A DNA stretch of 57,277 nt, taken from assembly GCF_001578805.1 (NCBI RefSeq), contig NZ_KQ969160.1:87630-144906 (forward strand). The letters are read 5' to 3'. Source of the stretch: Streptococcus sp. DD10. GTDB taxonomy: Bacteria; Bacillota; Bacilli; Lactobacillales; Streptococcaceae. The translations under genes were made by a program, and so were the position numbers. Numbering within the stretch: the stretch's first letter is position 1; each line of letters opens with the position of its first letter. Positions 1 to 57,277 of this stretch are shown piece after piece. The notes beneath the pieces were generated by a model, which worked only from the letters and a program-made list of their open reading frames with translations, was not told the DNA's origin and did not search any database.

Positions 1-729
1 GTTGCCAACATAACGATGTAAAGCATGTTTAGTCAAATCCATCGTCACCGTTGCTACCTTATCGAGAAAATAGCGATCATGACTTACAAGAATGAGGGCA
101 CCACTGTAATTAACCAAATAGTTTTCAAGCCAAGCAATCGTTTCGATATCAAGATGGTTTGTCGGCTCATCTAGCACGAGTAAATTTGGTTTTTCAAGAA
201 GCATCTTTGCTAAAGCCAGACGAGTATTTTGTCCTCCTGACAAATCAGAAATCTTCACTCCCCACATACTTTCATCAAACTGGAAACCATTTAAAATTGT
301 CCGAATATCAGACTCATAGGTAAAACCACCAGCTTGTCGAAATTCTTCTGATAACCGATCGTAGTCCGACATCAAACTCTCTAATTTCGAACCAGTAACT
401 TCTCCCATTTGTTCTTCCATCTTACGCAAAGACTTTTCTGTTTGACGAAGTGTCTCAAAAACCTGTAGCATTTCATCATAAATACTCCGATCTGACTCAA
501 ATCGACTATCCTGTGCAAGATAAGACAAGGAAATATCCTTTTTTCGATTGACTTCTCCAGAAGTCGGCTCTTCTTCCCCAATAAGTATCTTTAATAAGGT
601 TGACTTGCCAGCACCATTTTTCCCTACAAGGGCAATTCGATCACGTTCATCTACTTGTAAACTAATGTTATCAAAAAGAACCTCCCCAGAGAAAGAGCGT
701 TCTATTTTATTTGTTTGTAAAATAATCAT
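1..729 (-). CDS. ABC-F family ATPase, N-terminal part (runs off window)
   Basis: The frame is open from the window edge back to an ATG at 727-729, giving 243 codons without a stop. The protein begins MIILQTNKIERSF. It shows a Walker A (GKNGAGKST, about residue 37), an LSGGQ-type signature (LSGGQNTRLALAKMLL), a Walker B (LLVLDEPTNHLD) and the H-loop (VSHDRYFLDKV). There are no membrane segments, and the protein breaks off in the linker that joins the two ATPase domains. This is the layout of soluble ABC-F proteins of the Uup/YdiF branch, which act on ribosomes and not as transporters. Only the first domain is in the window. A promoter lies so close upstream that the mRNA may be leaderless. The subfamily assignment is inferred from overall similarity. 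Confidence 0.88.
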   Translation of the reverse strand, partial: MIILQTNKIERSFSGEVLFDNISLQVDERDRIALVGKNGAGKSTLLKILIGEEEPTSGEVNRKKDISLSYLAQDSRFESDRSIYDEMLQVFETLRQTEKSLRKMEEQMGEVTGSKLESLMSDYDRLSEEFRQAGGFTYESDIRTILNGFQFDESMWGVKISDLSGGQNTRLALAKMLLEKPNLLVLDEPTNHLDIETIAWLENYLVNYSGALILVSHDRYFLDKVATVTMDLTKHALHRYVGN

Positions 730-735
730 AATCTT

Positions 736-764
736 ATTTTACTATCTTTTTCATTATTTGACAA
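736..764 (-). promoter_or_regulatory. Promoter of the ABC-F gene
   Basis: On the minus strand, TTGTCA (759-764) is followed after 17 bp by TAAAAT (736-741). The predicted start of transcription falls on or within a base or two of the ATG at 729, and no Shine-Dalgarno sequence precedes that ATG. Confidence 0.6.
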
Positions 765-1234
765 TCGTAATGAAATCATTCACCTTTTAAATAACTTCAC
801 TAGCTTTTTTCACACCCGTGGTCTCAATTCTACCTAAGTTTCAAATTTCTTTTAACTTCACATTAAGACAAATCACAATAACAGGTTTAAACAAAAAAGT
901 TGAAACATATTCGTTCGTCGCCCCACCTCCAAGGATAATTAGGAATCCTTTTGAGCTTAAAGGAGGATGGAGACACAGAAGACTCGTTTTACCAATTTTG
1001 ATTTTCAACTTAATTCAGTAGTTTTGGCAATTCCTCACAATATTTAGCCTTTTACCTATTAATCAGCAGGACTAAACATTTTTCACCATTTTCCTCCATT
1101 ATACCAATGACAGAATGTAAAGAAATGAAAGTATCTGACCTAGCCGACAATCAGTTTTAAGCTCCTCAAACTCCTTCTCATTAATCGGGTCTTCTTCCAC
1201 ATGCTATCCAACTCTTTCATTCAATCAAAATAAG
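765..1234. other. Intergenic region without a convincing gene
   Basis: About 470 bases between the ABC-F promoter and the terminator of the solute-binding protein gene. On the minus strand there is an extended -10 (TGGTATAAT, -10 at 1098-1103) followed by GGAGG and an ATG, but the frame closes after five codons. It may be a decayed gene or a small RNA promoter. Nothing else coding is supported here. Confidence 0.4.
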
Positions 1235-1277
1235 ATAAAAAAAGCAATGGAAGGAATTAAAAAACCAATCCATTACT
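1235..1277 (-). terminator. Terminator of the solute-binding protein gene
   Basis: On the minus strand the arms AGTAATGGA and TCCATTGCT form a hairpin followed by seven T. It begins 17 bases after the stop codon at 1294. Confidence 0.7.
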
Positions 1278-1293
1278 CTTAAGATTTATCCCA

Positions 1294-2433
1294 TTACTGT
1301 ACTGCACGAGTCGATGGTGTCAAACCACGTTCTCCTGCTGATGAAGGCCCCTGCACATCTCCAACGAATAGACGAATTTGTGCTCTAAAGCGTTCCACTT
1401 CTGCACGGTCTTCCATAAAGTTAACAAATTCTTTCAAATTAGCATTTTTATATTCCCAGATTGGTTTAACACCCGCTGGAGTGACATCCGTACGTACGCT
1501 CCATTGGAAGATATTATTTTGTTGCGTTTCTTTATCAAGCAACCAATTTTCAAATAGTTTTGCACCTGCTGGGTGTTTAGCATCCTTCAAGATAGCCATG
1601 CGCTGCGCCCAAGCAACAAATCCTTCCTTCTCAGGAATGACCAAATGACTTTCCGCACTTTGATCTAAAAGTCCGGCTGTTCCAAGAGTCACAGCGTATT
1701 CACCTGCTCCAACTTTATCACCCGGTTCTTGAGTTCCTCGAACAAACTTCGGATCTTGTTTCATAAGATTTTCCATCCATTCCCAACCGTTTTTATCAAT
1801 CATTTGCTTATACCAGAAGAGAACAGCATCATCATCGTTTGGATAGGTTGAAATCAATTTCCCTTTCAATTCAGAATTCAATAAATCTTTAGCTGTTTTA
1901 GGTTCAGATGTTGAACCAAGGGCCTTGGTGTTAACGACATTTCCAAAAGCTAGAACATAGCCACCAACCCAAGTACCATCAGGATCTTTAAAGTCTTTGT
2001 AAACTTTATCCCAACCAGCAGGTTTATAAGTTAATAGCTTGTTTTGTTTTTTCCAGTATGTGAAATCGTTCAGAGTTTGTAACTGAACAACATCAGCTAC
2101 CACATTATTGGTGGCCATTTGATACTCCAAACGACCATTCTGAACCTTACTATAATCTGTAACAACTTCTAATTTCATCCCTGGGAAACGTTGCTCGAAA
2201 GCAGTCTTGGTGTCATCATTTTGCTCAGCAGTATCACCACCAGCATAATACACGACTGTTCCGCCCTCTTTAAGTGCTTCTTGATACAAGGTATTCAAAC
2301 TCTTCGTTTCAACCTCAACCGTTTGACTAAAATTGGCTTTCTGTGAAGAAGAGGTACATGCCGCTAGAGCGACAACGGAAGCTAGTGTAACGACAGAAGT
2401 AGCAATCATTTTTGCTTTTTTTGAAAATTTCAT
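1294..2433 (-). CDS. ABC transporter substrate-binding lipoprotein (SBP_bac_6/8-like), orphan
   Basis: 379 residues from the ATG at 2433. An upstream in-frame ATG would add 26 residues ahead of the signal peptide and is unlikely. The N-terminus is a lipoprotein signal: KKAKM, a hydrophobic core, then the lipobox LAAC. The mature part resembles the periplasmic binding fold of iron/polyamine/thiamine-type solute-binding proteins: GGTVVYYAGGD near the start, FEQRFPG, and late GDVQGPSSAGERG. Such proteins are anchored to the membrane outer face and deliver ligand to a permease. No permease or ATPase adjoins it, so it must work with components encoded elsewhere. It has its own consensus promoter, with a long inverted repeat at the transcription start, and its own terminator. 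A MarR-type gene lies just upstream. The ligand is unknown. Confidence 0.85.
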   Translation of the reverse strand: MKFSKKAKMIATSVVTLASVVALAACTSSSQKANFSQTVEVETKSLNTLYQEALKEGGTVVYYAGGDTAEQNDDTKTAFEQRFPGMKLEVVTDYSKVQNGRLEYQMATNNVVADVVQLQTLNDFTYWKKQNKLLTYKPAGWDKVYKDFKDPDGTWVGGYVLAFGNVVNTKALGSTSEPKTAKDLLNSELKGKLISTYPNDDDAVLFWYKQMIDKNGWEWMENLMKQDPKFVRGTQEPGDKVGAGEYAVTLGTAGLLDQSAESHLVIPEKEGFVAWAQRMAILKDAKHPAGAKLFENWLLDKETQQNNIFQWSVRTDVTPAGVKPIWEYKNANLKEFVNFMEDRAEVERFRAQIRLFVGDVQGPSSAGERGLTPSTRAVQ

Positions 2434-2449
2434 TTTATTCTCTTTTCTA

Positions 2450-2481
2450 TTTTTTATAATTCCAATTTGAATTATAAAAAA
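2450..2481. promoter_or_regulatory. Inverted repeat at the start of the solute-binding protein gene (operator or mRNA hairpin)
   Basis: Perfect 13-bp arms, TTTTTTATAATTC (2450-2462) and GAATTATAAAAAA (2469-2481), are separated by six bases. The repeat begins two bases past the -10 box and ends 16 bases before the ATG. It covers the transcription start and most of the short leader. It could bind a repressor or fold in the RNA. Confidence 0.55.
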
Positions 2482-2482
2482 T

Positions 2483-2511
2483 ATTATAATCCCATTTAGA
2501 ATTTTTGTCAA
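2483..2511 (-). promoter_or_regulatory. Consensus promoter of the solute-binding protein gene
   Basis: TTGACA (2506-2511), a 17-bp spacer and TATAAT (2483-2488) on the minus strand, matching the vegetative sigma consensus exactly. Confidence 0.8.
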
Positions 2512-2541
2512 TATTTTTGTTTCGGTAATTTAAAAAAATTG

Positions 2542-2574
2542 AAAAAAACCTCAACTTTAAGACAAAGTGAGGTT
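2542..2574 (-). terminator. Terminator between the MarR-type gene and the solute-binding protein gene
   Basis: AACCTCA and TGAGGTT arms, extended by AAAG/CTTT, followed on the minus strand by seven T. It separates the two genes into independent transcripts. Confidence 0.7.
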
Positions 2575-2751
2575 CCTCCTTCTATGATAAAACGCATATT
2601 ATCAAGTTTTTTAATCACCCAATAATATGAGTTTTTGATTTTAGGAGCTTTTTATTCATCCTTTCCTAATTAAGCTCATCTTCTTAGGTCACATTACTTC
2701 ATTTTAAACTATCCTTATTTCATAAGACTCTATGTGTGAATGACGAAAACT

Positions 2752-3213
2752 CTAATTTTCAGAGTTAGCGTTAGATAATTTACGAATCCCTCCGTCCACT
2801 TCTAACTCTAATTGCTTCGAGAAATAATCCATTACTTCCACAAAGTGAGCAGAATACTTTTCAGAAGTTTCTTTCAAAGCCTTATCTTCCATTTCGACAT
2901 AAGGTGTTAATATGTTTTTCGCTTCATTACGTCCCTTATCAGTAAGAACAATTACTAGTTCTCTCCGTGTATTTGGAACCTTTTGCAACTCAATATAACC
3001 CTCTTCCTGCGCAATTTTAACCGCAGCATTTAAAGTCGATCGCGGTATCATCCAATCCTTGGATAATTGTTTTTGCGTATGAGCTTGATCATCGTCCAAC
3101 ATATACAAGAGCCATCCAAGTTTCCCTTTATCCCCCAAGGATTTTTGAATTTCTTCAAAAACATAAATCACACGATTGACTGATTTCATTAAACTACGAA
3201 AATTTTCTCTCAT
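2752..3213 (-). CDS. MarR-type winged-helix transcriptional regulator
   Basis: 153 residues, the usual MarR size. The middle carries a winged helix-turn-helix: TQKQLSKDWMIPRSTLNAAVK is the recognition helix region, and VPNTRRELVIVLTDKG is the wing, with the LTDKG motif typical of MarR proteins. Flanking helices would form the dimer interface. MarR proteins usually repress their own promoter and a neighbour and respond to a small ligand. The gene is preceded by TTGACA and a -10 box overlapped by a short palindrome, consistent with autoregulation. The neighbouring solute-binding protein gene, with its own palindrome, is a candidate target. The ligand is not predictable. Confidence 0.82.
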   Translation of the reverse strand: MRENFRSLMKSVNRVIYVFEEIQKSLGDKGKLGWLLYMLDDDQAHTQKQLSKDWMIPRSTLNAAVKIAQEEGYIELQKVPNTRRELVIVLTDKGRNEAKNILTPYVEMEDKALKETSEKYSAHFVEVMDYFSKQLELEVDGGIRKLSNANSEN

Positions 3214-3242
3214 AAAAACTCCTTATAAAAATTCTTAAATAT

Positions 3243-3281
3243 ACTTTTAAAAAGTTTACTCTTTTTTGTATCTTTTGTCAA
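3243..3281 (-). promoter_or_regulatory. MarR-type gene promoter with overlapping palindrome
   Basis: TTGACA (3276-3281), a 17-bp spacer and TAAACT (3253-3258) on the minus strand. The palindrome ACTTTTAAAAAGT (3243-3255) overlaps the -10 box, a placement expected for self-repression. Confidence 0.55.
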
Positions 3282-3470
3282 TTTTTTTCTGATACGAGAT
3301 TAAGTAAACAAATAGATTGGTCTAAAAAAACAAGCCATTAGTGAAATAACACTTTGGACTGCTTCATTTTTGTGAATAATTAACTTTTTGTTAACACTCT
3401 CCTTCCACTTCAAAAGATTTTCTTTTATTATTTGTTTTAGGAATACTAACATTTCATGTAACAGCTAATC
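3282..3470. other. Intergenic stretch, nothing recognised
   Basis: AT-rich sequence between the MarR-type promoter and the liv terminator. No open frame with a ribosome binding site and no clear structure was seen. Confidence 0.4.
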
Positions 3471-3506
3471 AAAAAAGACAAGAACTATTTTAGAACTTGT
3501 CTTTTT
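3471..3506 (-). terminator. Terminator of the liv operon
   Basis: A hairpin with 12-base arms (AAAAAAGACAAG at 3471-3482 and the complementary CTTGTC followed by T5). It has T-runs in both directions and lies about 100 bases after livF. Confidence 0.75.
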
Positions 3507-3606
3507 CTATAAAATATGACTATTTAAGCGTAAAATATTTCACTTTCGTTATCCTAAGACCGTTTACAGAGAATTAAAACAGCCCATTTCGAACAATAGT
3601 AAAAAT

Positions 3607-4317
3607 TTAGCCTCCTAAATAAGCTTTTCGAACTTCATCAGAAGCAAGTAACTCCTGACCAGTACCTGTAAGTACGACTTTCCCAGTCTCAAGAACATAG
3701 CCACGATCAGCGATTGCCAATGCCTTATTCGCATTTTGCTCGATGAGAAGTACTGTAGTTCCTTGTTTTTGAATATCTTGTATAATGTCAAAAATTTCTT
3801 GAATAAAGATTGGTGCAAGTCCCATTGACGGCTCATCTAGAAGCAATAGTTTAGGAGTAGACATCAGCGCCCGTCCCATAGCAAGCATTTGTTGCTCACC
3901 CCCAGAAAGAGTAGCCGCATCCTGATTTTTTCTTTCCTCCAAACGAGGGAAGCGAGAGAAAACTTTTTTCAAGTTCGCTTGATTTTCCTCTCTATCCTTT
4001 TTAAGAAAAGCACCCATTTCTAAGTTTTCCAACACCGTTAATCCTGGGAAAACATGACGTCCCTCTGGCACTTGAGATAGCCCTGCTGCTACAATTTTTT
4101 GCGCTGGAACTTTCTGAATTTCTTGATTTAAAAACTCAATCTTACCAGCACTTGGTCTCACCAATCCTGAAATAGTCCTTAAGATGGAAGTTTTTCCGGC
4201 ACCATTTGCACCAATTAAGGTAACTACTTCGCCTTCGTTAACCTCAAAGTTCACATCACGTACCGCCTGAATCATGCCATAGTGAACGGATAGATTTTCA
4301 ACTTTCAACATTGACAT
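3607..4317 (-). CDS. livF: Branched-chain amino acid ABC importer, ATPase LivF
   Basis: 236 residues, full length for LivF. Walker A (GANGAGKTS), signature (LSGGEQQMLAMGRALM), Walker B (LLLLDEPSMGLAP) and the H-switch region (VLLIEQNA) are all present. The SMGLAP sequence after Walker B is typical of LivF. It is one of two ATPases that drive leucine, isoleucine and valine uptake by the membrane pair LivHM. The start codon overlaps the livG stop (TAATG). It is the last gene of the operon and is followed by a terminator. A second in-frame ATG two codons in is an alternative start. Confidence 0.95.
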   Translation of the reverse strand: MSMLKVENLSVHYGMIQAVRDVNFEVNEGEVVTLIGANGAGKTSILRTISGLVRPSAGKIEFLNQEIQKVPAQKIVAAGLSQVPEGRHVFPGLTVLENLEMGAFLKKDREENQANLKKVFSRFPRLEERKNQDAATLSGGEQQMLAMGRALMSTPKLLLLDEPSMGLAPIFIQEIFDIIQDIQKQGTTVLLIEQNANKALAIADRGYVLETGKVVLTGTGQELLASDEVRKAYLGG

Positions 4318-5081
4318 TAGGCTTCACCTCCTAGATAAGCTTCGATAACACGTTGGTTGTTTCGAATTTCCTCTGGATTTCCATGAGCAATCAAACGACC
4401 ATATTCTAGTACATAAATTCGTTCAGTCACATCCATAACTAGACTCATATCATGCTCGATGAGCATAATTGTAATCTTAAATTCATTTTTTATGCGACGG
4501 ATGAGTTGAGTTAGTTCAGCAGTTTCTTGTGGATTCATTCCTGCTGCAGGTTCATCAAGAAAGAGAATCTTCGGTTCAGTCGCTAAAGCACGGACAATTT
4601 CTAAATGACGTTGCTGCCCATAAGCAAGATTTTTAGCTAGTGTATTCGCTTCACCTTCAAGCCCAAAAATAGCAAGTAATTCTAAAGCCCTAGCTTTTAA
4701 CTCATCCTCATTCTTATAGTAGGCTGGTAAACGGAAAAAACTTGCAAATAGATGTGGTTTGTGATGATTTCCAAAAGCAATCAAAACATTATCTAAAACA
4801 GTTAAATCCTTAAACAGACGAATATTTTGGAAAGTACGTCCTAGGCCAGCTGCAGCAATCTTATAAGGCGCTTTTCCATTAACTACTTGCCCATCTAATG
4901 TAATAGTTCCTTCACTTGGTTCATAGACACCTGTCAAAAGGTTAAAAAGTGTTGTTTTACCAGCTCCATTAGGTCCAATTAAACCAACTAATTCTCCTTC
5001 ATTTAACTCCATTGTCACATCACCAACTGCCGTTAAACCACCAAAGTTTTTTGTTAAATTTTTTACATCAAGAAGTGCCAT
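4317..5081 (-). CDS. livG: Branched-chain amino acid ABC importer, ATPase LivG
   Basis: 254 residues. Walker A (GPNGAGKTT), the LivG-typical TFQNIRLF Q-loop, signature (LAYGQQRHLEIVRAL, where YGQQR replaces SGGQ as is normal for LivG), Walker B (ILFLDEPAAGMNP) and H-loop (MLIEHDMSLVM). It pairs with LivF on the cytoplasmic face of the LivHM channel. Its start overlaps the livM stop by one base and its stop overlaps the livF start, so the three are translationally coupled. Confidence 0.95.
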   Translation of the reverse strand: MALLDVKNLTKNFGGLTAVGDVTMELNEGELVGLIGPNGAGKTTLFNLLTGVYEPSEGTITLDGQVVNGKAPYKIAAAGLGRTFQNIRLFKDLTVLDNVLIAFGNHHKPHLFASFFRLPAYYKNEDELKARALELLAIFGLEGEANTLAKNLAYGQQRHLEIVRALATEPKILFLDEPAAGMNPQETAELTQLIRRIKNEFKITIMLIEHDMSLVMDVTERIYVLEYGRLIAHGNPEEIRNNQRVIEAYLGGEA

Positions 5082-6028
5082 TATTTAGTCTCCTTCTTAT
5101 CAAATAGTTTTTTCAGACTCAGTTCCCAAGTTCCTAATAAGCCACCTGGTCGGAATATCATCACTAAAATAAGTGCAAGGGAATAAATAATCATCCGAAT
5201 ACTTGAAAAATCCTGTAATACCATATTTAAAATTCCCAACACAACTGCAGCTAAAATGGTCCCTGTAATCGAGCCAAGTCCACCAAATACAACAATAATT
5301 AAGACATTGATTGTATTTGAATAAGAATAATCATTCGGAACAACTGAACCTATAAAACCTGCTTGAAGTGCTCCTGCAATCGCAGCTGTCATCGCACCAA
5401 AAACAAAAGCAATTACTTTCACTTTTGTAGTGTTCACCCCCATAGACTCCGCTGCAATTTCATCCTCACGAACAGATAAAGTAGCACGTCCCATAGGGCT
5501 TCTCAAAAAATTAACTGTAAAAATTGTAGTTACCACCGCAAAAAGATAAACCATTTGCCAGTTCGTAAAAGCAGGAATTCCTAAGATACCCGCTGCACCA
5601 TTTGTTAAACTACCACCATTTACAATAAGAATACGGATAATCTCGGAAACACCTAGTGTAGCGATAGCCAAATAGTCCCCTTTTAAACGCAAAGTCGGTA
5701 CACCCACTGCTAAGGCTACTGCTCCTGCAATTAGGGCGCCCAAAACCATCGCACCGAAAAATGCGCCATACGTTGGAGATTGTTGTCCTAAAATCGCTGC
5801 TGAATAAGCCCCTATTGCCATAAACCCAGCATGCCCTAGAGAGAACTGCCCTGAAAAACCAACAATAAGATTCAAACCAACCGCTAAAATAATGTTAATC
5901 CCAATTTGTTGAATAATTTGTACATAAAAGAGATTTAAAACACCTGCAGAAACTAGAATTGAAATCAGAGCATATCCTGAAATCAGAAGACCAGCCCAGA
6001 TTAAATTAATTTTCAAATTTTTCTTCAT
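5081..6028 (-). CDS. livM: Branched-chain amino acid ABC importer, permease LivM
   Basis: 315 residues with about nine hydrophobic segments. The family motif GLNLIVGFSGQFSLGHAGFM occurs near residue 55, and the EAA-like coupling loop VREDEIAAESMGVNTTKVK near residue 190. The protein ends with the RPGGLLG motif seen at the C-terminus of many LivH and LivM permeases. It forms the membrane channel with LivH. It lies three bases after livH and overlaps livG by one base. Confidence 0.95.
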   Translation of the reverse strand: MKKNLKINLIWAGLLISGYALISILVSAGVLNLFYVQIIQQIGINIILAVGLNLIVGFSGQFSLGHAGFMAIGAYSAAILGQQSPTYGAFFGAMVLGALIAGAVALAVGVPTLRLKGDYLAIATLGVSEIIRILIVNGGSLTNGAAGILGIPAFTNWQMVYLFAVVTTIFTVNFLRSPMGRATLSVREDEIAAESMGVNTTKVKVIAFVFGAMTAAIAGALQAGFIGSVVPNDYSYSNTINVLIIVVFGGLGSITGTILAAVVLGILNMVLQDFSSIRMIIYSLALILVMIFRPGGLLGTWELSLKKLFDKKETK

Positions 6029-6031
6029 TGT

Positions 6032-6901
6032 TTACACCTTCTCCTTCACATTTTTACCAAGAAGACCTGCTGGACGAATCAAGAGGATAACAATCAAGAT
6101 AGCATAAACAATTGCATCACGAAAATCTGACAATCCAATCGCTGTAGCAAAAGTTTCTAACAGACCTATCACAAAACCACCTAAAGCAGCACCTGGAATA
6201 ATACCAATTCCACCAAGAACTGCAGCAACAAAAGACTTAATTCCCGGTGTCATTCCCATAAGTGGTTCCAAAGAGTTATAGTAAAGGGCGATTAAGACAC
6301 CTGCTGCACCTGCTAGAGCTGACCCTAAGGCAAAAGTGAAGCTAATGGTTCTGTTAACATTGATTCCCATCAGTTGAGCAGCATCACTATCCACTGACAC
6401 CGCACGCATCGCTTTCCCCATCTTAGTTTTTTGAACGATAAACTGAAGAGCTATCATAAGCACCACCGAAATTCCTAAAATCATCAATTGAATATTAGAA
6501 ACAGAAATAGGACCCAATGTATAGCGAACTGTTTGGATAACTTGAGGGAAAGGTCGCGTATTGGCTCCTACAAAGAAGACCATTCCATACTCCAAGAGGA
6601 ATGAAACACCTATAGCTGTGATCAAGGCTGCAATACGAGTAGAGTTACGCAAAGGACGATAAGCCAAAAACTCAATCACAACCCCTAATAAAGCTGTACC
6701 AATCATAGCCAAAATAAGTGCTACAAAAAAATTCATTTGTAGTGAATTGATCAAGAAATAACCAATAAAAGCACCCATCATATAGATATCACCATGGGCA
6801 AAATTAATCAACTTAATAATCCCATAAACCATGGTATAGCCTAGTGCTAGAAGTGCATAAACACTTCCTAGAATTAAACCATTAACTAGCTGTTGTAGCA
6901 T
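6032..6901 (-). CDS. livH: Branched-chain amino acid ABC importer, permease LivH
   Basis: 289 residues from the ATG at 6901. A GTG four codons upstream (6913) is possible but has no better ribosome binding site. The sequence begins MLQQLVNGLILGSVYALLALG, the standard LivH opening, followed by the INFAHGD motif near residue 37 and the coupling loop KAMRAVSVDSDAAQLMGIN. About eight membrane segments are visible and the C-terminus is RPAGLLGKN. It is separated from livJ by 164 bases that contain a strong hairpin, which probably lets the binding protein be made in excess of the permease. Confidence 0.94.
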   Translation of the reverse strand: MLQQLVNGLILGSVYALLALGYTMVYGIIKLINFAHGDIYMMGAFIGYFLINSLQMNFFVALILAMIGTALLGVVIEFLAYRPLRNSTRIAALITAIGVSFLLEYGMVFFVGANTRPFPQVIQTVRYTLGPISVSNIQLMILGISVVLMIALQFIVQKTKMGKAMRAVSVDSDAAQLMGINVNRTISFTFALGSALAGAAGVLIALYYNSLEPLMGMTPGIKSFVAAVLGGIGIIPGAALGGFVIGLLETFATAIGLSDFRDAIVYAILIVILLIRPAGLLGKNVKEKV

Positions 6902-6931
6902 GTTGTACCACACTTTCTATTACGTAATAAA

Positions 6932-6994
6932 GGGGAGTGGGATAAAAATCGATAACTCTCAGAGTTCGATTTCCCCCTCACTCCCTATTTTTTT
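6932..6994. terminator. Intercistronic hairpin between livJ and livH (attenuator)
   Basis: GGGAGTGGG at the left and CCCTCACTCCC at the right enclose further pairing (ATCG/CGAT, ACTC/GAGT). The T-run follows on the plus strand. On the operon's strand the hairpin is followed only by CCTTTATT, so it would be a leaky terminator or mRNA-stabilising stem. Its sequence belongs to a dispersed family also found at 28726-28777 and 49793-49849. Confidence 0.6.
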
Positions 6995-7065
6995 ATGTTC
7001 AGGTTAAAAGAATCACAAAACTGTTTTGTTCTATCTATCAATCGCCAAGTGATCGAAACCATTTA

Positions 7066-8223
7066 TTATGGTTGAACAGTTTCAGCAGCTTCAACGACAC
7101 CATTATTCATTGTCATCATAAAGGCTGTCTTAACAGTGTTATGATTTTCATCGAAGCTTGTATCTCCTGTAACACCTTCAAAGTTCTTCGTTTTTGCAAT
7201 ATTGTCTTTGAGTTCTACAGAGTTTTTAGCTCCTTTTGCTGCTTGCGCAACAATGTTCACTGAATCATAAGCAAGAGCTGCAAAAGTTGATGGCTCTTCA
7301 TTATATTTAGCACGGTATGCTTCAAGGAAGCTTTTCGCTTTTTCAGAAACATCTACAGTTGTTGAAAATCCAGAAATGAAGTAAATGTTTGAAGCTCTTT
7401 CTGCTGTTGCTTGCTGAACAAATTCTTCACCGTTAAATCCATCTCCACCAACGATTGGTTTATCAATTCCCATACCGCGTGCTTGGTTTACAATTTTTCC
7501 AGCTTCAGTATAGTAACCTGGAAGAACGATAGCATCAAAATCCTGATCTTTAATCTTAGTTAGAGCTGCTTGGAAATCAGTATCTTTCGATTGGAAAGTT
7601 TGTTCTGAGACAATCTCTCCCTTATAAGATGACTTAAAGGATTCTGCAATTCCTTTTGCATAGTCACTTGAATTATCATAATATAGAACAACTTTTTTCG
7701 CACTTAATTGATTAGTTACAAAGTTAGAAATAATCTTACCTTGGAAACTATCTTGGAAAGTAGCAATAAAGAGATACTCTTGACCTTTTGTCAATCCATC
7801 TTGAGTAGCACTTGGTGAAATTAAAGGAACACCCGCTTTAGTGGCATTGGCAACTGCCGCTGCTGTAGCACCAGATGTCGCTGGCCCTACAATTGCGTTA
7901 ACTTGAGATTGTGTTACCAAGTTTGTTGAAACTGTTGCAGCTTCCGCAGTTTCTGATTTATTATCTTTATCAACAACTTCGATTTTTTTTCCATCGATAC
8001 CACCAGCTTCGTTGATTTGATCAACAGCCAGTTGTGCTCCTTTTTGTTCTGAGATTCCATAAGAAGCTACTGCTCCTGTTTCCTCAAAGTTAAAACCAAT
8101 TTTAATCGTATCTCCAATTGATGTACCAGTAGTGCTGGAGCTACCTGTAGAGACCTCTCCACAAGCTGCAAGAAAGGCTACACTTGCAAAAGTTAGCATT
8201 GAAAACGCAATTTTTTTCTTCAT
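7066..8223 (-). CDS. livJ: Branched-chain amino acid-binding lipoprotein LivJ
   Basis: 385 residues. A lipoprotein signal peptide (KKKIAFSML, hydrophobic core, lipobox LAAC) leads into a low-complexity Ser/Thr linker and a Peripla_BP_6 (LIVBP-like) domain: IKIGFNFEETGAVASYG, QKGAQLAVDQINEAGGIDGKKIEVV, and IVGPATSGATAAAVANATKAGVPLISPSAT. It captures branched-chain amino acids at the cell surface and passes them to LivHM. The gene is first in the operon and has a consensus promoter with a CodY-like box inside the spacer. Confidence 0.95.
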   Translation of the reverse strand: MKKKIAFSMLTFASVAFLAACGEVSTGSSSTTGTSIGDTIKIGFNFEETGAVASYGISEQKGAQLAVDQINEAGGIDGKKIEVVDKDNKSETAEAATVSTNLVTQSQVNAIVGPATSGATAAAVANATKAGVPLISPSATQDGLTKGQEYLFIATFQDSFQGKIISNFVTNQLSAKKVVLYYDNSSDYAKGIAESFKSSYKGEIVSEQTFQSKDTDFQAALTKIKDQDFDAIVLPGYYTEAGKIVNQARGMGIDKPIVGGDGFNGEEFVQQATAERASNIYFISGFSTTVDVSEKAKSFLEAYRAKYNEEPSTFAALAYDSVNIVAQAAKGAKNSVELKDNIAKTKNFEGVTGDTSFDENHNTVKTAFMMTMNNGVVEAAETVQP

Positions 8224-8264
8224 TTTTTCTCCTTAAATCTTTCTTAAAAAATATATATGTTAAG

Positions 8265-8293
8265 AATATACAAAATTATCTGACAATTGTCAA
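8265..8293 (-). promoter_or_regulatory. liv operon promoter
   Basis: TTGACA (8288-8293), exactly 17 bp, then TATATT (8265-8270) on the minus strand. A good ribosome binding site (AAGGAG) precedes the livJ ATG. Confidence 0.82.
8274..8288. promoter_or_regulatory. CodY-like box in the liv promoter
   Basis: AATTATCTGACAATT matches the CodY consensus AATTTTCWGAAAATT at 13 of 15 positions. It fills the spacer between the -35 and -10 boxes, where binding would block polymerase. CodY is the branched-chain amino acid- and GTP-responsive repressor of Gram-positive bacteria, and such uptake genes are classic targets. Confidence 0.65.
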
Positions 8294-8303
8294 GCAACTT
8301 TGA

Positions 8304-8576
8304 CTAATTTTCTAAAATTGTTGTTTCTTCCTGCTGTAAAATGCCAACAAAATGACACCCTAGCTCTTTTAGAGGAGAAAACATTACCTTCTTAACAAAT
8401 TTTTCAGCCTGAAGTTTTTCAGCCGTTTTCTCTAACTGTTCTAAATTTAAATAGATTTGAATATAGCGATGTTTCTTTGAATGATAGACAATATCACCAT
8501 AATGTTCTAGTTTTTTTCGGTCACGATTATAATAAAGATATACAATCAAACTTGCACGTTCCTGTTTTTCAAACAT
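8304..8576 (-). CDS. DUF2129 (YlbG-like) small cytoplasmic protein
   Basis: 90 residues from the ATG at 8576, which has a strong AAGGAAG ribosome binding site. An ATG 11 codons upstream lacks one. The sequence (FEKQERASLIVYLYYNRDRKKL, then HSKKHRYIQIYLNLEQLEK) is highly charged and has no membrane segment. It matches the DUF2129/YlbG family that sits between clpP and livJ in streptococci. Function unknown. It lies between the liv promoter and the clpP terminator, with -10-like sequences at 8614-8619 and 8690-8695, and is probably transcribed on its own. Confidence 0.8.
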   Translation of the reverse strand: MFEKQERASLIVYLYYNRDRKKLEHYGDIVYHSKKHRYIQIYLNLEQLEKTAEKLQAEKFVKKVMFSPLKELGCHFVGILQQEETTILEN

Positions 8577-8718
8577 AATCTTCCTTCTAGCATGGCTAAT
8601 TTTAGTCAATTCTTTTATACCAATGTAGTTTTTAGTTTCATCACTATAAAAAAAGAACTTGACTAGTTTTAATGATATTTTTCCATACGATTATACCAAA
8701 TTTCTGACTAATTTTCCA

Positions 8719-8748
8719 TAAGAAAAGAGCTGGTTTCCCAGCCCTATT
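8719..8748 (-). terminator. clpP terminator
   Basis: GGGCTGG-GAAA-CCAGCTC hairpin followed by TTTTCTT on the minus strand, about ten bases after the clpP stop. Confidence 0.7.
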
Positions 8749-8757
8749 CCTAGTTCA

Positions 8758-9348
8758 CTAGCTCAGATTATTATTAGCCATAATTTCATCAATAAAACCA
8801 TATTCTAGTGTTTCTTGAGCGCTCATCCAATTATCACGTTCAGCATCTGCATGAACTTTTTCAATAGATTGACCTGAGTTCTCTGCCAAGATTTTTTCTA
8901 AATTATTGCGTGTCTTAAGCAAATGTTCAGCTGCAATCGCCATATCCGTCTGCTGGGTTCCCCCACCTGTTCCACCCATTGGTTGGTGAATCATATATTC
9001 TGCATTTGGCAACATAAAACGTTTGCCTTTCGTACCACTCGATGCAATAATCGTCCCCATTGATGCTGCCATTCCCATAACAATGGTTTGAACATCAGAT
9101 TTGATGAAGTTCATCGTGTCAACAATAGCAAGTCCAGCTGAAACGGATCCACCTGGGGTATTGACGTAAAGATAGATGTCTTTTGTATTATCTTGTGCAT
9201 CTAGGAATAAAAGTTGAGCAATGATGGAATTCGCCATATTGTCTTCAACGGCCCCTGTTAGCATAATAATCCGATCTTTCAGCAAACGAGAGTAGATATC
9301 GTAGGAACGTTCTCCACGACTTGTCTGTTCTATAACTACTGGAATCAT
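8758..9348 (-). CDS. clpP: ATP-dependent Clp protease proteolytic subunit
   Basis: 196 residues, the normal length. The catalytic triad is visible: Ser96 in MGMAASMG, His121 in YMIHQPMGG and Asp172 in ERDNWMSA. ClpP forms a double heptameric ring that degrades proteins unfolded by ClpX, ClpC or ClpE. It takes part in stress tolerance, competence control and virulence in streptococci. The gene is monocistronic, with its own promoter and terminator. A perfect CtsR operator overlaps the promoter. Confidence 0.97.
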
Positions 9349-9412
9349 GTATATTCTCCTTTAAGTCTTAATAGGTGCAGAAGGAACTAAATCATCAACA
9401 CTTCTGTCCCTT

Positions 9413-9442
9413 ATTATATCTTATTGGTCAAAAAAGGTCAAA
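9413..9442 (-). promoter_or_regulatory. clpP promoter with CtsR operator
   Basis: TTGACC (9436-9441), 17 bp, then TATAAT (9413-9418) on the minus strand. The tandem heptads GGTCAAA-AAA-GGTCAAA (9426-9442, plus strand) are a perfect CtsR heat-shock operator. One heptad forms the -35 box and the other lies in the spacer. Confidence 0.93.
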
Positions 9443-9541
9443 TATTTGCTTCGTATTTAAATCGATAACATAAACAGTAAAACTTCATATCAAAATACAA
9501 TAACCATTCATACCTTGACAACTTCTTATCAGGTAGCAAGC

Positions 9542-10171
9542 TTATTTTGTACCGAAAAGACGGTCACCAGCATCCCCCAAACCTGGAACAATATAGCCAT
9601 GTTCATTCAATTTTTCATCAAGAGCAGCCGCAAAAATTGGTACATCTGGGTGAGATTTTTGAAAGGCAGCAACCCCTTCAGGAGCAGCAACCAAGCAGAC
9701 AAATTTTATATTAGAAGCACCACGTTTTTTTAAGGAATCAACTGCCAAAATAGCAGAGCCACCAGTAGCTAACATCGGATCCACAACGAAGATTTGTCGT
9801 TGGTCGATATCTTCTGGCAATTTCACCAGATATTCAACTGGTTGCAAGGTTTCTTCGTCACGATACATCCCAATATGACCAACTTTTGCAGCTGGAACGA
9901 GACTTAAAAGACCATCGACCATTCCGATACCCGCTCGAAGAATTGGAACAATTGCCAATTTCTTCCCTGCAAGTTGTTTTTGTACAGTTTTTGTGATTGG
10001 GGTCTCAATTTCAACATCCTCTAGTGGCAAATCACGCAAAACTTCATAACCCATCAGCATTGCTATCTCATCGACTAATTCTCGAAAAGCCTTAGTTGAA
10101 GTATCTGTACGACGTAATATAGATAATTTGTGTTGAATCAGGGGATGTGAGATTACTTGAATGTTTTCCAT
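9542..10171 (-). CDS. upp: Uracil phosphoribosyltransferase
   Basis: 209 residues, full length. It converts uracil and PRPP to UMP in pyrimidine salvage. The PRPP-binding loop is [11 protein letters not shown] (about residue 130), and the C-terminal uracil-binding region ends [17 protein letters not shown] as in other Upp proteins. It has its own extended -10 promoter at 10255-10260. The position just upstream of clpP on the same strand is conserved in pneumococcus-like streptococci. Confidence 0.96.
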
Positions 10172-10254
10172 TAGGGAACTCCTTTATTTAATATTTTCTC
10201 CTGGACAAGCATTTCAACTCCTGTTGTAAGATTGTCTCGAAGTAGTATCACTTC

Positions 10255-10260
10255 ATTGTA
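10255..10260 (-). promoter_or_regulatory. upp promoter (-10)
   Basis: Extended -10 element TGGTACAAT on the minus strand, about 85 bases before the upp start. The -35 box is weak. Confidence 0.5.
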
Positions 10261-10273
10261 CCATAAGTAAGGA

Positions 10274-10300
10274 GAAAAGGCTTGCATCAACAAACCTTTT
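10274..10300 (-). terminator. Terminator of the metB/C-malY operon
   Basis: AAAGGTTTG and CAAGCCTTTT arms form a hairpin directly after the stop codon at 10301. The T-run is short, so the terminator is of medium strength. Confidence 0.55.
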
Positions 10301-11467
10301 TTATTTTTTAGGAAAAGTCGTTATCAATCGGTGACAAATTTGCTCAACCAAACTCTTTGGAGCAGCAATATTTAAACGAGCATGTTGGCTTCCTTCTTTA
10401 CCAAAATCCACTCCCTGATTGAGTATAATTTTAGCTTCATCATGTATCTTGTGATACAAGTCATCGTCAGACAAACCATAGGCAGAAAAATCAAGCCAGA
10501 TTAAGTAGGTGCCTTGTGGTTTCATGACCTTTATGTCTGTCTTTTCCTCCAATACTGTCACAACATAGTTGATATTTTCTTCCAGAATTATTTTCAAATC
10601 CCTTAGCCACGGTTTTCCATTACGATATGCAGCCTCAGTCGCAATGAAACCAAGACCTGAAATTTCATGCTGATTATTAACCAGTTGCTGACGTTGGAAA
10701 CCTTTTTTTAATTTAGCATTCTCAATAATTGCATAGGAGTTTTTCGTTCCAGCTATATTAAAAGTCTTTGTTGCACTCGTTAATATAATGGTAAATTCTT
10801 TAAATTCCGGTGCAATGGTGTTGAAAGAAATATGTTGATGACCAAATAAAGTCAAATCTTGATGAATTTCATCTGAAACCAGTAAGACATCATATTTTTG
10901 ACAAAGACGACCAATTTTCTCCAGGGTTTCTTTATCCCAAACACGTCCACCAGGATTATGCGGATTGCATAAAACGTAAAGCTTGACATCATTCTCAACG
11001 ATCTCTTTCTCAAGCTGTTCAAAATCAATCTCAAATAAGGCGTTTCGCTCAACTAATGAGTTGGTAATGAGTTTTCGTTTGTTTAACTTGATAGTGCGAG
11101 CAAAAGGTGGGTAAACAGGTGTGTTAATCAACACACTATCACCTTCCTCGGTATAAGCTTGAATGGCTGTCGAGATAGCTGGCACGACTCCTTCTATGAA
11201 CACGAGTGCATCTTTTGGAAACTCGTAGCCATGTTCAGTTCTTTCCCAATCTATGACAGACTGATAGAGACCATCACTTGCATATGTGTAACCATACACC
11301 AACTGTTCTGCATAAGCTAACACTGCTTCACGCACTTCAGGTAGAACTTCAAAATCCATATCTGCTATCCAGGCAGGAATCAGTTCTCTATTTTTTTCCG
11401 TTTCTTGCCATTTATAAGTATGATGACCTAAACGATTAGGAAGCCGAGTAAAATTATAATCTGTCAT
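10301..11467 (-). CDS. patB: PatB/MalY-type aminotransferase, C-S (cystathionine beta-) lyase
   Basis: 388 residues, a class I/II fold-type I PLP enzyme. The PLP lysine is in TSATKTFNIAGTK (about residue 233). Other fold landmarks are VSDEIHQDL and NPHNPGGRVW, and the start NFTRLPNRLGHHTYKWQ matches the MalY/PatB family. These enzymes cleave cystathionine to homocysteine, or cysteine to hydrogen sulfide, ammonia and pyruvate. In oral streptococci they are a source of hydrogen sulfide. It starts two bases after the stop of the cystathionine enzyme gene, so the pair is one operon and makes a transsulfuration-type route to homocysteine. It is regulated through the MET-box upstream of the partner gene. 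Confidence 0.85.
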   Translation of the reverse strand: MTDYNFTRLPNRLGHHTYKWQETEKNRELIPAWIADMDFEVLPEVREAVLAYAEQLVYGYTYASDGLYQSVIDWERTEHGYEFPKDALVFIEGVVPAISTAIQAYTEEGDSVLINTPVYPPFARTIKLNKRKLITNSLVERNALFEIDFEQLEKEIVENDVKLYVLCNPHNPGGRVWDKETLEKIGRLCQKYDVLLVSDEIHQDLTLFGHQHISFNTIAPEFKEFTIILTSATKTFNIAGTKNSYAIIENAKLKKGFQRQQLVNNQHEISGLGFIATEAAYRNGKPWLRDLKIILEENINYVVTVLEEKTDIKVMKPQGTYLIWLDFSAYGLSDDDLYHKIHDEAKIILNQGVDFGKEGSQHARLNIAAPKSLVEQICHRLITTFPKK

Positions 11468-11469
11468 TT

Positions 11470-12564
11470 TTAATCCTCCAAGGCTTGTTTTAAGTCTGCA
11501 ATCAAATCCTCACTATCTTCAATTCCAACTGATAACCTTAGTAAATCGTCGGTCAAACCATAAGAATGACGAATCTCTGTAGGAATATCCGCATGTGTCT
11601 GTGTCGTTGGATAGGTAATTAAACTCTCTACACCACCTAAACTCTCCGCAAAAGTAAACACTTCTAATTTATTTAAAATTTGAGGAATGTTCCCTTCATC
11701 TTGAACTTTAAAAGAAATCATTCCTCCTTTCCCTGTGTAAAGAACTTCTTTAACTGCTGGTGAAGTTTTTAAAAATTCTACAACCCGAAGGGCATTCTCC
11801 GTTGAACGCTCCATACGAAGAGCTAAAGTCTTCAAACCACGAATCAATTGATAACTATCAAAAGGTGATAGAACAGCACCTGTCGTGTTAAGATTGTAAA
11901 ATAACTGGTCATACAGTGCTTGGTCATCAGTTACTACGACACCTGCTAAAACATCATTGTGTCCAGCCAAGTATTTAGTAGCAGAGTGTAGAACGATATC
12001 AGCCCCTTGCTCGATTGGTCTTTGGTAAATAGGACTATAAAATGTGTTATCAACTACTACTTTTGCTCCCTTTTCATGAGCTAAAGTTGCCAACTTCTCA
12101 ATATCAAACTCAAGCATGAGTGGATTGGTTGGGGTTTCGATATAGAGCACATCAATATCTTCTTGTAGATGTTGAAGTAGCTCTGCCTCGGTATTGGCGT
12201 AAGTAAAATGGAAACGTCCTTCCTCCTCTACCTTGTTAAACCAACGAAAAGAACCGCCATAGAGGTCACGTACTGCAAGAACTCTACTCCCTACAGGAAA
12301 AACACTAAAAGCCAGAACGATAGCTGACATCCCTGAACTGGTCGCAAGGGCAAATCGAGCACTCTCAATTGCTGCCAAAGTTTCCTCAGCTGTTACGCGA
12401 GTCGGATTTTTAGTACGGGTATAATCAAATCCTGTAGACTGTCCAAATTCCGGATGCTGATAGGTGGTTGAAAAATGAATCGGCGCCACTAGAGCACCTG
12501 TTATTTTATCTGTTTTAATCCCCGCTTGAGCTAAGATTGTGTTCAATTTGCGCTTGTCTACCAT
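11470..12564 (-). CDS. metB: Cystathionine gamma-synthase / trans-sulfuration PLP enzyme
   Basis: 364 residues from the ATG at 12564, chosen for its AGGAGG ribosome binding site. An ATG 17 codons upstream overlaps the promoter region. It is a Cys/Met metabolism PLP enzyme: opening TTYQHPEFG and DYTRTKNPTR, then the PLP lysine in HSATKYLAGHND, and SLGGVESLITYPTTQTHADIP near the end. The family includes cystathionine gamma-synthase (MetB), beta-lyase (MetC) and gamma-lyase, which sequence alone does not separate with certainty. Pairing with a downstream beta-lyase suggests MetB. A perfect streptococcal MET-box upstream indicates activation by MtaR when methionine is scarce. Confidence 0.85.
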   Translation of the reverse strand: MVDKRKLNTILAQAGIKTDKITGALVAPIHFSTTYQHPEFGQSTGFDYTRTKNPTRVTAEETLAAIESARFALATSSGMSAIVLAFSVFPVGSRVLAVRDLYGGSFRWFNKVEEEGRFHFTYANTEAELLQHLQEDIDVLYIETPTNPLMLEFDIEKLATLAHEKGAKVVVDNTFYSPIYQRPIEQGADIVLHSATKYLAGHNDVLAGVVVTDDQALYDQLFYNLNTTGAVLSPFDSYQLIRGLKTLALRMERSTENALRVVEFLKTSPAVKEVLYTGKGGMISFKVQDEGNIPQILNKLEVFTFAESLGGVESLITYPTTQTHADIPTEIRHSYGLTDDLLRLSVGIEDSEDLIADLKQALED

Positions 12565-12601
12565 GTTTGAATGCCTCCTAAATCTAGAAATACTTGCTAC
12601 T

Positions 12602-12607
12602 ATTATA
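12602..12607 (-). promoter_or_regulatory. metB-patB promoter (-10)
   Basis: TATAAT on the minus strand with no good -35 box at the right distance, as expected for an activator-dependent promoter. The MET-box centre lies about 64 bases upstream of the inferred start. Confidence 0.65.
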
Positions 12608-12651
12608 CCACTCATTTTAGAAAAGTGATTTTCGATTTTTCAAGAGCTGGT

Positions 12652-12668
12652 TATAGTTTCAAACTATA
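12652..12668. promoter_or_regulatory. MET-box (MtaR/MetR-type operator)
   Basis: TATAGTTTCAAACTATA is a perfect 17-bp palindrome identical to the MET-box proposed for the LysR-type regulator MtaR/MetR of streptococcal methionine genes. Its distance from the -10 box is typical of a LysR activator site. Confidence 0.85.
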
Positions 12669-12670
12669 AT

Positions 12671-12707
12671 AAAAAACGATTTACTTCTCTAGTGGCAAAG
12701 TAAATCG
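12671..12707 (-). terminator. Terminator of the DUF3290-DUF421 pair
   Basis: CGATTTACTT and AAGTAAATCG form a perfect 10-bp stem followed by TTTTTTATT on the minus strand. It ends three bases from the MET-box, so terminator and operator are packed together. Confidence 0.8.
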
Positions 12708-12744
12708 AATTATACTAAGTGAAAACACACAGACAATCAATGAA

Positions 12745-13377
12745 TTAATACGTCACAACACGTAACAATCCTTTATCGTACTCAGCGATAAAAATGTCTG
12801 ATACAGTCTCATAACCATCCTTGGATAAGGTTTCAAGAAGCCACTCTTCGTCCTTTCCAATAGTATCTAAAACATCCTCTTGCACCACTCCATCTGTGAT
12901 AAGTGGATACTTTGGATTTTCATCTCCCATTTGAACCACAATCAGTTGACCATTTTGCTCCAAAACTGCCCTTTTTACTAATTTCAACTGATAAATCCCT
13001 TGTCCCCGTAACTTTAAGGCGATATCTGCAGCTGTTAGACCTACTGAACGACAAGCTTCTGGATCAACCTTCCCATGCTGAATAAGAATGGTTGGTTTCC
13101 CATCGATCATCTTTTTAACCATGTGGTTATTTGTTTTTAGCCATTTAAGCAATAGTACAAAAATTGTCCACATTAAAAGGATAATACAATACTGCAAAAT
13201 CGAGATAGACGGACTGTAAATAACTCCTCCAATAATTCCCCCTAGGACATAGTTCTGAACCTGATCACTAGCTGAATTCGGTGCCAAGTTCCCTTTCCCT
13301 GATACATTAATCACAAAAATAAGAGAAACTAGACCCAAAGCCAGTTTTATGGCAACATCTAAATAAGAAAGCGTCAT
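12745..13377 (-). CDS. DUF421 (YetF/YrbG-like) membrane protein
   Basis: 210 residues. The first 90 hold about three membrane segments (LALGLVSLIFVINV, VLGGIIGGVIYS, YCIILLMWTIFVLLL). A cytoplasmic domain follows with GKPTILIQHGKVD, the DUF421/YetF signature. In Bacillus the family includes YetF-type proteins of poorly known role in the membrane or spore. The start overlaps the stop of the DUF3290 gene by four bases, so the two are coupled and probably form a complex. No enzymatic motif is evident. Confidence 0.83.
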   Translation of the reverse strand: MTLSYLDVAIKLALGLVSLIFVINVSGKGNLAPNSASDQVQNYVLGGIIGGVIYSPSISILQYCIILLMWTIFVLLLKWLKTNNHMVKKMIDGKPTILIQHGKVDPEACRSVGLTAADIALKLRGQGIYQLKLVKRAVLEQNGQLIVVQMGDENPKYPLITDGVVQEDVLDTIGKDEEWLLETLSKDGYETVSDIFIAEYDKGLLRVVTY

Positions 13378-13826
13378 TTTTCTACCTCCACTAGTTCAAC
13401 ATCTGATCGATAGAGTTCCATTTTTTCTAACATATAGGTATCCTGATCTGTACCACTAATCGCACGGTAGAACTGATCTTTTACTTTCACAATCGCGCCA
13501 TCTGTTGCGGCAGAAGTATTGACATAGACTTCCTCTCTCTTAACCCCTAACTGTTCAGAGACTAGCTCAATAAAATGAAGTGAGGTCCGAAATTGATTAT
13601 CTGAACTTTGATTTTTACTATAATCACCAATACTAATGAGTACTAACGTTAAAATGCCAAGACCTAGGATAATGACTAACTCCCTATATTTACTCTCTTT
13701 CTGAGCCTTATAGGACTTAAAAGCAAAAAATATGGTAATCAACAATAATATAACTAGCGTAACAAGCATAACCCAATTTTGCTGACTAATTTGACTCAAT
13801 ACATAGTCGTACGAGTAAAACTTCAT
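13374..13826 (-). CDS. DUF3290 membrane protein
   Basis: 150 residues. Two hydrophobic segments (WVMLVTLVILLLITIFFAF and LVIILGLGILTLVLISIG) are followed by an extracytoplasmic or cytoplasmic domain of about 80 residues. It matches the DUF3290 proteins that are regularly encoded just before a DUF421 gene in streptococci and lactobacilli. The two genes overlap by four bases, and the pair ends in a clear terminator. Function unknown. Confidence 0.78.
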   Translation of the reverse strand: MKFYSYDYVLSQISQQNWVMLVTLVILLLITIFFAFKSYKAQKESKYRELVIILGLGILTLVLISIGDYSKNQSSDNQFRTSLHFIELVSEQLGVKREEVYVNTSAATDGAIVKVKDQFYRAISGTDQDTYMLEKMELYRSDVELVEVEK

Positions 13827-13912
13827 TTTTCAACTCCTTCTAATTACTTTCTCTATTATAATGTCAATTTTATACATTTTCAAATCTTATCTAATCAGTT
13901 TACCTCATTTTT

Positions 13913-13921
13913 TGGTATAAT
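13913..13921 (+). promoter_or_regulatory. exoA promoter
   Basis: Extended -10 element TGGTATAAT, 31 bases before the exoA ATG. A -35 match is weak. The start is preceded by AAAGGAAAC as ribosome binding site. Confidence 0.6.
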
Positions 13922-13952
13922 ATGGTCTAGAATAACTAAAAAAGGAAACATT

Positions 13953-14780
13953 ATGAAACTCATTTCTTGGAATATCGATTCTCTCAACGCTGCATTAACA
14001 AGCGATTCAGCTCGTGCAAAGCTATCACAAGAAGTTTTAACGACCTTACAAGCAGAAAATGCGGATATCATTGCCATTCAGGAAACAAAATTATCTGCCA
14101 AAGGACCAACGAAAAAACACCTAGAGGTCTTAGCAGAACTCTTCCCTGGATATGAAAATACTTGGCGCTCCTCTGTAGAACCAGCCCGCAAAGGATATGC
14201 AGGAACCATGTTCCTCTACAAAAAAGAATTGACACCAAGGGTAACCTTCCCAGAAATCGGTGCCCCTTCTACCATGGACGTCGAGGGTCGGATTATTACC
14301 CTAGAATTTGATGACTTCTTTGTGACCCAGGTCTATACTCCGAATGCTGGAGATGGGCTCAAACGCTTGGAAGAACGCCAAATTTGGGATGCCAAATATG
14401 CAGACTACTTGACAGAACTAGACCAGCAAAAGCCTGTTCTGGCAACAGGAGACTACAACGTAGCCCACAAGGAAATCGACTTGGCCAATCCAGCTAGCAA
14501 CCGTCGTTCCCCAGGCTTTACCGATGAAGAGCGCGCTGGCTTTACTAACTTGCTAGCCAAAGGATTCACTGATACCTTCCGCCACTTACATGGGGACCTT
14601 CCAGATCAATATACTTGGTGGGCACAACGTAGCAAGACATCTAAAATCAACAACACAGGCTGGAGAATCGACTACTGGCTCACTTCTAACCGCATTGCGG
14701 ACAAAGTGACTAAATCAGCTATGATTGACTCAGGTGCCCGTCAAGACCATACACCAATTGTCATGGAGATTGATCTGTAA
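13953..14780 (+). CDS. exoA: Exodeoxyribonuclease III / AP endonuclease
   Basis: 275 residues from the ATG at 13953. An in-frame ATG 58 codons upstream crosses the divergent DUF3290 gene and is not credible. The exonuclease-endonuclease-phosphatase fold is marked by MKLISWNIDSLNA, the metal ligand Glu in IQETKLS, GDYNVAHKEIDLANP, and the C-terminal DHTPIV catalytic His. It cuts abasic sites in base excision repair. It is the only gene in the first 15 kb on the plus strand. Just downstream begins the first flanking repeat of the restriction island. Confidence 0.96.
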   Translation: MKLISWNIDSLNAALTSDSARAKLSQEVLTTLQAENADIIAIQETKLSAKGPTKKHLEVLAELFPGYENTWRSSVEPARKGYAGTMFLYKKELTPRVTFPEIGAPSTMDVEGRIITLEFDDFFVTQVYTPNAGDGLKRLEERQIWDAKYADYLTELDQQKPVLATGDYNVAHKEIDLANPASNRRSPGFTDEERAGFTNLLAKGFTDTFRHLHGDLPDQYTWWAQRSKTSKINNTGWRIDYWLTSNRIADKVTKSAMIDSGARQDHTPIVMEIDL

Positions 14781-14834
14781 AAAGAATTTCTATTATACCT
14801 CCTCCAAACCAATTTTGAAATAGTTCAAATCATT

Positions 14835-15197
14835 ACCACCCGTCTAACGGGTGATTTATACCAGGGCTATAAGCCCAAATTACCAGCCAGCGCCTAAAGA
14901 CGCTGGCTTTCACGTTATTCAAGCCTCATTGCTCTTGACTCGTCACTTGCCTCTTAAAGAGGCTTTAGTATTACTTACCACTATCCCTAAAGGGATCCTC
15001 ATATTCTTTTACACTCAAGAATCTAGTGCTATATCATGCTTTACTCGTTCTCAAATTTTTAGACTCGTGAAGAAATCATCCACTGGATAATTTTTCTTTT
15101 CCTTTCGCTTTACAATTGGCTTGAACACCTTTATTGTATCGCGTTTGGAGTTTTTTTGTCTTGCACCTAACGGAGCGAGACGGACTAATAGTCGCAT
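14835..15197 (+). repeat. Structured flanking repeat, left copy (about 363 bp)
   Basis: About 93 percent identical by eye to 23050-23411 and in the same orientation. It holds a chain of small hairpins: CACCCG/CGGGTG at the start, CCAGCG/CGCTGG, a CTCTT/AAGAG palindrome, ATCCC/GGGAT, and GTCTTGC/GCGAGAC at the end. Differences between copies include two that keep pairing by G-U wobble (CCAGCG to CCGGCG, GTCTTGC to GTCTCGC). No complete protein frame is shared. The hairpin-ended layout recalls non-autonomous IS200/IS605-type elements, but no transposase end was recognised, so the class is open. Confidence 0.75.
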
Positions 15198-15227
15198 GAT
15201 AAAACTTTCGACAATAGTCAGAAAGCA

Positions 15228-15500
15228 GTGTCAATTAAAAATATTATATCTTTCGATAGATGGCTGATAGAGCAAAACCCAAACTTTAAAACGGACGATA
15301 CTCATCAAAACACCCACAACAAGTATACCGACCGATCAATGACTACTTATATCAGAAATTATTTAGACCATCCTAGTGAAGATACCAATTTACCTTCTAG
15401 TAAAAGTCGTAATTCTCCAACACCAGAAGAAATTAGCCAATCAATAGAGAATGTGATGAAAATCTTAAAAAATAATTTTCAAGCAAAGAAATCAAAATAA
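15228..15500 (+). CDS. Hypothetical protein, probably a 5'-truncated remnant
   Basis: 90 residues from a GTG with a poor ribosome binding site. The open frame continues upstream into the end of the flanking repeat (15197), where the sequence stops looking coding, so the repeat probably removed the true 5' end. The protein is hydrophilic (FDRWLIEQNPNFKTDD, then PSSKSRNSPTPEEISQSIENVMKIL), has no membrane segment, and ends in a Lys-rich tail. A good terminator follows 28 bases after the stop. No family recognised. It lies within the restriction island and may be left from earlier cargo. Confidence 0.45.
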   Translation: MSIKNIISFDRWLIEQNPNFKTDDTHQNTHNKYTDRSMTTYIRNYLDHPSEDTNLPSSKSRNSPTPEEISQSIENVMKILKNNFQAKKSK

Positions 15501-15523
15501 GTAGAAACCTATAAACCTTACGA

Positions 15524-15560
15524 AAAACAACTCATGCCAATTAAACATGAGTTGCTTTTT
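15524..15560. terminator. Bidirectional terminator between the small gene and hsdR
   Basis: CAACTCATG (15528-15536) and CATGAGTTG (15546-15554) form a 9-bp stem with a T-run on the plus strand and GTTTTT on the minus strand. It can end transcripts of both converging genes. Confidence 0.75.
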
Positions 15561-15585
15561 ACTCTATCTCACAACTATACTATAT

Positions 15586-18500
15586 TTAAGCCTTAATATC
15601 ACTTCGCCATTTTTTATAGGCTTCCTGTGCTGAGGTTGCCATAATAAACTTAAAAATCTCCTCATTTGAAAATAGTTTTTCAAATGTTCCCTCACTAGAT
15701 TGAGAAAGGTTAATAATTAAATCCTCGAATTCTTTTGGAAATAGCGAGTTCTTAAACATCGCATAATCATTGCTTTTAGCTATCGAACGTTGGCGTTCAC
15801 TTGGATTTTGAACGACTTGTTTGACAATCAAGTCCAAAATAACTTGGTCTTCTTCGGTAAATACATCTGGAAATTGTGAGTTGATTTTATTTAAAATTTC
15901 CGTCAACGTATCTTTTTCTTCTGGTGGTTTTACAGCAGGGTTGATACTTTTTTGCTGTTTATAAATCGAACCTTCCTTTTTAATCAAAAGAATAGATTCT
16001 TCATTATCCTTGACTAGCTTATAGTAATCCATGCGAACTTTATCTGAAATATCAACAACTTCTTGACTATTTGTCGGAAGTAAAGAAATCAAATAGTTGA
16101 TAAAAATATACTCTGAAAGCAGTTCTTTATCAAATAAACGAACTAGCTGGGAAATGTAATTGTATTTTTCTCTAAAACCTCGCAAAAGAGTTCTAAACTC
16201 ATATTTAACTGAATCTTCCAGTTGATTATATCTTCCAATTATAGATTGAAAACTATTAGCCAATCTCCCCAATAACTTCTCATCCTGTATATAGTTTGAG
16301 GATTGGTAAAGAGCGATAACTTTCTCAACATCATCAGTATTATATAGATGGTATTTCCTGATTTTTTCCTTAGCATCATACAGAAGATTTGGGTCAATAG
16401 CTTGGTCAAGGGTTGAAGATTCATAAAAAGGCTGAAAGGCTTCTTTAATGTCTTCGGCAGTATTTTTAAAATCAAGTACAAAAGTATCCGTTTTTCCTTG
16501 CATCGTTCGATTTAAACGTGAAAGAGTTTGAACAGCCTTAACGCCACGCAGTTTTTTATCAACAAACATGGTGTGAAGCTGTGGTTCATCAAAGCCAGTT
16601 TGGTATTTTTCTGCAACAATCAGCACATTATACTGAGAGCTAGCAAATACCTCTTTAAGCTGATTTTCTTTGATACCATTCATTTTAGGCTCAGTATATT
16701 CTTCTCCATCATCACTTACTTCACCTGAAAATGAAACCAAGGTATCCATATCCGTATAACCTTTTTCTCCAATGTAGCGTTTAAACTCTTTCATATAACG
16801 AACCGCTGCCAAGCGAGACGAAGTCACAACCATAGCCTTCCCTTTACCGCCAATCGCATGACGCGTTTTCTCTCTAAATAGCTCAACCATCACTTCTGTT
16901 TTTTGTGCTAAATTATAAGGATGTAGGTCAGCATATCGAGCAATGGCACGTTTAGCTTGTGAAGCTGGTAATTCAGGGTCATCTGGAACTAATTTCGAAA
17001 TCTGATAAGCCGTATGATAGGTCATATAGTTCTGTAAAACATCCAAAATAAAACCTTCCTCAATCGCTTGACGCATCGAGTAGACATGATAAGGATGGAA
17101 TGTTCCATCTGGCATTTGCTGACCAAATAATTCAAGTGTTTTTGCCTTTGGGGTTGCCGTGAAAGCGTAAAAAGAAATGTTACCGTGCCTTCCTTGTCCA
17201 AGCAGGGTGTCATTAAGTGCATCTTCCTTATCTCGTGCCTTACTTGCCTCCTCCTCGTCAAATTCTTCCCACTCTTTCAAAGCCTCCTCTCTATCTGATA
17301 AGGCTATTTTTAACTTTTGTGAAGCCGAGCCAGTCTGTGACGAATGGGCTTCATCGACAATAACCGCAAATCGTTTCCCAGCTGTCGATTCAACTTCTTG
17401 ATAAATAACAGGGAATTTTTGCAAAGTAGTAATGATAATTTGCTTTCCATCATTGATAGCCTTTAGCAAATCTTTAGAAGATTTATTATCTCCAATCGTT
17501 TCCACCAAACCTGTCGTTGCATCAAAGGAAGTGATGGTTTGTTGCAATTGACGGTCTAAGACGGTCCTGTCTGTAACGATTATAATCGAATGAAAAATCG
17601 GCTGATTATCATCGTTGTGCAATTTTTGTAAATGGTAGGACAACCACGCAATGGAGTTTGATTTCCCTGAACCAGCCGAGTGTTGAATCAGAAAATGTTG
17701 ACCAGAGCCTTTTTGCTTGGTATCCGCAACCAACTTTCGTACCACATCAAGCTGATGATAACGTGGGAAAATCAATGTCTGTTTTTCTACTGTTTTTCCG
17801 CTTGTATCCTTTTCATGCTTGACTTCTAAGTTGATAAAGCTTTGCAAAATATCCATCAGAGCATCTTTTTGTAGTACTTTTTCCCAGAGATAGGCGGTTG
17901 GGTAGCCTGATGGATTTTCTGGGTTACCAGCCCTACCAACATTCCCAGCTCCGTTTGATCCTTGATTAAAGGGCAAGAAAAAAGTTTTCTCCCCAGCTAG
18001 TTTGGTTGTCATCCATGCTTGGTTCAAGTCTACGGCGAAATAAACTAATATACGGTGATTAAACTGAAAAACTGTTTCTTTGGGGTCACGGTCAAACATA
18101 AACTGTTTTTTGGCGTGTTCAACGGATTGCCCCTTCAATTGATTTTTGAGTTCAAGTGCAACCAGCGGGATACCATTGATTGAGAGAACCATATCAAGGG
18201 TGTTATGATTATGGGGGCTATAGGCAAATTGCCTGATTACTTGCGTTTTATTGGCTTGATAAGCCTTGATAATGTCGTCATTTAAGGCAGATGAAGGGCG
18301 AAACTGAACTACCTTAAAATGAACCCCTCTGTCTTTAATCCCCTTTCGAAGAATATGCAAGATACCATGTTGAGAGACCTCCTGCTCAAAGCGTTTATAG
18401 AAACTTTCCACAGGGTCAGCTCCAACTATTTTTTCATATCTCGCCCACTTCTTTTCTTGGGTTTCTTTGACAAACTGAACAAGTGTTTCTAGCTCCAACC

Positions 18501-18612
18501 CCTTAGTTGCATCATAGCGCGACTCCTGAAAGGTCGTTTTTGTCCAACCTCCAGATGGTGAGGTCAGCCATGTTTCGATATCTTGCTCAAAGCGTTTTTC
18601 ATTATCTTCCAT
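15586..18612 (-). CDS. hsdR: Type I restriction enzyme, R (motor/nuclease) subunit
   Basis: 1008 residues from the ATG at 18612, one base after the stop of the HEPN-motif gene (GGAATAATATG). Longer starts inside that gene are possible but lack support. The N-terminal PD-(D/E)xK nuclease shows Asp140 and ELK at 154-156. A superfamily 2 helicase follows, with Walker A HSAGSGKS (311-318), DEAH at 420-423 and TATPKAKTL, and a C-terminal domain contacts HsdM/HsdS. The subunit translocates and cuts DNA lacking the site-specific methylation made by HsdM and HsdS. No frameshift is seen. It is the last gene of the operon hsdM-hsdS-HEPN-hsdR. Confidence 0.95.
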   Translation of the reverse strand: MEDNEKRFEQDIETWLTSPSGGWTKTTFQESRYDATKGLELETLVQFVKETQEKKWARYEKIVGADPVESFYKRFEQEVSQHGILHILRKGIKDRGVHFKVVQFRPSSALNDDIIKAYQANKTQVIRQFAYSPHNHNTLDMVLSINGIPLVALELKNQLKGQSVEHAKKQFMFDRDPKETVFQFNHRILVYFAVDLNQAWMTTKLAGEKTFFLPFNQGSNGAGNVGRAGNPENPSGYPTAYLWEKVLQKDALMDILQSFINLEVKHEKDTSGKTVEKQTLIFPRYHQLDVVRKLVADTKQKGSGQHFLIQHSAGSGKSNSIAWLSYHLQKLHNDDNQPIFHSIIIVTDRTVLDRQLQQTITSFDATTGLVETIGDNKSSKDLLKAINDGKQIIITTLQKFPVIYQEVESTAGKRFAVIVDEAHSSQTGSASQKLKIALSDREEALKEWEEFDEEEASKARDKEDALNDTLLGQGRHGNISFYAFTATPKAKTLELFGQQMPDGTFHPYHVYSMRQAIEEGFILDVLQNYMTYHTAYQISKLVPDDPELPASQAKRAIARYADLHPYNLAQKTEVMVELFREKTRHAIGGKGKAMVVTSSRLAAVRYMKEFKRYIGEKGYTDMDTLVSFSGEVSDDGEEYTEPKMNGIKENQLKEVFASSQYNVLIVAEKYQTGFDEPQLHTMFVDKKLRGVKAVQTLSRLNRTMQGKTDTFVLDFKNTAEDIKEAFQPFYESSTLDQAIDPNLLYDAKEKIRKYHLYNTDDVEKVIALYQSSNYIQDEKLLGRLANSFQSIIGRYNQLEDSVKYEFRTLLRGFREKYNYISQLVRLFDKELLSEYIFINYLISLLPTNSQEVVDISDKVRMDYYKLVKDNEESILLIKKEGSIYKQQKSINPAVKPPEEKDTLTEILNKINSQFPDVFTEEDQVILDLIVKQVVQNPSERQRSIAKSNDYAMFKNSLFPKEFEDLIINLSQSSEGTFEKLFSNEEIFKFIMATSAQEAYKKWRSDIKA

Positions 18613-18613
18613 A

Positions 18614-19756
18614 TTATTCCTTATCTTCTTCATCGTTTTCCGATGAACTTTCTTGCTCATCATTTCCTAACACGCCTATCTGAGAGATAGTTGTATTTTG
18701 CATTATTTTTGATATACGTTCAGCATGAGAATTAGCAATCTCTGCCATAGTAGGTGCAATGGTTTTGGAAATATCTATTCTAGGAATAGTTATACTATTC
18801 ATTGCCTTTGCTATTATTTCTCCTAACAGAATTGCATTGTGGACCGGTATTGTCTTTGTGTAGGCTTCAACCGCTTTTTGAAATTGTTTCGACATTTCAA
18901 GAAGTCCTTGTAGCGCAACAGTTGAAACCTTTGTATTTTGGTAAAATTTCCTTTCAAGTAGCTCAGCTTGGATTTCGTGAAATCTGTTAGCATAGGTTCG
19001 AACTTCATTTCTACAGAACTGTAAGTCCTTAAAACTCATTTCTTTATGATGGGCAACCTTGTTTCGAACATTTCGAATCTTCGTTATGACTTCTTCATCA
19101 ATATCGTGCCTTGGTAATAAAGGTTTTATATTTATTTCCCACAGACTTCGAAATTCTATCTTTTCAGTTAGCTTTTGAAGTTTCTCGTATAGATTTCTAT
19201 TTTTACTAATACCACAAAATTCATAGGAGTCCCCGACTGCTAACCAATCTTTCGCAAACAAAAATTTTTCTAGCTGGCTCAAATCCAAATCTTCAACATA
19301 ATCATTTAGGGTTTGTTTTTTTCGTTCATCAGTGGCAGCGGTCACATCATAAAAATGGTAAATGAAGTAAAAAATTTTTCTTAAGTTGGTTTCATAATCA
19401 AGGAGAGTCGAGTAACATTTTTTCGCATAATAGGCTGATAAATCAGCAGAATATTGAGTTACTTCAAAATATTGACTCAAAATCCCACTTATCCTTGCTC
19501 GAAACTTATCATAGAAATACGCCTTTCTCCAATGAACATCAACCATTGCTTTTAATCGACAATGGAGGATATTATCTGATTTTCTAATGATTGTTTTAAA
19601 TTGTAGCGGGTTATCCTCTGGGAAAGTACAAGCAAGCGTATTGGTCTGCTCTAATTGACTAATCTCACGATTATTTTCGAAGGATTTCCAAAATAACTGG
19701 CATAAATCTTCATCATTAGTTTTTGGTTTTAGCAATAGTTCAAAATCAACCTTCAT
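18614..19756 (-). CDS. HEPN-motif protein embedded in the type I restriction operon
   Basis: 380 residues, cytoplasmic, with an acidic tail (NDEQESSSENDEEDKE). The key motif is RNVRNKVAHHKE: residues 231-236 read R-N-K-V-A-H, the R-x4-H signature of HEPN RNases (Abi, RloC/PrrC and toxin families). A helical block at about 105-136 and the charged helix around 195-215 could complete an all-alpha HEPN fold. The gene starts inside the last 11 bases of hsdS and stops one base before hsdR, so it is translated with the restriction enzyme. By analogy with anticodon nucleases guarding type I systems (PrrC with EcoprrI), it may act as a backup when restriction is inhibited. It lacks the ATPase of PrrC/RloC, so the trigger would differ. 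Exact family not recognised. Confidence 0.72.
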   Translation of the reverse strand: MKVDFELLLKPKTNDEDLCQLFWKSFENNREISQLEQTNTLACTFPEDNPLQFKTIIRKSDNILHCRLKAMVDVHWRKAYFYDKFRARISGILSQYFEVTQYSADLSAYYAKKCYSTLLDYETNLRKIFYFIYHFYDVTAATDERKKQTLNDYVEDLDLSQLEKFLFAKDWLAVGDSYEFCGISKNRNLYEKLQKLTEKIEFRSLWEINIKPLLPRHDIDEEVITKIRNVRNKVAHHKEMSFKDLQFCRNEVRTYANRFHEIQAELLERKFYQNTKVSTVALQGLLEMSKQFQKAVEAYTKTIPVHNAILLGEIIAKAMNSITIPRIDISKTIAPTMAEIANSHAERISKIMQNTTISQIGVLGNDEQESSSENDEEDKE

Positions 19757-21077
19757 CTTCTTCTACCTGCTTTTTGCCTGTTACATACTCATAAATCATC
19801 GACTTCTTATAGCTTTCGTATTCGGAAATAAGGTTTTCCTTTTCTGTTATAATAGCATCTATTTGGGCTGTTTTTAGGTCGAGGAAGTCGGCAATCATCT
19901 CGCCATCTTCAAAAGATAAATCTGGGATATAATAATTTTGAATAAATTGAGTAGAAATACGTTTCAAACCAGCTACACCAGTCATTGTTGATGAACCAAT
20001 ATTTATAAAATTACTATTTTGTAGATAATAAAACAAATATCTTGAACTGAACTCCCCCTTTTTTTCATTCCTGATGGTAAATATTTCTGATGTTCCGAAA
20101 CCTATACCATTTAACAAATTTGAAACAATTGCAATGTTTCCATTCTCAAAAGAAGGACGAACCTTAGCTAGAACAATATCTCCATTTGCAAAATAATTAT
20201 ATTTTCCCCTCAATGAACCAATTTCTTGCTGTAAATCATTAATAGTATAGCCGTTTTTCAATCTGTCCATAGGTAGAAACGTAGCCAAGTCATCATTTGA
20301 AAAATTATCGTTGTATTGAGGGTTGATTTGCACAATATACTTTATTTTTGTATAATCCCACCCCTCTGGAATATCCCCTATCCAATCGATACCAGACGGC
20401 ACCATCGTCACACTTGGGTCAAGTCCTTTTGTGACAATTTCTGTAATCAGCGATTGTTTATAGGCTTTTAACTCCTCGATGGATTTCTTACTATCACTGA
20501 TAATCTCATCAATCAAAGTTATTTTTTGGTCGAGAAAGTTGGCAATTTTTTGTTGTTCGGAAATAGGAGGGATTGGAATTAACAACCGATTTAATTTCTC
20601 GGATGGGATTCTCATTCTTATAGTGTTTAATTTCCCATTACCCGACTCTTTAATCAAAATACCATTTCCTAATCCCAGCAAACTTCTTTGAAATTGTTCA
20701 GATTGAAAAAGGTAGCAATAATAGTTGATGTCATCTCTATCATTATCCGAGTAATAAGTATAATATACTGGACTTACTGCCCCTAACCAACTAGAAAGAC
20801 CAACTGCACCAGCCAAAATATTCATACTATTCACGACAATATCGTTTGGTCGTGCTACTTTATAAGCAGATAAATCTTCTTTAGCCTTATTTCCTCCCCC
20901 TGTTTTTTCTGAGTATGGAAAAACTCCGTTTTCTACTGACAAAGATAGGATAAAATTCGTAATAATTGGGTCATTTTTTTCTTTACGTTCACTGAGTACA
21001 TATTTCCATCGTCTTAATTCCCACTCCTCAGGAATCTCTCCTATCCATTCAACACCACTGTTTTTCATCTTTCTCAT
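19746..21077 (-). CDS. hsdS: Type I restriction-modification specificity subunit
   Basis: 443 residues from the ATG at 21077, which shares a base with the hsdM stop (TGATG) and has GGAGG seven bases upstream. A GTG one codon earlier and an ATG three codons later are alternatives. It has two target recognition domains, each introduced by the same motif (SGVEWIGEIPEEW and SGIDWIGDIPEGW). Each is followed by a conserved coiled spacer (IANFLDQKITLIDEIISDSKKSIEELKAYKQ and IADFLDLKTAQIDAIITEKENL, in shortened form). The two domains read the two halves of a bipartite DNA site. Only one hsdS and no recombinase are present, so there is no sign of phase-variable shuffling. The target sequence cannot be predicted. 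Confidence 0.94.
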   Translation of the reverse strand: MRKMKNSGVEWIGEIPEEWELRRWKYVLSERKEKNDPIITNFILSLSVENGVFPYSEKTGGGNKAKEDLSAYKVARPNDIVVNSMNILAGAVGLSSWLGAVSPVYYTYYSDNDRDDINYYCYLFQSEQFQRSLLGLGNGILIKESGNGKLNTIRMRIPSEKLNRLLIPIPPISEQQKIANFLDQKITLIDEIISDSKKSIEELKAYKQSLITEIVTKGLDPSVTMVPSGIDWIGDIPEGWDYTKIKYIVQINPQYNDNFSNDDLATFLPMDRLKNGYTINDLQQEIGSLRGKYNYFANGDIVLAKVRPSFENGNIAIVSNLLNGIGFGTSEIFTIRNEKKGEFSSRYLFYYLQNSNFINIGSSTMTGVAGLKRISTQFIQNYYIPDLSFEDGEMIADFLDLKTAQIDAIITEKENLISEYESYKKSMIYEYVTGKKQVEEDEG

Positions 21078-22873
21078 CACAAGTCCTCCAAGTCATTGCT
21101 ACTCAGAGATTCGAAGTTTTTTACAATTTTCTCCTCTAAGGCTTTGATACGCTTTGCGATAACCTCTGATCTTTCTGGTGCTTGGTATTTATAAAACAAG
21201 CGTGTAAAGGGGATTTCATAGCCAATCTTGGTTTTCTTTTTATCCACCCAAGCGTCAGGATTAAAGGGTAGCACTTCTCGAGCTATATAGGAGTCAATAT
21301 CCTCTGTCAGTGGGATATCCTCGGTATCTCGTTTGCTGGTGTCGGCTTCTACTTTCCTATTTTTCTTGCGGATGATTGTTCCATTTTCATCATAGAGAGG
21401 GGTTTCAACGGTCACTTTTTGATAACCAAAAAAGTCATTATCAAAGATTTTAGACTCTACCATGGTATCACCTTCGGTATAGGTTTTATTGGCAAATTCT
21501 CCGTAAGCCTGTACGATGAGTTCTCGCTGAGCTTTTTTGATATCCACCCTCTTATCACCGATATTTTTCCGCCGTTTGGCAAAAGCCTTGCTGGCATCCA
21601 GCAACTGCACTTTCCCATGACGCTCCTTAGCCTTATTTTTAGTGATAATCCAGATGTAGGTTGAAATTCCAGTATTATAAAACAAGTCTGTCGGTAGCTG
21701 AATAATCGCCTCCAACCAGTCGTTCATGATAACATGCTCACGGATTGCAGACTCCCCACCGCCAGCATTGCCAGAAAAGAGAGCCGAACCGTTATGAATA
21801 ATTGCCATACGACCTGTATCTTTCAGCTTAGAAATGCCATTTAGCTGAAAAAGAAGCTGACCATCTGATATTTTGGGAAGCCCCACGCCAAAACGACCTT
21901 TTTCTCCTAATTCAGCCTCTTCTTTTACGGCATTTTGGTCTTTCTTCCAGTCAATACCAAATGGAGGGTTTGAAATCAAGTAGTCAAAGGTATAACCTGA
22001 AAAAGCATCCTTGGAAAGAGTAGAGCCCAAAGCCATATTATCAGGATTTCCACCTCGAATCATGGTGTCTGCCTTAGCAATTGCATAGGTCTCTGGGTTT
22101 ATCTCTTGACCAAAGGTTGTAACGTCTGCATCGGCATCAAGATCTTTGATTCTCTCCATCATGGCTGAAAGCATCTGAGATGTTCCCATAGTCTGGTCGT
22201 AAATCGTCCGTACGATAGGCTTATCTGATGGATTTTCATCGATTAGGAGAATGTCTGTCATCAAGTAGATAATATCCCTACTGGTAAAGTGAGCCCCAGC
22301 ATCCTCACCGTAACTCTCAGAAAATCGACGAACCAGCTCTTCAAAGATATACCCCATGTCCGTCGAAGTGACAGTATCCGCACCTAAATAGGCTTTCTGG
22401 CTGTTAAACTCTTGAATAACTGCAAACAAGGCATCGTTAGTTGCCATCTTTGAAATCTCTTTGTCGAACTCAAAATTGTCAAGAATGTCTCTAACATTTT
22501 CAGAAAAGCCATTAAGGAAGGCATTGAAATTGTCGTAGATATTTTCAGGATCGCTTAGCAGATTCTCAAAGGTAAAACGACTTGTATTGTAAAATTTATA
22601 ACCAGAAGCATCTGTTAATTTTCTGTCTCTGATTTGCGTAACCTTGATATTTGTCACTGATTTCGCAACCTCAAGTACATCATCTCTTGTCGGTAGCAAG
22701 GTGTCGTGCAACCGTTTAATGACCGTCATCGGCAGAATAACCTTACCGTATTCATGTGGCTTATAAAGCCCTCGTAAAATATCAGCGATATTCCATATCA
22801 AAGAAGCCTTCTCTTTGATATTCGTCGCCATCCTTTCGTGGTGCATTTTTTCATTTGTTATCTGTTCTACCAT
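21077..22873 (-). CDS. hsdM: Type I DNA (adenine-N6) methyltransferase subunit
   Basis: 598 residues. The N-terminal HsdM domain (SLIWNIADILRGLYKPHEYGKVILPMTVIKRL, in part) precedes the methyltransferase core. The catalytic motif IV is NPPF at 302-305. Motif I, which binds S-adenosylmethionine, reads DQTMGTSQM at 226-234 in place of the usual DPxxGTGGF, a variant seen in one HsdM branch. HFTSRDIIYLM before it is typical. With HsdS it methylates adenines at the recognition site to protect host DNA. Two 36-bp palindromic tandem repeats lie in the probable leader. It overlaps hsdS. Confidence 0.95.
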   Translation of the reverse strand: MVEQITNEKMHHERMATNIKEKASLIWNIADILRGLYKPHEYGKVILPMTVIKRLHDTLLPTRDDVLEVAKSVTNIKVTQIRDRKLTDASGYKFYNTSRFTFENLLSDPENIYDNFNAFLNGFSENVRDILDNFEFDKEISKMATNDALFAVIQEFNSQKAYLGADTVTSTDMGYIFEELVRRFSESYGEDAGAHFTSRDIIYLMTDILLIDENPSDKPIVRTIYDQTMGTSQMLSAMMERIKDLDADADVTTFGQEINPETYAIAKADTMIRGGNPDNMALGSTLSKDAFSGYTFDYLISNPPFGIDWKKDQNAVKEEAELGEKGRFGVGLPKISDGQLLFQLNGISKLKDTGRMAIIHNGSALFSGNAGGGESAIREHVIMNDWLEAIIQLPTDLFYNTGISTYIWIITKNKAKERHGKVQLLDASKAFAKRRKNIGDKRVDIKKAQRELIVQAYGEFANKTYTEGDTMVESKIFDNDFFGYQKVTVETPLYDENGTIIRKKNRKVEADTSKRDTEDIPLTEDIDSYIAREVLPFNPDAWVDKKKTKIGYEIPFTRLFYKYQAPERSEVIAKRIKALEEKIVKNFESLSSNDLEDL

Positions 22874-22914
22874 ACTTTATTCCTTCTTGAAATTTTTATG
22901 AAGGGCTGATGGGA

Positions 22915-22986
22915 TTCCTTTATTATGAATATAATAAAGGAAGGGTACCCTTCCTTTATTATGAATATAATAAAGGAAGGGTACCC
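22915..22986. repeat. Two tandem copies of a 36-bp palindromic unit in the hsdM leader
   Basis: The unit (22915-22950, repeated exactly at 22951-22986) contains CCTTTATTAT and ATAATAAAGG as inverted arms, followed by GGAAGGGTACCC. It lies between the probable hsdM -10 box and the ATG, so each unit would form a hairpin in the mRNA. Copy number could vary by slippage and alter expression. Confidence 0.85.
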
Positions 22987-23013
22987 TTCGGGTTTCTTAA
23001 ATTTTCTAGTTCT

Positions 23014-23019
23014 ATTATA
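23014..23019 (-). promoter_or_regulatory. Probable hsd operon promoter (-10)
   Basis: TATAAT on the minus strand about 140 bases before the hsdM ATG. The -35 region is AT-rich without a clear box. The leader it defines contains the tandem palindromes. Confidence 0.5.
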
Positions 23020-23049
23020 GCATATTTGAGGATATTTAAAAAAATCAGG

Positions 23050-23411
23050 ACCACCCGTCAAACGGGTGGTTTGTACCAGGGCTATAAACCCAAATCACCA
23101 GCCGGCGCCTAAAGACGCTGGCTTTCACTTTGTTCAATCCTTATTTCATTTGACTCGTCACTTACCTCTTAAAGAGACTTTAGTATTACTTACCACTATC
23201 CCTAAAGGGATCCTCATATTCTTTTACACTCAAGAATCCAGTGCTATATCATGCTTTACTCGTTCTCAAATTTTTAGACTCGTGAAGAAATCATCCACTG
23301 GATAATTTTTCTTCTCCTTTCGCTTTACAATTGGCTTAAACACCTTTACTGTATTGCGTTTGGAGCTTTTTGTCTCGCACCTAACGGAGCGAGACGGACT
23401 AATAGTCGCAT
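23050..23411 (+). repeat. Structured flanking repeat, right copy (about 362 bp)
   Basis: Right-hand partner of 14835-15197, same orientation, beginning with a perfect hairpin (CCACCCGT/ACGGGTGG) and ending GTCTCGC/GCGAGAC then CGGACTAATAGTCGCAT. On the minus strand a short frame (KVFKPIVKRKEKKNYPVDDF, then FTSLKI and a stop) is nearly the same in both copies, with mostly silent changes. It could be the end of a lost gene. Together the copies bracket 7.85 kb of restriction DNA. Confidence 0.75.
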
Positions 23412-23505
23412 AATGAAAAGGACTTAGCATTTATTCTACACAAAGCTAAGTCCTTTACTTATATGATATGCTAAATTTATACATCTATTTCTGTTGACGC
23501 TACTA

Positions 23506-24138
23506 TTAGTATAACTTACTAAAATCATACAGTTGCGGATAGTGATCGCACTCGGGATTTTTAGGATGGCAGATAGCTCGACCAAAGTATATCATAGCTT
23601 GATGTGCTGCTAACCACTTATCAGGTGGAAGAATTGAACAAACATAATCTTCCACTTCTCTAGGGGTAGCCGACTTCTTCACAATATCATGATGCTTGCA
23701 GATGCGCTCCACATGAGTATCGACAGCAAAAGCAGGAATCCCAAATCCTACACTCATAACGACATTTGCTGTCTTACGTCCTACGCCAGCTAAACTTTCC
23801 AGTTCCTTACGAGTATGAGGAACTTTTCCACCAAAGTCTACTACTAACTGTTGAGCACACTTTTTCATAAACTTAGCCTTATTTCGATAAAGACCCAATG
23901 TTGAGATATAGCTAGCTAAATCACTCTCCGAAGCTACTGCCATAGCTTCAGGGGTAGGATAAGCTTCAAATAGAGCTGGTGTTACTTTATTAACAGCCTT
24001 ATCAGTTGTCTGAGCAGATAAAAGAACTGCAATTACTAATTCAAAATCATTTCGAAAATCAAGGCTAGGTTGAGCATCAGGAAAAAGAGCAATAATTTCT
24101 TCGATAACATACCTAGCACGTTTTTTTGATAATACCAT
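23506..24138 (-). CDS. nth: Endonuclease III (DNA glycosylase/AP lyase)
   Basis: 210 residues, normal length. The helix-hairpin-helix is LAGVGRKTANVV with the catalytic Lys (GRKTA), and the catalytic Asp is in FAVDTHVERI. It removes oxidised pyrimidines and nicks abasic sites. The C-terminal iron-sulfur loop is degenerate: CHPKNPECDHYPQLYDF keeps the first two cysteines (C-x6-C), but the third and fourth are replaced. The cluster is therefore probably absent. The gene lies just outside the right repeat of the restriction island. exoA, of the same repair pathway, lies outside the left one. Confidence 0.93.
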   Translation of the reverse strand: MVLSKKRARYVIEEIIALFPDAQPSLDFRNDFELVIAVLLSAQTTDKAVNKVTPALFEAYPTPEAMAVASESDLASYISTLGLYRNKAKFMKKCAQQLVVDFGGKVPHTRKELESLAGVGRKTANVVMSVGFGIPAFAVDTHVERICKHHDIVKKSATPREVEDYVCSILPPDKWLAAHQAMIYFGRAICHPKNPECDHYPQLYDFSKLY

Positions 24139-24230
24139 AGTTTTTCTTTCTAAGATGAGGGTAAGTATATTATACCATGAAACAAAGATGACTCCTAGAT
24201 TAATGAACTAAAATATCACTAACTAGATGA

Positions 24231-24262
24231 CTAAAAAGGGGATTTTCAATCCCCTCTTTTTA
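24231..24262. terminator. dacA terminator
   Basis: AAAAAGGGGATT and AATCCCCTCTTTTT form a strong hairpin with T-runs in both directions, starting about ten bases after the dacA stop. Confidence 0.8.
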
Positions 24263-24270
24263 ATCTTAAT

Positions 24271-25635
24271 CTATTTTTGACGAAGACGACTCCTTCTTCT
24301 TCCCTCTAACCAAATAATCAGGAATAAAATCCCTGCAGGTAAGAGACAAACGAACCAAATAGGAGAAAACGTAACTTGTGAACTTTCTGTCTTACTAGTA
24401 CTGCTAACACTTGATGCACTCGAGTCAGCAGTTTTATCTCCTCCAAAATCAAAGATACCTTTTACTTCTTCTACTTCTTGACTGTTAGAGATTAAAGGCG
24501 ACACTGTTTCAAGATTGTTTTCTACTTTTAATTGATTCCCTTCAACAGAAAAACCGACAGGCTGATCCTTCTTCACAACACCGTAAAAATCCTTATTTAA
24601 CTTATACTTTTTCCCATTAATAGTATGCTCACCAGCAGTTAGTAATTTCTTATACTCATAATCACTATACATCTTTTCAATGAGAGCATTTCCAAAAGGA
24701 TGTCGATAGTATTCCCCATCTTGATCCGACCAATCTCCAACTCCCATAATGATTGCAATCATCCTCTGTTCCCCACGTTTGATAGTGGCAATATAATTGA
24801 AAGCACCCTCCGGACTAGAGCCAGTCTTTAAACCATCTACCCCTTCGATTCCATACTTAGCTCCAGGAAGGGAATAGTTATAGGTTTCAAACGTTTCTTC
24901 ATATGGAGTACCTGCCTTAACTGTCACAACAGGTTTGTTCGTATAATTCAGAATACCTGGATAATTTTTTACAAAGTTATAGGTTAAAATTGCCAAGTCA
25001 CGTGCTGTTGTTTTGTTGGAGGAATAATTATCATAACGTTGTGGATTATAATATCCTTTAAAAGCTACAGCTGCAGCACCCGAAGCATTAAACCACTGGG
25101 TATTTGTCATCCCCAATTCTTGTGCTTTCTGATTCATACTGTCAAGCCAAGCATCAGGATCATAATTAGAAAGATAGTTTGCTAACATGATGGTAGTTGC
25201 ATTTGAGGATGGTACGGCAGTCATTGTAATCAGCTCTGACACCGTGTAGTCAACCCCTGCAATGATTTTGTTATTGGAAATCTCATAAATCTTAGCTGTA
25301 GCCTGATCAGCTGGAGTCGCAGTAATCACCGTATCTTCACTTATCTTACCTTGATGAATCGCTTCAAATACCAAGTAAAGCGTCATTACCTTGCTCATAG
25401 AGGCAGGATCTCGAATTTCATCTGCATTATCCTGCCACAGCACATCTCCAGTATTGCCATCAATAAGAATGGATGACTTGGGACGATTGATTTCTTGAAC
25501 ATCTGTATAACCTGCCGCACGGGTAATGTCCATTAGTTCATCCGCTGAAACAAGAGATGGTTGAAGCAAACAACTAAAGATGATAGAATAAATTCCTATT
25601 AGATATATCAGCTTAGCAAATACTTTTTTATTCAC
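24271..25635 (-). CDS. dacA: D-alanyl-D-alanine carboxypeptidase (low-molecular-weight PBP, PBP3-like)
   Basis: 454 residues. A signal peptide (KLIYLIGIYSIIFSCLLQPSLVSA) is followed by the penicillin-binding domain with SMSK (the SxxK motif), SSN (SxN) and KTGSSPEG (KTG). A C-terminal beta domain follows, then a membrane anchor (IWFVCLLPAGILFLIIWL) with an Arg-rich end. It trims the terminal D-Ala from peptidoglycan stem peptides outside the cell, which controls cross-linking and division. It is longer than soluble forms because of a Ser-rich linker (SSASSVSSTSKTESS) before the anchor. Monocistronic, with a terminator. Confidence 0.94.
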   Translation of the reverse strand: MNKKVFAKLIYLIGIYSIIFSCLLQPSLVSADELMDITRAAGYTDVQEINRPKSSILIDGNTGDVLWQDNADEIRDPASMSKVMTLYLVFEAIHQGKISEDTVITATPADQATAKIYEISNNKIIAGVDYTVSELITMTAVPSSNATTIMLANYLSNYDPDAWLDSMNQKAQELGMTNTQWFNASGAAAVAFKGYYNPQRYDNYSSNKTTARDLAILTYNFVKNYPGILNYTNKPVVTVKAGTPYEETFETYNYSLPGAKYGIEGVDGLKTGSSPEGAFNYIATIKRGEQRMIAIIMGVGDWSDQDGEYYRHPFGNALIEKMYSDYEYKKLLTAGEHTINGKKYKLNKDFYGVVKKDQPVGFSVEGNQLKVENNLETVSPLISNSQEVEEVKGIFDFGGDKTADSSASSVSSTSKTESSQVTFSPIWFVCLLPAGILFLIIWLEGRRRSRLRQK

Positions 25636-25750
25636 AACAATTCTCCTAAAATGTACTCTCTTTTAGTATACCATAAATTCTATAATTACAAGCATGATTT
25701 CAGAAAAAGTAGGTAAATTCAGTCATTATTTTCTAAAAACAATACAAAAC

Positions 25751-25792
25751 AGTCAGAAAATCACCTGCCTAATGGCAAGCGACTTTCTGACT
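25751..25792 (-). terminator. Terminator of the amino acid importer operon
   Basis: AGTCAGAAA and TTTCTGACT arms, nine pairs, followed by GTTTTGTATTGTTTTT on the minus strand. The stem begins inside the stop codon of the binding protein gene. Confidence 0.65.
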
Positions 25793-26618
25793 ATTTAATA
25801 TCATCTGTAGCTACATCTTCACCAAACCATTTTTGAGAAATCTCTTGAAATTTACCAGTTTTATATAGCTCTTTAAAAGCTTCATTGATTTTACTTACAA
25901 GAGTTGTATCTGCTTTTCGAGCCCCAACAGCAAAGGATTCTGTATTAAATCCAGCAGAGAATACGTTATAATCGTTTAAGATGCCTTCTTGTTCTAGATA
26001 ATAGTTGGCATAAACACGATCAATCAAAAGGGCGTCAATACGGTCATTTTGCAAATCAATCAAAGCTTCATTAAAGGTTTGATATTGAGTGGCTTCCTGA
26101 TTTGCAACCTGATTCTTTAGGATATCTGGATTTGCTTCAAAATCTGAATAACCGGATGAACCAGCTTGAGCACCTAATTTTTTATCAGTCATGTCTTTAA
26201 CACTTGAGATAGTTGAGGTTTTTTTACTAACTAAAACTTGCTCATTTTTCATATAGGTGTCAGTAAAAAGAACCTTTTCACGACGCTCATCTGTAGCAGA
26301 ATAGCCATTCCATATCAAATCAATCGTTCCTTTGTTTAATTCAGACTCCTTCATATCCCAATCAATTGGTTGCCACTTGACTGTAATCCCATACTTCTCA
26401 AAGACTGCCGTAGCCAAATCAATATCAAAACCAGTATAAGAGCCATCCTTTTGCTCAAATCCCATGGGGACAAACGTGTTATCAAATCCAATTGTAATAG
26501 TTTTGTTTGTTTCATAATTCGACCAATTATCTGAACTCACATTACTAGCTGACTGACCACAGGCAACGAGAATCAGAGAACTTACAAAAGTTGCAATGAT
26601 TAAACTTAATTTTTTCAT
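25791..26618 (-). CDS. Amino acid ABC importer, substrate-binding lipoprotein
   Basis: 275 residues from the ATG at 26618, eight bases after AGGAGG. The ATG two codons earlier sits too close to it. Lipobox LVAC. An SBP_bac_3 (type 2) fold follows: ITIGFDNTFVPMGFEQKDGSYTGFDIDLATAV is the classic opening (shown in part), with the ligand Arg region TDERREKVLFTDTYM. It binds a polar or basic amino acid at the surface. It is the last gene of the operon permease-ATPase-binding protein, 12 bases after the ATPase stop. Confidence 0.9.
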   Translation of the reverse strand: MKKLSLIIATFVSSLILVACGQSASNVSSDNWSNYETNKTITIGFDNTFVPMGFEQKDGSYTGFDIDLATAVFEKYGITVKWQPIDWDMKESELNKGTIDLIWNGYSATDERREKVLFTDTYMKNEQVLVSKKTSTISSVKDMTDKKLGAQAGSSGYSDFEANPDILKNQVANQEATQYQTFNEALIDLQNDRIDALLIDRVYANYYLEQEGILNDYNVFSAGFNTESFAVGARKADTTLVSKINEAFKELYKTGKFQEISQKWFGEDVATDDIK

Positions 26619-26630
26619 CTGCATTTCCTC

Positions 26631-27260
26631 CTATTTAGGCTCTACTTTTAATAAAACATCCGCAATATTTTCTGCAAACTGCATATCATGAGTGACAACA
26701 ATTTGCGTAATCCCTAATTCACGGTTAGCTAAAATTAGTTTTTCTACTTCAAGTCGGAGTTCTGGATCAAGTGCCGACGTCGGTTCATCATAGCCAATAA
26801 TTTCTGGGTTAATCATCATGGCGCGCGCTAAAGCAACTCGTTGCTTTTGTCCTCCTGAAAGTGAGAATGGATAAGCAGAAGCATGTTCAGCTAGTCCCAA
26901 GCGTTCTAAAAGCACACTCGCCTTTTTTTCTGCTTCTTCTCTAGTTTGATGCATCGTTTTTGTTGGCGATAGGATTAAATTTTCAAGAACTGATAAATGT
27001 GGAAATAACTGAAAATCTTGAAAAACAAACCCTAATAAATTTCTCTTACCAAGTTCATCCAAAGCTAGCCTTTCACCATTATAGATAATTTCTCCCGAGT
27101 CAATACTCTCAAGACCAGCTAACATTCTAAGTAGTGTCGTTTTACCACCGCCAGATGGACCAACAATTACAAGAATTTTCTTTTCAGGGATAGTAAGGTT
27201 AAACTCAGATAAGATTTGTTTGTCACCAAATCGTTTACTAATATTTTTTAATTCTAACAT
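26631..27260 (-). CDS. Amino acid ABC importer, ATPase
   Basis: 209 residues. Walker A GPSGGGKTT, Q-loop VFQDFQLF, signature LSGGQKQRVALARAMM, Walker [14 protein letters not shown] and H-loop VVTHDMQFA. Walker B has Gly-Tyr before the Asp, where most paralogues have two hydrophobic residues. It belongs to the polar amino acid (GlnQ/ArtP) branch but is shorter than the usual 240 residues at the C-terminus. It lies nine bases after the permease gene. Confidence 0.92.
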   Translation of the reverse strand: MLELKNISKRFGDKQILSEFNLTIPEKKILVIVGPSGGGKTTLLRMLAGLESIDSGEIIYNGERLALDELGKRNLLGFVFQDFQLFPHLSVLENLILSPTKTMHQTREEAEKKASVLLERLGLAEHASAYPFSLSGGQKQRVALARAMMINPEIIGYDEPTSALDPELRLEVEKLILANRELGITQIVVTHDMQFAENIADVLLKVEPK

Positions 27261-27269
27261 AAGCAGCTC

Positions 27270-27911
27270 CTATTTATAGTAGCTAAATTTCTTTTCTACT
27301 TGCTTAGAAATAATGGTCACAAGTCCAATCATAATCAAATAGATAGCTCCAGCAATAAACATGGGGGCAAGACTAGCATCTCGATTAGCAGCCGTCCGAC
27401 TAGCCAAAATCAAATCACTTACACCGAGGGCATAAACTAAGGAAGTATCTTTGACCAATGTCATCACTTCGTTAAATACACTTGGCAAAACTAGTTTTGT
27501 CACTTGCGGAAGAGTAATAAAACGAACTGTCTGCCAGGAAGTCAATTTTAAAACTTTAGCTGCTTCATATTGTCCCCTTGGGATTGCAGCGATTCCCCCA
27601 CGAAAAATTTCAGCAAAGTAAGCCGCGTAATTTAGCGTAAAAGCAATAATTACCGCAGGCATTCGATCCAAACGAATGCCAACATTAGGCAGGACATAAT
27701 AAATAAAAATGAGCTGGAGTAAGAGTGGAGTTCCCCTCATTATCCAGATGTAGATATGGATCAGCCAGTTTAGCGGCTTAAAATGGACTTGCATCAAAAA
27801 AGCTACCGCAATTCCTAAGGGAATCGACAGAATCAAAACCCAAGCAAATACCTGTAAAGTGATGCTCGCCCCGCTCAATAAACTAGGCAATATCTCAAAA
27901 ACATAGGACAT
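27270..27911 (-). CDS. Amino acid ABC importer, permease
   Basis: 213 residues with about five membrane segments. The HisM/GlnP-family motif is IMRGTPLLLQLIFIYY, and the EAA coupling loop is IPRGQYEAAKVLKLTSWQTVRFITLPQ (in part). It would homodimerise to form the import channel for the ATPase and binding protein encoded just downstream. A good promoter lies about 135 bases upstream, giving a long leader with a possible CodY-like site. Confidence 0.92.
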   Translation of the reverse strand: MSYVFEILPSLLSGASITLQVFAWVLILSIPLGIAVAFLMQVHFKPLNWLIHIYIWIMRGTPLLLQLIFIYYVLPNVGIRLDRMPAVIIAFTLNYAAYFAEIFRGGIAAIPRGQYEAAKVLKLTSWQTVRFITLPQVTKLVLPSVFNEVMTLVKDTSLVYALGVSDLILASRTAANRDASLAPMFIAGAIYLIMIGLVTIISKQVEKKFSYYK

Positions 27912-28023
27912 AGAGATCCCTCCTTAATATAAAATCCAGTCCAAGTCAGCAAAAACAATAAGAAAATCCCTTCTCATGTTGGAAACTTGTAGACTTAAAA
28001 CTATTTCATGAGAATGAGGTGCA

Positions 28024-28038
28024 AATTCTCTGAAAAAG
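28024..28038. promoter_or_regulatory. Weak CodY-like box in the amino acid importer leader
   Basis: On the minus strand CTTTTTCAGAGAATT matches the CodY consensus at 12 of 15 positions, just downstream of the promoter. It is supported by the type of gene but below the strength of the liv site. Confidence 0.35.
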
Positions 28039-28050
28039 TTTGATTGCACT

Positions 28051-28079
28051 ATCATATCAAAAATGGGGAAAGTTTTCAA
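28051..28079 (-). promoter_or_regulatory. Promoter of the amino acid importer operon
   Basis: TTGAAA (28074-28079), 17 bp, then TATGAT (28051-28056) on the minus strand. Confidence 0.65.
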
Positions 28080-28189
28080 GTATTTTTTTACTTATTATTC
28101 ATAGTTTATGAAAATATATGCATCGTAAAGTGGGTTTAGGAACTGAACTATTTATCTTTTATTAAAACTAGGAGAAACCGTTTAATTTC

Positions 28190-28218
28190 TTGCATTTTCT
28201 CCCCTTTTTTTGTAAGAT
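28190..28218 (+). promoter_or_regulatory. Promoter of the DUF960 gene
   Basis: TTGCAT (28190-28195), 17 bp, then TAAGAT (28213-28218). The gene starts about 30 bases further on. Confidence 0.6.
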
Positions 28219-28249
28219 ATAGACAAATCAAAATGACCGGGAGTTAGCT

Positions 28250-28567
28250 ATGGCTTTTACAAATACAAGAGGACGTTATGCAAGCTTTGGAGTAGCTGCT
28301 TCCCTCTCTAGTGAAGTGATTGATGATATTTGGTATGTAATTGACAATTTTTTAAAAGGAGTGTTCCCATTACAACACTGTATTCGCTTTGAAATCCTCA
28401 ATAATCACGGCACTGTCAGTCTACGTTTTTCTCAAGAACAGATGCAAACAAGCATTGGATTTGACTTCTCCCAACACTTCGACCCTTTTTACCCTATGGA
28501 AGTGTATGTCGTTGATCGACAAGGAAGGGAGACCGTACTTCTCCCTGATGAATATGAAATGTTCTAA
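28250..28567 (+). CDS. DUF960 family protein
   Basis: 105 residues with the characteristic opening MAFTNTRGRYASFGVA and the later FDPFYPMEVYVVDRQGRETVLLPDEYE, both recognisable from DUF960 proteins of streptococci and staphylococci. Soluble, with no membrane segment or signal. Function is unknown. It is transcribed alone from a promoter divergent to the amino acid importer. Two dispersed-repeat hairpins lie downstream and probably terminate it. Confidence 0.85.
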   Translation: MAFTNTRGRYASFGVAASLSSEVIDDIWYVIDNFLKGVFPLQHCIRFEILNNHGTVSLRFSQEQMQTSIGFDFSQHFDPFYPMEVYVVDRQGRETVLLPDEYEMF

Positions 28568-28607
28568 TAAGGTCAGGCTATGTTCTCTTTTATGTCACCA
28601 ACAAAAA

Positions 28608-28712
28608 GAGGCTGGGACAATAGTCTTCAGCCTCCAAATATGCTCAGTAATAAACTAATAACGCAGGAGATGACTGGAGTCTTTCTTCGCTTTTCAAGAT
28701 TGTAAGAACTCC
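28608..28712 (+). repeat. Dispersed repeat, copy A (GAGGCTGGGACAATAGT type)
   Basis: Starts with a hairpin (GAGGCTG...CAGCCTC) and shares about three quarters of its bases over about 105 positions with the minus strand of 48038-48144, including AGTAATAAACT, CTCTTTCTT-like and GCTTTTCAA blocks. Non-coding. Confidence 0.7.
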
Positions 28713-28725
28713 TAAATATCCTTGC

Positions 28726-28777
28726 GGGGGTGGGACTAGGAACTAAAAATTTCATTTTTGAGTTCTGTCCCACTCCC
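28726..28777. terminator. GGGGGTGGGAC...GTCCCACTCCC hairpin
   Basis: A long imperfect palindrome with GTGGGACT/AGTTCTGTCCCAC arms. It sits between the DUF960 and DUF1912 genes, where it can terminate both. The core belongs to the same family as 6932-6994 and 49793-49849. Confidence 0.65.
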
Positions 28778-28824
28778 TTAAACTTATAATCTATCAGTGA
28801 AAACTATCTTTTCGAGATTACAGC

Positions 28825-29079
28825 TTAGTAATTTCGCTCACCAAAAAGACCATCTGGTAAATCATGAAAAGATTTCCTAGTTTTAAAATTTTCAAACTTG
28901 CCAATTAAAAATTGGTAAGCATCTAGGCGACTTTCATAACGAAGCATCGCATCTCTCGCACGCTCGTCTTGATCTTCCTCGAAAACTTGTTTACTTTCCT
29001 TAAGGGCCATCTCATTAATCAGGATTTGGGCTTGAACCCAAGATTCAAAATCCTCCATAAATTCTTGTTCGTAACTCAT
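28825..29079 (-). CDS. DUF1912 family protein
   Basis: 84 residues, highly charged and mostly helical: MSYEQEFMEDFESWVQAQI, EEDQDERARDAMLRYESRLDAYQFL (in part), ending FHDLPDGLFGERNY. This is the DUF1912 pattern found only in streptococci and relatives. No catalytic motif is visible. It has its own ribosome binding site (AAGGAG). It lies downstream of ntdP, separated from it by a terminator. Confidence 0.85.
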   Translation of the reverse strand: MSYEQEFMEDFESWVQAQILINEMALKESKQVFEEDQDERARDAMLRYESRLDAYQFLIGKFENFKTRKSFHDLPDGLFGERNY

Positions 29080-29126
29080 CGTTTCTCCTTAAAAGTTTTA
29101 TTTCATTATATCATACTTGTCCCAAT

Positions 29127-29157
29127 TAAAAAACTCTCCTAAGCAGAGAGTTTTTTT
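29127..29157. terminator. ntdP terminator
   Basis: AAAAAACTCTC and GAGAGTTTTTTT arms, a short GC stem with T-runs in both directions, 17 bases after the ntdP stop. Confidence 0.75.
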
Positions 29158-29173
29158 ATAAACATGGAAAACT

Positions 29174-29707
29174 TTACCGATTCTTTAGTTCAACATAACG
29201 TTTGTACCAAATATTGACATAAGCCTGAGAGAAAGGTCCCTTTTGATGGTTTATCCAATCTACCAATATCTTGACATTTTCTTTTAAAATATAGTCAATG
29301 TCTGCTGAGTATTTCATTTTTCGCTTATGGCGTTCATACTCTTCAACATCTAGCAAACGCTTCTCCCCATCAGCAAAAACCTTAACATCCAAGTCATAAT
29401 CTATGTATTTAAGGGCTTCTGTATCCATATAGTAGGGACTAGCTAGATTACAATAGTAAGAGACTCCTCCATCTCGTATCATTGCAATAATATTGAACCA
29501 ATATTTTTTATGAAAATAGACAATAGCGGGCTCACGTGTTACCCAACGGCGACCATCACTCTCAGTCACAAGAGTATGGTCATTGACGCCGATAATAGCA
29601 TTTTCAGTAGTTTTTAGTACCATGGTGTCTCGCCATGTTCGGTGAAGACTCCCATCATGCTTATAACTTTGAATTGTAATAAAGTCGCCTTCTTTAGGTA
29701 ATCTCAT
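29174..29707 (-). CDS. ntdP: Nucleoside tri-/diphosphate phosphatase (DUF402)
   Basis: 177 residues from the ATG at 29707. An adjacent GTG one codon earlier is the other possible start. DUF402 features are [22 protein letters not shown], the metal-binding region [22 protein letters not shown] (in part, with clustered Asp residues), and a C-terminal helix [15 protein letters not shown]. Homologues hydrolyse nucleoside tri- and diphosphates using divalent metal ions. Cytoplasmic. It is encoded next to recX on the same strand, as in other streptococci. Confidence 0.88.
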
Positions 29708-29808
29708 CACTTACCAACTTTCTACAATCAAGTTTATCTCTATTATTGTACCATAATTTTAACAATTTTCTTGATTTAAACTGTCAAAAATACGTGATTA
29801 CGTTTTCA

Positions 29809-30585
29809 CTATAAATAGTCTCTTAGCATTGTATCGATATCCGAAAAAGAGTAGCCTTTACGAGCAAGAGCTTGAATCAAGCGCTGTCTTAACTCATAGC
29901 CTTCATATTTCCTTGAATACTTTCGATACTGCTTCTCTAAGTCTTTTTCAAGCAGTTCCTGCGTGTTTTCTTCATCTTCCTCTATATCAAGTAAGTCAAA
30001 AGCTGCTCTCCCTTGAGAATATGAAAAACCTTTACTAGATAAGTTTTGAATTATTTTCCCTTCTAATGCTTTAGGTGGTAGTTTCCCTTTATACTTCCTT
30101 AGCAACTTTTCAGCCGTTCGTTGCGCAACTGGAGCTAAATCAAAGTCACTCAACACGTCTTCAATAAGCTTTGAATCAACTCCTTTTTGAATTAATTTTT
30201 GTTTTAAGGCATATGCCCCTTTGTCTCCAGACATCTGATTAGAATTAATGAAATTCCAGGTGTATTGCCGATCATCTAACCATTTATTTTCTTTCAAATC
30301 TGCGATAACTTGCGGTATAATCTCGTCTCTTATCTCATACTTTTGCAAATAGTCCTTAACTTCCTTGGTCGTTCTAGACTTAAAAGATAAATGATAAAGA
30401 GCAAGATTTTTCCCATAAGAAAATTGAGCAAAATGAGTTATTTTGTCCAATTCTTCTTGCGATATTTCCTTCTGTTTTGACAGCATAAAGCGCACAATGG
30501 TGTCTTCTGTGATATAAAGTCTGTCCGACTCATCCAATTCCATAAGATAGAGTCGTTTTTTCTTTTCAAGTTTTGTAATCTTCAT
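29809..30585 (-). CDS. recX: RecA regulatory protein RecX
   Basis: 258 residues from the ATG at 30585. A TTG seven codons upstream is an alternative. RecX proteins are built of three-helix repeats, visible as [54 protein letters not shown] (in part) and the final [27 protein letters not shown]. It binds RecA filaments and limits recombination and SOS induction. It is divergent from the RNA methyltransferase gene, sharing a 76-bp intergenic region. The length fits the long Firmicutes form. Confidence 0.92.
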
Positions 30586-30645
30586 CTTTCTGATTTCCTC
30601 TTTCAAGAATTATTCTATCATATTTTTCCGACATGAGCCAAATCC

Positions 30646-30654
30646 ATGGTATAA
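30646..30654 (+). promoter_or_regulatory. Promoter of the RNA methyltransferase gene
   Basis: Extended -10 TGGTATAAT, with TATAAT ending seven bases before the ATG. Transcription would start at or next to the start codon, so the message may be leaderless. A GAAGG lies too close to the ATG to act as a normal ribosome binding site. Confidence 0.6.
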
Positions 30655-30661
30655 TGAAGGT

Positions 30662-32032
30662 ATGAATCTAAAAGTAAAACAAAAAATCCCCTTAAAAATT
30701 AAACGAATGGGAATAAATGGGGAAGGCATTGGTTTTTATCACAAGACGCTTGTTTTTGTTCCAGGAGCCTTAAAAGGGGAGGAAATTTATTGTCAAGTTA
30801 CAACTGTTAAACGGAATTTTGTTGAAGCAAAACTGCTAACCATCAATAAAAAATCAAAATTTCGAGTTGTTCCGGCTTGTACCATATATAATGACTGTGG
30901 AGGTTGTCAGATCATGCACCTTCATTATGATAAACAGCTAGAATTTAAAAGTGATTTACTTCACCAAGCTTTGAAAAAATTTGCTCCAGTTGGTTATGAG
31001 AATTACGAAATTCGACCAACCATCGGCATGAAAGAACCCAAATATTACCGAGCAAAACTACAATTTCAAACTCGAAAATTTAAAGGAAAAGTAAAAGCTG
31101 GTCTTTACGCTCAAAATTCCCACTATCTAGTCGAACTGAGAGATTGCCTAGTACAAGATCGAGATACTCAAAAAATTGCAAATCGGATTGCAGAACTACT
31201 AACTTATTATCAAATTCCAATTACGGATGAACGCAGAACTCTTGGAGTGCGTACAATTATGGTTCGCAAAGCTAGGCAATCTGGGCAAGTACAGATGATT
31301 ATCATCACGAACCGCCAGCTTAACCTAACTAATCTTGTCAAAGATTTGGTAGAAGAATTCCCAGAGATTGTTACTGTTGCGACTAATTTAAATACGGCGA
31401 AAACGAGTGACATATACGGGGAAAAAACACAGATTATATGGGGAACTCCTAGCATCCTTGAAGGTGTATTAGATTATGAATTTTCACTTTCACCACGCGC
31501 CTTTTATCAATTAAATCCTGAACAAACAGAAATACTTTATAGTGAGGCTATCAAGGCTCTTGATGTCAATCCTAATGATCACCTGATTGATGCCTATTGT
31601 GGCGTTGGAACCATTGGCTTTGCTTTTGCCAAGAAAGTAAAAAGCCTCAGAGGGATGGATATCATCCCTGAAGCTATTGAGGATGCTAAACGAAACGCAA
31701 TCCGTATGGGTTTTAATAACACCTACTACGAAGCTGGAACAGCCGAAGAAATCATCCCTCGCTGGTATCGTGAAGGATATCGTGCAGATGCTCTTATCGT
31801 CGACCCTCCACGAACAGGTCTTGACGACAGACTACTCGATACGATTGTCAAATATGCTCCAGACAAGATGGTGTATGTCTCCTGTAATGTTTCTACGCTT
31901 GCACGTGACCTCGTTAAATTGACTAAGGTCTATGACGTGGTTTATATCCAGTCTGTGGATATGTTTCCACATACAGCAAGAACTGAAGCGGTTGTAAAAC
32001 TTGTAAAAAAATTTAATGCTTCCATAAAATAA
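30662..32032 (+). CDS. rlmD: 23S rRNA (uracil-5-)-methyltransferase, RumA/TrmA family
   Basis: 456 residues. An N-terminal TRAM domain ([20 protein letters not shown]) precedes an iron-sulfur motif [10 protein letters not shown] with a distant fourth Cys in LRDCLVQD. The Rossmann methyltransferase follows, with [15 protein letters not shown] binding S-adenosylmethionine, VDPPRTGL and the catalytic Cys in [11 protein letters not shown]. It makes 5-methyluridine in 23S rRNA. Streptococci have two paralogues and one modifies both U747 and U1939, so the precise target and the symbol are tentative. A perfect 15-bp terminator stem follows immediately. Confidence 0.88.
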
Positions 32033-32065
32033 GCACGATTCAATCTTACAGATTGAATCGTGCTT
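32031..32065. terminator. Bidirectional terminator between the methyltransferase and FNT genes
   Basis: AAGCACGATTCAATC (32031-32045) and its exact complement (32051-32065) give a perfect 15-bp stem with a 5-base loop. It starts inside the rlmD stop codon and serves both converging genes. Confidence 0.85.
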
Positions 32066-32082
32066 ATTTGTCTTTTTACTGT

Positions 32083-32883
32083 TTATTCATCAACATAATC
32101 TGTCTGTTTGCTATTTAACCAAGCATAAGGTAATCCAATAAGAATCCCACCACCTATAAGATTGCCCAAGAAAGTAACTCCCCAATGCCGCAAAATGTTT
32201 AAAAAATCAAAATGAGCCACTTGATCCGCTACAACACTAAATTTCACAATTGAAAATGAAGCAAAATTGGCCGCCAAGTGTTCATTTGTCAAGAAAACAA
32301 ACATGTAGATAGCAGATAGAACCAAACAAAGTTTAGCAGTTCCATCTTTAACTAAAATGAATGATAAAATGGCAATATTAACAAAGATATTAGCAATAAT
32401 CCCCTCTAATAATACCAGATCATTCGTTCGCGCTAGTTTCGTTTCAACAACCCCCACAATAAAACTATCATGGCTTAACGTGGCATAGGCAGCTGAATTT
32501 GCAAATGCCCAGCCAACGATAAGAGTTCCAACTAGATTGAAAAAAGTACAAAATAGTAAAATAGAGAGACTTTTCTTCCAAGATATTTTCTTTAAATAGC
32601 TACCAGCTGTCAAAAACATCATATTAGAGGTTACTAATTCAGCATTTAAAAATACAATATAAGCTAATCCCCAAGCAAATATAAAAGGAAATAAAAATCG
32701 TCCAAAACCAGGTACAATTTTGTTAATCAAATCTGCTGCAATAGCACCCGCACCAGTGCTAAAAGTCAGAAATGCCCCCGCAAAAATAGATCTCAGAGCG
32801 TATTTTCCTTTACTCTGGTCAAATAAAGCTTCTTTCTTTAAGCAAGCAGCTTCTATTTTACTAATAAATGTAGATTGTGGCAT
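32083..32883 (-). CDS. Formate/nitrite transporter family channel
   Basis: 266 residues from the second of two adjacent ATGs. Six hydrophobic segments and the FNT signature are present: NAELVTSNMMFLTAG after the second helix, LVGTLIVGWAFANSA, and the late TNEHLAANFASFS, a diverged second half-motif with the central His. FNT proteins are pentameric channels for formate, nitrite or hydrosulfide. In a fermentative streptococcus without nitrite metabolism, formate from pyruvate formate-lyase is the likely solute, an inference. It is monocistronic and converges on rlmD. Confidence 0.88.
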   Translation of the reverse strand: MPQSTFISKIEAACLKKEALFDQSKGKYALRSIFAGAFLTFSTGAGAIAADLINKIVPGFGRFLFPFIFAWGLAYIVFLNAELVTSNMMFLTAGSYLKKISWKKSLSILLFCTFFNLVGTLIVGWAFANSAAYATLSHDSFIVGVVETKLARTNDLVLLEGIIANIFVNIAILSFILVKDGTAKLCLVLSAIYMFVFLTNEHLAANFASFSIVKFSVVADQVAHFDFLNILRHWGVTFLGNLIGGGILIGLPYAWLNSKQTDYVDE

Positions 32884-33131
32884 CATAACTCCTTTTCTAA
32901 CTGTTTTTTAAAATCATATGTTACACTTTCTAATCTGTATCTAGTATAGCAAAATTTACACCATTTTGAAAGCGGTTTTATAATTTTTAGAAAACTTTCT
33001 TTTCAATAATGTAATGAAAGGTTCTATAAAATAAACAGAAGAAACTAGAAGAAAACCGTCTGCTAAAAAAACTTCACATCTCACCAATCAACCACATTTA
33101 GTACAATTATCACTATTATTGATAAAAGCAT

Positions 33132-33156
33132 AGACTGGACAATTTTCGCCCAGCCT
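33132..33156 (-). terminator. Terminator-like hairpin after the importer/methyltransferase operon
   Basis: AGGCTGGGC and GTCCAGTCT arms followed by ATGCTTTTATC on the minus strand, within 25 bases of the ATPase stop. Modest stem and T-run. Confidence 0.5.
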
Positions 33157-33158
33157 AC

Positions 33159-33923
33159 TTAAATCATATACTCTAAATCATAGCTTGCATCTGATAAAAG
33201 GCGAGCTAAAAACTGTTGTGTCCGTTTCTCTCTTGGTCTTGTAAAGATATCATCCGGTTTACCTTCTTCGACAACTTGCCCCCCATCCATAAAAACAACA
33301 TGGTTAGCCACATCCCTAGCAAAACTCATCTCATGTGTGACAACTACCATAGTGGTTCCTTCATTAGCCAATTGTTTCATCACATCTAGTACATCTCCTA
33401 CTAACTCAGGATCAAGTGCTGAAGTTGGTTCATCCAACAGAATGACTTCTGGTTTTACTGCAATAGCTCTTGCTAATCCAATACGTTGTTGTTGTCCTCC
33501 TGATAATTGAGAAGGATAGTAATCCTTATAATCAAGGAGCCCCACTTTCTCTAGTGCCGACTGGGCAATCTGCAATGCTTGATCTTTCGGTACTTTCCTT
33601 GCAACTACTAGTCCTTCTAAAATATTCTCCAAAGCTGTTTTATTCGCAAATAGGTTATAATGTTGAAAAACAAAAGCAGTTTTCTTTCGTATATCTAAAA
33701 TTTGTTTTTTATTCAAATTAGCTAAATCATATTTCTCATCTGCTAAAGTTAGTTGCCCACTATTTGCTTTTTCTAAATGGTTAAGACAGCGAAGAAAAGT
33801 TGTTTTTCCTGATCCAGATGGACCCAGAATCACGACAACATCTCCTTGCTTTACAGTTAAATTGACATCCACTAAAACTTGGTGATCTCCGAATGTCTTT
33901 GATATATGTTTCGCTTCTAACAT
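33159..33923 (-). CDS. Polar amino acid-type ABC importer, ATPase (UroD-like operon)
   Basis: 254 residues from the ATG at 33923, preceded by AAGGAAG. An ATG five codons upstream is less likely. Walker [11 protein letters not shown]-loop [16 protein letters not shown], signature [16 protein letters not shown], Walker [15 protein letters not shown]-loop VVTHEMSFA. This is the GlnQ/ArtP/TcyC branch, which energises uptake of amino acids and related compounds. It is the last gene of an operon that also carries two UroD-superfamily methyltransferases, suggesting the cargo is a methylated amino acid or amine. Confidence 0.92.
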
Positions 33924-33992
33924 AGCACTTCCTTTCAAAATAATACCTAGTTTAAAAATTTCTGAATCTATCGTCTTTTTAAAGAACTAATT

Positions 33993-34691
33993 TTAGGATG
34001 TTTTCTTTTCAAAATGAAAATATTTTTCTAATAGATGAAACCCCAGCTGAATCAAACCACATAGAATGAGGTAGAGGATAAAGATAACAAAATAAGACTC
34101 AAAATATTGATATCCGTAAGAGGCCTCCACGCGAGCAATGGCTGTAATATCCTTAATTGTCATGACAAAGACTAATGAGGTTCCTTTGACGATATTGATT
34201 ACTAGATTACAAATATTTGGCAAGGCAAAACGAAGTGCTTGAGGAAAAATAATTCGCACATAAGCTTGTCTTGTCGTTAGACCGATGGCTTGCGCCGCTT
34301 CCAATTGTCCCTTATCAACTGTTAAAAGAGCTGAACGCAATATTTCTGATAAGGTACCTGTCGTCATTAAACTATAGATAATAAAGGCATAATACAAAGG
34401 ATTAAAGGTAAATACATCAATTCCACTTCCGATACTTTTAAAAAACTGATTGAGCAGACTAGGAAAAAGACTGTAAAAGAAAAGTATCAATAAAATAGGT
34501 GGTGTTGCTCGGATAAAAGCGAGATACACAACTGAGAAGGTCTTAACACCTCGTACTTTATAAATTTGTCCCAAAGCCAAAAAGAGAGCTGGAAAAAAAC
34601 TTAATCCCAATGCAACGAACAGAATAGAGAGTGTTACGGGTATCCCTTGCACTGTTTTCATAAAGGTTTCTAAGATATAAGAAAAATCCAT
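33993..34691 (-). CDS. Polar amino acid-type ABC importer, permease 2
   Basis: 232 residues with about five membrane segments. HisM/GlnP-family features are FIRATPPILLILFFYSLFP and the EAA loop VDKGQLEAAQAIGLTTRQAYVRIIFPQAL (in part). It begins four bases after permease 1, with which it should form a heterodimeric channel. The two share only moderate similarity outside the coupling loop. Confidence 0.92.
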   Translation of the reverse strand: MDFSYILETFMKTVQGIPVTLSILFVALGLSFFPALFLALGQIYKVRGVKTFSVVYLAFIRATPPILLILFFYSLFPSLLNQFFKSIGSGIDVFTFNPLYYAFIIYSLMTTGTLSEILRSALLTVDKGQLEAAQAIGLTTRQAYVRIIFPQALRFALPNICNLVINIVKGTSLVFVMTIKDITAIARVEASYGYQYFESYFVIFILYLILCGLIQLGFHLLEKYFHFEKKTS

Positions 34692-34694
34692 TTT

Positions 34695-35387
34695 TTACCT
34701 CTCTTTCACAGTCAAAGATTGTTCTATCAATCGAGCAGAAATCGATAATATCAGGGCAACTCCCCAATAAATCAAAGCAACTGCAGTATAGGTTTCTAGA
34801 GAATAATTTCCCATATTTCTGCTTATGAGAAGATTTCCAGCTCCCATAACATCAATAAACCCAATCGTGTAAGCAAGTGCTGCATCTCTCATAAGGTTCA
34901 GTACAGCAGTCGTCATATTCGGAAGAGCTACTCGAAAAGCTTGTGGTGCAGTAATTCGCCAAAAAGTCTGCTCAGGTGTTAGTCCGATACTCAATCCTGC
35001 TTCAATCTGTCCTTTTGGAATGGAGACATAGGCTGCTTTAAATACCTCTGATATCAAAGCGGCAAATAATAAAACCATTGTTAGCAATACAAAAAATAAC
35101 TTCGGCCAACCATTGATATCCAAACCTAGCCACCAGTTGAGAAACTCTGGAACGCCATAAAAAACCAAAAATAGCAGTACAATCGGCGGGGTACAGCGTA
35201 AAATGAACACATAGATACGAGCTATATTTGCCAAGTTTTTTTCCTCAGATAACTGTGCCCATGCTAGCAAACCTCCTAAAAGAGATCCCAAAAGAGTCGT
35301 TAGAGAGAGAACAATAATCGTCATGGGAAGTGCACTCGCTATATTCGGTAACATATCAAATACTTTAGAAATATCGTAATTGACCAT
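34695..35387 (-). CDS. Polar amino acid-type ABC importer, permease 1
   Basis: 230 residues. The typical RCTPPIVLLFLVFYGVPEFL motif and the EAA loop IPKGQIEAGLSIGLTPEQTFWRI (in part) are present, with five to six membrane segments. The gene is 119 bases downstream of the binding protein gene. That gap holds a small hairpin that may lower expression of the membrane parts relative to the binding protein. Confidence 0.92.
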   Translation of the reverse strand: MVNYDISKVFDMLPNIASALPMTIIVLSLTTLLGSLLGGLLAWAQLSEEKNLANIARIYVFILRCTPPIVLLFLVFYGVPEFLNWWLGLDINGWPKLFFVLLTMVLLFAALISEVFKAAYVSIPKGQIEAGLSIGLTPEQTFWRITAPQAFRVALPNMTTAVLNLMRDAALAYTIGFIDVMGAGNLLISRNMGNYSLETYTAVALIYWGVALILSISARLIEQSLTVKER

Positions 35388-35430
35388 GAATCCTCCTTTT
35401 CAAATAATCTTCAATTAAAGTGAAAGCAGA

Positions 35431-35448
35431 GCACAGAAATATGTGTGC
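35431..35448 (-). terminator. Weak intercistronic hairpin between binding protein and permease
   Basis: GCACA and TGTGC arms followed by TCTGCTTTC on the minus strand. A short stem, analogous in position to the livJ-livH hairpin. Low confidence. Confidence 0.35.
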
Positions 35449-35506
35449 CCTTCTTTCTTCTAAGTGTAGTTTCCATGTTATATATTAGATGAATAGTTTT
35501 ACTTAC

Positions 35507-36382
35507 TTATTTATCTATGTAACTAAAGACATCCTCACCAAAGAATTTTTCAGAAATTTTGGCCAATGTTCCATCTTCTTGCAATTCTTTTATAGCCTTT
35601 TCGTACTCTTTCGCAAATGCCTCATTCTTTTCGGAACGATTTAGAAGTGGATACGTCGGAATTCCTTTATAAGGGAACCAAGAAAGTTGATCAGCATATT
35701 GATGATACGAACCATCTTCTGCTGTCACCGCTTTTTCAAAAGAAAGTTTGATGTCAAAGTAAGCATCATACCGTTTTTCTAAAACCCATGCATAAGCATC
35801 TGCGACTTTAAAGGATTCCGCTGCTGTTAATTCAATCGGATTGTCCTTGTTTTTGTCATTATACTCTGAAATAACCGTCCACTGAGCATTTTGTGGTGAA
35901 ATTGGAACCAATTTTCCTTTTTCTTTTGCAAAATCTGAAATATCTTTGTACTTAGTGGCATCTTCCTTACGAATGGTAAATCCAATAATACTTGCCCCAA
36001 TAGGTGACTCTGGTATTATGAATTTTTTAGCTCTCTCCTCTGTGTACCATGCCCCCTTAGTTCCAATATCATACTTACCAGACTCTAAGCCAATCAATAG
36101 GTCATCATCACTTGTTCCTGTGTATTCAAACTGATACTGAGGAAGTTTCTCATCAATCGCTTTTAAAACCTCTACCTCATAACCGGTTGAATTTCCTTTT
36201 TCATCCACATAGTCATAAGGAACATAGTTTTGCGTATGGGCAACTTTTAATGTTGTTACAGTTTTTTCACTACTAATTGTTGTTTCTGCCTTTGAGTTAC
36301 TCGTCAAACTCCGTCCTAAAACTGTTGCTCCCACAAGAGCTGCAATGGCTACACCACCAATAATCCATGTTTTCTTACTCAT
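35507..36382 (-). CDS. Polar amino acid-type ABC importer, substrate-binding protein
   Basis: 291 residues from the ATG at 36382 (GAGGAGAAAAAAT upstream). An ATG directly after the methyltransferase stop would add five residues. It is an SBP_bac_3 fold: TLKVAHTQNYVPYDYVDEKG, GYEVEVLKAIDEKLP and DIGTKGAWYTEERAKKF, the ligand-clamp region. The N-terminus (KTWIIGGVAIAALVGATVLG) is hydrophobic, but there is no lipobox Cys. The protein is therefore tethered by an uncleaved signal anchor or released, unusual for Gram-positive binding proteins. Its ligand is unknown. The neighbouring methyltransferases hint at a methylated amino acid or betaine-like compound. Confidence 0.88.
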   Translation of the reverse strand: MSKKTWIIGGVAIAALVGATVLGRSLTSNSKAETTISSEKTVTTLKVAHTQNYVPYDYVDEKGNSTGYEVEVLKAIDEKLPQYQFEYTGTSDDDLLIGLESGKYDIGTKGAWYTEERAKKFIIPESPIGASIIGFTIRKEDATKYKDISDFAKEKGKLVPISPQNAQWTVISEYNDKNKDNPIELTAAESFKVADAYAWVLEKRYDAYFDIKLSFEKAVTAEDGSYHQYADQLSWFPYKGIPTYPLLNRSEKNEAFAKEYEKAIKELQEDGTLAKISEKFFGEDVFSYIDK

Positions 36383-36397
36383 ATTTTTTCTCCTCAT

Positions 36398-37396
36398 TTA
36401 AAATCTAGCTGCTTCTCGTACCCATTGAATTCGTTCATGATCAATATCACTTGGAATAGTACAATCTGCTCCCAAGACTAAACCAACCCTTCCTGACTCC
36501 TCAAGCAAACGTTTCACTTCGTTTTGAATATCCTCTTTGCTAGCTGAGTACAAGAGTCCATCTTTACCATTCTCAAAACCACCTAAGACCGTACGACCTT
36601 TAAAAATCTCCCGTCCTTGAGAAAGACTAATTCCCTCTGGACCAACAGCCCAGTTGAAAACTTGAGCAGGATAGTCTGCGAACAAATGCACATCATTTCG
36701 AGCTCCCTCATAGCCACAAATATGTAAAATATTAATTCCACCAGCTTGATTCGCAGCTTCTAAAACCGTTAATTCACTTGGAGCAACGATTTGTTTGTAG
36801 TCCTCAAAAGATACTCGTGAATCTTGAATACTTTGTACACTTAGATAAATCCCATCAGCCCCACCTTCCGTAATCACACGACGACTTAGACTTGCAATAT
36901 CTTGGGCAATAACCGATAATACATGTTTTAGAACTTCTGGATATTCCACTACTTGATCTGCTATTAAATCATCACCACCAGCTACTTTCCCAATCAACCA
37001 TTTTAAATAGGTGACAGGTGCAAAGATATTATAGATAGCAACGATATCTTCTGGAAAGTTTGCAATCAAATCTTTTACCAACTCAACTTGGTCCGTTATC
37101 CAAGGATGATCCTCTCCCAATGGCTCTAGACTGGATAACTCACTAAAAGATTGGAAATTTTTTAGTAGAGCTTGTGGATAGCCAAAGTATCCATCACTCA
37201 TCAGTTTGACAAAATCTGGTTTCACATCTGCAATAAAATCCTTATGACCTTGTCGGTTTTTCTCGATGATCTCTGGATTTTCAAAACCTGCAAGCCATTC
37301 TCTTTCTTCTGTAAAGTGGTGCCAAAATCCCACTGGCACACGATCAACCTCTTCACCACGGAAGGCTTTTAATACTAATTCTCTCTTTTCTGACAT
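36398..37396 (-). CDS. UroD-superfamily (MtaA/CmuA-like) methyltransferase, paralogue 2
   Basis: 332 residues of the uroporphyrinogen decarboxylase superfamily TIM barrel. The methyltransferase zinc motif is present: His225-x-Cys227 in NILHICGYEG and Cys312 in LGADCTIPSD, the ligand set of MtaA/CmuA-type enzymes. True UroD lacks these cysteines. Streptococci of this group do not make haem, so decarboxylation of uroporphyrinogen is unlikely. A methyl transfer to or from a thiol is expected. It is clearly similar along its length to the product of 37618-38619. It lies between a small membrane peptide and the importer genes. Substrate unknown. Confidence 0.8.
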   Translation of the reverse strand: MSEKRELVLKAFRGEEVDRVPVGFWHHFTEEREWLAGFENPEIIEKNRQGHKDFIADVKPDFVKLMSDGYFGYPQALLKNFQSFSELSSLEPLGEDHPWITDQVELVKDLIANFPEDIVAIYNIFAPVTYLKWLIGKVAGGDDLIADQVVEYPEVLKHVLSVIAQDIASLSRRVITEGGADGIYLSVQSIQDSRVSFEDYKQIVAPSELTVLEAANQAGGINILHICGYEGARNDVHLFADYPAQVFNWAVGPEGISLSQGREIFKGRTVLGGFENGKDGLLYSASKEDIQNEVKRLLEESGRVGLVLGADCTIPSDIDHERIQWVREAARF

Positions 37397-37407
37397 CTTT
37401 ATCTCCT

Positions 37408-37608
37408 TTATTTTTCTAACAATAAATTGGCTAAATCACTGTTTTGCATATAAACAAGTGTTTCTTTTGATATTTCCTCTAACTGCTTAACATCCTCGCT
37501 GATTTCAGGTGCTAAAGTAGTAGCTGAGCTACTTTGAAATCCCAACCCCAAACTAATTATCAGACTAGTCAGTACGCCAGTCACAATAAGAACCACTTTA
37601 CTTTTCAT
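37408..37608 (-). CDS. Small signal-anchored protein in the methyltransferase operon
   Basis: 66 residues from the second of two adjacent ATGs (TAGGAG upstream). A Lys-containing start (KSKVVLIVTGVLTSLIISLGLG) is followed by SSSATTLAPE and an acidic helical tail (EISEDVKQLEEISKETLVYMQN, in part). It looks like a single-pass protein with about 40 residues outside. It has no lipobox and no known family. Its position between the two methyltransferase paralogues, 11 and 9 bases from each, shows it belongs to the operon, perhaps as a scaffold near the importer. Confidence 0.6.
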   Translation of the reverse strand: MKSKVVLIVTGVLTSLIISLGLGFQSSSATTLAPEISEDVKQLEEISKETLVYMQNSDLANLLLEK

Positions 37609-37617
37609 CATTTACTC

Positions 37618-38619
37618 CTATAAAATAGCCGCTTGTCGGATCCATTCTAATCGTTCTAGTTGAAAGTCGTCTGGAACCGTACAATCAGCTCCCAAAATAA
37701 GATTTCTACTTCCTGCTTTGGAAATCAAGTGCTTGGTCTCCTGAACCAGCTCCTCGCGGTTACCAGTATTTAACAAACTTGATTGGGTATTTTCAAATCC
37801 CCCCAGAACAGTCTTCCCATGAAAAAGCTGGCGACCTTCTTCTAATGAGACGTTTTCATGATGTGTCGCCCAATTAAAAACTTGTGCTGGGTAATGACTA
37901 AATAAGGCTAAATCATTACTTGCCCCTTCAAAACCACAAATGTGAAGAATATTGTTTCCTCCTACTTCATTAGCTGCCTCCAAGACAACTAAGTTACTTG
38001 GTTCAATCACTTTCTGGTAATCTATCGCACTAACTCTCTCATCTTGAACCGCTTGTGTGCTAAAATAAATACCATCTAAGTCTGTTTCTTCTAACAAGCG
38101 TTTTACCAAAATAGCAATGTCACCAGCAATGACCTCCAAGGCTGCTTTTAACTTGACTGGATTTTCTAACAAGAAATCGGCTAATTCCTTGTCTCCTCTT
38201 CCATGTTGACTTCTAAACCACCGTTTCAAATAAGAAGCTGGAGCAAAGATATTGTAAAATGATGCTAAATCTTCGGGAAAGCTAGCTAAAATTGCCTGAA
38301 CAATTTCAATCTGTTGTTCAATCCAAGGATGATTCTCTCCGATAGACTGAAGTGCATCAAAATCTGAAACAGAATAAATATTTTCTGGAACTAAATCACT
38401 CGGATATTTAAAAAAACCATCACTCATAATTTTTACAAAATCCGGTCGTCCTTCCTCAACATAACGTCGATGCCCTTCTAAAGATTTTTGAAAAATTCGT
38501 GGATTATTTAATCCCTGTCCTTTTTCCTCCAAGGTTACAAAATGAAACCAAAATCCAACAGGAACTCGTGGAACATCCTCACCACGAATTGCACGTAAAA
38601 CTAATTCTCTTTTTGTCAT
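37618..38619 (-). CDS. UroD-superfamily (MtaA/CmuA-like) methyltransferase, paralogue 1
   Basis: 333 residues from the ATG at 38619, which follows AAGGAGG. An upstream ATG adds 13 residues overlapping the promoter. Same TIM barrel as paralogue 2, with the opening KRELVLRAIRGEDVPRVPVGFW. His226-x-Cys228 is in NILHICGFEG and Cys313 in LGADCTVPDD, so the zinc site is intact. Both paralogues keep the same motif, which argues for two similar reactions, or for an obligate heterodimer, and not for a dead copy. It is the first gene of the operon, behind a recognisable promoter. Confidence 0.8.
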   Translation of the reverse strand: MTKRELVLRAIRGEDVPRVPVGFWFHFVTLEEKGQGLNNPRIFQKSLEGHRRYVEEGRPDFVKIMSDGFFKYPSDLVPENIYSVSDFDALQSIGENHPWIEQQIEIVQAILASFPEDLASFYNIFAPASYLKRWFRSQHGRGDKELADFLLENPVKLKAALEVIAGDIAILVKRLLEETDLDGIYFSTQAVQDERVSAIDYQKVIEPSNLVVLEAANEVGGNNILHICGFEGASNDLALFSHYPAQVFNWATHHENVSLEEGRQLFHGKTVLGGFENTQSSLLNTGNREELVQETKHLISKAGSRNLILGADCTVPDDFQLERLEWIRQAAIL

Positions 38620-38659
38620 CCAAACCTCCTTACAAGAAATTGTAAAATTGATTGACACT

Positions 38660-38688
38660 ATGATAACAAAAGTTCAAATCTCTGTGAA
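38660..38688 (-). promoter_or_regulatory. Promoter of the methyltransferase/importer operon
   Basis: TTCACA (38683-38688), 17 bp, then TATCAT (38660-38665) on the minus strand. Each box has one mismatch to consensus. Confidence 0.55.
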
Positions 38689-38851
38689 ATATATATTGAT
38701 TATCAGATTGATTAAATTTATTTATACGAAGATATCCAACAATTGTTCAAATCCCTTGAGAAATAAGGAATCAGAAGATTTCAAGTTTATTTATTACAAG
38801 AGCATTTTTTCCACTTTGTTTTTTCTTATCACACTGATAAAAAACTTTTAA
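38689..38851. other. Intergenic stretch, nothing recognised
   Basis: AT-rich sequence between the operon promoter and the stkP terminator. No plausible gene or repeat was found. Confidence 0.4.
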
Positions 38852-38892
38852 GATAACAAAAAAAGTCATCAAAAGATGACTTTTTTGTTATC
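38852..38892 (-). terminator. Terminator of the gmk-to-stkP operon
   Basis: GATAACAAAAAAAGTCATC and GATGACTTTTTTGTTATC form a near-perfect 18-bp stem with a 4-base loop, 50 bases after the stkP stop. Confidence 0.8.
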
Positions 38893-38942
38893 GAGAAGTA
38901 AATAGAACTAATTTACTTGTTTATTTTTGTACTCACTTTTTA

Positions 38943-40832
38943 TTAATTGTTTTCTTCGGTTGTTCTTGATGATTGAGAGGATGATTCACTAGAATTTACT
39001 TGCTCACTAGAAGAGGAACTACTACTTGAGCGAGTAGATGATCTACTTGAACTACTACTTTCCGTTGTCACCTCAGGGACATAGACGTAGAGAACGACTC
39101 GTCCAGTTTTTAGGTCCAAATTATCGCCCTCATTCGGACTCTGCCGAACAATCGTATTTTCCTGTGCATCACTTGGTGCAGTAGTTACAATACGGCGTTC
39201 AATATTTGCACTGTTAACCCCTAATACTGAAATGAGGTGATTGTAAGCAAACTCATAGGTAGAACCGATATAACTTGGCATCTCTGTTGTCGTAACAGCC
39301 TTTGCAACCTTTAATGTAATAGTCCGTTTTGCTGCTAAGTCGTATGTCGAGCCTGCTTCTGGTGACTGTCCGATAACGGTTCCTTCAGTATAGTCCGCGG
39401 TTTCAACAATTTCCGTTTTAATACTGCTTTCAGGAACAGCATGATTATTGGTTAAATCTCTGATAGCGTCTGAAACAGTGTCACCAGTGTAATCAAGCAT
39501 CACAAACGAAGCTTTACCACTGGAAACAATCAATTTCACACTGCTTCCTTCCCGAAGTTGAGAACCTCCTGTTGGGTCTGTACGAATGACATTTCCTTTG
39601 TCTACATCATTACTGGCTTCCTCAATGACATCTCCAACAGACAAACCTACAGCCTCGATACTCGAACGGGCTTGAGCTAAGGTTTGTCCTGTAACATCTG
39701 GAACAGATTGTGTAGAGGGACTATTATATAGGAGGGTGATAAAAGCAATCATGACCAAAACAATCGCACCAAATAGTACCTTGTAACGCGTCCTTAGTTT
39801 TCGACGTTTCGGCTTTTTCACTGTCGCCCCTAGTTCTGGCTCTTCAAACTGAATCGGAGCTGTTCGTTGTGGGCTCGGCTTCACTGGTGCTGGAACGATT
39901 TTTTCAACCCCTTGCACCTGTGATAAGGGGGCGGTTATTCCTTTAGGGAGAGTTTTGGTATCAATCTTATCTTCTCCAAAAAACAACTTGGCTTCATTAC
40001 GTCTCTCTGGCGATAAACTTGAAGCCAAATCAGTGTACATCTCCCCAACTGTCTTATAACGATCTGTTAACTTTTTAGCAGTTGCCTTAAGGACAATATT
40101 TTCCAAAGACTGTGGAACATTTGGATTTTCCTCTATAATTGAAGGTAGGGGTTTCTGAAAATGCTGCAAGGCGATTGTCACCGCACTATCCCCGTCATAG
40201 GGGATATGTCCTGTCAACATCTCATAAAAAATAATCCCCATAGCATAAATATCACTTTGGATTGTCGCTTTTGAACCACGAGCTTGTTCAGGAGAAAGAT
40301 AATGAACTGAGCCAAGCATAGAATTTGTCTGAGTCAAACTAGTTTCTGCGAAAGCTACTGCAATCCCAAAATCTGTTACCTTAGCTGAACCACTTGGAGT
40401 TAAAATAACATTTTGTGGTTTCAGATCACGATGGACAATTCCTCTTGCATGTGCGAGTCGCATAGCCAAGAGGATTTCTCCCATGATACGAACAGCTTCA
40501 CGATTTGATAAGGGAGCATGTTGTTTAATATACTCCTTTAAATCCTGTCCAGCCACGTATTCCATCGCAAGGTACTGCTGCCCATCTTCTTCGCCAATAT
40601 CTGTAATGCGAACGATATGAGGGTGGTCTAAATCTGCCATCGCCTTTGCTTCACGCTGAAAGCGTGCTACAGCGACCGGATCCGTTTGAAAATTTGTTCT
40701 CAGAACCTTTACAGCCACCTCTTCGCCATCCAAAATCAGATCTTTGGCCAGATAGACATCTGCCATCCCACCACGACCAATTTGTTTGACAATTTTATAT
40801 CGTCCGGCAAAAATCTTGCCGATTTGGATCAT
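38943..40832 (-). CDS. stkP: Eukaryotic-type Ser/Thr protein kinase with PASTA repeats
   Basis: 629 residues. The kinase domain has the glycine loop [10 protein letters not shown], catalytic [12 protein letters not shown] and the [16 protein letters not shown] region. A membrane segment ([20 protein letters not shown]) lies near residue 350. Three PASTA domains follow, starting near [26 protein letters not shown] and [13 protein letters not shown]. The protein then ends in a Ser-rich tail of about 40 residues, where the pneumococcal kinase has a fourth PASTA domain. It senses peptidoglycan and coordinates septal and peripheral wall growth by phosphorylating division proteins. It overlaps phpP, its cognate phosphatase, by four bases. 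Confidence 0.95.
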
Positions 40833-41581
40833 GCTACATCCTCCTGCACATGAACAAGAGCAACTGTGATATTATCCAGTCCACCTGCTTTATTTGCAAA
40901 CCGAATCAAGGTTGCTGCCTTTTCAGAAAGAGTAATTTCACTGGTTATAATATCATAAATTTCACTTTGAGCTACCATGTTAGACAAACCATCGCTATTG
41001 ATTACTAGATAGTCTCCAACTTCTAGTTGGATTAAACCTAAGTCAGCCTCTACTTCATGAGCTTGCCCAATTGATTGGGTAATGATGTTGCGTTGAGGGT
41101 GTCTTTCTGCTTCCTCTGGACTAATCTGCCCCGCTTTCAATAATTCATTTACCAAGGAATGATCACTCGTCAACTGCTGAATCTGCTCACCACGCACTAA
41201 ATGAATACGGGAATCCCCTACATGAGCATAAAGAGCTTGGTTGTCAATCAGCACGACAACTTCAATCGTTGTCCCCATACCCTGGTACTCCTCACTCTGA
41301 CCAAGATGGCTGATTTTTTGATTTTCTTCTTGTAAGTGATAGTTAACCCATTCACGTACTTGGTTTAAATTATCAATCTGAGTATCCACCCAAGCAGCCC
41401 CTAAATCCGTCACGGCCATCTCGCTAGCGATATTTCCCGCTCGATGCCCCCCCATTCCATCTGCTAGAATAATCATCTGTTTTCCAGCTCGGTTGACAAA
41501 ATGGTTAACGTAGTCTTGATTATTGGTTCGTTTCTGACCAACATCTGTTAATAATGCAATTTCAATTTTTGTTCCTGACAA
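40829..41581 (-). CDS. phpP: PP2C-type protein phosphatase
   Basis: About 250 residues. PP2C metal-site motifs are [38 protein letters not shown] and the final GGLDNITV. It reverses StkP phosphorylation. No ATG is available: the frame closes upstream at a TAG without an ATG in between. The best start is TTG at 41581 with GGAGG nine bases before it. The position where relatives start (MEISLLTDVG) reads ATT here. A 28-codon frame beginning with ATG overlaps this start out of frame and could influence its translation. It overlaps stkP by four bases. Confidence 0.93.
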
Positions 41582-41660
41582 AATCTGTTTCCTCCTCTGT
41601 CTTGGAAATCGTGATGACTCAGTAAAACAACTTTCATACTACTAGTCTCATCACTATCCC

Positions 41661-42974
41661 CTAGGATTTTTTTCTGAACTGACTGATGAAAAAGCCATCC
41701 GTCTGATAGAGTTCAGGAGTTATTAAGATGCAACCATCTACTAGAATATCTGTTTTTTCATGACTGAGAGGAACTTGCTCAAAATCTGGATGTGCTTCCA
41801 AAAATTTAGCTACTACTTCCTGATTTTCCTCAGGCACGATGGTGCACGTACTATAGGTTATTATACCACCTTTTACTAGGATTTGACAAACGCTGTTTAG
41901 AATTTTCAATTGAATTTCCTGAAGAGATTGAAAATCACCCATTTCTTTATTGTATTTTAAGTCTGGTTTCCGTCGAATCAATCCAATCCCTGAGCAAGGG
42001 GCATCTACTAAAATCTTATCAAAACTATTTTTAGGAAAGACTTCATGAACTCGGCTAGCATCTAATACCTGCAAATTCACTCGATCCAACACTCCTAGAC
42101 GTTCTGCATTTTCAGCAATCAAATTTAGTTTATGCTCATATAAATCCAAGGCTGTAACAGTCCCCCTTGTCAGAAGGGAGGCGATATGTGTTGTTTTTCC
42201 ACCTGGAGCAGCACAAGCATCCAATATCCGTTCATTTCCTTTAATGGCTAAGGTTGGAGCAACTAACTGGCTGGACTCATCCTGTATCGTCAAAAGTCCT
42301 TCTTTGAAAAATCTTGTTCCAGCAAAATAACCCTGTTCTTTCACTAATGCCGTTTGAGCTAATTCTGAATTACTAGCCGCAATTGCTTCTCTTAACTCAT
42401 CCTTTTTAGTTAGATCTGTCACACGAACGGAAGCTTTATTTTTTAAGAAAAGAGATTCAAACATCTTAACTGCACGTTCCTCACCATAGACTTCAACCAA
42501 TTTTTTTACTAGCCAAACTGGTAGAGAATACTGGATAGAAAACCGTTTATGCTTCCGTTTGATTCCTTCAATATCTGGGACTCCTTCCCTAAGGATTCGT
42601 CTCAAGATGGCATTAACAAACCTCTCCGAGTGGAGCTTGCGGCTTTTTGCTATGGCCGCTGCTTCATGAACTACTGCATGATTTGGAACTTTATCCAAAT
42701 AAAGAAGTTGATACAAACTCATCTCAAGCAAGATATAAAGCCAACCATCTAACTTATCACGATCTTCGATAAAATGGGATAAATACCAGTCCAGCGTTCG
42801 TTTTCGGCTAAGTGTTCCATAGACAATTTCTGTGACTAATCCTTTGTCTATCTTAGATAAATTCCCTTGAGAAAGTGATTGATTCAGTACGATATTGGAA
42901 TAGCCACCTTCTAGAAAAACTTTTTCAAGAATCATTAAAGCTAAACGACGCGCATTCTGTTGATTAGTTTCCAA
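41661..42974 (-). CDS. rsmB: 16S rRNA (cytosine-967-C5)-methyltransferase
   Basis: 437 residues. An N-terminal NusB-like RNA-binding domain ([25 protein letters not shown], in part) is joined to a SAM methyltransferase with [34 protein letters not shown] and [14 protein letters not shown]. The two catalytic cysteines are in APCSG and STCT. It methylates C967 of 16S rRNA. The start overlaps the end of fmt by 11 bases. The operon continues into phpP after a 79-base gap. Confidence 0.95.
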
Positions 42975-43898
42975 ATGTATCTCCTACTACCAGGTTGCGA
43001 CCTGTTCCGTTTAAGAAATCCGCGATAGCCATTTTAGGTTTTCCAGCAGGTTGTACAGTTAACAGTCGGACAGCTCCTTCTCCTGTAGCCACAACTAATT
43101 CTTTCTTACTAATTGAAAGGATAGTCCCTGCCGGACCAGAAGCTTCTACTTCCTGAACGTCATAGATTTTAAACCGTTGCCCATCAAATAGAGTATGAGC
43201 AATTGGCCACGGATTGAGTCCTCGAATATGGTTAAACACATCTCGAGCCGACTTCGTCCAATCAATTCGTTCTTCCTCAGATGAAATATTAGGAGAAAAA
43301 CTTACGTAACGAACATCTTGAGCTTCCGGTTTAATCTCACCTGCTAAGTAGGCAGGTAAACTATCTAATAGTAAATCACGACCAACTAAGGCCAACTTAG
43401 CAAATAAAGTCCCTACATTATCTGTATCTTCTATCGGAATAGACCGTTTGGAAATCATGTCTCCTGCATCCATCTCTTTGACCATTTCCATAATGGTCAC
43501 CCCTGCTTCCTTATCTCCATTCATAAGAGCATAGTGAATTGGAGCTCCTCCACGATATTTCGGAAGTAACGAAGCATGAACATTTACTGCAAAATCCATT
43601 GCTTCTAAAAGTCGGCTTGGCAAAAATTGACCAAAAGCTGCCGTCACAATTCCATCCGCCCCTAACTGAAGTAATTGCTCAAGCACGGGACTTTTAGACA
43701 ATTTTTCTGGTTGATAAACAGGGATTCCTGCCTTGAGAGCTAATTCTTTAACTGGCGTCATCCGAATTTCTTTTTTCGGCCGACTGCACGATCTGGTTGA
43801 GTTACTACCGCTAAAACAGTATACCTGTTGTCAGCCAATAAACCTTCTAAAACAGTCGCTGAAAAATCAGGCGTTCCCATAAAAATAATCTTTGTCAT
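42964..43898 (-). pseudogene. fmt: Methionyl-tRNA formyltransferase, one-base frameshift
   Basis: The gene starts at ATG 43898 (AGAGGAACT upstream) with [17 protein letters not shown] and runs in frame to VGRKK. It then meets TGA, because a run of A (six, 43771-43776) is one base short. Restoring one A continues the frame into [17 protein letters not shown] and on to the normal end, 311 residues in total. Later motifs are intact: [24 protein letters not shown] (in part) and AGDM. The enzyme formylates initiator tRNA. Loss is tolerated poorly, so either this is a sequencing error or the strain makes no functional Fmt from the full frame. A 265-residue frame starting MTPVKEL could be made from an internal ATG but lacks the N-terminal folate-binding part. 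Confidence 0.85.
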
Positions 43899-43909
43899 AG
43901 TTCCTCTTC

Positions 43910-46290
43910 TTAATTAAAATTTTGTGGTTCATTATCAATAATTAATCGCAAGTCCTTATTTTCCACTTGCTGCGTCAGATCCAAAACCTTATTGAGTGCT
44001 GTTTCCAACTGATTTTCAAAACGATACTTTAGTAAAATCTGGTAATGATACAAGTTATGGGTACGAGCGATCGGTCTTGGTGTAGGACCTAAAATCTTTA
44101 CCTGATCCGTTAATTCTTCTTTTAGTAATTGCAAGATTTGATAAGATTTTTTTAGAACAAATTCCTCTTGCTTATGTGATAAGGTAATCCCTACTGTATA
44201 GTAAAAGGGAGGGTAACCCAAGGTCCGACGAAGATTCATCTCATAAGTATAAAATCCCTCATAATCCTGTTGCTTAGCAAATCGGATAGCATAATGGTTG
44301 GGATTATAGGTTTGAATATAAACCTTTCCTTCTTTATCTGCCCGACCAGCTCGACCCGCTACCTGTGTCAACAGCTGAAAAGTTCGTTCTGAAGAACGAA
44401 AATCTGGCAGATTTAAAGCCGTATCTGCATTTAACACTCCAACTAAGGTTACATTTGGAAAATCTAAACCCTTAGCAATCATCTGAGTCCCTAGTAAAAT
44501 ATCTGCTTTTCCTGCACCAAAGTCTGTCAAAAGCCTTTCATGGCTCCCTTTTTTCCGAGTAGTATCTACATCCATTCTCAAAATTTTTGCTTCAGGAAAG
44601 AGTAGGGCTAACTCATCAGCAGCCTTCTGGGTACCTGTTCCATAATAGCGAATGCTTTTACTCTTGCAGTTAGGGCAATGTCTGGGGATTCCCTTATTAA
44701 AGCCACAATAATGGCAATTCATTGTCTTTGTATCCATGTGCAAGGTCAAGGAAATATCACAGTTAGGACAGGTGTCGACTGTTCCACACTCCCTACACAT
44801 CACAAAACTAGAATAGCCACGCCGATTTAGCATTAATACAATTTGTTCTTTTTTTCTAAACGCTCTCGGATAGCCTCGACTAAAACAGGTGTGAAATTGC
44901 TTGCCTCCTGCTGACCAATATAGTCTCGAAAATCAACCACTTCAACAGGAGGGATTTTGGCCAGAGGATTGGCTCTTTGAGTCAATTCCAAAAACTGATA
45001 AACGCCTCGACTAGCCCTGGCACGGCTTTCCAAACTCGGAGTGGCAGACCCTAAAACCAATACAGCATGATTATAGCGTGCCCTGAGTATGGCGACATCT
45101 CTAGCGTGGTAGCGAGGGCTAGAATCCTGCTTATAACTGGCCTCATGTTCCTCATCTATCATAATAGCCCCAATATTTTTTAAAGGAGCAAAAATAGCTG
45201 ATCGTGCTCCGACAACCACTTTCGCTTGTCCCTGTTCAATCTTTCGCCACTGATCGTATTTTTCTCCTTCAGACAAGCCTGAGTGAAGGATAGCGACTTG
45301 ATTTCCAAAACGAGCGATAAAACGGTTGGTTACCTGTGGGGTTAGGGAAATCTCAGGAACCAACATGATAGCCGTCTTCCCTCTTTTTAAGGCTTCCTCA
45401 ATCACCTGCAAGTAAACCTCTGTTTTACCACTGCCAGTCACCCCTTCTAGTAGAAATGGATGACTTTCTTTGCCGATTTGTTTTGTAATCGCTTCAACTG
45501 CTTGAGCCTGCTGGAAATTTAACTCTAAAGAATGACTCTTTATAACCTGATTAAAATAATCTTGAGCTCGATCTACTTCTCGCTCTTCAATCTCGAGTAT
45601 TCCTTTTTCTATAAAGAACTTCACAACAGGTGCACTGAAGGATTTTCTCAGATTTTTTAGCAGCCCCTCTTTTGTATTTTCTAATAAAAATTTCTTTAAG
45701 GCCTGCTGTTTTAAAGCACGGTTAGAGGGTGCAAAAGCGATTAATTTATCCAAAGAAATACTATACCAGCTTTCAAATTTAACATGCTTCTTGTCACTTG
45801 CTTTGTACTCAATGTTGAGTTTATCAGAACGAGCTAAACGCATCATTTTCGCTTGTTCTTGCACATCTAAACTAGAAAAATGAAGACTGGTTTTACTTCC
45901 AAAGATAGCCAAACGATCTGTTTCACTCAGTTGATCAGTGGGATAGAGAATCTTATCATAGCTTGAATTTAGCAAACTCGGTAGCATAGCCTTTAATATA
46001 GAAATTTTATACGCAAAAACCGTATGCCTCATCTGATCTGCAAGAGCAAGTTGCTCTTCATTAAGAACTGGTCGATAATCCAAAACTTCAACCACTTCTT
46101 TCAGACCCGTTTTTTCTTTTTTATCGGAGACTCCAACCACAATCCCCTGAATCAATCGATTTCCCTTACCAAAAGGAACATGCACGCGCATCCCTTTTTC
46201 TACTATCCCCTCAAATTCAGAAGGGATAGCGTAAGAATACGGTTGATCCGTCTGCATCAAAGGAACATCAACAATTATATCTGCAATCAC
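43910..46290 (-). pseudogene. priA: Primosomal helicase PriA, one-base frameshift
   Basis: The start is GTG 46290, seven bases after AGGAGG. The frame proceeds through Walker A (GVTGSGKTEVYL), DEEH and a further helicase motif, then ends at LEKKNKLY followed by TAA. A run of seven A (44849-44855) where eight would keep the frame causes this. With one base restored it reads EKKEQIVLMLNRRGYSSFV and continues through the zinc-binding CRECG, CPNC, CHYCG, CPNC and the SF2 helicase motifs to the end, 793 residues in total. PriA restarts stalled replication forks. As written, two partial proteins would result. Confidence 0.88.
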
Positions 46291-46353
46291 ACTCTCACCT
46301 CCTCCATGTTCCATTCTTCCCGGTAACAAAATAAGATTGAGTCACCCCCAACC

Positions 46354-46668
46354 TTATATTTTTTCGCCTTCTTCTTTTTCTTTAGCAATTTGTTCCTTGA
46401 TCTTGCGTTCCTCTTCTTCCTTACGTAAACGTTCACGCTCAGCACGGACACGAATAATTTCACGCTTCATTTCTGGGTCAGGATGGATTGTGACATTACC
46501 AGACTCAATCTCCTCTAGAGCCCGTAAAGTTGACTTTTCAGATTGAAACTCTTGAGTAGCTTTAGCACCTGCCTCCAATTCATGGGCACGTTTCGCTTCA
46601 AGAATAACAAGAGAATACTTTGATGGTACTTGGTCCAGCAAAGTGTCAATAGAAGGTTTTAACATCAT
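46354..46668 (-). CDS. rpoZ: RNA polymerase omega subunit
   Basis: 104 residues: [21 protein letters not shown] is the standard opening, [10 protein letters not shown] the core contact region, and [16 protein letters not shown] the charged tail of the streptococcal form. Omega helps assemble and stabilise beta prime of RNA polymerase. It lies 24 bases after gmk and before priA, the conserved gmk-rpoZ-priA-fmt order. Confidence 0.94.
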
Positions 46669-46692
46669 AATTTTTCTACCACATTTCTAATC

Positions 46693-47386
<694 letters not shown>

Positions 47387-47459
47387 ACTTATTTTCAAAT
47401 AGAGAATGATTCTTTCTGCGATTTAGCATAAAAAGATTGTCTCATTCCTTCTTTCTATG

Positions 47460-47951
47460 TTAGATGGATTTAACCGCCGCGATAGCTGCTTCAAAATCAG
47501 GCTCTGAATTGATATTTTCAACATACTCAGTATAAGTTACTTGATTTTCCTTATCTAAAACTAGCACAGCCCGAGCCAGTAAATGCCACTCCTCTATCAA
47601 CAGTGCATAGTCACGTCCAAACGAATGGTCAAAATAATCCGATAACATGTAGGCATTCTCTAACCCTTGAGCCCCACACCAACGCTTCTGAGCAAAGGGT
47701 AAATCCATCGAAATCGTGATTACAACTGTATCATCTAGTTCAGAAAGTTCCTGATTAAAATATCGAGTCTGAGTCGAGCAGATTCCTGTGTCAATAGATG
47801 GTACAACACTAATGACCTTCTTTTTCCCATCGAAATCCTCTAAAGACTTCCATGTTAAATCCGGAGCAAGTAATCTAAAATCATGCGCTCGGTCGCCCAC
47901 TTGTAACTGCTGACCTAAAAAATGAACAGGTTCTCCTAAAAATGTTGTCAT
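47460..47951 (-). CDS. tpx: Thiol peroxidase (atypical 2-Cys peroxiredoxin)
   Basis: 163 residues. The peroxidatic Cys58 is in [13 protein letters not shown] and the resolving Cys92 in KRWCGAQG, the normal Tpx spacing. It reduces hydrogen and alkyl peroxides with thioredoxin. In pneumococcus the homologue (psaD) lies after the psaBCA manganese importer. Here it stands alone between pepC and gmk, with its own promoter (TCGAAA-17 bp-TATAAT, 47986-48014). A hairpin that doubles as the gmk promoter ends it. Confidence 0.94.
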
Positions 47952-47985
47952 ATGATTTCTCCTTTTTAAAAAGTATTCCTAGATT

Positions 47986-48014
47986 ATTATACTGTTTTTG
48001 GAGAGATTTTTCGA
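47986..48014 (-). promoter_or_regulatory. tpx promoter
   Basis: TCGAAA (48009-48014), 17 bp, then TATAAT (47986-47991) on the minus strand. Confidence 0.6.
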
Positions 48015-48037
48015 CAGATTTGCTTAAAAATAGAATC

Positions 48038-48144
48038 GTCAAACTCTTACGAGATTGAAAAGCCAAGAAAGAGCCCAATCCTCTACTGCTTTATGAGTTT
48101 ATTACGGAACCCATTTAGAGGCTGAAAACTATTGTCCCAGCCTC
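48038..48144 (-). repeat. Dispersed repeat, copy B, at the pepC 3' end
   Basis: On the minus strand it starts with the hairpin GAGGCTGGGACAATAG...CAGCCTC, 12 bases after the pepC stop, and continues with blocks shared with 28608-28712. It probably acts as the pepC terminator. Confidence 0.7.
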
Positions 48145-48156
48145 GTTCGAACGTTT

Positions 48157-49500
48157 TTAGTCAAACCTTGTAGCCAGTGCTCCCATTGGATCCCACGGTG
48201 CTAGGACAATTGGTTCTGCTTCATAGGCTGCTAATTCTTCTGATGTTAAGAATTCTTTCCGAACGACGATTTGGTAGGTATATTCATCCATCCATGCATC
48301 AGAAGCTACAAAATAGCCATCAGTCCCAACCTTATCGCCCCAAGAGTTTTCAACCTTCCATTTGAGCGACTGACCAGTATCGTCTAAATCCACTCCTGTC
48401 AAGACCATGGCATGCGTCATGAGACTTTCTGCATAGTCCAAACGACCTGCCTTATCTTGTGTCAAAGAAATATCCATTCCTGCTTCAAAGTCATAAACAT
48501 CTGTTGCCAAGATTCCCGCTTTACGGTTGCTGACTTGGCCTACATCTGAACCAAACCAGACGGTTTCTCCGGCCTTCATTTGTGCAATGGCTAGTTCTTT
48601 AAGACGTTCCATCGGTACGTTGAGATAACGCACTTCACGGCTACCAACAACATTGCCCAGCATCTCAACTGTATAAGACTTTCCATACGGTTTATCTGCT
48701 GTTGGAGCATTGATAATAGAGACGTAATCGTCTAACTGCAGGTCTACATATTTTTTGTAGAAGCTTTGTGGAGTTAAGCCACTTTCGCTATGGAATTGGT
48801 TGTCCTTATCACGGTATGAAAAGTCAAATTCACGCGGAGGCAATCCTAAAGACATAGCCAAGAAGTTAAAGATTTCTTGCAACAAGGCTTGTTTCTTGCT
48901 TACAACTGCCTCATTATCTGCGCCTGAGTGAATCAAATCACGCAAGATTTGCGCATCTTGACGCAAGAGTTTATTGAGGTAGGTGTTCAATTCCCGGCTA
49001 TTGCTTGAAGAAATCGATTCTGGATAAACTGATTTTGGAACCACTCCGTATTTCTCAAAGAGGGATACCACCATATCCCATTGACCGCCATCTTGTTGTG
49101 GGGTTTGTAGGAGAAAAGCCACCTTACGGCTGGTTAATTCTTTGTCTGCTGTCGCAATCACTTGCTCCAAAAACCAGTTTGATTTTTCATACTTATCCCA
49201 AAAGAAAGTATGTGCTTGGGACAATTCAAAATTCTCCAATTGAAAACTTGAAATCATCTTATGACGGAAGGTATTTAAAGCCGCAAACATCCAACAACGC
49301 CCAGATGCTTTTTGGTTTGTCACCTTATCCTTGGTCAAATCAAGTGAAAAAACTGGTGTATTTTCTACTGCACTCTTGCGCGTTTCAAGCGATGCATGAA
49401 TCCCATTGTGGGTAACAGCATTTTCAAGAGCCGCATATTTCACATTTGCTTTATAATTGGCATAGAGCTGGTCTGTAAATTCTTTCGTTAATTCTGACAT
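48157..49500 (-). CDS. pepC: Aminopeptidase C (bleomycin hydrolase family)
   Basis: 447 residues, papain-like. The catalytic Cys69 is in NQKASGRCWMFAAL, His in LMTHAMVLTGVD and Asn in KVENSWGDKVG. PepC is a cytoplasmic hexameric cysteine aminopeptidase that finishes the breakdown of imported peptides. The C-terminus ends PWDPMGALATRFD, the self-capping arm typical of this family. Monocistronic. Codon usage looks richer in G and C than in the liv or hsd genes. Confidence 0.96.
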   Translation of the reverse strand: MSELTKEFTDQLYANYKANVKYAALENAVTHNGIHASLETRKSAVENTPVFSLDLTKDKVTNQKASGRCWMFAALNTFRHKMISSFQLENFELSQAHTFFWDKYEKSNWFLEQVIATADKELTSRKVAFLLQTPQQDGGQWDMVVSLFEKYGVVPKSVYPESISSSNSRELNTYLNKLLRQDAQILRDLIHSGADNEAVVSKKQALLQEIFNFLAMSLGLPPREFDFSYRDKDNQFHSESGLTPQSFYKKYVDLQLDDYVSIINAPTADKPYGKSYTVEMLGNVVGSREVRYLNVPMERLKELAIAQMKAGETVWFGSDVGQVSNRKAGILATDVYDFEAGMDISLTQDKAGRLDYAESLMTHAMVLTGVDLDDTGQSLKWKVENSWGDKVGTDGYFVASDAWMDEYTYQIVVRKEFLTSEELAAYEAEPIVLAPWDPMGALATRFD

Positions 49501-49622
49501 AGCAATCTCCTTTTTTTCTTACCTACTATTATAATCCTTTGTGCAGAATCTTCAAGTAAAAATTGCTTAGAAAAAGACAGATAAAACTGTCCTTCTTTTT
49601 TTAGCTTTTCACAATATTGTAT

Positions 49623-49667
49623 GGTGAGACTACGAAATCGAACTCTTCGAGTTACCGATTTCTGTCT
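49623..49667. repeat. Imperfect palindrome, direct copy of 49799-49843
   Basis: GTGAGACTACGAAATCGAAC, then CGAGTTACCGATTTCTGTCT. It forms a hairpin and is almost identical to the stretch about 176 bases to the right. Non-coding. Confidence 0.75.
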
Positions 49668-49792
49668 AGTATTAATAGAAAAATTCTATCTGTCTCTACC
49701 TTATCCATGAGCTGTTCAATTATACATTGACGCAGTAGCTGGCTGATTTGAACGGAGCTCTTTGAGCACCTTTCAAATCTAGACAGCCTTGC

Positions 49793-49849
49793 GGGGGTGA
49801 GACTACGAAATCGAACTCTACGAGTTACCGATTTCTGTCTCACTCCCAA
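49793..49849. terminator. nadE terminator hairpin overlapping the coding end
   Basis: GGGGGTGAGAC...GTCTCACTCCC arms with inner pairing (GAAATCG/CGATTTC). The right arm contains the last codons and stop of nadE (TGGGAGTGA). It belongs to the same family as 6932-6994 and 28726-28777. Confidence 0.7.
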
Positions 49850-50664
49850 AAATGATCAAATACTGTGATTGGCAAGTGGCGTTTGTGTTGGCCTTTGTGC
49901 CACCAGTTTTCAATAGTCGCTTGAGCTTCTGGGCTGATTGTTTTTCCTTCTAGGTAATCATCAATCTCTTCATAAGTGACTCCAAGTGCGACTTCGTCGG
50001 CGAGGCCTGGTTTGTCTTCTTCTAGGTCTGCGGTTGGAACTTTTTCATAAAGGGCTGGGTCTGCGCCAAGCTCCTTCAAGAGTTGTTTACCTTGGCGTTT
50101 GTTGAGGCGGAAAAGGGGTAAAATATCTGCACCACCGTCACCAAACTTAGTAAAGAAACCTGTGATATTTTCCGCAGCATGGTCTGTCCCAATGACCGCT
50201 CCGTTATGAGCACCTGCAAGGGCATACTGGGCAATCATACGGCAACGTGCCTTGATATTACCCTTGTTGAAGTCTGAAACAGAACTACCTGTCGCTTGGA
50301 CTGCTGCGGCCATGGCATCTGCTGCTTCCTTGATATTCACAACCAAGCTGACATCAGGTTGGATAAAGGCAAGGGCTTTTTGAGCATCAGCTTCGTCAGC
50401 CTGAACCCCATAGGGCAGGCGGACAGCAATAAATTTGTAGATGTCATCAGCCGTTTCTGCTCGCATCTCTTCCATAGCGAGCTGCGCCAAGCGTCCGGCC
50501 AAGGTCGAATCCTGACCTCCTGAAATACCTAGGACGAAGGTTTTTAAAAAGGGATGCTTCTTGAGGTAACTTTTCAAAAAATCGATGGAACGGCGAATTT
50601 CTTCCTGCGCATCAATGATGGGCTTGACCCCTAATTCTCGGATAATGTCTTCTTGTAAACTCAT
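49840..50664 (-). CDS. nadE: NAD synthetase, ammonia-dependent
   Basis: 274 residues, the NH3-dependent form without a glutaminase domain. The ATP-pyrophosphatase loop [14 protein letters not shown], the later [23 protein letters not shown] (in part) and [15 protein letters not shown] are characteristic. It amidates nicotinate adenine dinucleotide in the last step of NAD synthesis. It overlaps pncB by four bases, so salvage of nicotinate (PncB) and the final step are co-translated. The 3' end doubles as a terminator stem. Confidence 0.95.
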
Positions 50665-52121
50665 GCTTCGTCTCCTTCTCCAAAAGCTTGGTTGCGCATC
50701 TGGTCAATCAAGTCCATCTTGTCCTGCCACACATCCCGCGCCAAATCGACTGGGTAATGTTGCGGATTGAGCACGCGCTTGTACTCGTCCCAGAGCTTGT
50801 CAAATTCCTTGCGGGCATAGGCTTGGATTTGAGGCAAACTTGGCAATTCATAGACCAAATTCCCATCCTTGAAAATATCCACTAAAAGTGGAACAGCATC
50901 AAAATCACGAACGGTTTTCTTGATATAGGTATAGGTCGGGTGGAACATCTTGATTTCTGTCATGTCGCTCACATCCACACCATCATAAGTGATGTAGTCA
51001 CCTTCTGACTTGCCTTTTTCACGACTGGTGATGCGCCACACCTGCTTCTTACCTGGGGTTGATACTTTTTCTGCATTGTTAGACAGTTTAATGGTATTGC
51101 GCATCTTCCCATTTTCATCTTCGATAGCCACAATCTTGTAAACAGCCCCAAGTGCAGGCTGGTCGTAAGCCGTGATCAACTTGGTTCCCACGCCCCAGAC
51201 ATCAATCTTGGCCTTTTGCATCTTGAGGTTGAGGATGGTATTTTCATCCAGGTCATTGGAAGCATAAATCTTGGCATCTGGAAAACCAGCTTCGTCCAGT
51301 TGCTGACGAACTTTTTTGGAAATATAGGAAAGGTCTCCAGAGTCAATCCGAACGCCTAAAAAGTTAATCTGATCTCCTAACTCACGCGCCACCTGAATGG
51401 CAGCAGGAACCCCAATACGAAGGGTATCGTAGGTATCGACCAGAAAGACACAGTCATGGTGGGTCGAAGCATAGGCTTTAAAAGCCTGATAGTCATTACC
51501 ATAGACCTGAACCAAGGCATGGGCATGGGTTCCTAGGACAGGAATGTCAAAGAGTTTTCCTGCTCGCACGTTGCTAGTTCCATTGGCACCACCAATCACT
51601 GCTGCTCGTGTTCCCCAGATAGCTGCATCCATTTCTTGCGCCCGACGTGTCCCGAACTCCATCAAGGGTTCATTCTCAATGACCGAACGAATACGTGCTG
51701 CCTTGGTCGCTATCAAGGTTTGAAAGTTAACAATGTTTAGGAGAGCCGTTTCAACCAATTGACATTGGGCAAGAGGGCCTTCAACTTGAACAATCGGCTC
51801 ATTGGCAAAAACCAAATCCCCTTCCTGGGCAGAACGAACCGTCAACTCCAACTTAAAATTGCGGAGGTAGTCTAAGAACGCCCCATAATAACCAAGCGAC
51901 TCCAAGTAAGCAATATCGCTGTCTGAAAATCGTAAATTCTCAAGGTAGTTCACAATTCTTTCCAAACCTGCAAAAACGGCATAGCCATTTTTAAAAGGTT
52001 GCTGACGGAAATAAACTTCAAAAACCGCCCGTTTATTGTGAATGCCTTGGTCAAAGTAAACCTGCATCATGTTGATCTGGTACAAGTCCGTGTGCAAGGT
52101 CAAGCTATCATCTGGGTACAT
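50661..52121 (-). CDS. pncB: Nicotinate phosphoribosyltransferase
   Basis: 486 residues. It starts with the family motif [18 protein letters not shown] (in part). The active-site His region is [14 protein letters not shown], and [23 protein letters not shown] (in part) and IRIDSG-type VRIDSGDL are present. It makes nicotinate mononucleotide from nicotinate and PRPP with ATP. With nadE it completes most of the niacin salvage route. Ribosome binding site GAAGGAAC. A promoter with extended -10 (52194-52199) lies about 70 bases upstream, and an 18-bp inverted repeat (GTTGAA/TTCAAC, 52148-52165) falls in the leader. Confidence 0.95.
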
Positions 52122-52147
52122 AGTCGTTCCTTCTTCCCTCTTTTGCT

Positions 52148-52199
52148 GTTGAAACTATCTTCAACGATTTATAAAATCTGATAAATTAGTACCATTATA
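52148..52199 (-). promoter_or_regulatory. pncB-nadE promoter and leader inverted repeat
   Basis: Extended -10 TGGTATAAT (-10 at 52194-52199) on the minus strand. GTTGAAACTATCTTCAAC at 52148-52165 is a palindrome that could be a regulator site. It does not resemble the NiaR consensus I know. Confidence 0.4.
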
Positions 52200-52234
52200 C
52201 CACATTTGCAAGGGATTGAGAAAAATGGAACAAG

Positions 52235-52723
52235 CTAATCCGTGCTCTCTAGTTCATCCATATCTTGATCAAACTTTTTTTGAGCCCATTCGCCATAACT
52301 TTTAAGCCCGAGATTGCCGATAAAGACCCAAGGAAGGTAAATCAGATAAGTAATAACCCAAGCAGACAAATATTTAACATTCAAAGGATTGTGCTGATAA
52401 ATTTCGATATTGAATTGATAATTCTGCAACATCAAAAGAGTCGTAATAGCGAGAGTTACCAGCAAACACCCTCCAATCGTAAAATGAAAACGACTATAGT
52501 AGGTGACTCCAAGTTGTCGTGCACGATTGAAAAAATAAAAGGTCCCTATAATGATTGTGATAAGAAGCATACTAGGATTAAAAAGGCTTGGTGCCAATAC
52601 CGCCACCAAATAACTGAACAGAATGAGCCCGATAAACACATAAAAAGACTCTGTCCCAGCTTTGTTGATCAGTTGTTCTTCTCTTTCGTCTAGTAATTGA
52701 TAATAAAAAAATCTATTTTTCAT
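52235..52723 (-). CDS. Four-helix integral membrane protein paired with an XRE regulator
   Basis: 162 residues. The hydrophilic start NRFFYYQLLDEREEQLINKAG is followed by four hydrophobic segments (FYVFIGLILFSYLVAVLA, MLLITIIIGTFYFF, LLVTLAITTLLML, VITYLIYLPWVFIG) and an acidic end. The opening resembles DUF3278-type membrane proteins. It overlaps the regulator gene by 11 bases. Such regulator/membrane pairs occur widely in Firmicutes and act in unknown ways. Confidence 0.65.
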   Translation of the reverse strand: MKNRFFYYQLLDEREEQLINKAGTESFYVFIGLILFSYLVAVLAPSLFNPSMLLITIIIGTFYFFNRARQLGVTYYSRFHFTIGGCLLVTLAITTLLMLQNYQFNIEIYQHNPLNVKYLSAWVITYLIYLPWVFIGNLGLKSYGEWAQKKFDQDMDELESTD

Positions 52724-52922
52724 CTTCTTCCTCCCAAAATAATTGATCTAAAGTTTTGCCTAAACATCTGCAAATGGACTGACAGAGCGAGAGACTAGGA
52801 TTATATTTTCCAGCTTCAATCAAGCCTATAGTTTGCCTAGTAACACCCACAGCTTCTGCCAAATCCCCTTGTGTCAAGTCAAGCTCCACCCGAGCTAGTT
52901 TTAATTTTAAATTTTTAGCCAC
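52713..52922 (-). CDS. XRE-family (Cro/CI-type) transcriptional regulator
   Basis: 69 residues from the GTG at 52922 with GGAGG six bases upstream. An ATG ten codons earlier has no ribosome binding site. A single helix-turn-helix fills the protein: LTQGDLAEAVGVTRQTIGLIEAGKYNPS (in part), the YozG/Xre-like short form. It ends FWEEEDEK. It probably controls its own transcription with the membrane protein that overlaps it. Confidence 0.85.
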   Translation of the reverse strand: MAKNLKLKLARVELDLTQGDLAEAVGVTRQTIGLIEAGKYNPSLSLCQSICRCLGKTLDQLFWEEEDEK

Positions 52923-53284
52923 TAGCGTCCTCCTTATAGTTTTAATACTCATCTACTCTTAAAAAATATAAAACCAACACAAGCTGTCAGCTATTATTAT
53001 AAGCTCATTAATTATCACTCCAATATTATCTTCAGCTTAAAATCAGTATGTTGGATTATTTGAAATAAACTCCCTAGCTGGCTACTTGATTTTTTGTTTA
53101 GTATTAGCTTTAGTAGGATCTTTTAAACGAGTTTTGATTGCTTGTATTTCTTGTTTAGTTGATTTCATATCACTATTATATAATGCTTTTGGAAATGAGT
53201 CTAGTGTAAGACAAAAACGTATGCATAGCAAGATGACTGATTTTTTTGCTGGATTTTAAGTCTGCAAAATAATACTAAACGAAA
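52923..53284. other. Intergenic region with a gene remnant
   Basis: About 360 bases between the XRE gene and the ABC-2 exporter operon. The only feature supported is the short frame at 53082-53168 with its -10 box. The rest shows no gene. Confidence 0.4.
53082..53168 (-). pseudogene. 28-codon remnant, possibly the start of an IS630-type transposase
   Basis: ATG 53168 to TAG 53082 encodes MKSTKQEIQAIKTRLKDPTK and eight more residues. The opening resembles the helix-turn-helix start of IS630-type transposases (MK.TKEEIQ...LLK). A -10 box (TATAAT, 53175-53180) ends six bases before the ATG. The rest of the gene is missing. Identity is tentative. Confidence 0.35.
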
Positions 53285-54013
53285 CTAAAATGAATACTCC
53301 TTGCTTTTCTTGAGAGTGAACAAGTACAATAAAATGATTGTAGTGATTACCACAAGATACTGACTAATAGACATCGTATTTGAAGCCACAAATACAGGTA
53401 AAGAATAAAAAGGAAGAAGTTCAATTGCTTTGATAAACAAATCATTACTAGTATTGATTATAATCGTATTTAATATATTAGGGACAAAGAGTAGTAAAGC
53501 TACTAAAATACCAAATACCAAGCCACTTTTCAATTTGTATAAATAGAAAATGTAAGATAATAGAAAATAAAATAGGACTAACAAAATTGTATTGACTACA
53601 ATGACTGCTATAAAATCTAATCCTAAAGCACCTGGAACACCCAATTTACTTACGATGACTAGTAGCACAATGCCATTCAAAGCATAAATAATGGAAACTG
53701 AGATGGCATATAGAAAATTGGACAAGACGTAAATCATCCGATTTTTCTGTTGATTATAAAATAAACTTATCGTATTGTGGGAAAAATCCCTGCTAATAAT
53801 TCGGTTAGCATGTATAACAGCCATTAACATACCGAGCATAGCATAAAAGTTTGAAATATGCTTAATACCAAGCGATGTCCCTTGAGTCTTTAGAATAAAG
53901 AATGTAACCAATATCGGCGGTATAAACGAGATAATCAAACCAAGATATATTACGCCTGATGAATATAAATCCCTTATATTTTCCTTAAGAAAATTCAATT
54001 TATTTAATTTCAT
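53285..54013 (-). CDS. ABC-2 type exporter, membrane subunit
   Basis: 242 residues with six hydrophobic segments, low in charge: IYLGLIISFIPPILVTFFIL, MLAVIHANRII region, VIVVNTILLVLFYFLLSYIFYLY (in part), and VVITTIILLYLF. NRIISRDFSHNTISLFYNQQKNRM after the second helix is the typical coupling stretch of ABC-2 permeases of the lantibiotic-immunity (LanE/EcsB-like) kind. It is encoded 15 bases after its ATPase and probably exports or excludes a peptide or drug. AT-rich compared with the neighbouring nadE-pncB. Confidence 0.82.
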   Translation of the reverse strand: MKLNKLNFLKENIRDLYSSGVIYLGLIISFIPPILVTFFILKTQGTSLGIKHISNFYAMLGMLMAVIHANRIISRDFSHNTISLFYNQQKNRMIYVLSNFLYAISVSIIYALNGIVLLVIVSKLGVPGALGLDFIAVIVVNTILLVLFYFLLSYIFYLYKLKSGLVFGILVALLLFVPNILNTIIINTSNDLFIKAIELLPFYSLPVFVASNTMSISQYLVVITTIILLYLFTLKKSKEYSF

Positions 54014-54028
54014 GATTATAACCTTCCT

Positions 54029-54874
54029 TTATTTTGAACGATTTAGATAAATATCTTTAAGCGTCTCTTTTTTAGTTTCAAAATCAACTACTTTAATAGA
54101 GTTTTCGTTAAAAAATTTAAAAAGCTCACTACTTTGAATATTCCCAGACATAGTAATTCTCAGTCCCTCTTCCTGAACAATATCCCCAAATTCTTGTTTG
54201 GTAATGAAAATGTCTCTATCTGTAGCTGATGAAAAAGCTATCTCAAACAAGCAATTATGACTATCTTTTCCTACTTTTTGAAATGTCAAAAGCCCATTCT
54301 CCAAGAAAAGAACCCTTTCACAAATTTCTTCAATATCTTCTAATTTATGACTCGATATTAAAATTCCCACATTTTCATGTAAAGCTAAATTTTTTAGAAT
54401 CGCTAAAACTATTTGTGAAGATTCAATATCTAAACCATTAGTCGGTTCATCTAAAATTAATATATCAGGTTCCGTAACAAGAGTTAGAAGCAAAGCTAAT
54501 TTTTGTTTTGTACCCAAAGAATAGGTCTTTACTTTTTTATTAATAGACTGAGTCAAATCTAACTCTTGGATCAAACTTCCAAATCTTTCTTGATTGTAGT
54601 CAACACCATATAAATTTGACAAATATTTTAAATTCTCTAAACCTGTTTTAGATAAAAATAATTTTGGCTCTTCGATTAAATACCCAACATTATCACTACT
54701 TATAATATTCCCTGAAGTCGGTTGGTTATTCTGAACAAGAATTTTCATCAATGTACTCTTGCCAACTCCGTTTCTCCCTACTAGACCAACAATTTCACCC
54801 TTATTAAGTGCAAAATTTATATCTTTGAGAATGATTGAATGACCATAATGCTTACTTACATTTATAACTTCCAT
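54029..54874 (-). CDS. ABC exporter ATPase (LanF/BcrA-like)
   Basis: 281 residues. Walker A GRNGVGKST, signature YSLGTKQKLALLLTL, Walker B ILILDEPTNGLDIESS, H-loop LISSHKLEDIEEI. The LGTKQKL signature in place of LSGGQ is typical of the bacitracin/lantibiotic self-protection group (BcrA, NukF, SpaF). The C-terminal 70 residues are a variable domain. With the membrane subunit downstream it would pump an amphiphilic peptide or lipid-linked compound. No bacteriocin gene adjoins it, so it is probably a resistance pump. Confidence 0.88.
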   Translation of the reverse strand: MEVINVSKHYGHSIILKDINFALNKGEIVGLVGRNGVGKSTLMKILVQNNQPTSGNIISSDNVGYLIEEPKLFLSKTGLENLKYLSNLYGVDYNQERFGSLIQELDLTQSINKKVKTYSLGTKQKLALLLTLVTEPDILILDEPTNGLDIESSQIVLAILKNLALHENVGILISSHKLEDIEEICERVLFLENGLLTFQKVGKDSHNCLFEIAFSSATDRDIFITKQEFGDIVQEEGLRITMSGNIQSSELFKFFNENSIKVVDFETKKETLKDIYLNRSK

Positions 54875-55014
54875 TTTTCAATTCCTCCATTAATATTCTT
54901 GTTTTTCTCTTTGATTCCCATTAATTTTAAAAAGTTGCGCTTCTTTTTAACATCATTATACCATATATCTAACTTAATGCAATATATAACTGTCATTTTG
55001 TAAGATTTTATTAA

Positions 55015-55047
55015 CAAAAAAACTCTCTATCATAAAAAATAGAGAGT
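55015..55047 (-). terminator. Terminator of the HAD hydrolase remnant
   Basis: ACTCTCTAT and ATAGAGAGT, nine pairs, followed on the minus strand by seven T. It begins eight bases after the HAD stop. Confidence 0.75.
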
Positions 55048-55054
55048 GTTGCCT

Positions 55055-55264
55055 TTAACTATAGGATTTTAAAATATCGACGACATCACTTCTTTTCTTG
55101 ACCTGATAGGCCTTGATGCCCAATTTCTCAGCTGCATTTGTATTGTCCTCCATATCGTTTAGAAAGACACAAGTGGCAGGATCTAAGCAGTATTTACCAA
55201 TGATTTCCTCAAACATTGCTAAATCAGACTTGATAGCTTTTATATCACAGGATAGGACAAAGCC
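55055..55264 (-). pseudogene. HAD-superfamily hydrolase, C-terminal fragment
   Basis: About 70 codons end in TAA at 55055: GFVLSCDIKAIKSDLAMFEEI, then the HAD motif region TCVFLNDMEDNTNAAEKLGIKAYQ. This is the last third of a haloacid dehalogenase-like phosphatase (motif II/III Lys and the acidic motif IV NDMEDN). The catalytic DxD N-terminus is absent. The fragment begins in the same bases where the preceding restriction-type frame stops (55267). The normal terminator is retained, so the chromosomal gene was probably split by the arrival of the restriction locus. Confidence 0.75.
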
Positions 55265-55266
55265 AT

Positions 55267-56553
55267 CTATTTCGCCACCCAGCCGATGGCATCGCTAGGT
55301 GGGTTTTCGGTATCCATCCAAATGAACTCAATTCCGATCTCGCCGTTTGTAAACTTGGTCAGGCGAATCCCGTTGATTTCCAGCTCGTTCAAACGCAGTC
55401 CGGTTAAGACCTCTCGTTCTTTTAACTGGAAGACACCCCGTAAGATCCAGTTACCAAGGATTTCTTGTTTGTCAGTAGATTGGATAGCCTTGCCAGCTTC
55501 TTGGTTGATATAGGCATTGATAACATCGCCAGAAGATAAAAATCGTAACTTAAAGGTTCTTTCTTCCTTGGACAGAGCTAGTTTTTTAGTACCAGGTTCA
55601 AAACTTCCGAATCCTGGACCAAAGAAGTCTGCTCTTTGGTCATGAAAGTTCTTAGAATCAGGTAAAGGAATATAAACTTCACTAACAGGACGATAAACCA
55701 GTTGTTCAATTTCTTTGGCAAGTTTTGCATTCCCGGTCTTATGGACAAAATGAATCAAATCCTCACGAGTAGCTTTCATCTGAGCCTTTTCGGCCTTGCT
55801 GGTCCATTTTTTCAAGAGAATTTCCTCTAGAGAGAAGGTCACGAAGGCTAATTCTTCTGGAGCCAGACTATCTTTAAATTTTTCCTGAAGCTTTATTATT
55901 CGTGGCAGACGGTCTTTTTTGGCTAATTTCGAGCCACCGTTAAAGGCATTGAAACCAGAGTTTTCTTCTACATTTCCATGTTTGTCTGTGATTACCCAAG
56001 ACACTGTTTCTAGGACATCGGATTGTTCCTTTTCAGCTGTCAGTAAATGAAGATTTTCAAAAAGAGAAAAAGGATCTTCGATGTAATGGACATCCCAAGT
56101 ATCTACCACAATGTCTTTATTGTTAAAAGTCATGTGAAGCTGGCTGTCAGCTGCTGTATACTTGTAGTGGTGCTGTCCATCTGTAAATCGGAAATTAGTT
56201 GGATTGTTTTTGGTAGTTGAGCCTTCAATGACTAGATTATCAATATCGACTGGTAAATAAGACGTTTCCCCCACAAAAATCTTAGGTTTTTCACCCTTGG
56301 GAGTCGGCATCAGCACATGGTATACTGTTTCTACATTGACCGAATCCGAGCTAACGCCCTTGATTTGTGCCTTTGAGGATTCAATTCGTTGATTGCGGAG
56401 AGTCGCAATCTTTCTCGCCAACTCTTCATAACGTGGATAGTTTTCCTTATCTGCTGTCACCTTATTCGGTGAAATCTCCGCATAAAACTTTATCTCACTC
56501 AACAAGTCCGTCCAAGACTGGGAATCTTTCTTGAATTGGGCGATTTTACAAAT
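55267..56553 (-). pseudogene. Restriction endonuclease-like protein, 5'-truncated (BfiI/NgoFVII-type C-terminus)
   Basis: An open frame from 56553 without an ATG (the first usable start is TTG at 56505, giving 412 residues) ends at TAG 55267. The sequence before the TTG (ICKIAQFKKDSQSWTDLL) already looks like protein, so the 5' part is missing. The C-terminal 130 residues have the pattern of a B3-like DNA-binding domain of phosphodiesterase-type restriction enzymes: SEVYIPLPDSKNFHDQ, FFGPGFGSFEPG, INQEAGKAIQSTDKQEILGN (in part) and LNELEINGIRLTKFTNGEIGIEFI (in part). No HKD nuclease motif remains. It lies 11 bases after the DUF3883 gene. Confidence 0.5.
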
Positions 56554-56563
56554 GGAGAATCTA

Positions 56564-57277
56564 TTAGTACAAATCCTCTAAGCTTCTATATTCAATGATT
56601 TCATTTTTTATAATATTCTTTTTAAACTCAAAATGCTTTAATGGATTATCGACTAACACTAACTTTGGAATATCATCAAGGTTTGTAACCAAGGATAAAA
56701 TAAAATCCGATTGAAACTCTTTGGCTTTTTCAAATTCTTTGACAGTCAAACGCACACGTCCCTTAGATTTTCGGATACCTTTTACTTCGGCAAGGTAGGA
56801 ATGCTCTTGAACATCTACTTGGAAATCATATCCATCACCATAAAGACGGGCATCGGTCAATTGCCCACCTTGGAATTTTTTTTCTTTATCAAAATGAAGG
56901 ATAAAATAATTCTCTGCTTCCATTCCAGTTTCTTGTAGGCGTTTGAATTTCGTCCGAACAATTGGCTTTTCAATGATGGTTTTGCCTGTTTTCTTCCCTT
57001 CACTTGCAAGCAACATTTTGACTATTTCTGCGAAACTGTGAACATCCTCACTCCCAAACATCATGTCAATTAAATCTTTTCTAAAACGGTAGACTTCAGC
57101 TTTTTGCCACCAACCTTTTCGATTGTTATTAAAATAGGGGTCGAATAAATCCATTCTATTTTTAACTACCCCAGTTGTTTCTGCGATTCCTAAAGAAACT
57201 ATATAACGATAAAACTCGGATTTACTAGAGCATTGAAACTCTTTTATAAATAGTTTATCAAACTTGGCTGAACTGCA
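56564..57277 (-). CDS. DUF3883 domain protein, C-terminal part (runs off window)
   Basis: 238 codons, open at the window edge. The ATG at 57154 is internal, because the frame continues upstream with protein-like sequence (KLFIKEFQCSSKSEFYRYIV). The C-terminal half is a DUF3883 module of the PD-(D/E)xK nuclease type: AENYFILHF, DARLYGDGYDFQVDVQEHSY (in part) then LAEVKGIRKSKGRV, with Asp and E-V-K as the expected metal/catalytic residues. Such modules occur in modification-dependent or other restriction proteins. With the following gene it forms the remnant of a second restriction locus. Confidence 0.72.
   Translation of the reverse strand, partial: CSSAKFDKLFIKEFQCSSKSEFYRYIVSLGIAETTGVVKNRMDLFDPYFNNNRKGWWQKAEVYRFRKDLIDMMFGSEDVHSFAEIVKMLLASEGKKTGKTIIEKPIVRTKFKRLQETGMEAENYFILHFDKEKKFQGGQLTDARLYGDGYDFQVDVQEHSYLAEVKGIRKSKGRVRLTVKEFEKAKEFQSDFILSLVTNLDDIPKLVLVDNPLKHFEFKKNIIKNEIIEYRSLEDLY

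Follow-up and report, generated by a model that had tools for sequence, protein, structure and literature searches.

A tnpA-less IS200-group element in Streptococcus sp. DD10 and its relatives, with covarying folded ends, behind terminator-like hairpins

Among bacterial insertion sequences, IS200 is one of the longest known and most widely distributed. It seldom moves in the laboratory; to our knowledge, its choice of target is obscure. The IS200 group, including IS200C of Escherichia coli and the IS200 of Salmonella, shares with the family described below a Y1 transposase (TnpA) with HUH and YxxxQ motifs, the lack of TnpB, subterminal hairpins, no visible terminal inverted repeats, and no target duplication. 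IS200C also shares with the family a site behind a hairpin and a T-rich tract. The differences are that TnpA of Klebsiella and Salmonella IS200 is 52 to 53% identical to the family TnpA and that the copies studied here lack most of tnpA and the LE3 hairpin. Group IIC introns, which insert directly behind intrinsic terminators, share with the family the choice of target only, being retroelements with a ribozyme and a reverse transcriptase. The Y1 transposase relatives IS608 and ISDra2, with solved structures 2a6m, 2vhg, and 2xm3 (the last presumably ISDra2), likewise insert 3' of a short sequence. For ISDra2 this sequence is TTGAT, and insertions fall inside genes too (available text of PMC2806898); unlike for the family, no target hairpin was found described for either element in the portions of the literature examined.

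According to the accessible part of PMC6006769, single strands are the substrate of IS200 relatives, and subterminal hairpins are bound. The same excerpt describes TnpA-REP (RAYT) and REP hairpins, which have in common with the family a Y1 enzyme acting at a hairpin; in contrast, the family TnpA falls below the NCBIfam REP_Tyr_transpos cut-off (34.9 versus 80 bits), and the family is a full mobile element. PATE elements are IS200/IS605 ends without tnpA and tnpB (accessible sections of PMC7290912). The copies studied here resemble them in being short and in keeping the two ends of a Y1 element while lacking a gene for the transposase, but the PATE-like case in those sections derives from a TnpB-carrying IS605 element. 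IS200 is over-represented between convergent genes (available portion of PMC9208149), which fits a targeting of terminators. A statement that IS200 targets terminators was not found in the open-access literature, as far as its texts were available; subscription papers lay mostly outside the search, and a prior description is possible. What was unexpected in the family is an apparently structure-directed insertion behind terminator hairpins and a covarying end architecture without an Rfam entry; the copies that led to it are themselves ordinary relics.

The window analyzed here is a stretch of 57,277 nucleotides from Streptococcus sp. DD10 (contig NZ_KQ969160.1, positions 87,630 to 144,906). 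Its self-comparison gave a 300-nt direct repeat with 93% identity (14827-15126 versus 23042-23341) and a further 52-nt piece with 94% identity (15153-15204 versus 23367-23418). A search of the same genome with the repeat returned 18 matches, among them a longer copy (L019, around C1:634556-635417) with a 184-aa reading frame on the opposite strand that matched Pfam Y1_Tnp (PF01797; 4.9e-40). The intact TnpA of a full-length relative scored 160 bits against NCBIfam transpos_IS200 (NF033573; cut-off 55) and has the motifs HVH and YIQEQ, so that full-length relatives encode a Y1 HUH transposase; the window copies retain the tnpA 3' end only. In its canonical form the element measures ~756 bp: the left end is followed by tnpA, which encodes 154 aa, and the ~143 nt after the tnpA stop codon make up the right end; in the window, tnpA lies on the minus strand. 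As in the IS200 group, the family has hairpins at both ends and lies 3' of a short sequence without target-site duplication. Positions 14828 to 15197 are a 370-nt derivative of such an element (Table 1). This agrees with one of the classes named in the original prediction, a nonautonomous element of IS200/IS605 type: longer relatives with a Y1 TnpA exist, and the window copies are the ends, with most of tnpA deleted.

Table 1. Positions of the repeat copies, their structural parts, and adjoining features in the window
Feature	Position	Strand	Basis
Copy 1, tnpA-less IS200-group element, 370 nt; right end 14828, left end 15197	14828-15197	-	Ends assigned from empty sites of other family members, by analogy; sequence read-out
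Subterminal hairpin RE4 (7 nt from right tip); consensus in family ACCACCCGTTWGACGGGTGGT	14835-14855	-	Family alignment, sequence read-out
RE3 hairpin GGGCTTATAGCCC; both-side changes in 3/4 pairs in family	14864-14876	-	Family alignment, sequence read-out
RE2 hairpin GCCAGCGTCTTTAGGCGCTGGC; both-side changes in 3/7 pairs in family	14886-14907	-	Family alignment, sequence read-out
Right-end partner of LE-RE pairing; GGCTTGAAT in copy 1, mostly GGCTTGAAC in family	14917-14925	-	
RE1 hairpin GCCTCTTTAAGAGGC; both-side changes in 2/6 pairs in family	14949-14963	-	Family alignment, sequence read-out
tnpA 3'-end remnant; stop codon 14971-14973	14971-15072	-	Comparison with longer tnpA copies
Near-palindrome AAATCATCCACTGGATAATTT at joint of tnpA deletion	15073-15093	not assigned	
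Left-end partner GTTCAAGCC of LE-RE pairing	15118-15126	-	
LE2 hairpin; both-side changes in 3/9 pairs in family	15158-15181	-	Family alignment, sequence read-out
LE1 hairpin GACTATTAGTC; both-side changes in 1/4 pairs in family	15183-15193	-	Family alignment, sequence read-out
Host-side hairpin and T-tract next to copy 1 left end; -8.5 kcal/mol, z -3.5	15205-15225	-	
Type I restriction-modification block: HsdR, HsdS, HsdM	15586-22873		Pfam
Copy 2, tnpA-less element of copy-1 type, 369 nt, more decayed	23043-23411	-	
Host-side terminator-like hairpin and T-tract next to copy 2 left end; -20.2 kcal/mol, z -5.8	23417-23456	-	

Related DNA was present in 114 of the 147 genus genomes sampled. Among relatives in named genomes, the best 80 of 574 were kept; these came mostly from Streptococcus and other Firmicutes, the other hosts including Adlercreutzia, a Coriobacteriaceae MAG, and a Haemophilus record. 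TnpA from three loci (L151, L152, and L159, from the Haemophilus massiliensis record and Adlercreutzia) is 88 to 89% identical to the Streptococcus query, an identity that points to interphylum transfer. A variant of ~805 bp (L030, L031, L034, L045, and L053; also L140, L142 to L146, and L149) has an insertion of ~51 nt near the tnpA 3' end, and its frames, where listed, end at 129 aa, about at the position of YxxxQ. With several copies across genomes, this variant has perhaps moved in trans. Extra stretches occur at one fixed point of the right end (L175, L177, L183, L184, L189, and L190) and in the LE2 loop (L163, L177, L183, L184, L185, L189, and L192); several of them are visibly self-complementary, as if the folded element gained a stem.

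The window copies have kept both ends, have lost the transposase gene, and are present more than once, features of the PATE/MITE type. In L019, which is of an 853-bp type, a near-palindrome (AAATCATCCRCTGGATAATTT, read on the plus strand) occurs near the tnpA 3' end and again in the 5' leader; in copies 1 and 2, L021, and L099, the stretch between the two is gone and a single palindrome remains. Judging by this joint, copies 1 and 2 arose by deletion of most of tnpA at the 21-nt near-palindrome. The same joint is found at several sites, as mobilization in trans would give, but repeated deletion at the near-palindrome can also produce such a pattern. The LE3 hairpin (CCACCCGCTATGCGGGTG) is absent from both window copies. 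Y1_Tnp scores above the cut-off were obtained at four places in the genome, whose open frames measure 184, 122, 93, and 90 aa; none is the canonical 154-aa frame, and the longest ends directly after YIQD, without the glutamine of YxxxQ. Since the TnpA frames of the genome are all noncanonical, we read the window copies as nonautonomous and probably relics, which would need the TnpA of another copy to move.

The original prediction had described at least five short hairpins in series within a conserved, structured element. Four hairpins in the right end (RE1 to RE4) and two in the left end (LE1 and LE2) are indeed found in copy 1. The right end of copy 1 folds on the tnpA strand at -56.5 kcal/mol (z -6.1; 0/200 shuffles as good), while that of copy 2 is decayed (z -1.85; 12/200 shuffles as good); within the window, the RE4 pattern (up to two mismatches) occurs in these two copies only. 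No Rfam family matched the window at gathering score, and a search of five loci at E values up to 1 gave no row on any right end, so a known Rfam RNA was rejected as an identity for the repeat. Rows below gathering score appeared at two left ends (rnk_pseudo at L176, opposite strand, 34.8 versus 55 bits; SpF25 at L153, 27 versus 48 bits). A stand-alone structured RNA gene was also rejected, since IS200 ends and part of tnpA are found in the repeat, which might nevertheless give rise to a separate structured noncoding RNA.

Conservation of the structure was borne out by the family alignment, which shows selection for pairing: the four right-end helices, LE1, and LE2 covary. The right-end alignment held 66 distinct sequences from 80 loci (3 lacked a right end and 11 were identical to another) and covered Streptococcus, other Firmicutes, Adlercreutzia, and the Haemophilus record. 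Its four helices comprise 26 pairs, with 97.7% of cells paired; 10 pairs have changes on both sides, amounting to 90 cells, and 0/500 shuffles were as good on any of five measures. When the structures were slid along the alignment, pairing was 29.5 to 49.4%, and an unguided RNAalifold run on the right ends returned 23 pairs, 9 of them changed on both sides. For the left end, 50 of the 81 distinct sequences were aligned (Streptococcus set only), and LE1 to LE3 were paired in 99.1% of cells. Four left-end pairs were changed on both sides, one in LE1 and three in LE2; LE3 had no such pair among the 50 left ends. No shuffle of 500 reached the percentage paired, the changed cells, or the score, and 4/500 reached the count of pairs changed on both sides; the count of pair types was not significant (180/500 shuffles as good). 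Divergent left ends (alignment A3) have LE1 in differing registers, and hence no pairs were counted there.

Exceptions to Watson-Crick pairing on the tnpA strand were G-U rather than A-C (51 versus 9 cells at the right end; 10 versus 5 at the left end), which identifies the tnpA strand as the structured one. Two differences between the window copies had been taken as changes to a G-U wobble and back (CCAGCG/CGCTGG versus CCGGCG; GTCTTGC versus GTCTCGC/GCGAGAC). The differences are real, but they are G-U on the plus strand only; on the tnpA strand both are A-C mismatches, so by themselves they are no evidence for selected pairing. The suspicion that the copies might simply be the 3' end of an ordinary protein-coding transposon held in part: they are ordinary transposon ends, but ends that covary strongly.

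Just 3' of a -10-like box (TACAAT, 15133-15138), a putative -10 box of the tnpA promoter, lies the left-end segment beginning GTTCAAGCC, which is complementary to GGCTTGAAC of the right end. Matched changes are seen in L196 and L192 (GTTCAGGCTAT- with -ATAGCCTGAAC), L174 (GTTCAAGTCGTATCG with CGATACGACTTGAAC), and L151 (GTTCAAGCTC with GAGCTTGAAC). Across 38 distinct pairs of ends, cognate partners scored 7.78 of 11 at the variable positions, compared with 6.60 for swapped partners, and with one pair per left-end type (26 pairs) the values were 7.85 and 6.64; 0/10,000 swaps were as high in either case, the swaps being of a kind that does not preserve relatedness. Five loci without an anchor were left out of this comparison, as was L182, whose right end has a deletion; L197 entered it with its anchor moved by one base. 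Positions 1 to 10 are paired in most sequences, and positions 11 to 15 are Watson-Crick paired in at most 14 of 26. The left-end and right-end segments thus covary with each other. For E. coli IS200C, complementarity between the ends is visible, and a duplex of the whole region was not significant (111/500 shuffles as good).

In the flanks that we read, a terminator-like hairpin with a T-tract stands immediately before almost every left end, so that the left end faces the hairpin. A Streptococcus set was defined as the matches to one left-end pattern (94 sites, 76 distinct); L194, a Lactococcus locus, belongs to it, and window copy 1 and other copies whose left ends have changed do not. To pass a uniform test, a flank had to form one hairpin with an energy of at most -8 kcal/mol whose end lay no more than 20 nt from the junction, and 73 of the 76 distinct flanks passed. 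Control positions came from the same loci, coding DNA included; 68/300 TT positions and 29/200 T-rich TT positions passed this permissive test, and 152/300 control positions passed a laxer threshold of -5 kcal/mol. Median hairpin energies were -14.9 kcal/mol for sites, -5.0 for TT controls, and -4.0 for T-rich TT controls. After similar flanks were merged, 67 of 70 independent sites passed (Fisher tests against each control gave P values of 1e-31 and 4e-36), and three lay below the threshold. Among 40 non-Streptococcus loci, 37 had a readable left end and 35 enough upstream sequence; a hairpin was present at 34 of these 35 junctions, which had been chosen by eye with the flanks in view. An earlier and cruder hairpin score gave 60/76 and 31/35 for the two groups.

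Of the sites scored, 70/74 in the Streptococcus set and 33/34 in other genera had a hairpin that ended within 10 nt of the junction. Distances in the Streptococcus set ranged from 0 to 17 nt (median, 6), a spread that supports a fixed distance only loosely. The junction lay directly 3' of TT in 72 of 76 Streptococcus-set flanks. Copy 1 of the window has a weaker hairpin in its flank, with TC in place of TT. Three contrast elements with a TnpB gene beside or near tnpA were inspected only and do not serve as a control. The family inserts without target duplication, mostly 3' of TT, right behind terminator-like hairpins.

Empty sites were sought with 12 joined flanks in 284 genus genomes, 99 of which matched at E values up to 1e-40. 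A match spanned the joint for 8 of the 12 (loci fetched and read). One of these (L118) was weak, with the hairpin side unaligned; in the other seven (L119, L121, L123, L029, L031, L052, and L056) the empty site already has the hairpin, and the element, ATGTGAC...CATGATT, was inserted without duplication. Because it is already there in empty sites, the hairpin is part of the target and not of the element. For L123 (at ATT) and L029 (at CTT), identity with an empty relative is 100% over the joint, whereas L119 and L031 show short indels near it; the relatives of L052 have TG where the filled site has TT, and one of the three different relatives shown for L121 has TT. For the window copies, flank searches and the exoA-nth intervals of four genomes gave no clean empty site.

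The same arrangement is found in IS200C. We read 17 loci, 16 from E. coli (of 40 rows listed, 2,851 records) and one from a Klebsiella plasmid, and all 17 (15 distinct sites, with those at uhpT and plaP counted twice) had a hairpin and T-rich tract immediately before the left end, a count that has no control of its own. A script extracted 15 of the hairpins, with folding energies of -12.8 to -23.0 kcal/mol; the other two were identified by eye. The upstream gene was co-directional at 14 of 15 loci with an annotated one. The copies in L330, behind pgm, and L332, behind potE and facing pgm, have hairpins that are reverse complements of each other, so one hairpin can be used on either strand. In L321 (E. 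coli 7/2), the lac operon carries an IS200C copy between lacZ and lacY, and the lacZ-lacY hairpin serves there in antisense. For three IS200C sites, the joined flanks aligned without gaps to other E. coli genomes (200/200 letters in the best rows), and in L316 the right-end hairpin of one IS200C is immediately followed by another IS200C.

From these observations we infer a mechanism in which the hairpins would act on the transposed single DNA strand, RE4 and a left-end hairpin being putative TnpA binding sites. The sense strand of a terminator (hairpin, short T-tract, TT, cut) would mimic the right end (RE4, CATGATT, cut) and be cut at the same spot, which would explain both the insertion site and the orientation; the corresponding order in IS200C is hairpin, ATATTTATT, cut, compared with, for example, a target hairpin-TTTTATT. 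After insertion, the host hairpin would occupy the place of RE4 in the excised circle. Where a gene is co-directional with replication, its sense strand serves as the template for the lagging strand and so would be exposed as a single strand. The LE-RE helix would bring the ends together or fold the tnpA mRNA end to end, and, with RE1 to RE3, may belong to folded single-strand ends or to an RNA control of tnpA. We consider a tnpA-less IS200 derivative with covarying folded ends, inserting behind terminator hairpins through mimicry of the right end, to be the best explanation (probability, about 0.72). If terminators are read as copies of the right end, the neutrality of insertions and the shielding of tnpA from read-through would be explained, and a small enzyme would be at hand to insert DNA at the 3' ends of transcription units with genes unbroken. 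The odds are about even for the wider statement that IS200-group elements are hairpin-directed integrators that take terminators for their right end, with the LE-RE and RE1-to-RE3 helices as an undescribed architecture that joins the ends or regulates tnpA.

It is conceivable, though we would not expect it, that the right-end structure is selected as RNA, with the tnpA 3' untranslated region, or a small RNA cut from it, pairing with the 5' end of the mRNA and controlling how tnpA is translated or how stable it is. The left-end partner lies about at the transcription start suggested by TACAAT and the right-end partner in the 3' untranslated region, and the two covary. RE1 to RE3 are conserved at a greater distance from the tip than that of the subterminal hairpins known from IS608 and ISDra2, so it is not obvious that binding of single-strand DNA by itself would need them. 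Among controls of IS200, the available text of PMC8450116 cites an antisense RNA and, through the title of a reference, the secondary structure of the mRNA. The excess of G-U over A-C on the tnpA strand would be expected of an RNA but cannot tell RNA from DNA, since the transposed DNA strand has the mRNA sequence, and LE1 and LE2 covary as well, even though the likely promoter is downstream of both. The LE-RE and right-end helices offer precise and cheap mutants to tell a function of DNA ends from one of RNA. Selection might instead account for the association with terminators if insertion were widespread and survival limited to sites behind terminators, where elements do no harm and are protected from read-through. 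Neutrality is to be expected of such sites, and the co-directional upstream genes of IS200C fit this account, but we think it unlikely: other intergenic places should be harmless too, yet the hairpin keeps its tight position next to the junction, and the lacZ-lacY insertion splits an operon with antisense use of the hairpin. Identical TnpA genes are moreover found at different sites, and a good part of the insertions should therefore be young. An OMEGA-type guide RNA or a relic derived from TnpB, close to the guide-RNA-like transposon end of the original prediction, recalls the structured region that TnpB elements have at the right end, here ~140 nt long. We give it hardly any credence, given a ~756-bp element filled by its 154-aa tnpA with no room for tnpB, no guide-like variable segment seen, and right ends without an Rfam match.

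Copies 1 and 2 flank the type I restriction-modification genes hsdM, hsdS, and hsdR in the same orientation and with the same type of deletion, as the ends of a composite transposon that carried these genes would. Four relatives (G035, G024, G009, and G030) match the interval only on the exoA and nth sides and have other sequence in the middle (all four aligned, three read), which would suit such a cargo. We nevertheless judge a composite transposon improbable, as the copies differ by 7%, each left end has a separate hairpin flank, and no relative with a clean empty site was found. Between hsdS and hsdR, a 380-aa protein (18614-19756) matches HEPN_Swt1 below the cut-off (20.0 versus 27.5 bits) and is possibly, at a guess, a partner of abortive-infection type. 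A 90-aa reading frame without a Pfam match adjoins copy 1 (15228-15500), and two tandem, near-palindromic 36-nt units lie just upstream of hsdM (22915-22986). Elsewhere in the window, the arms of a 103-nt inverted repeat, 83% complementary, are placed 19 kb apart (28605-28707 and 48045-48147).
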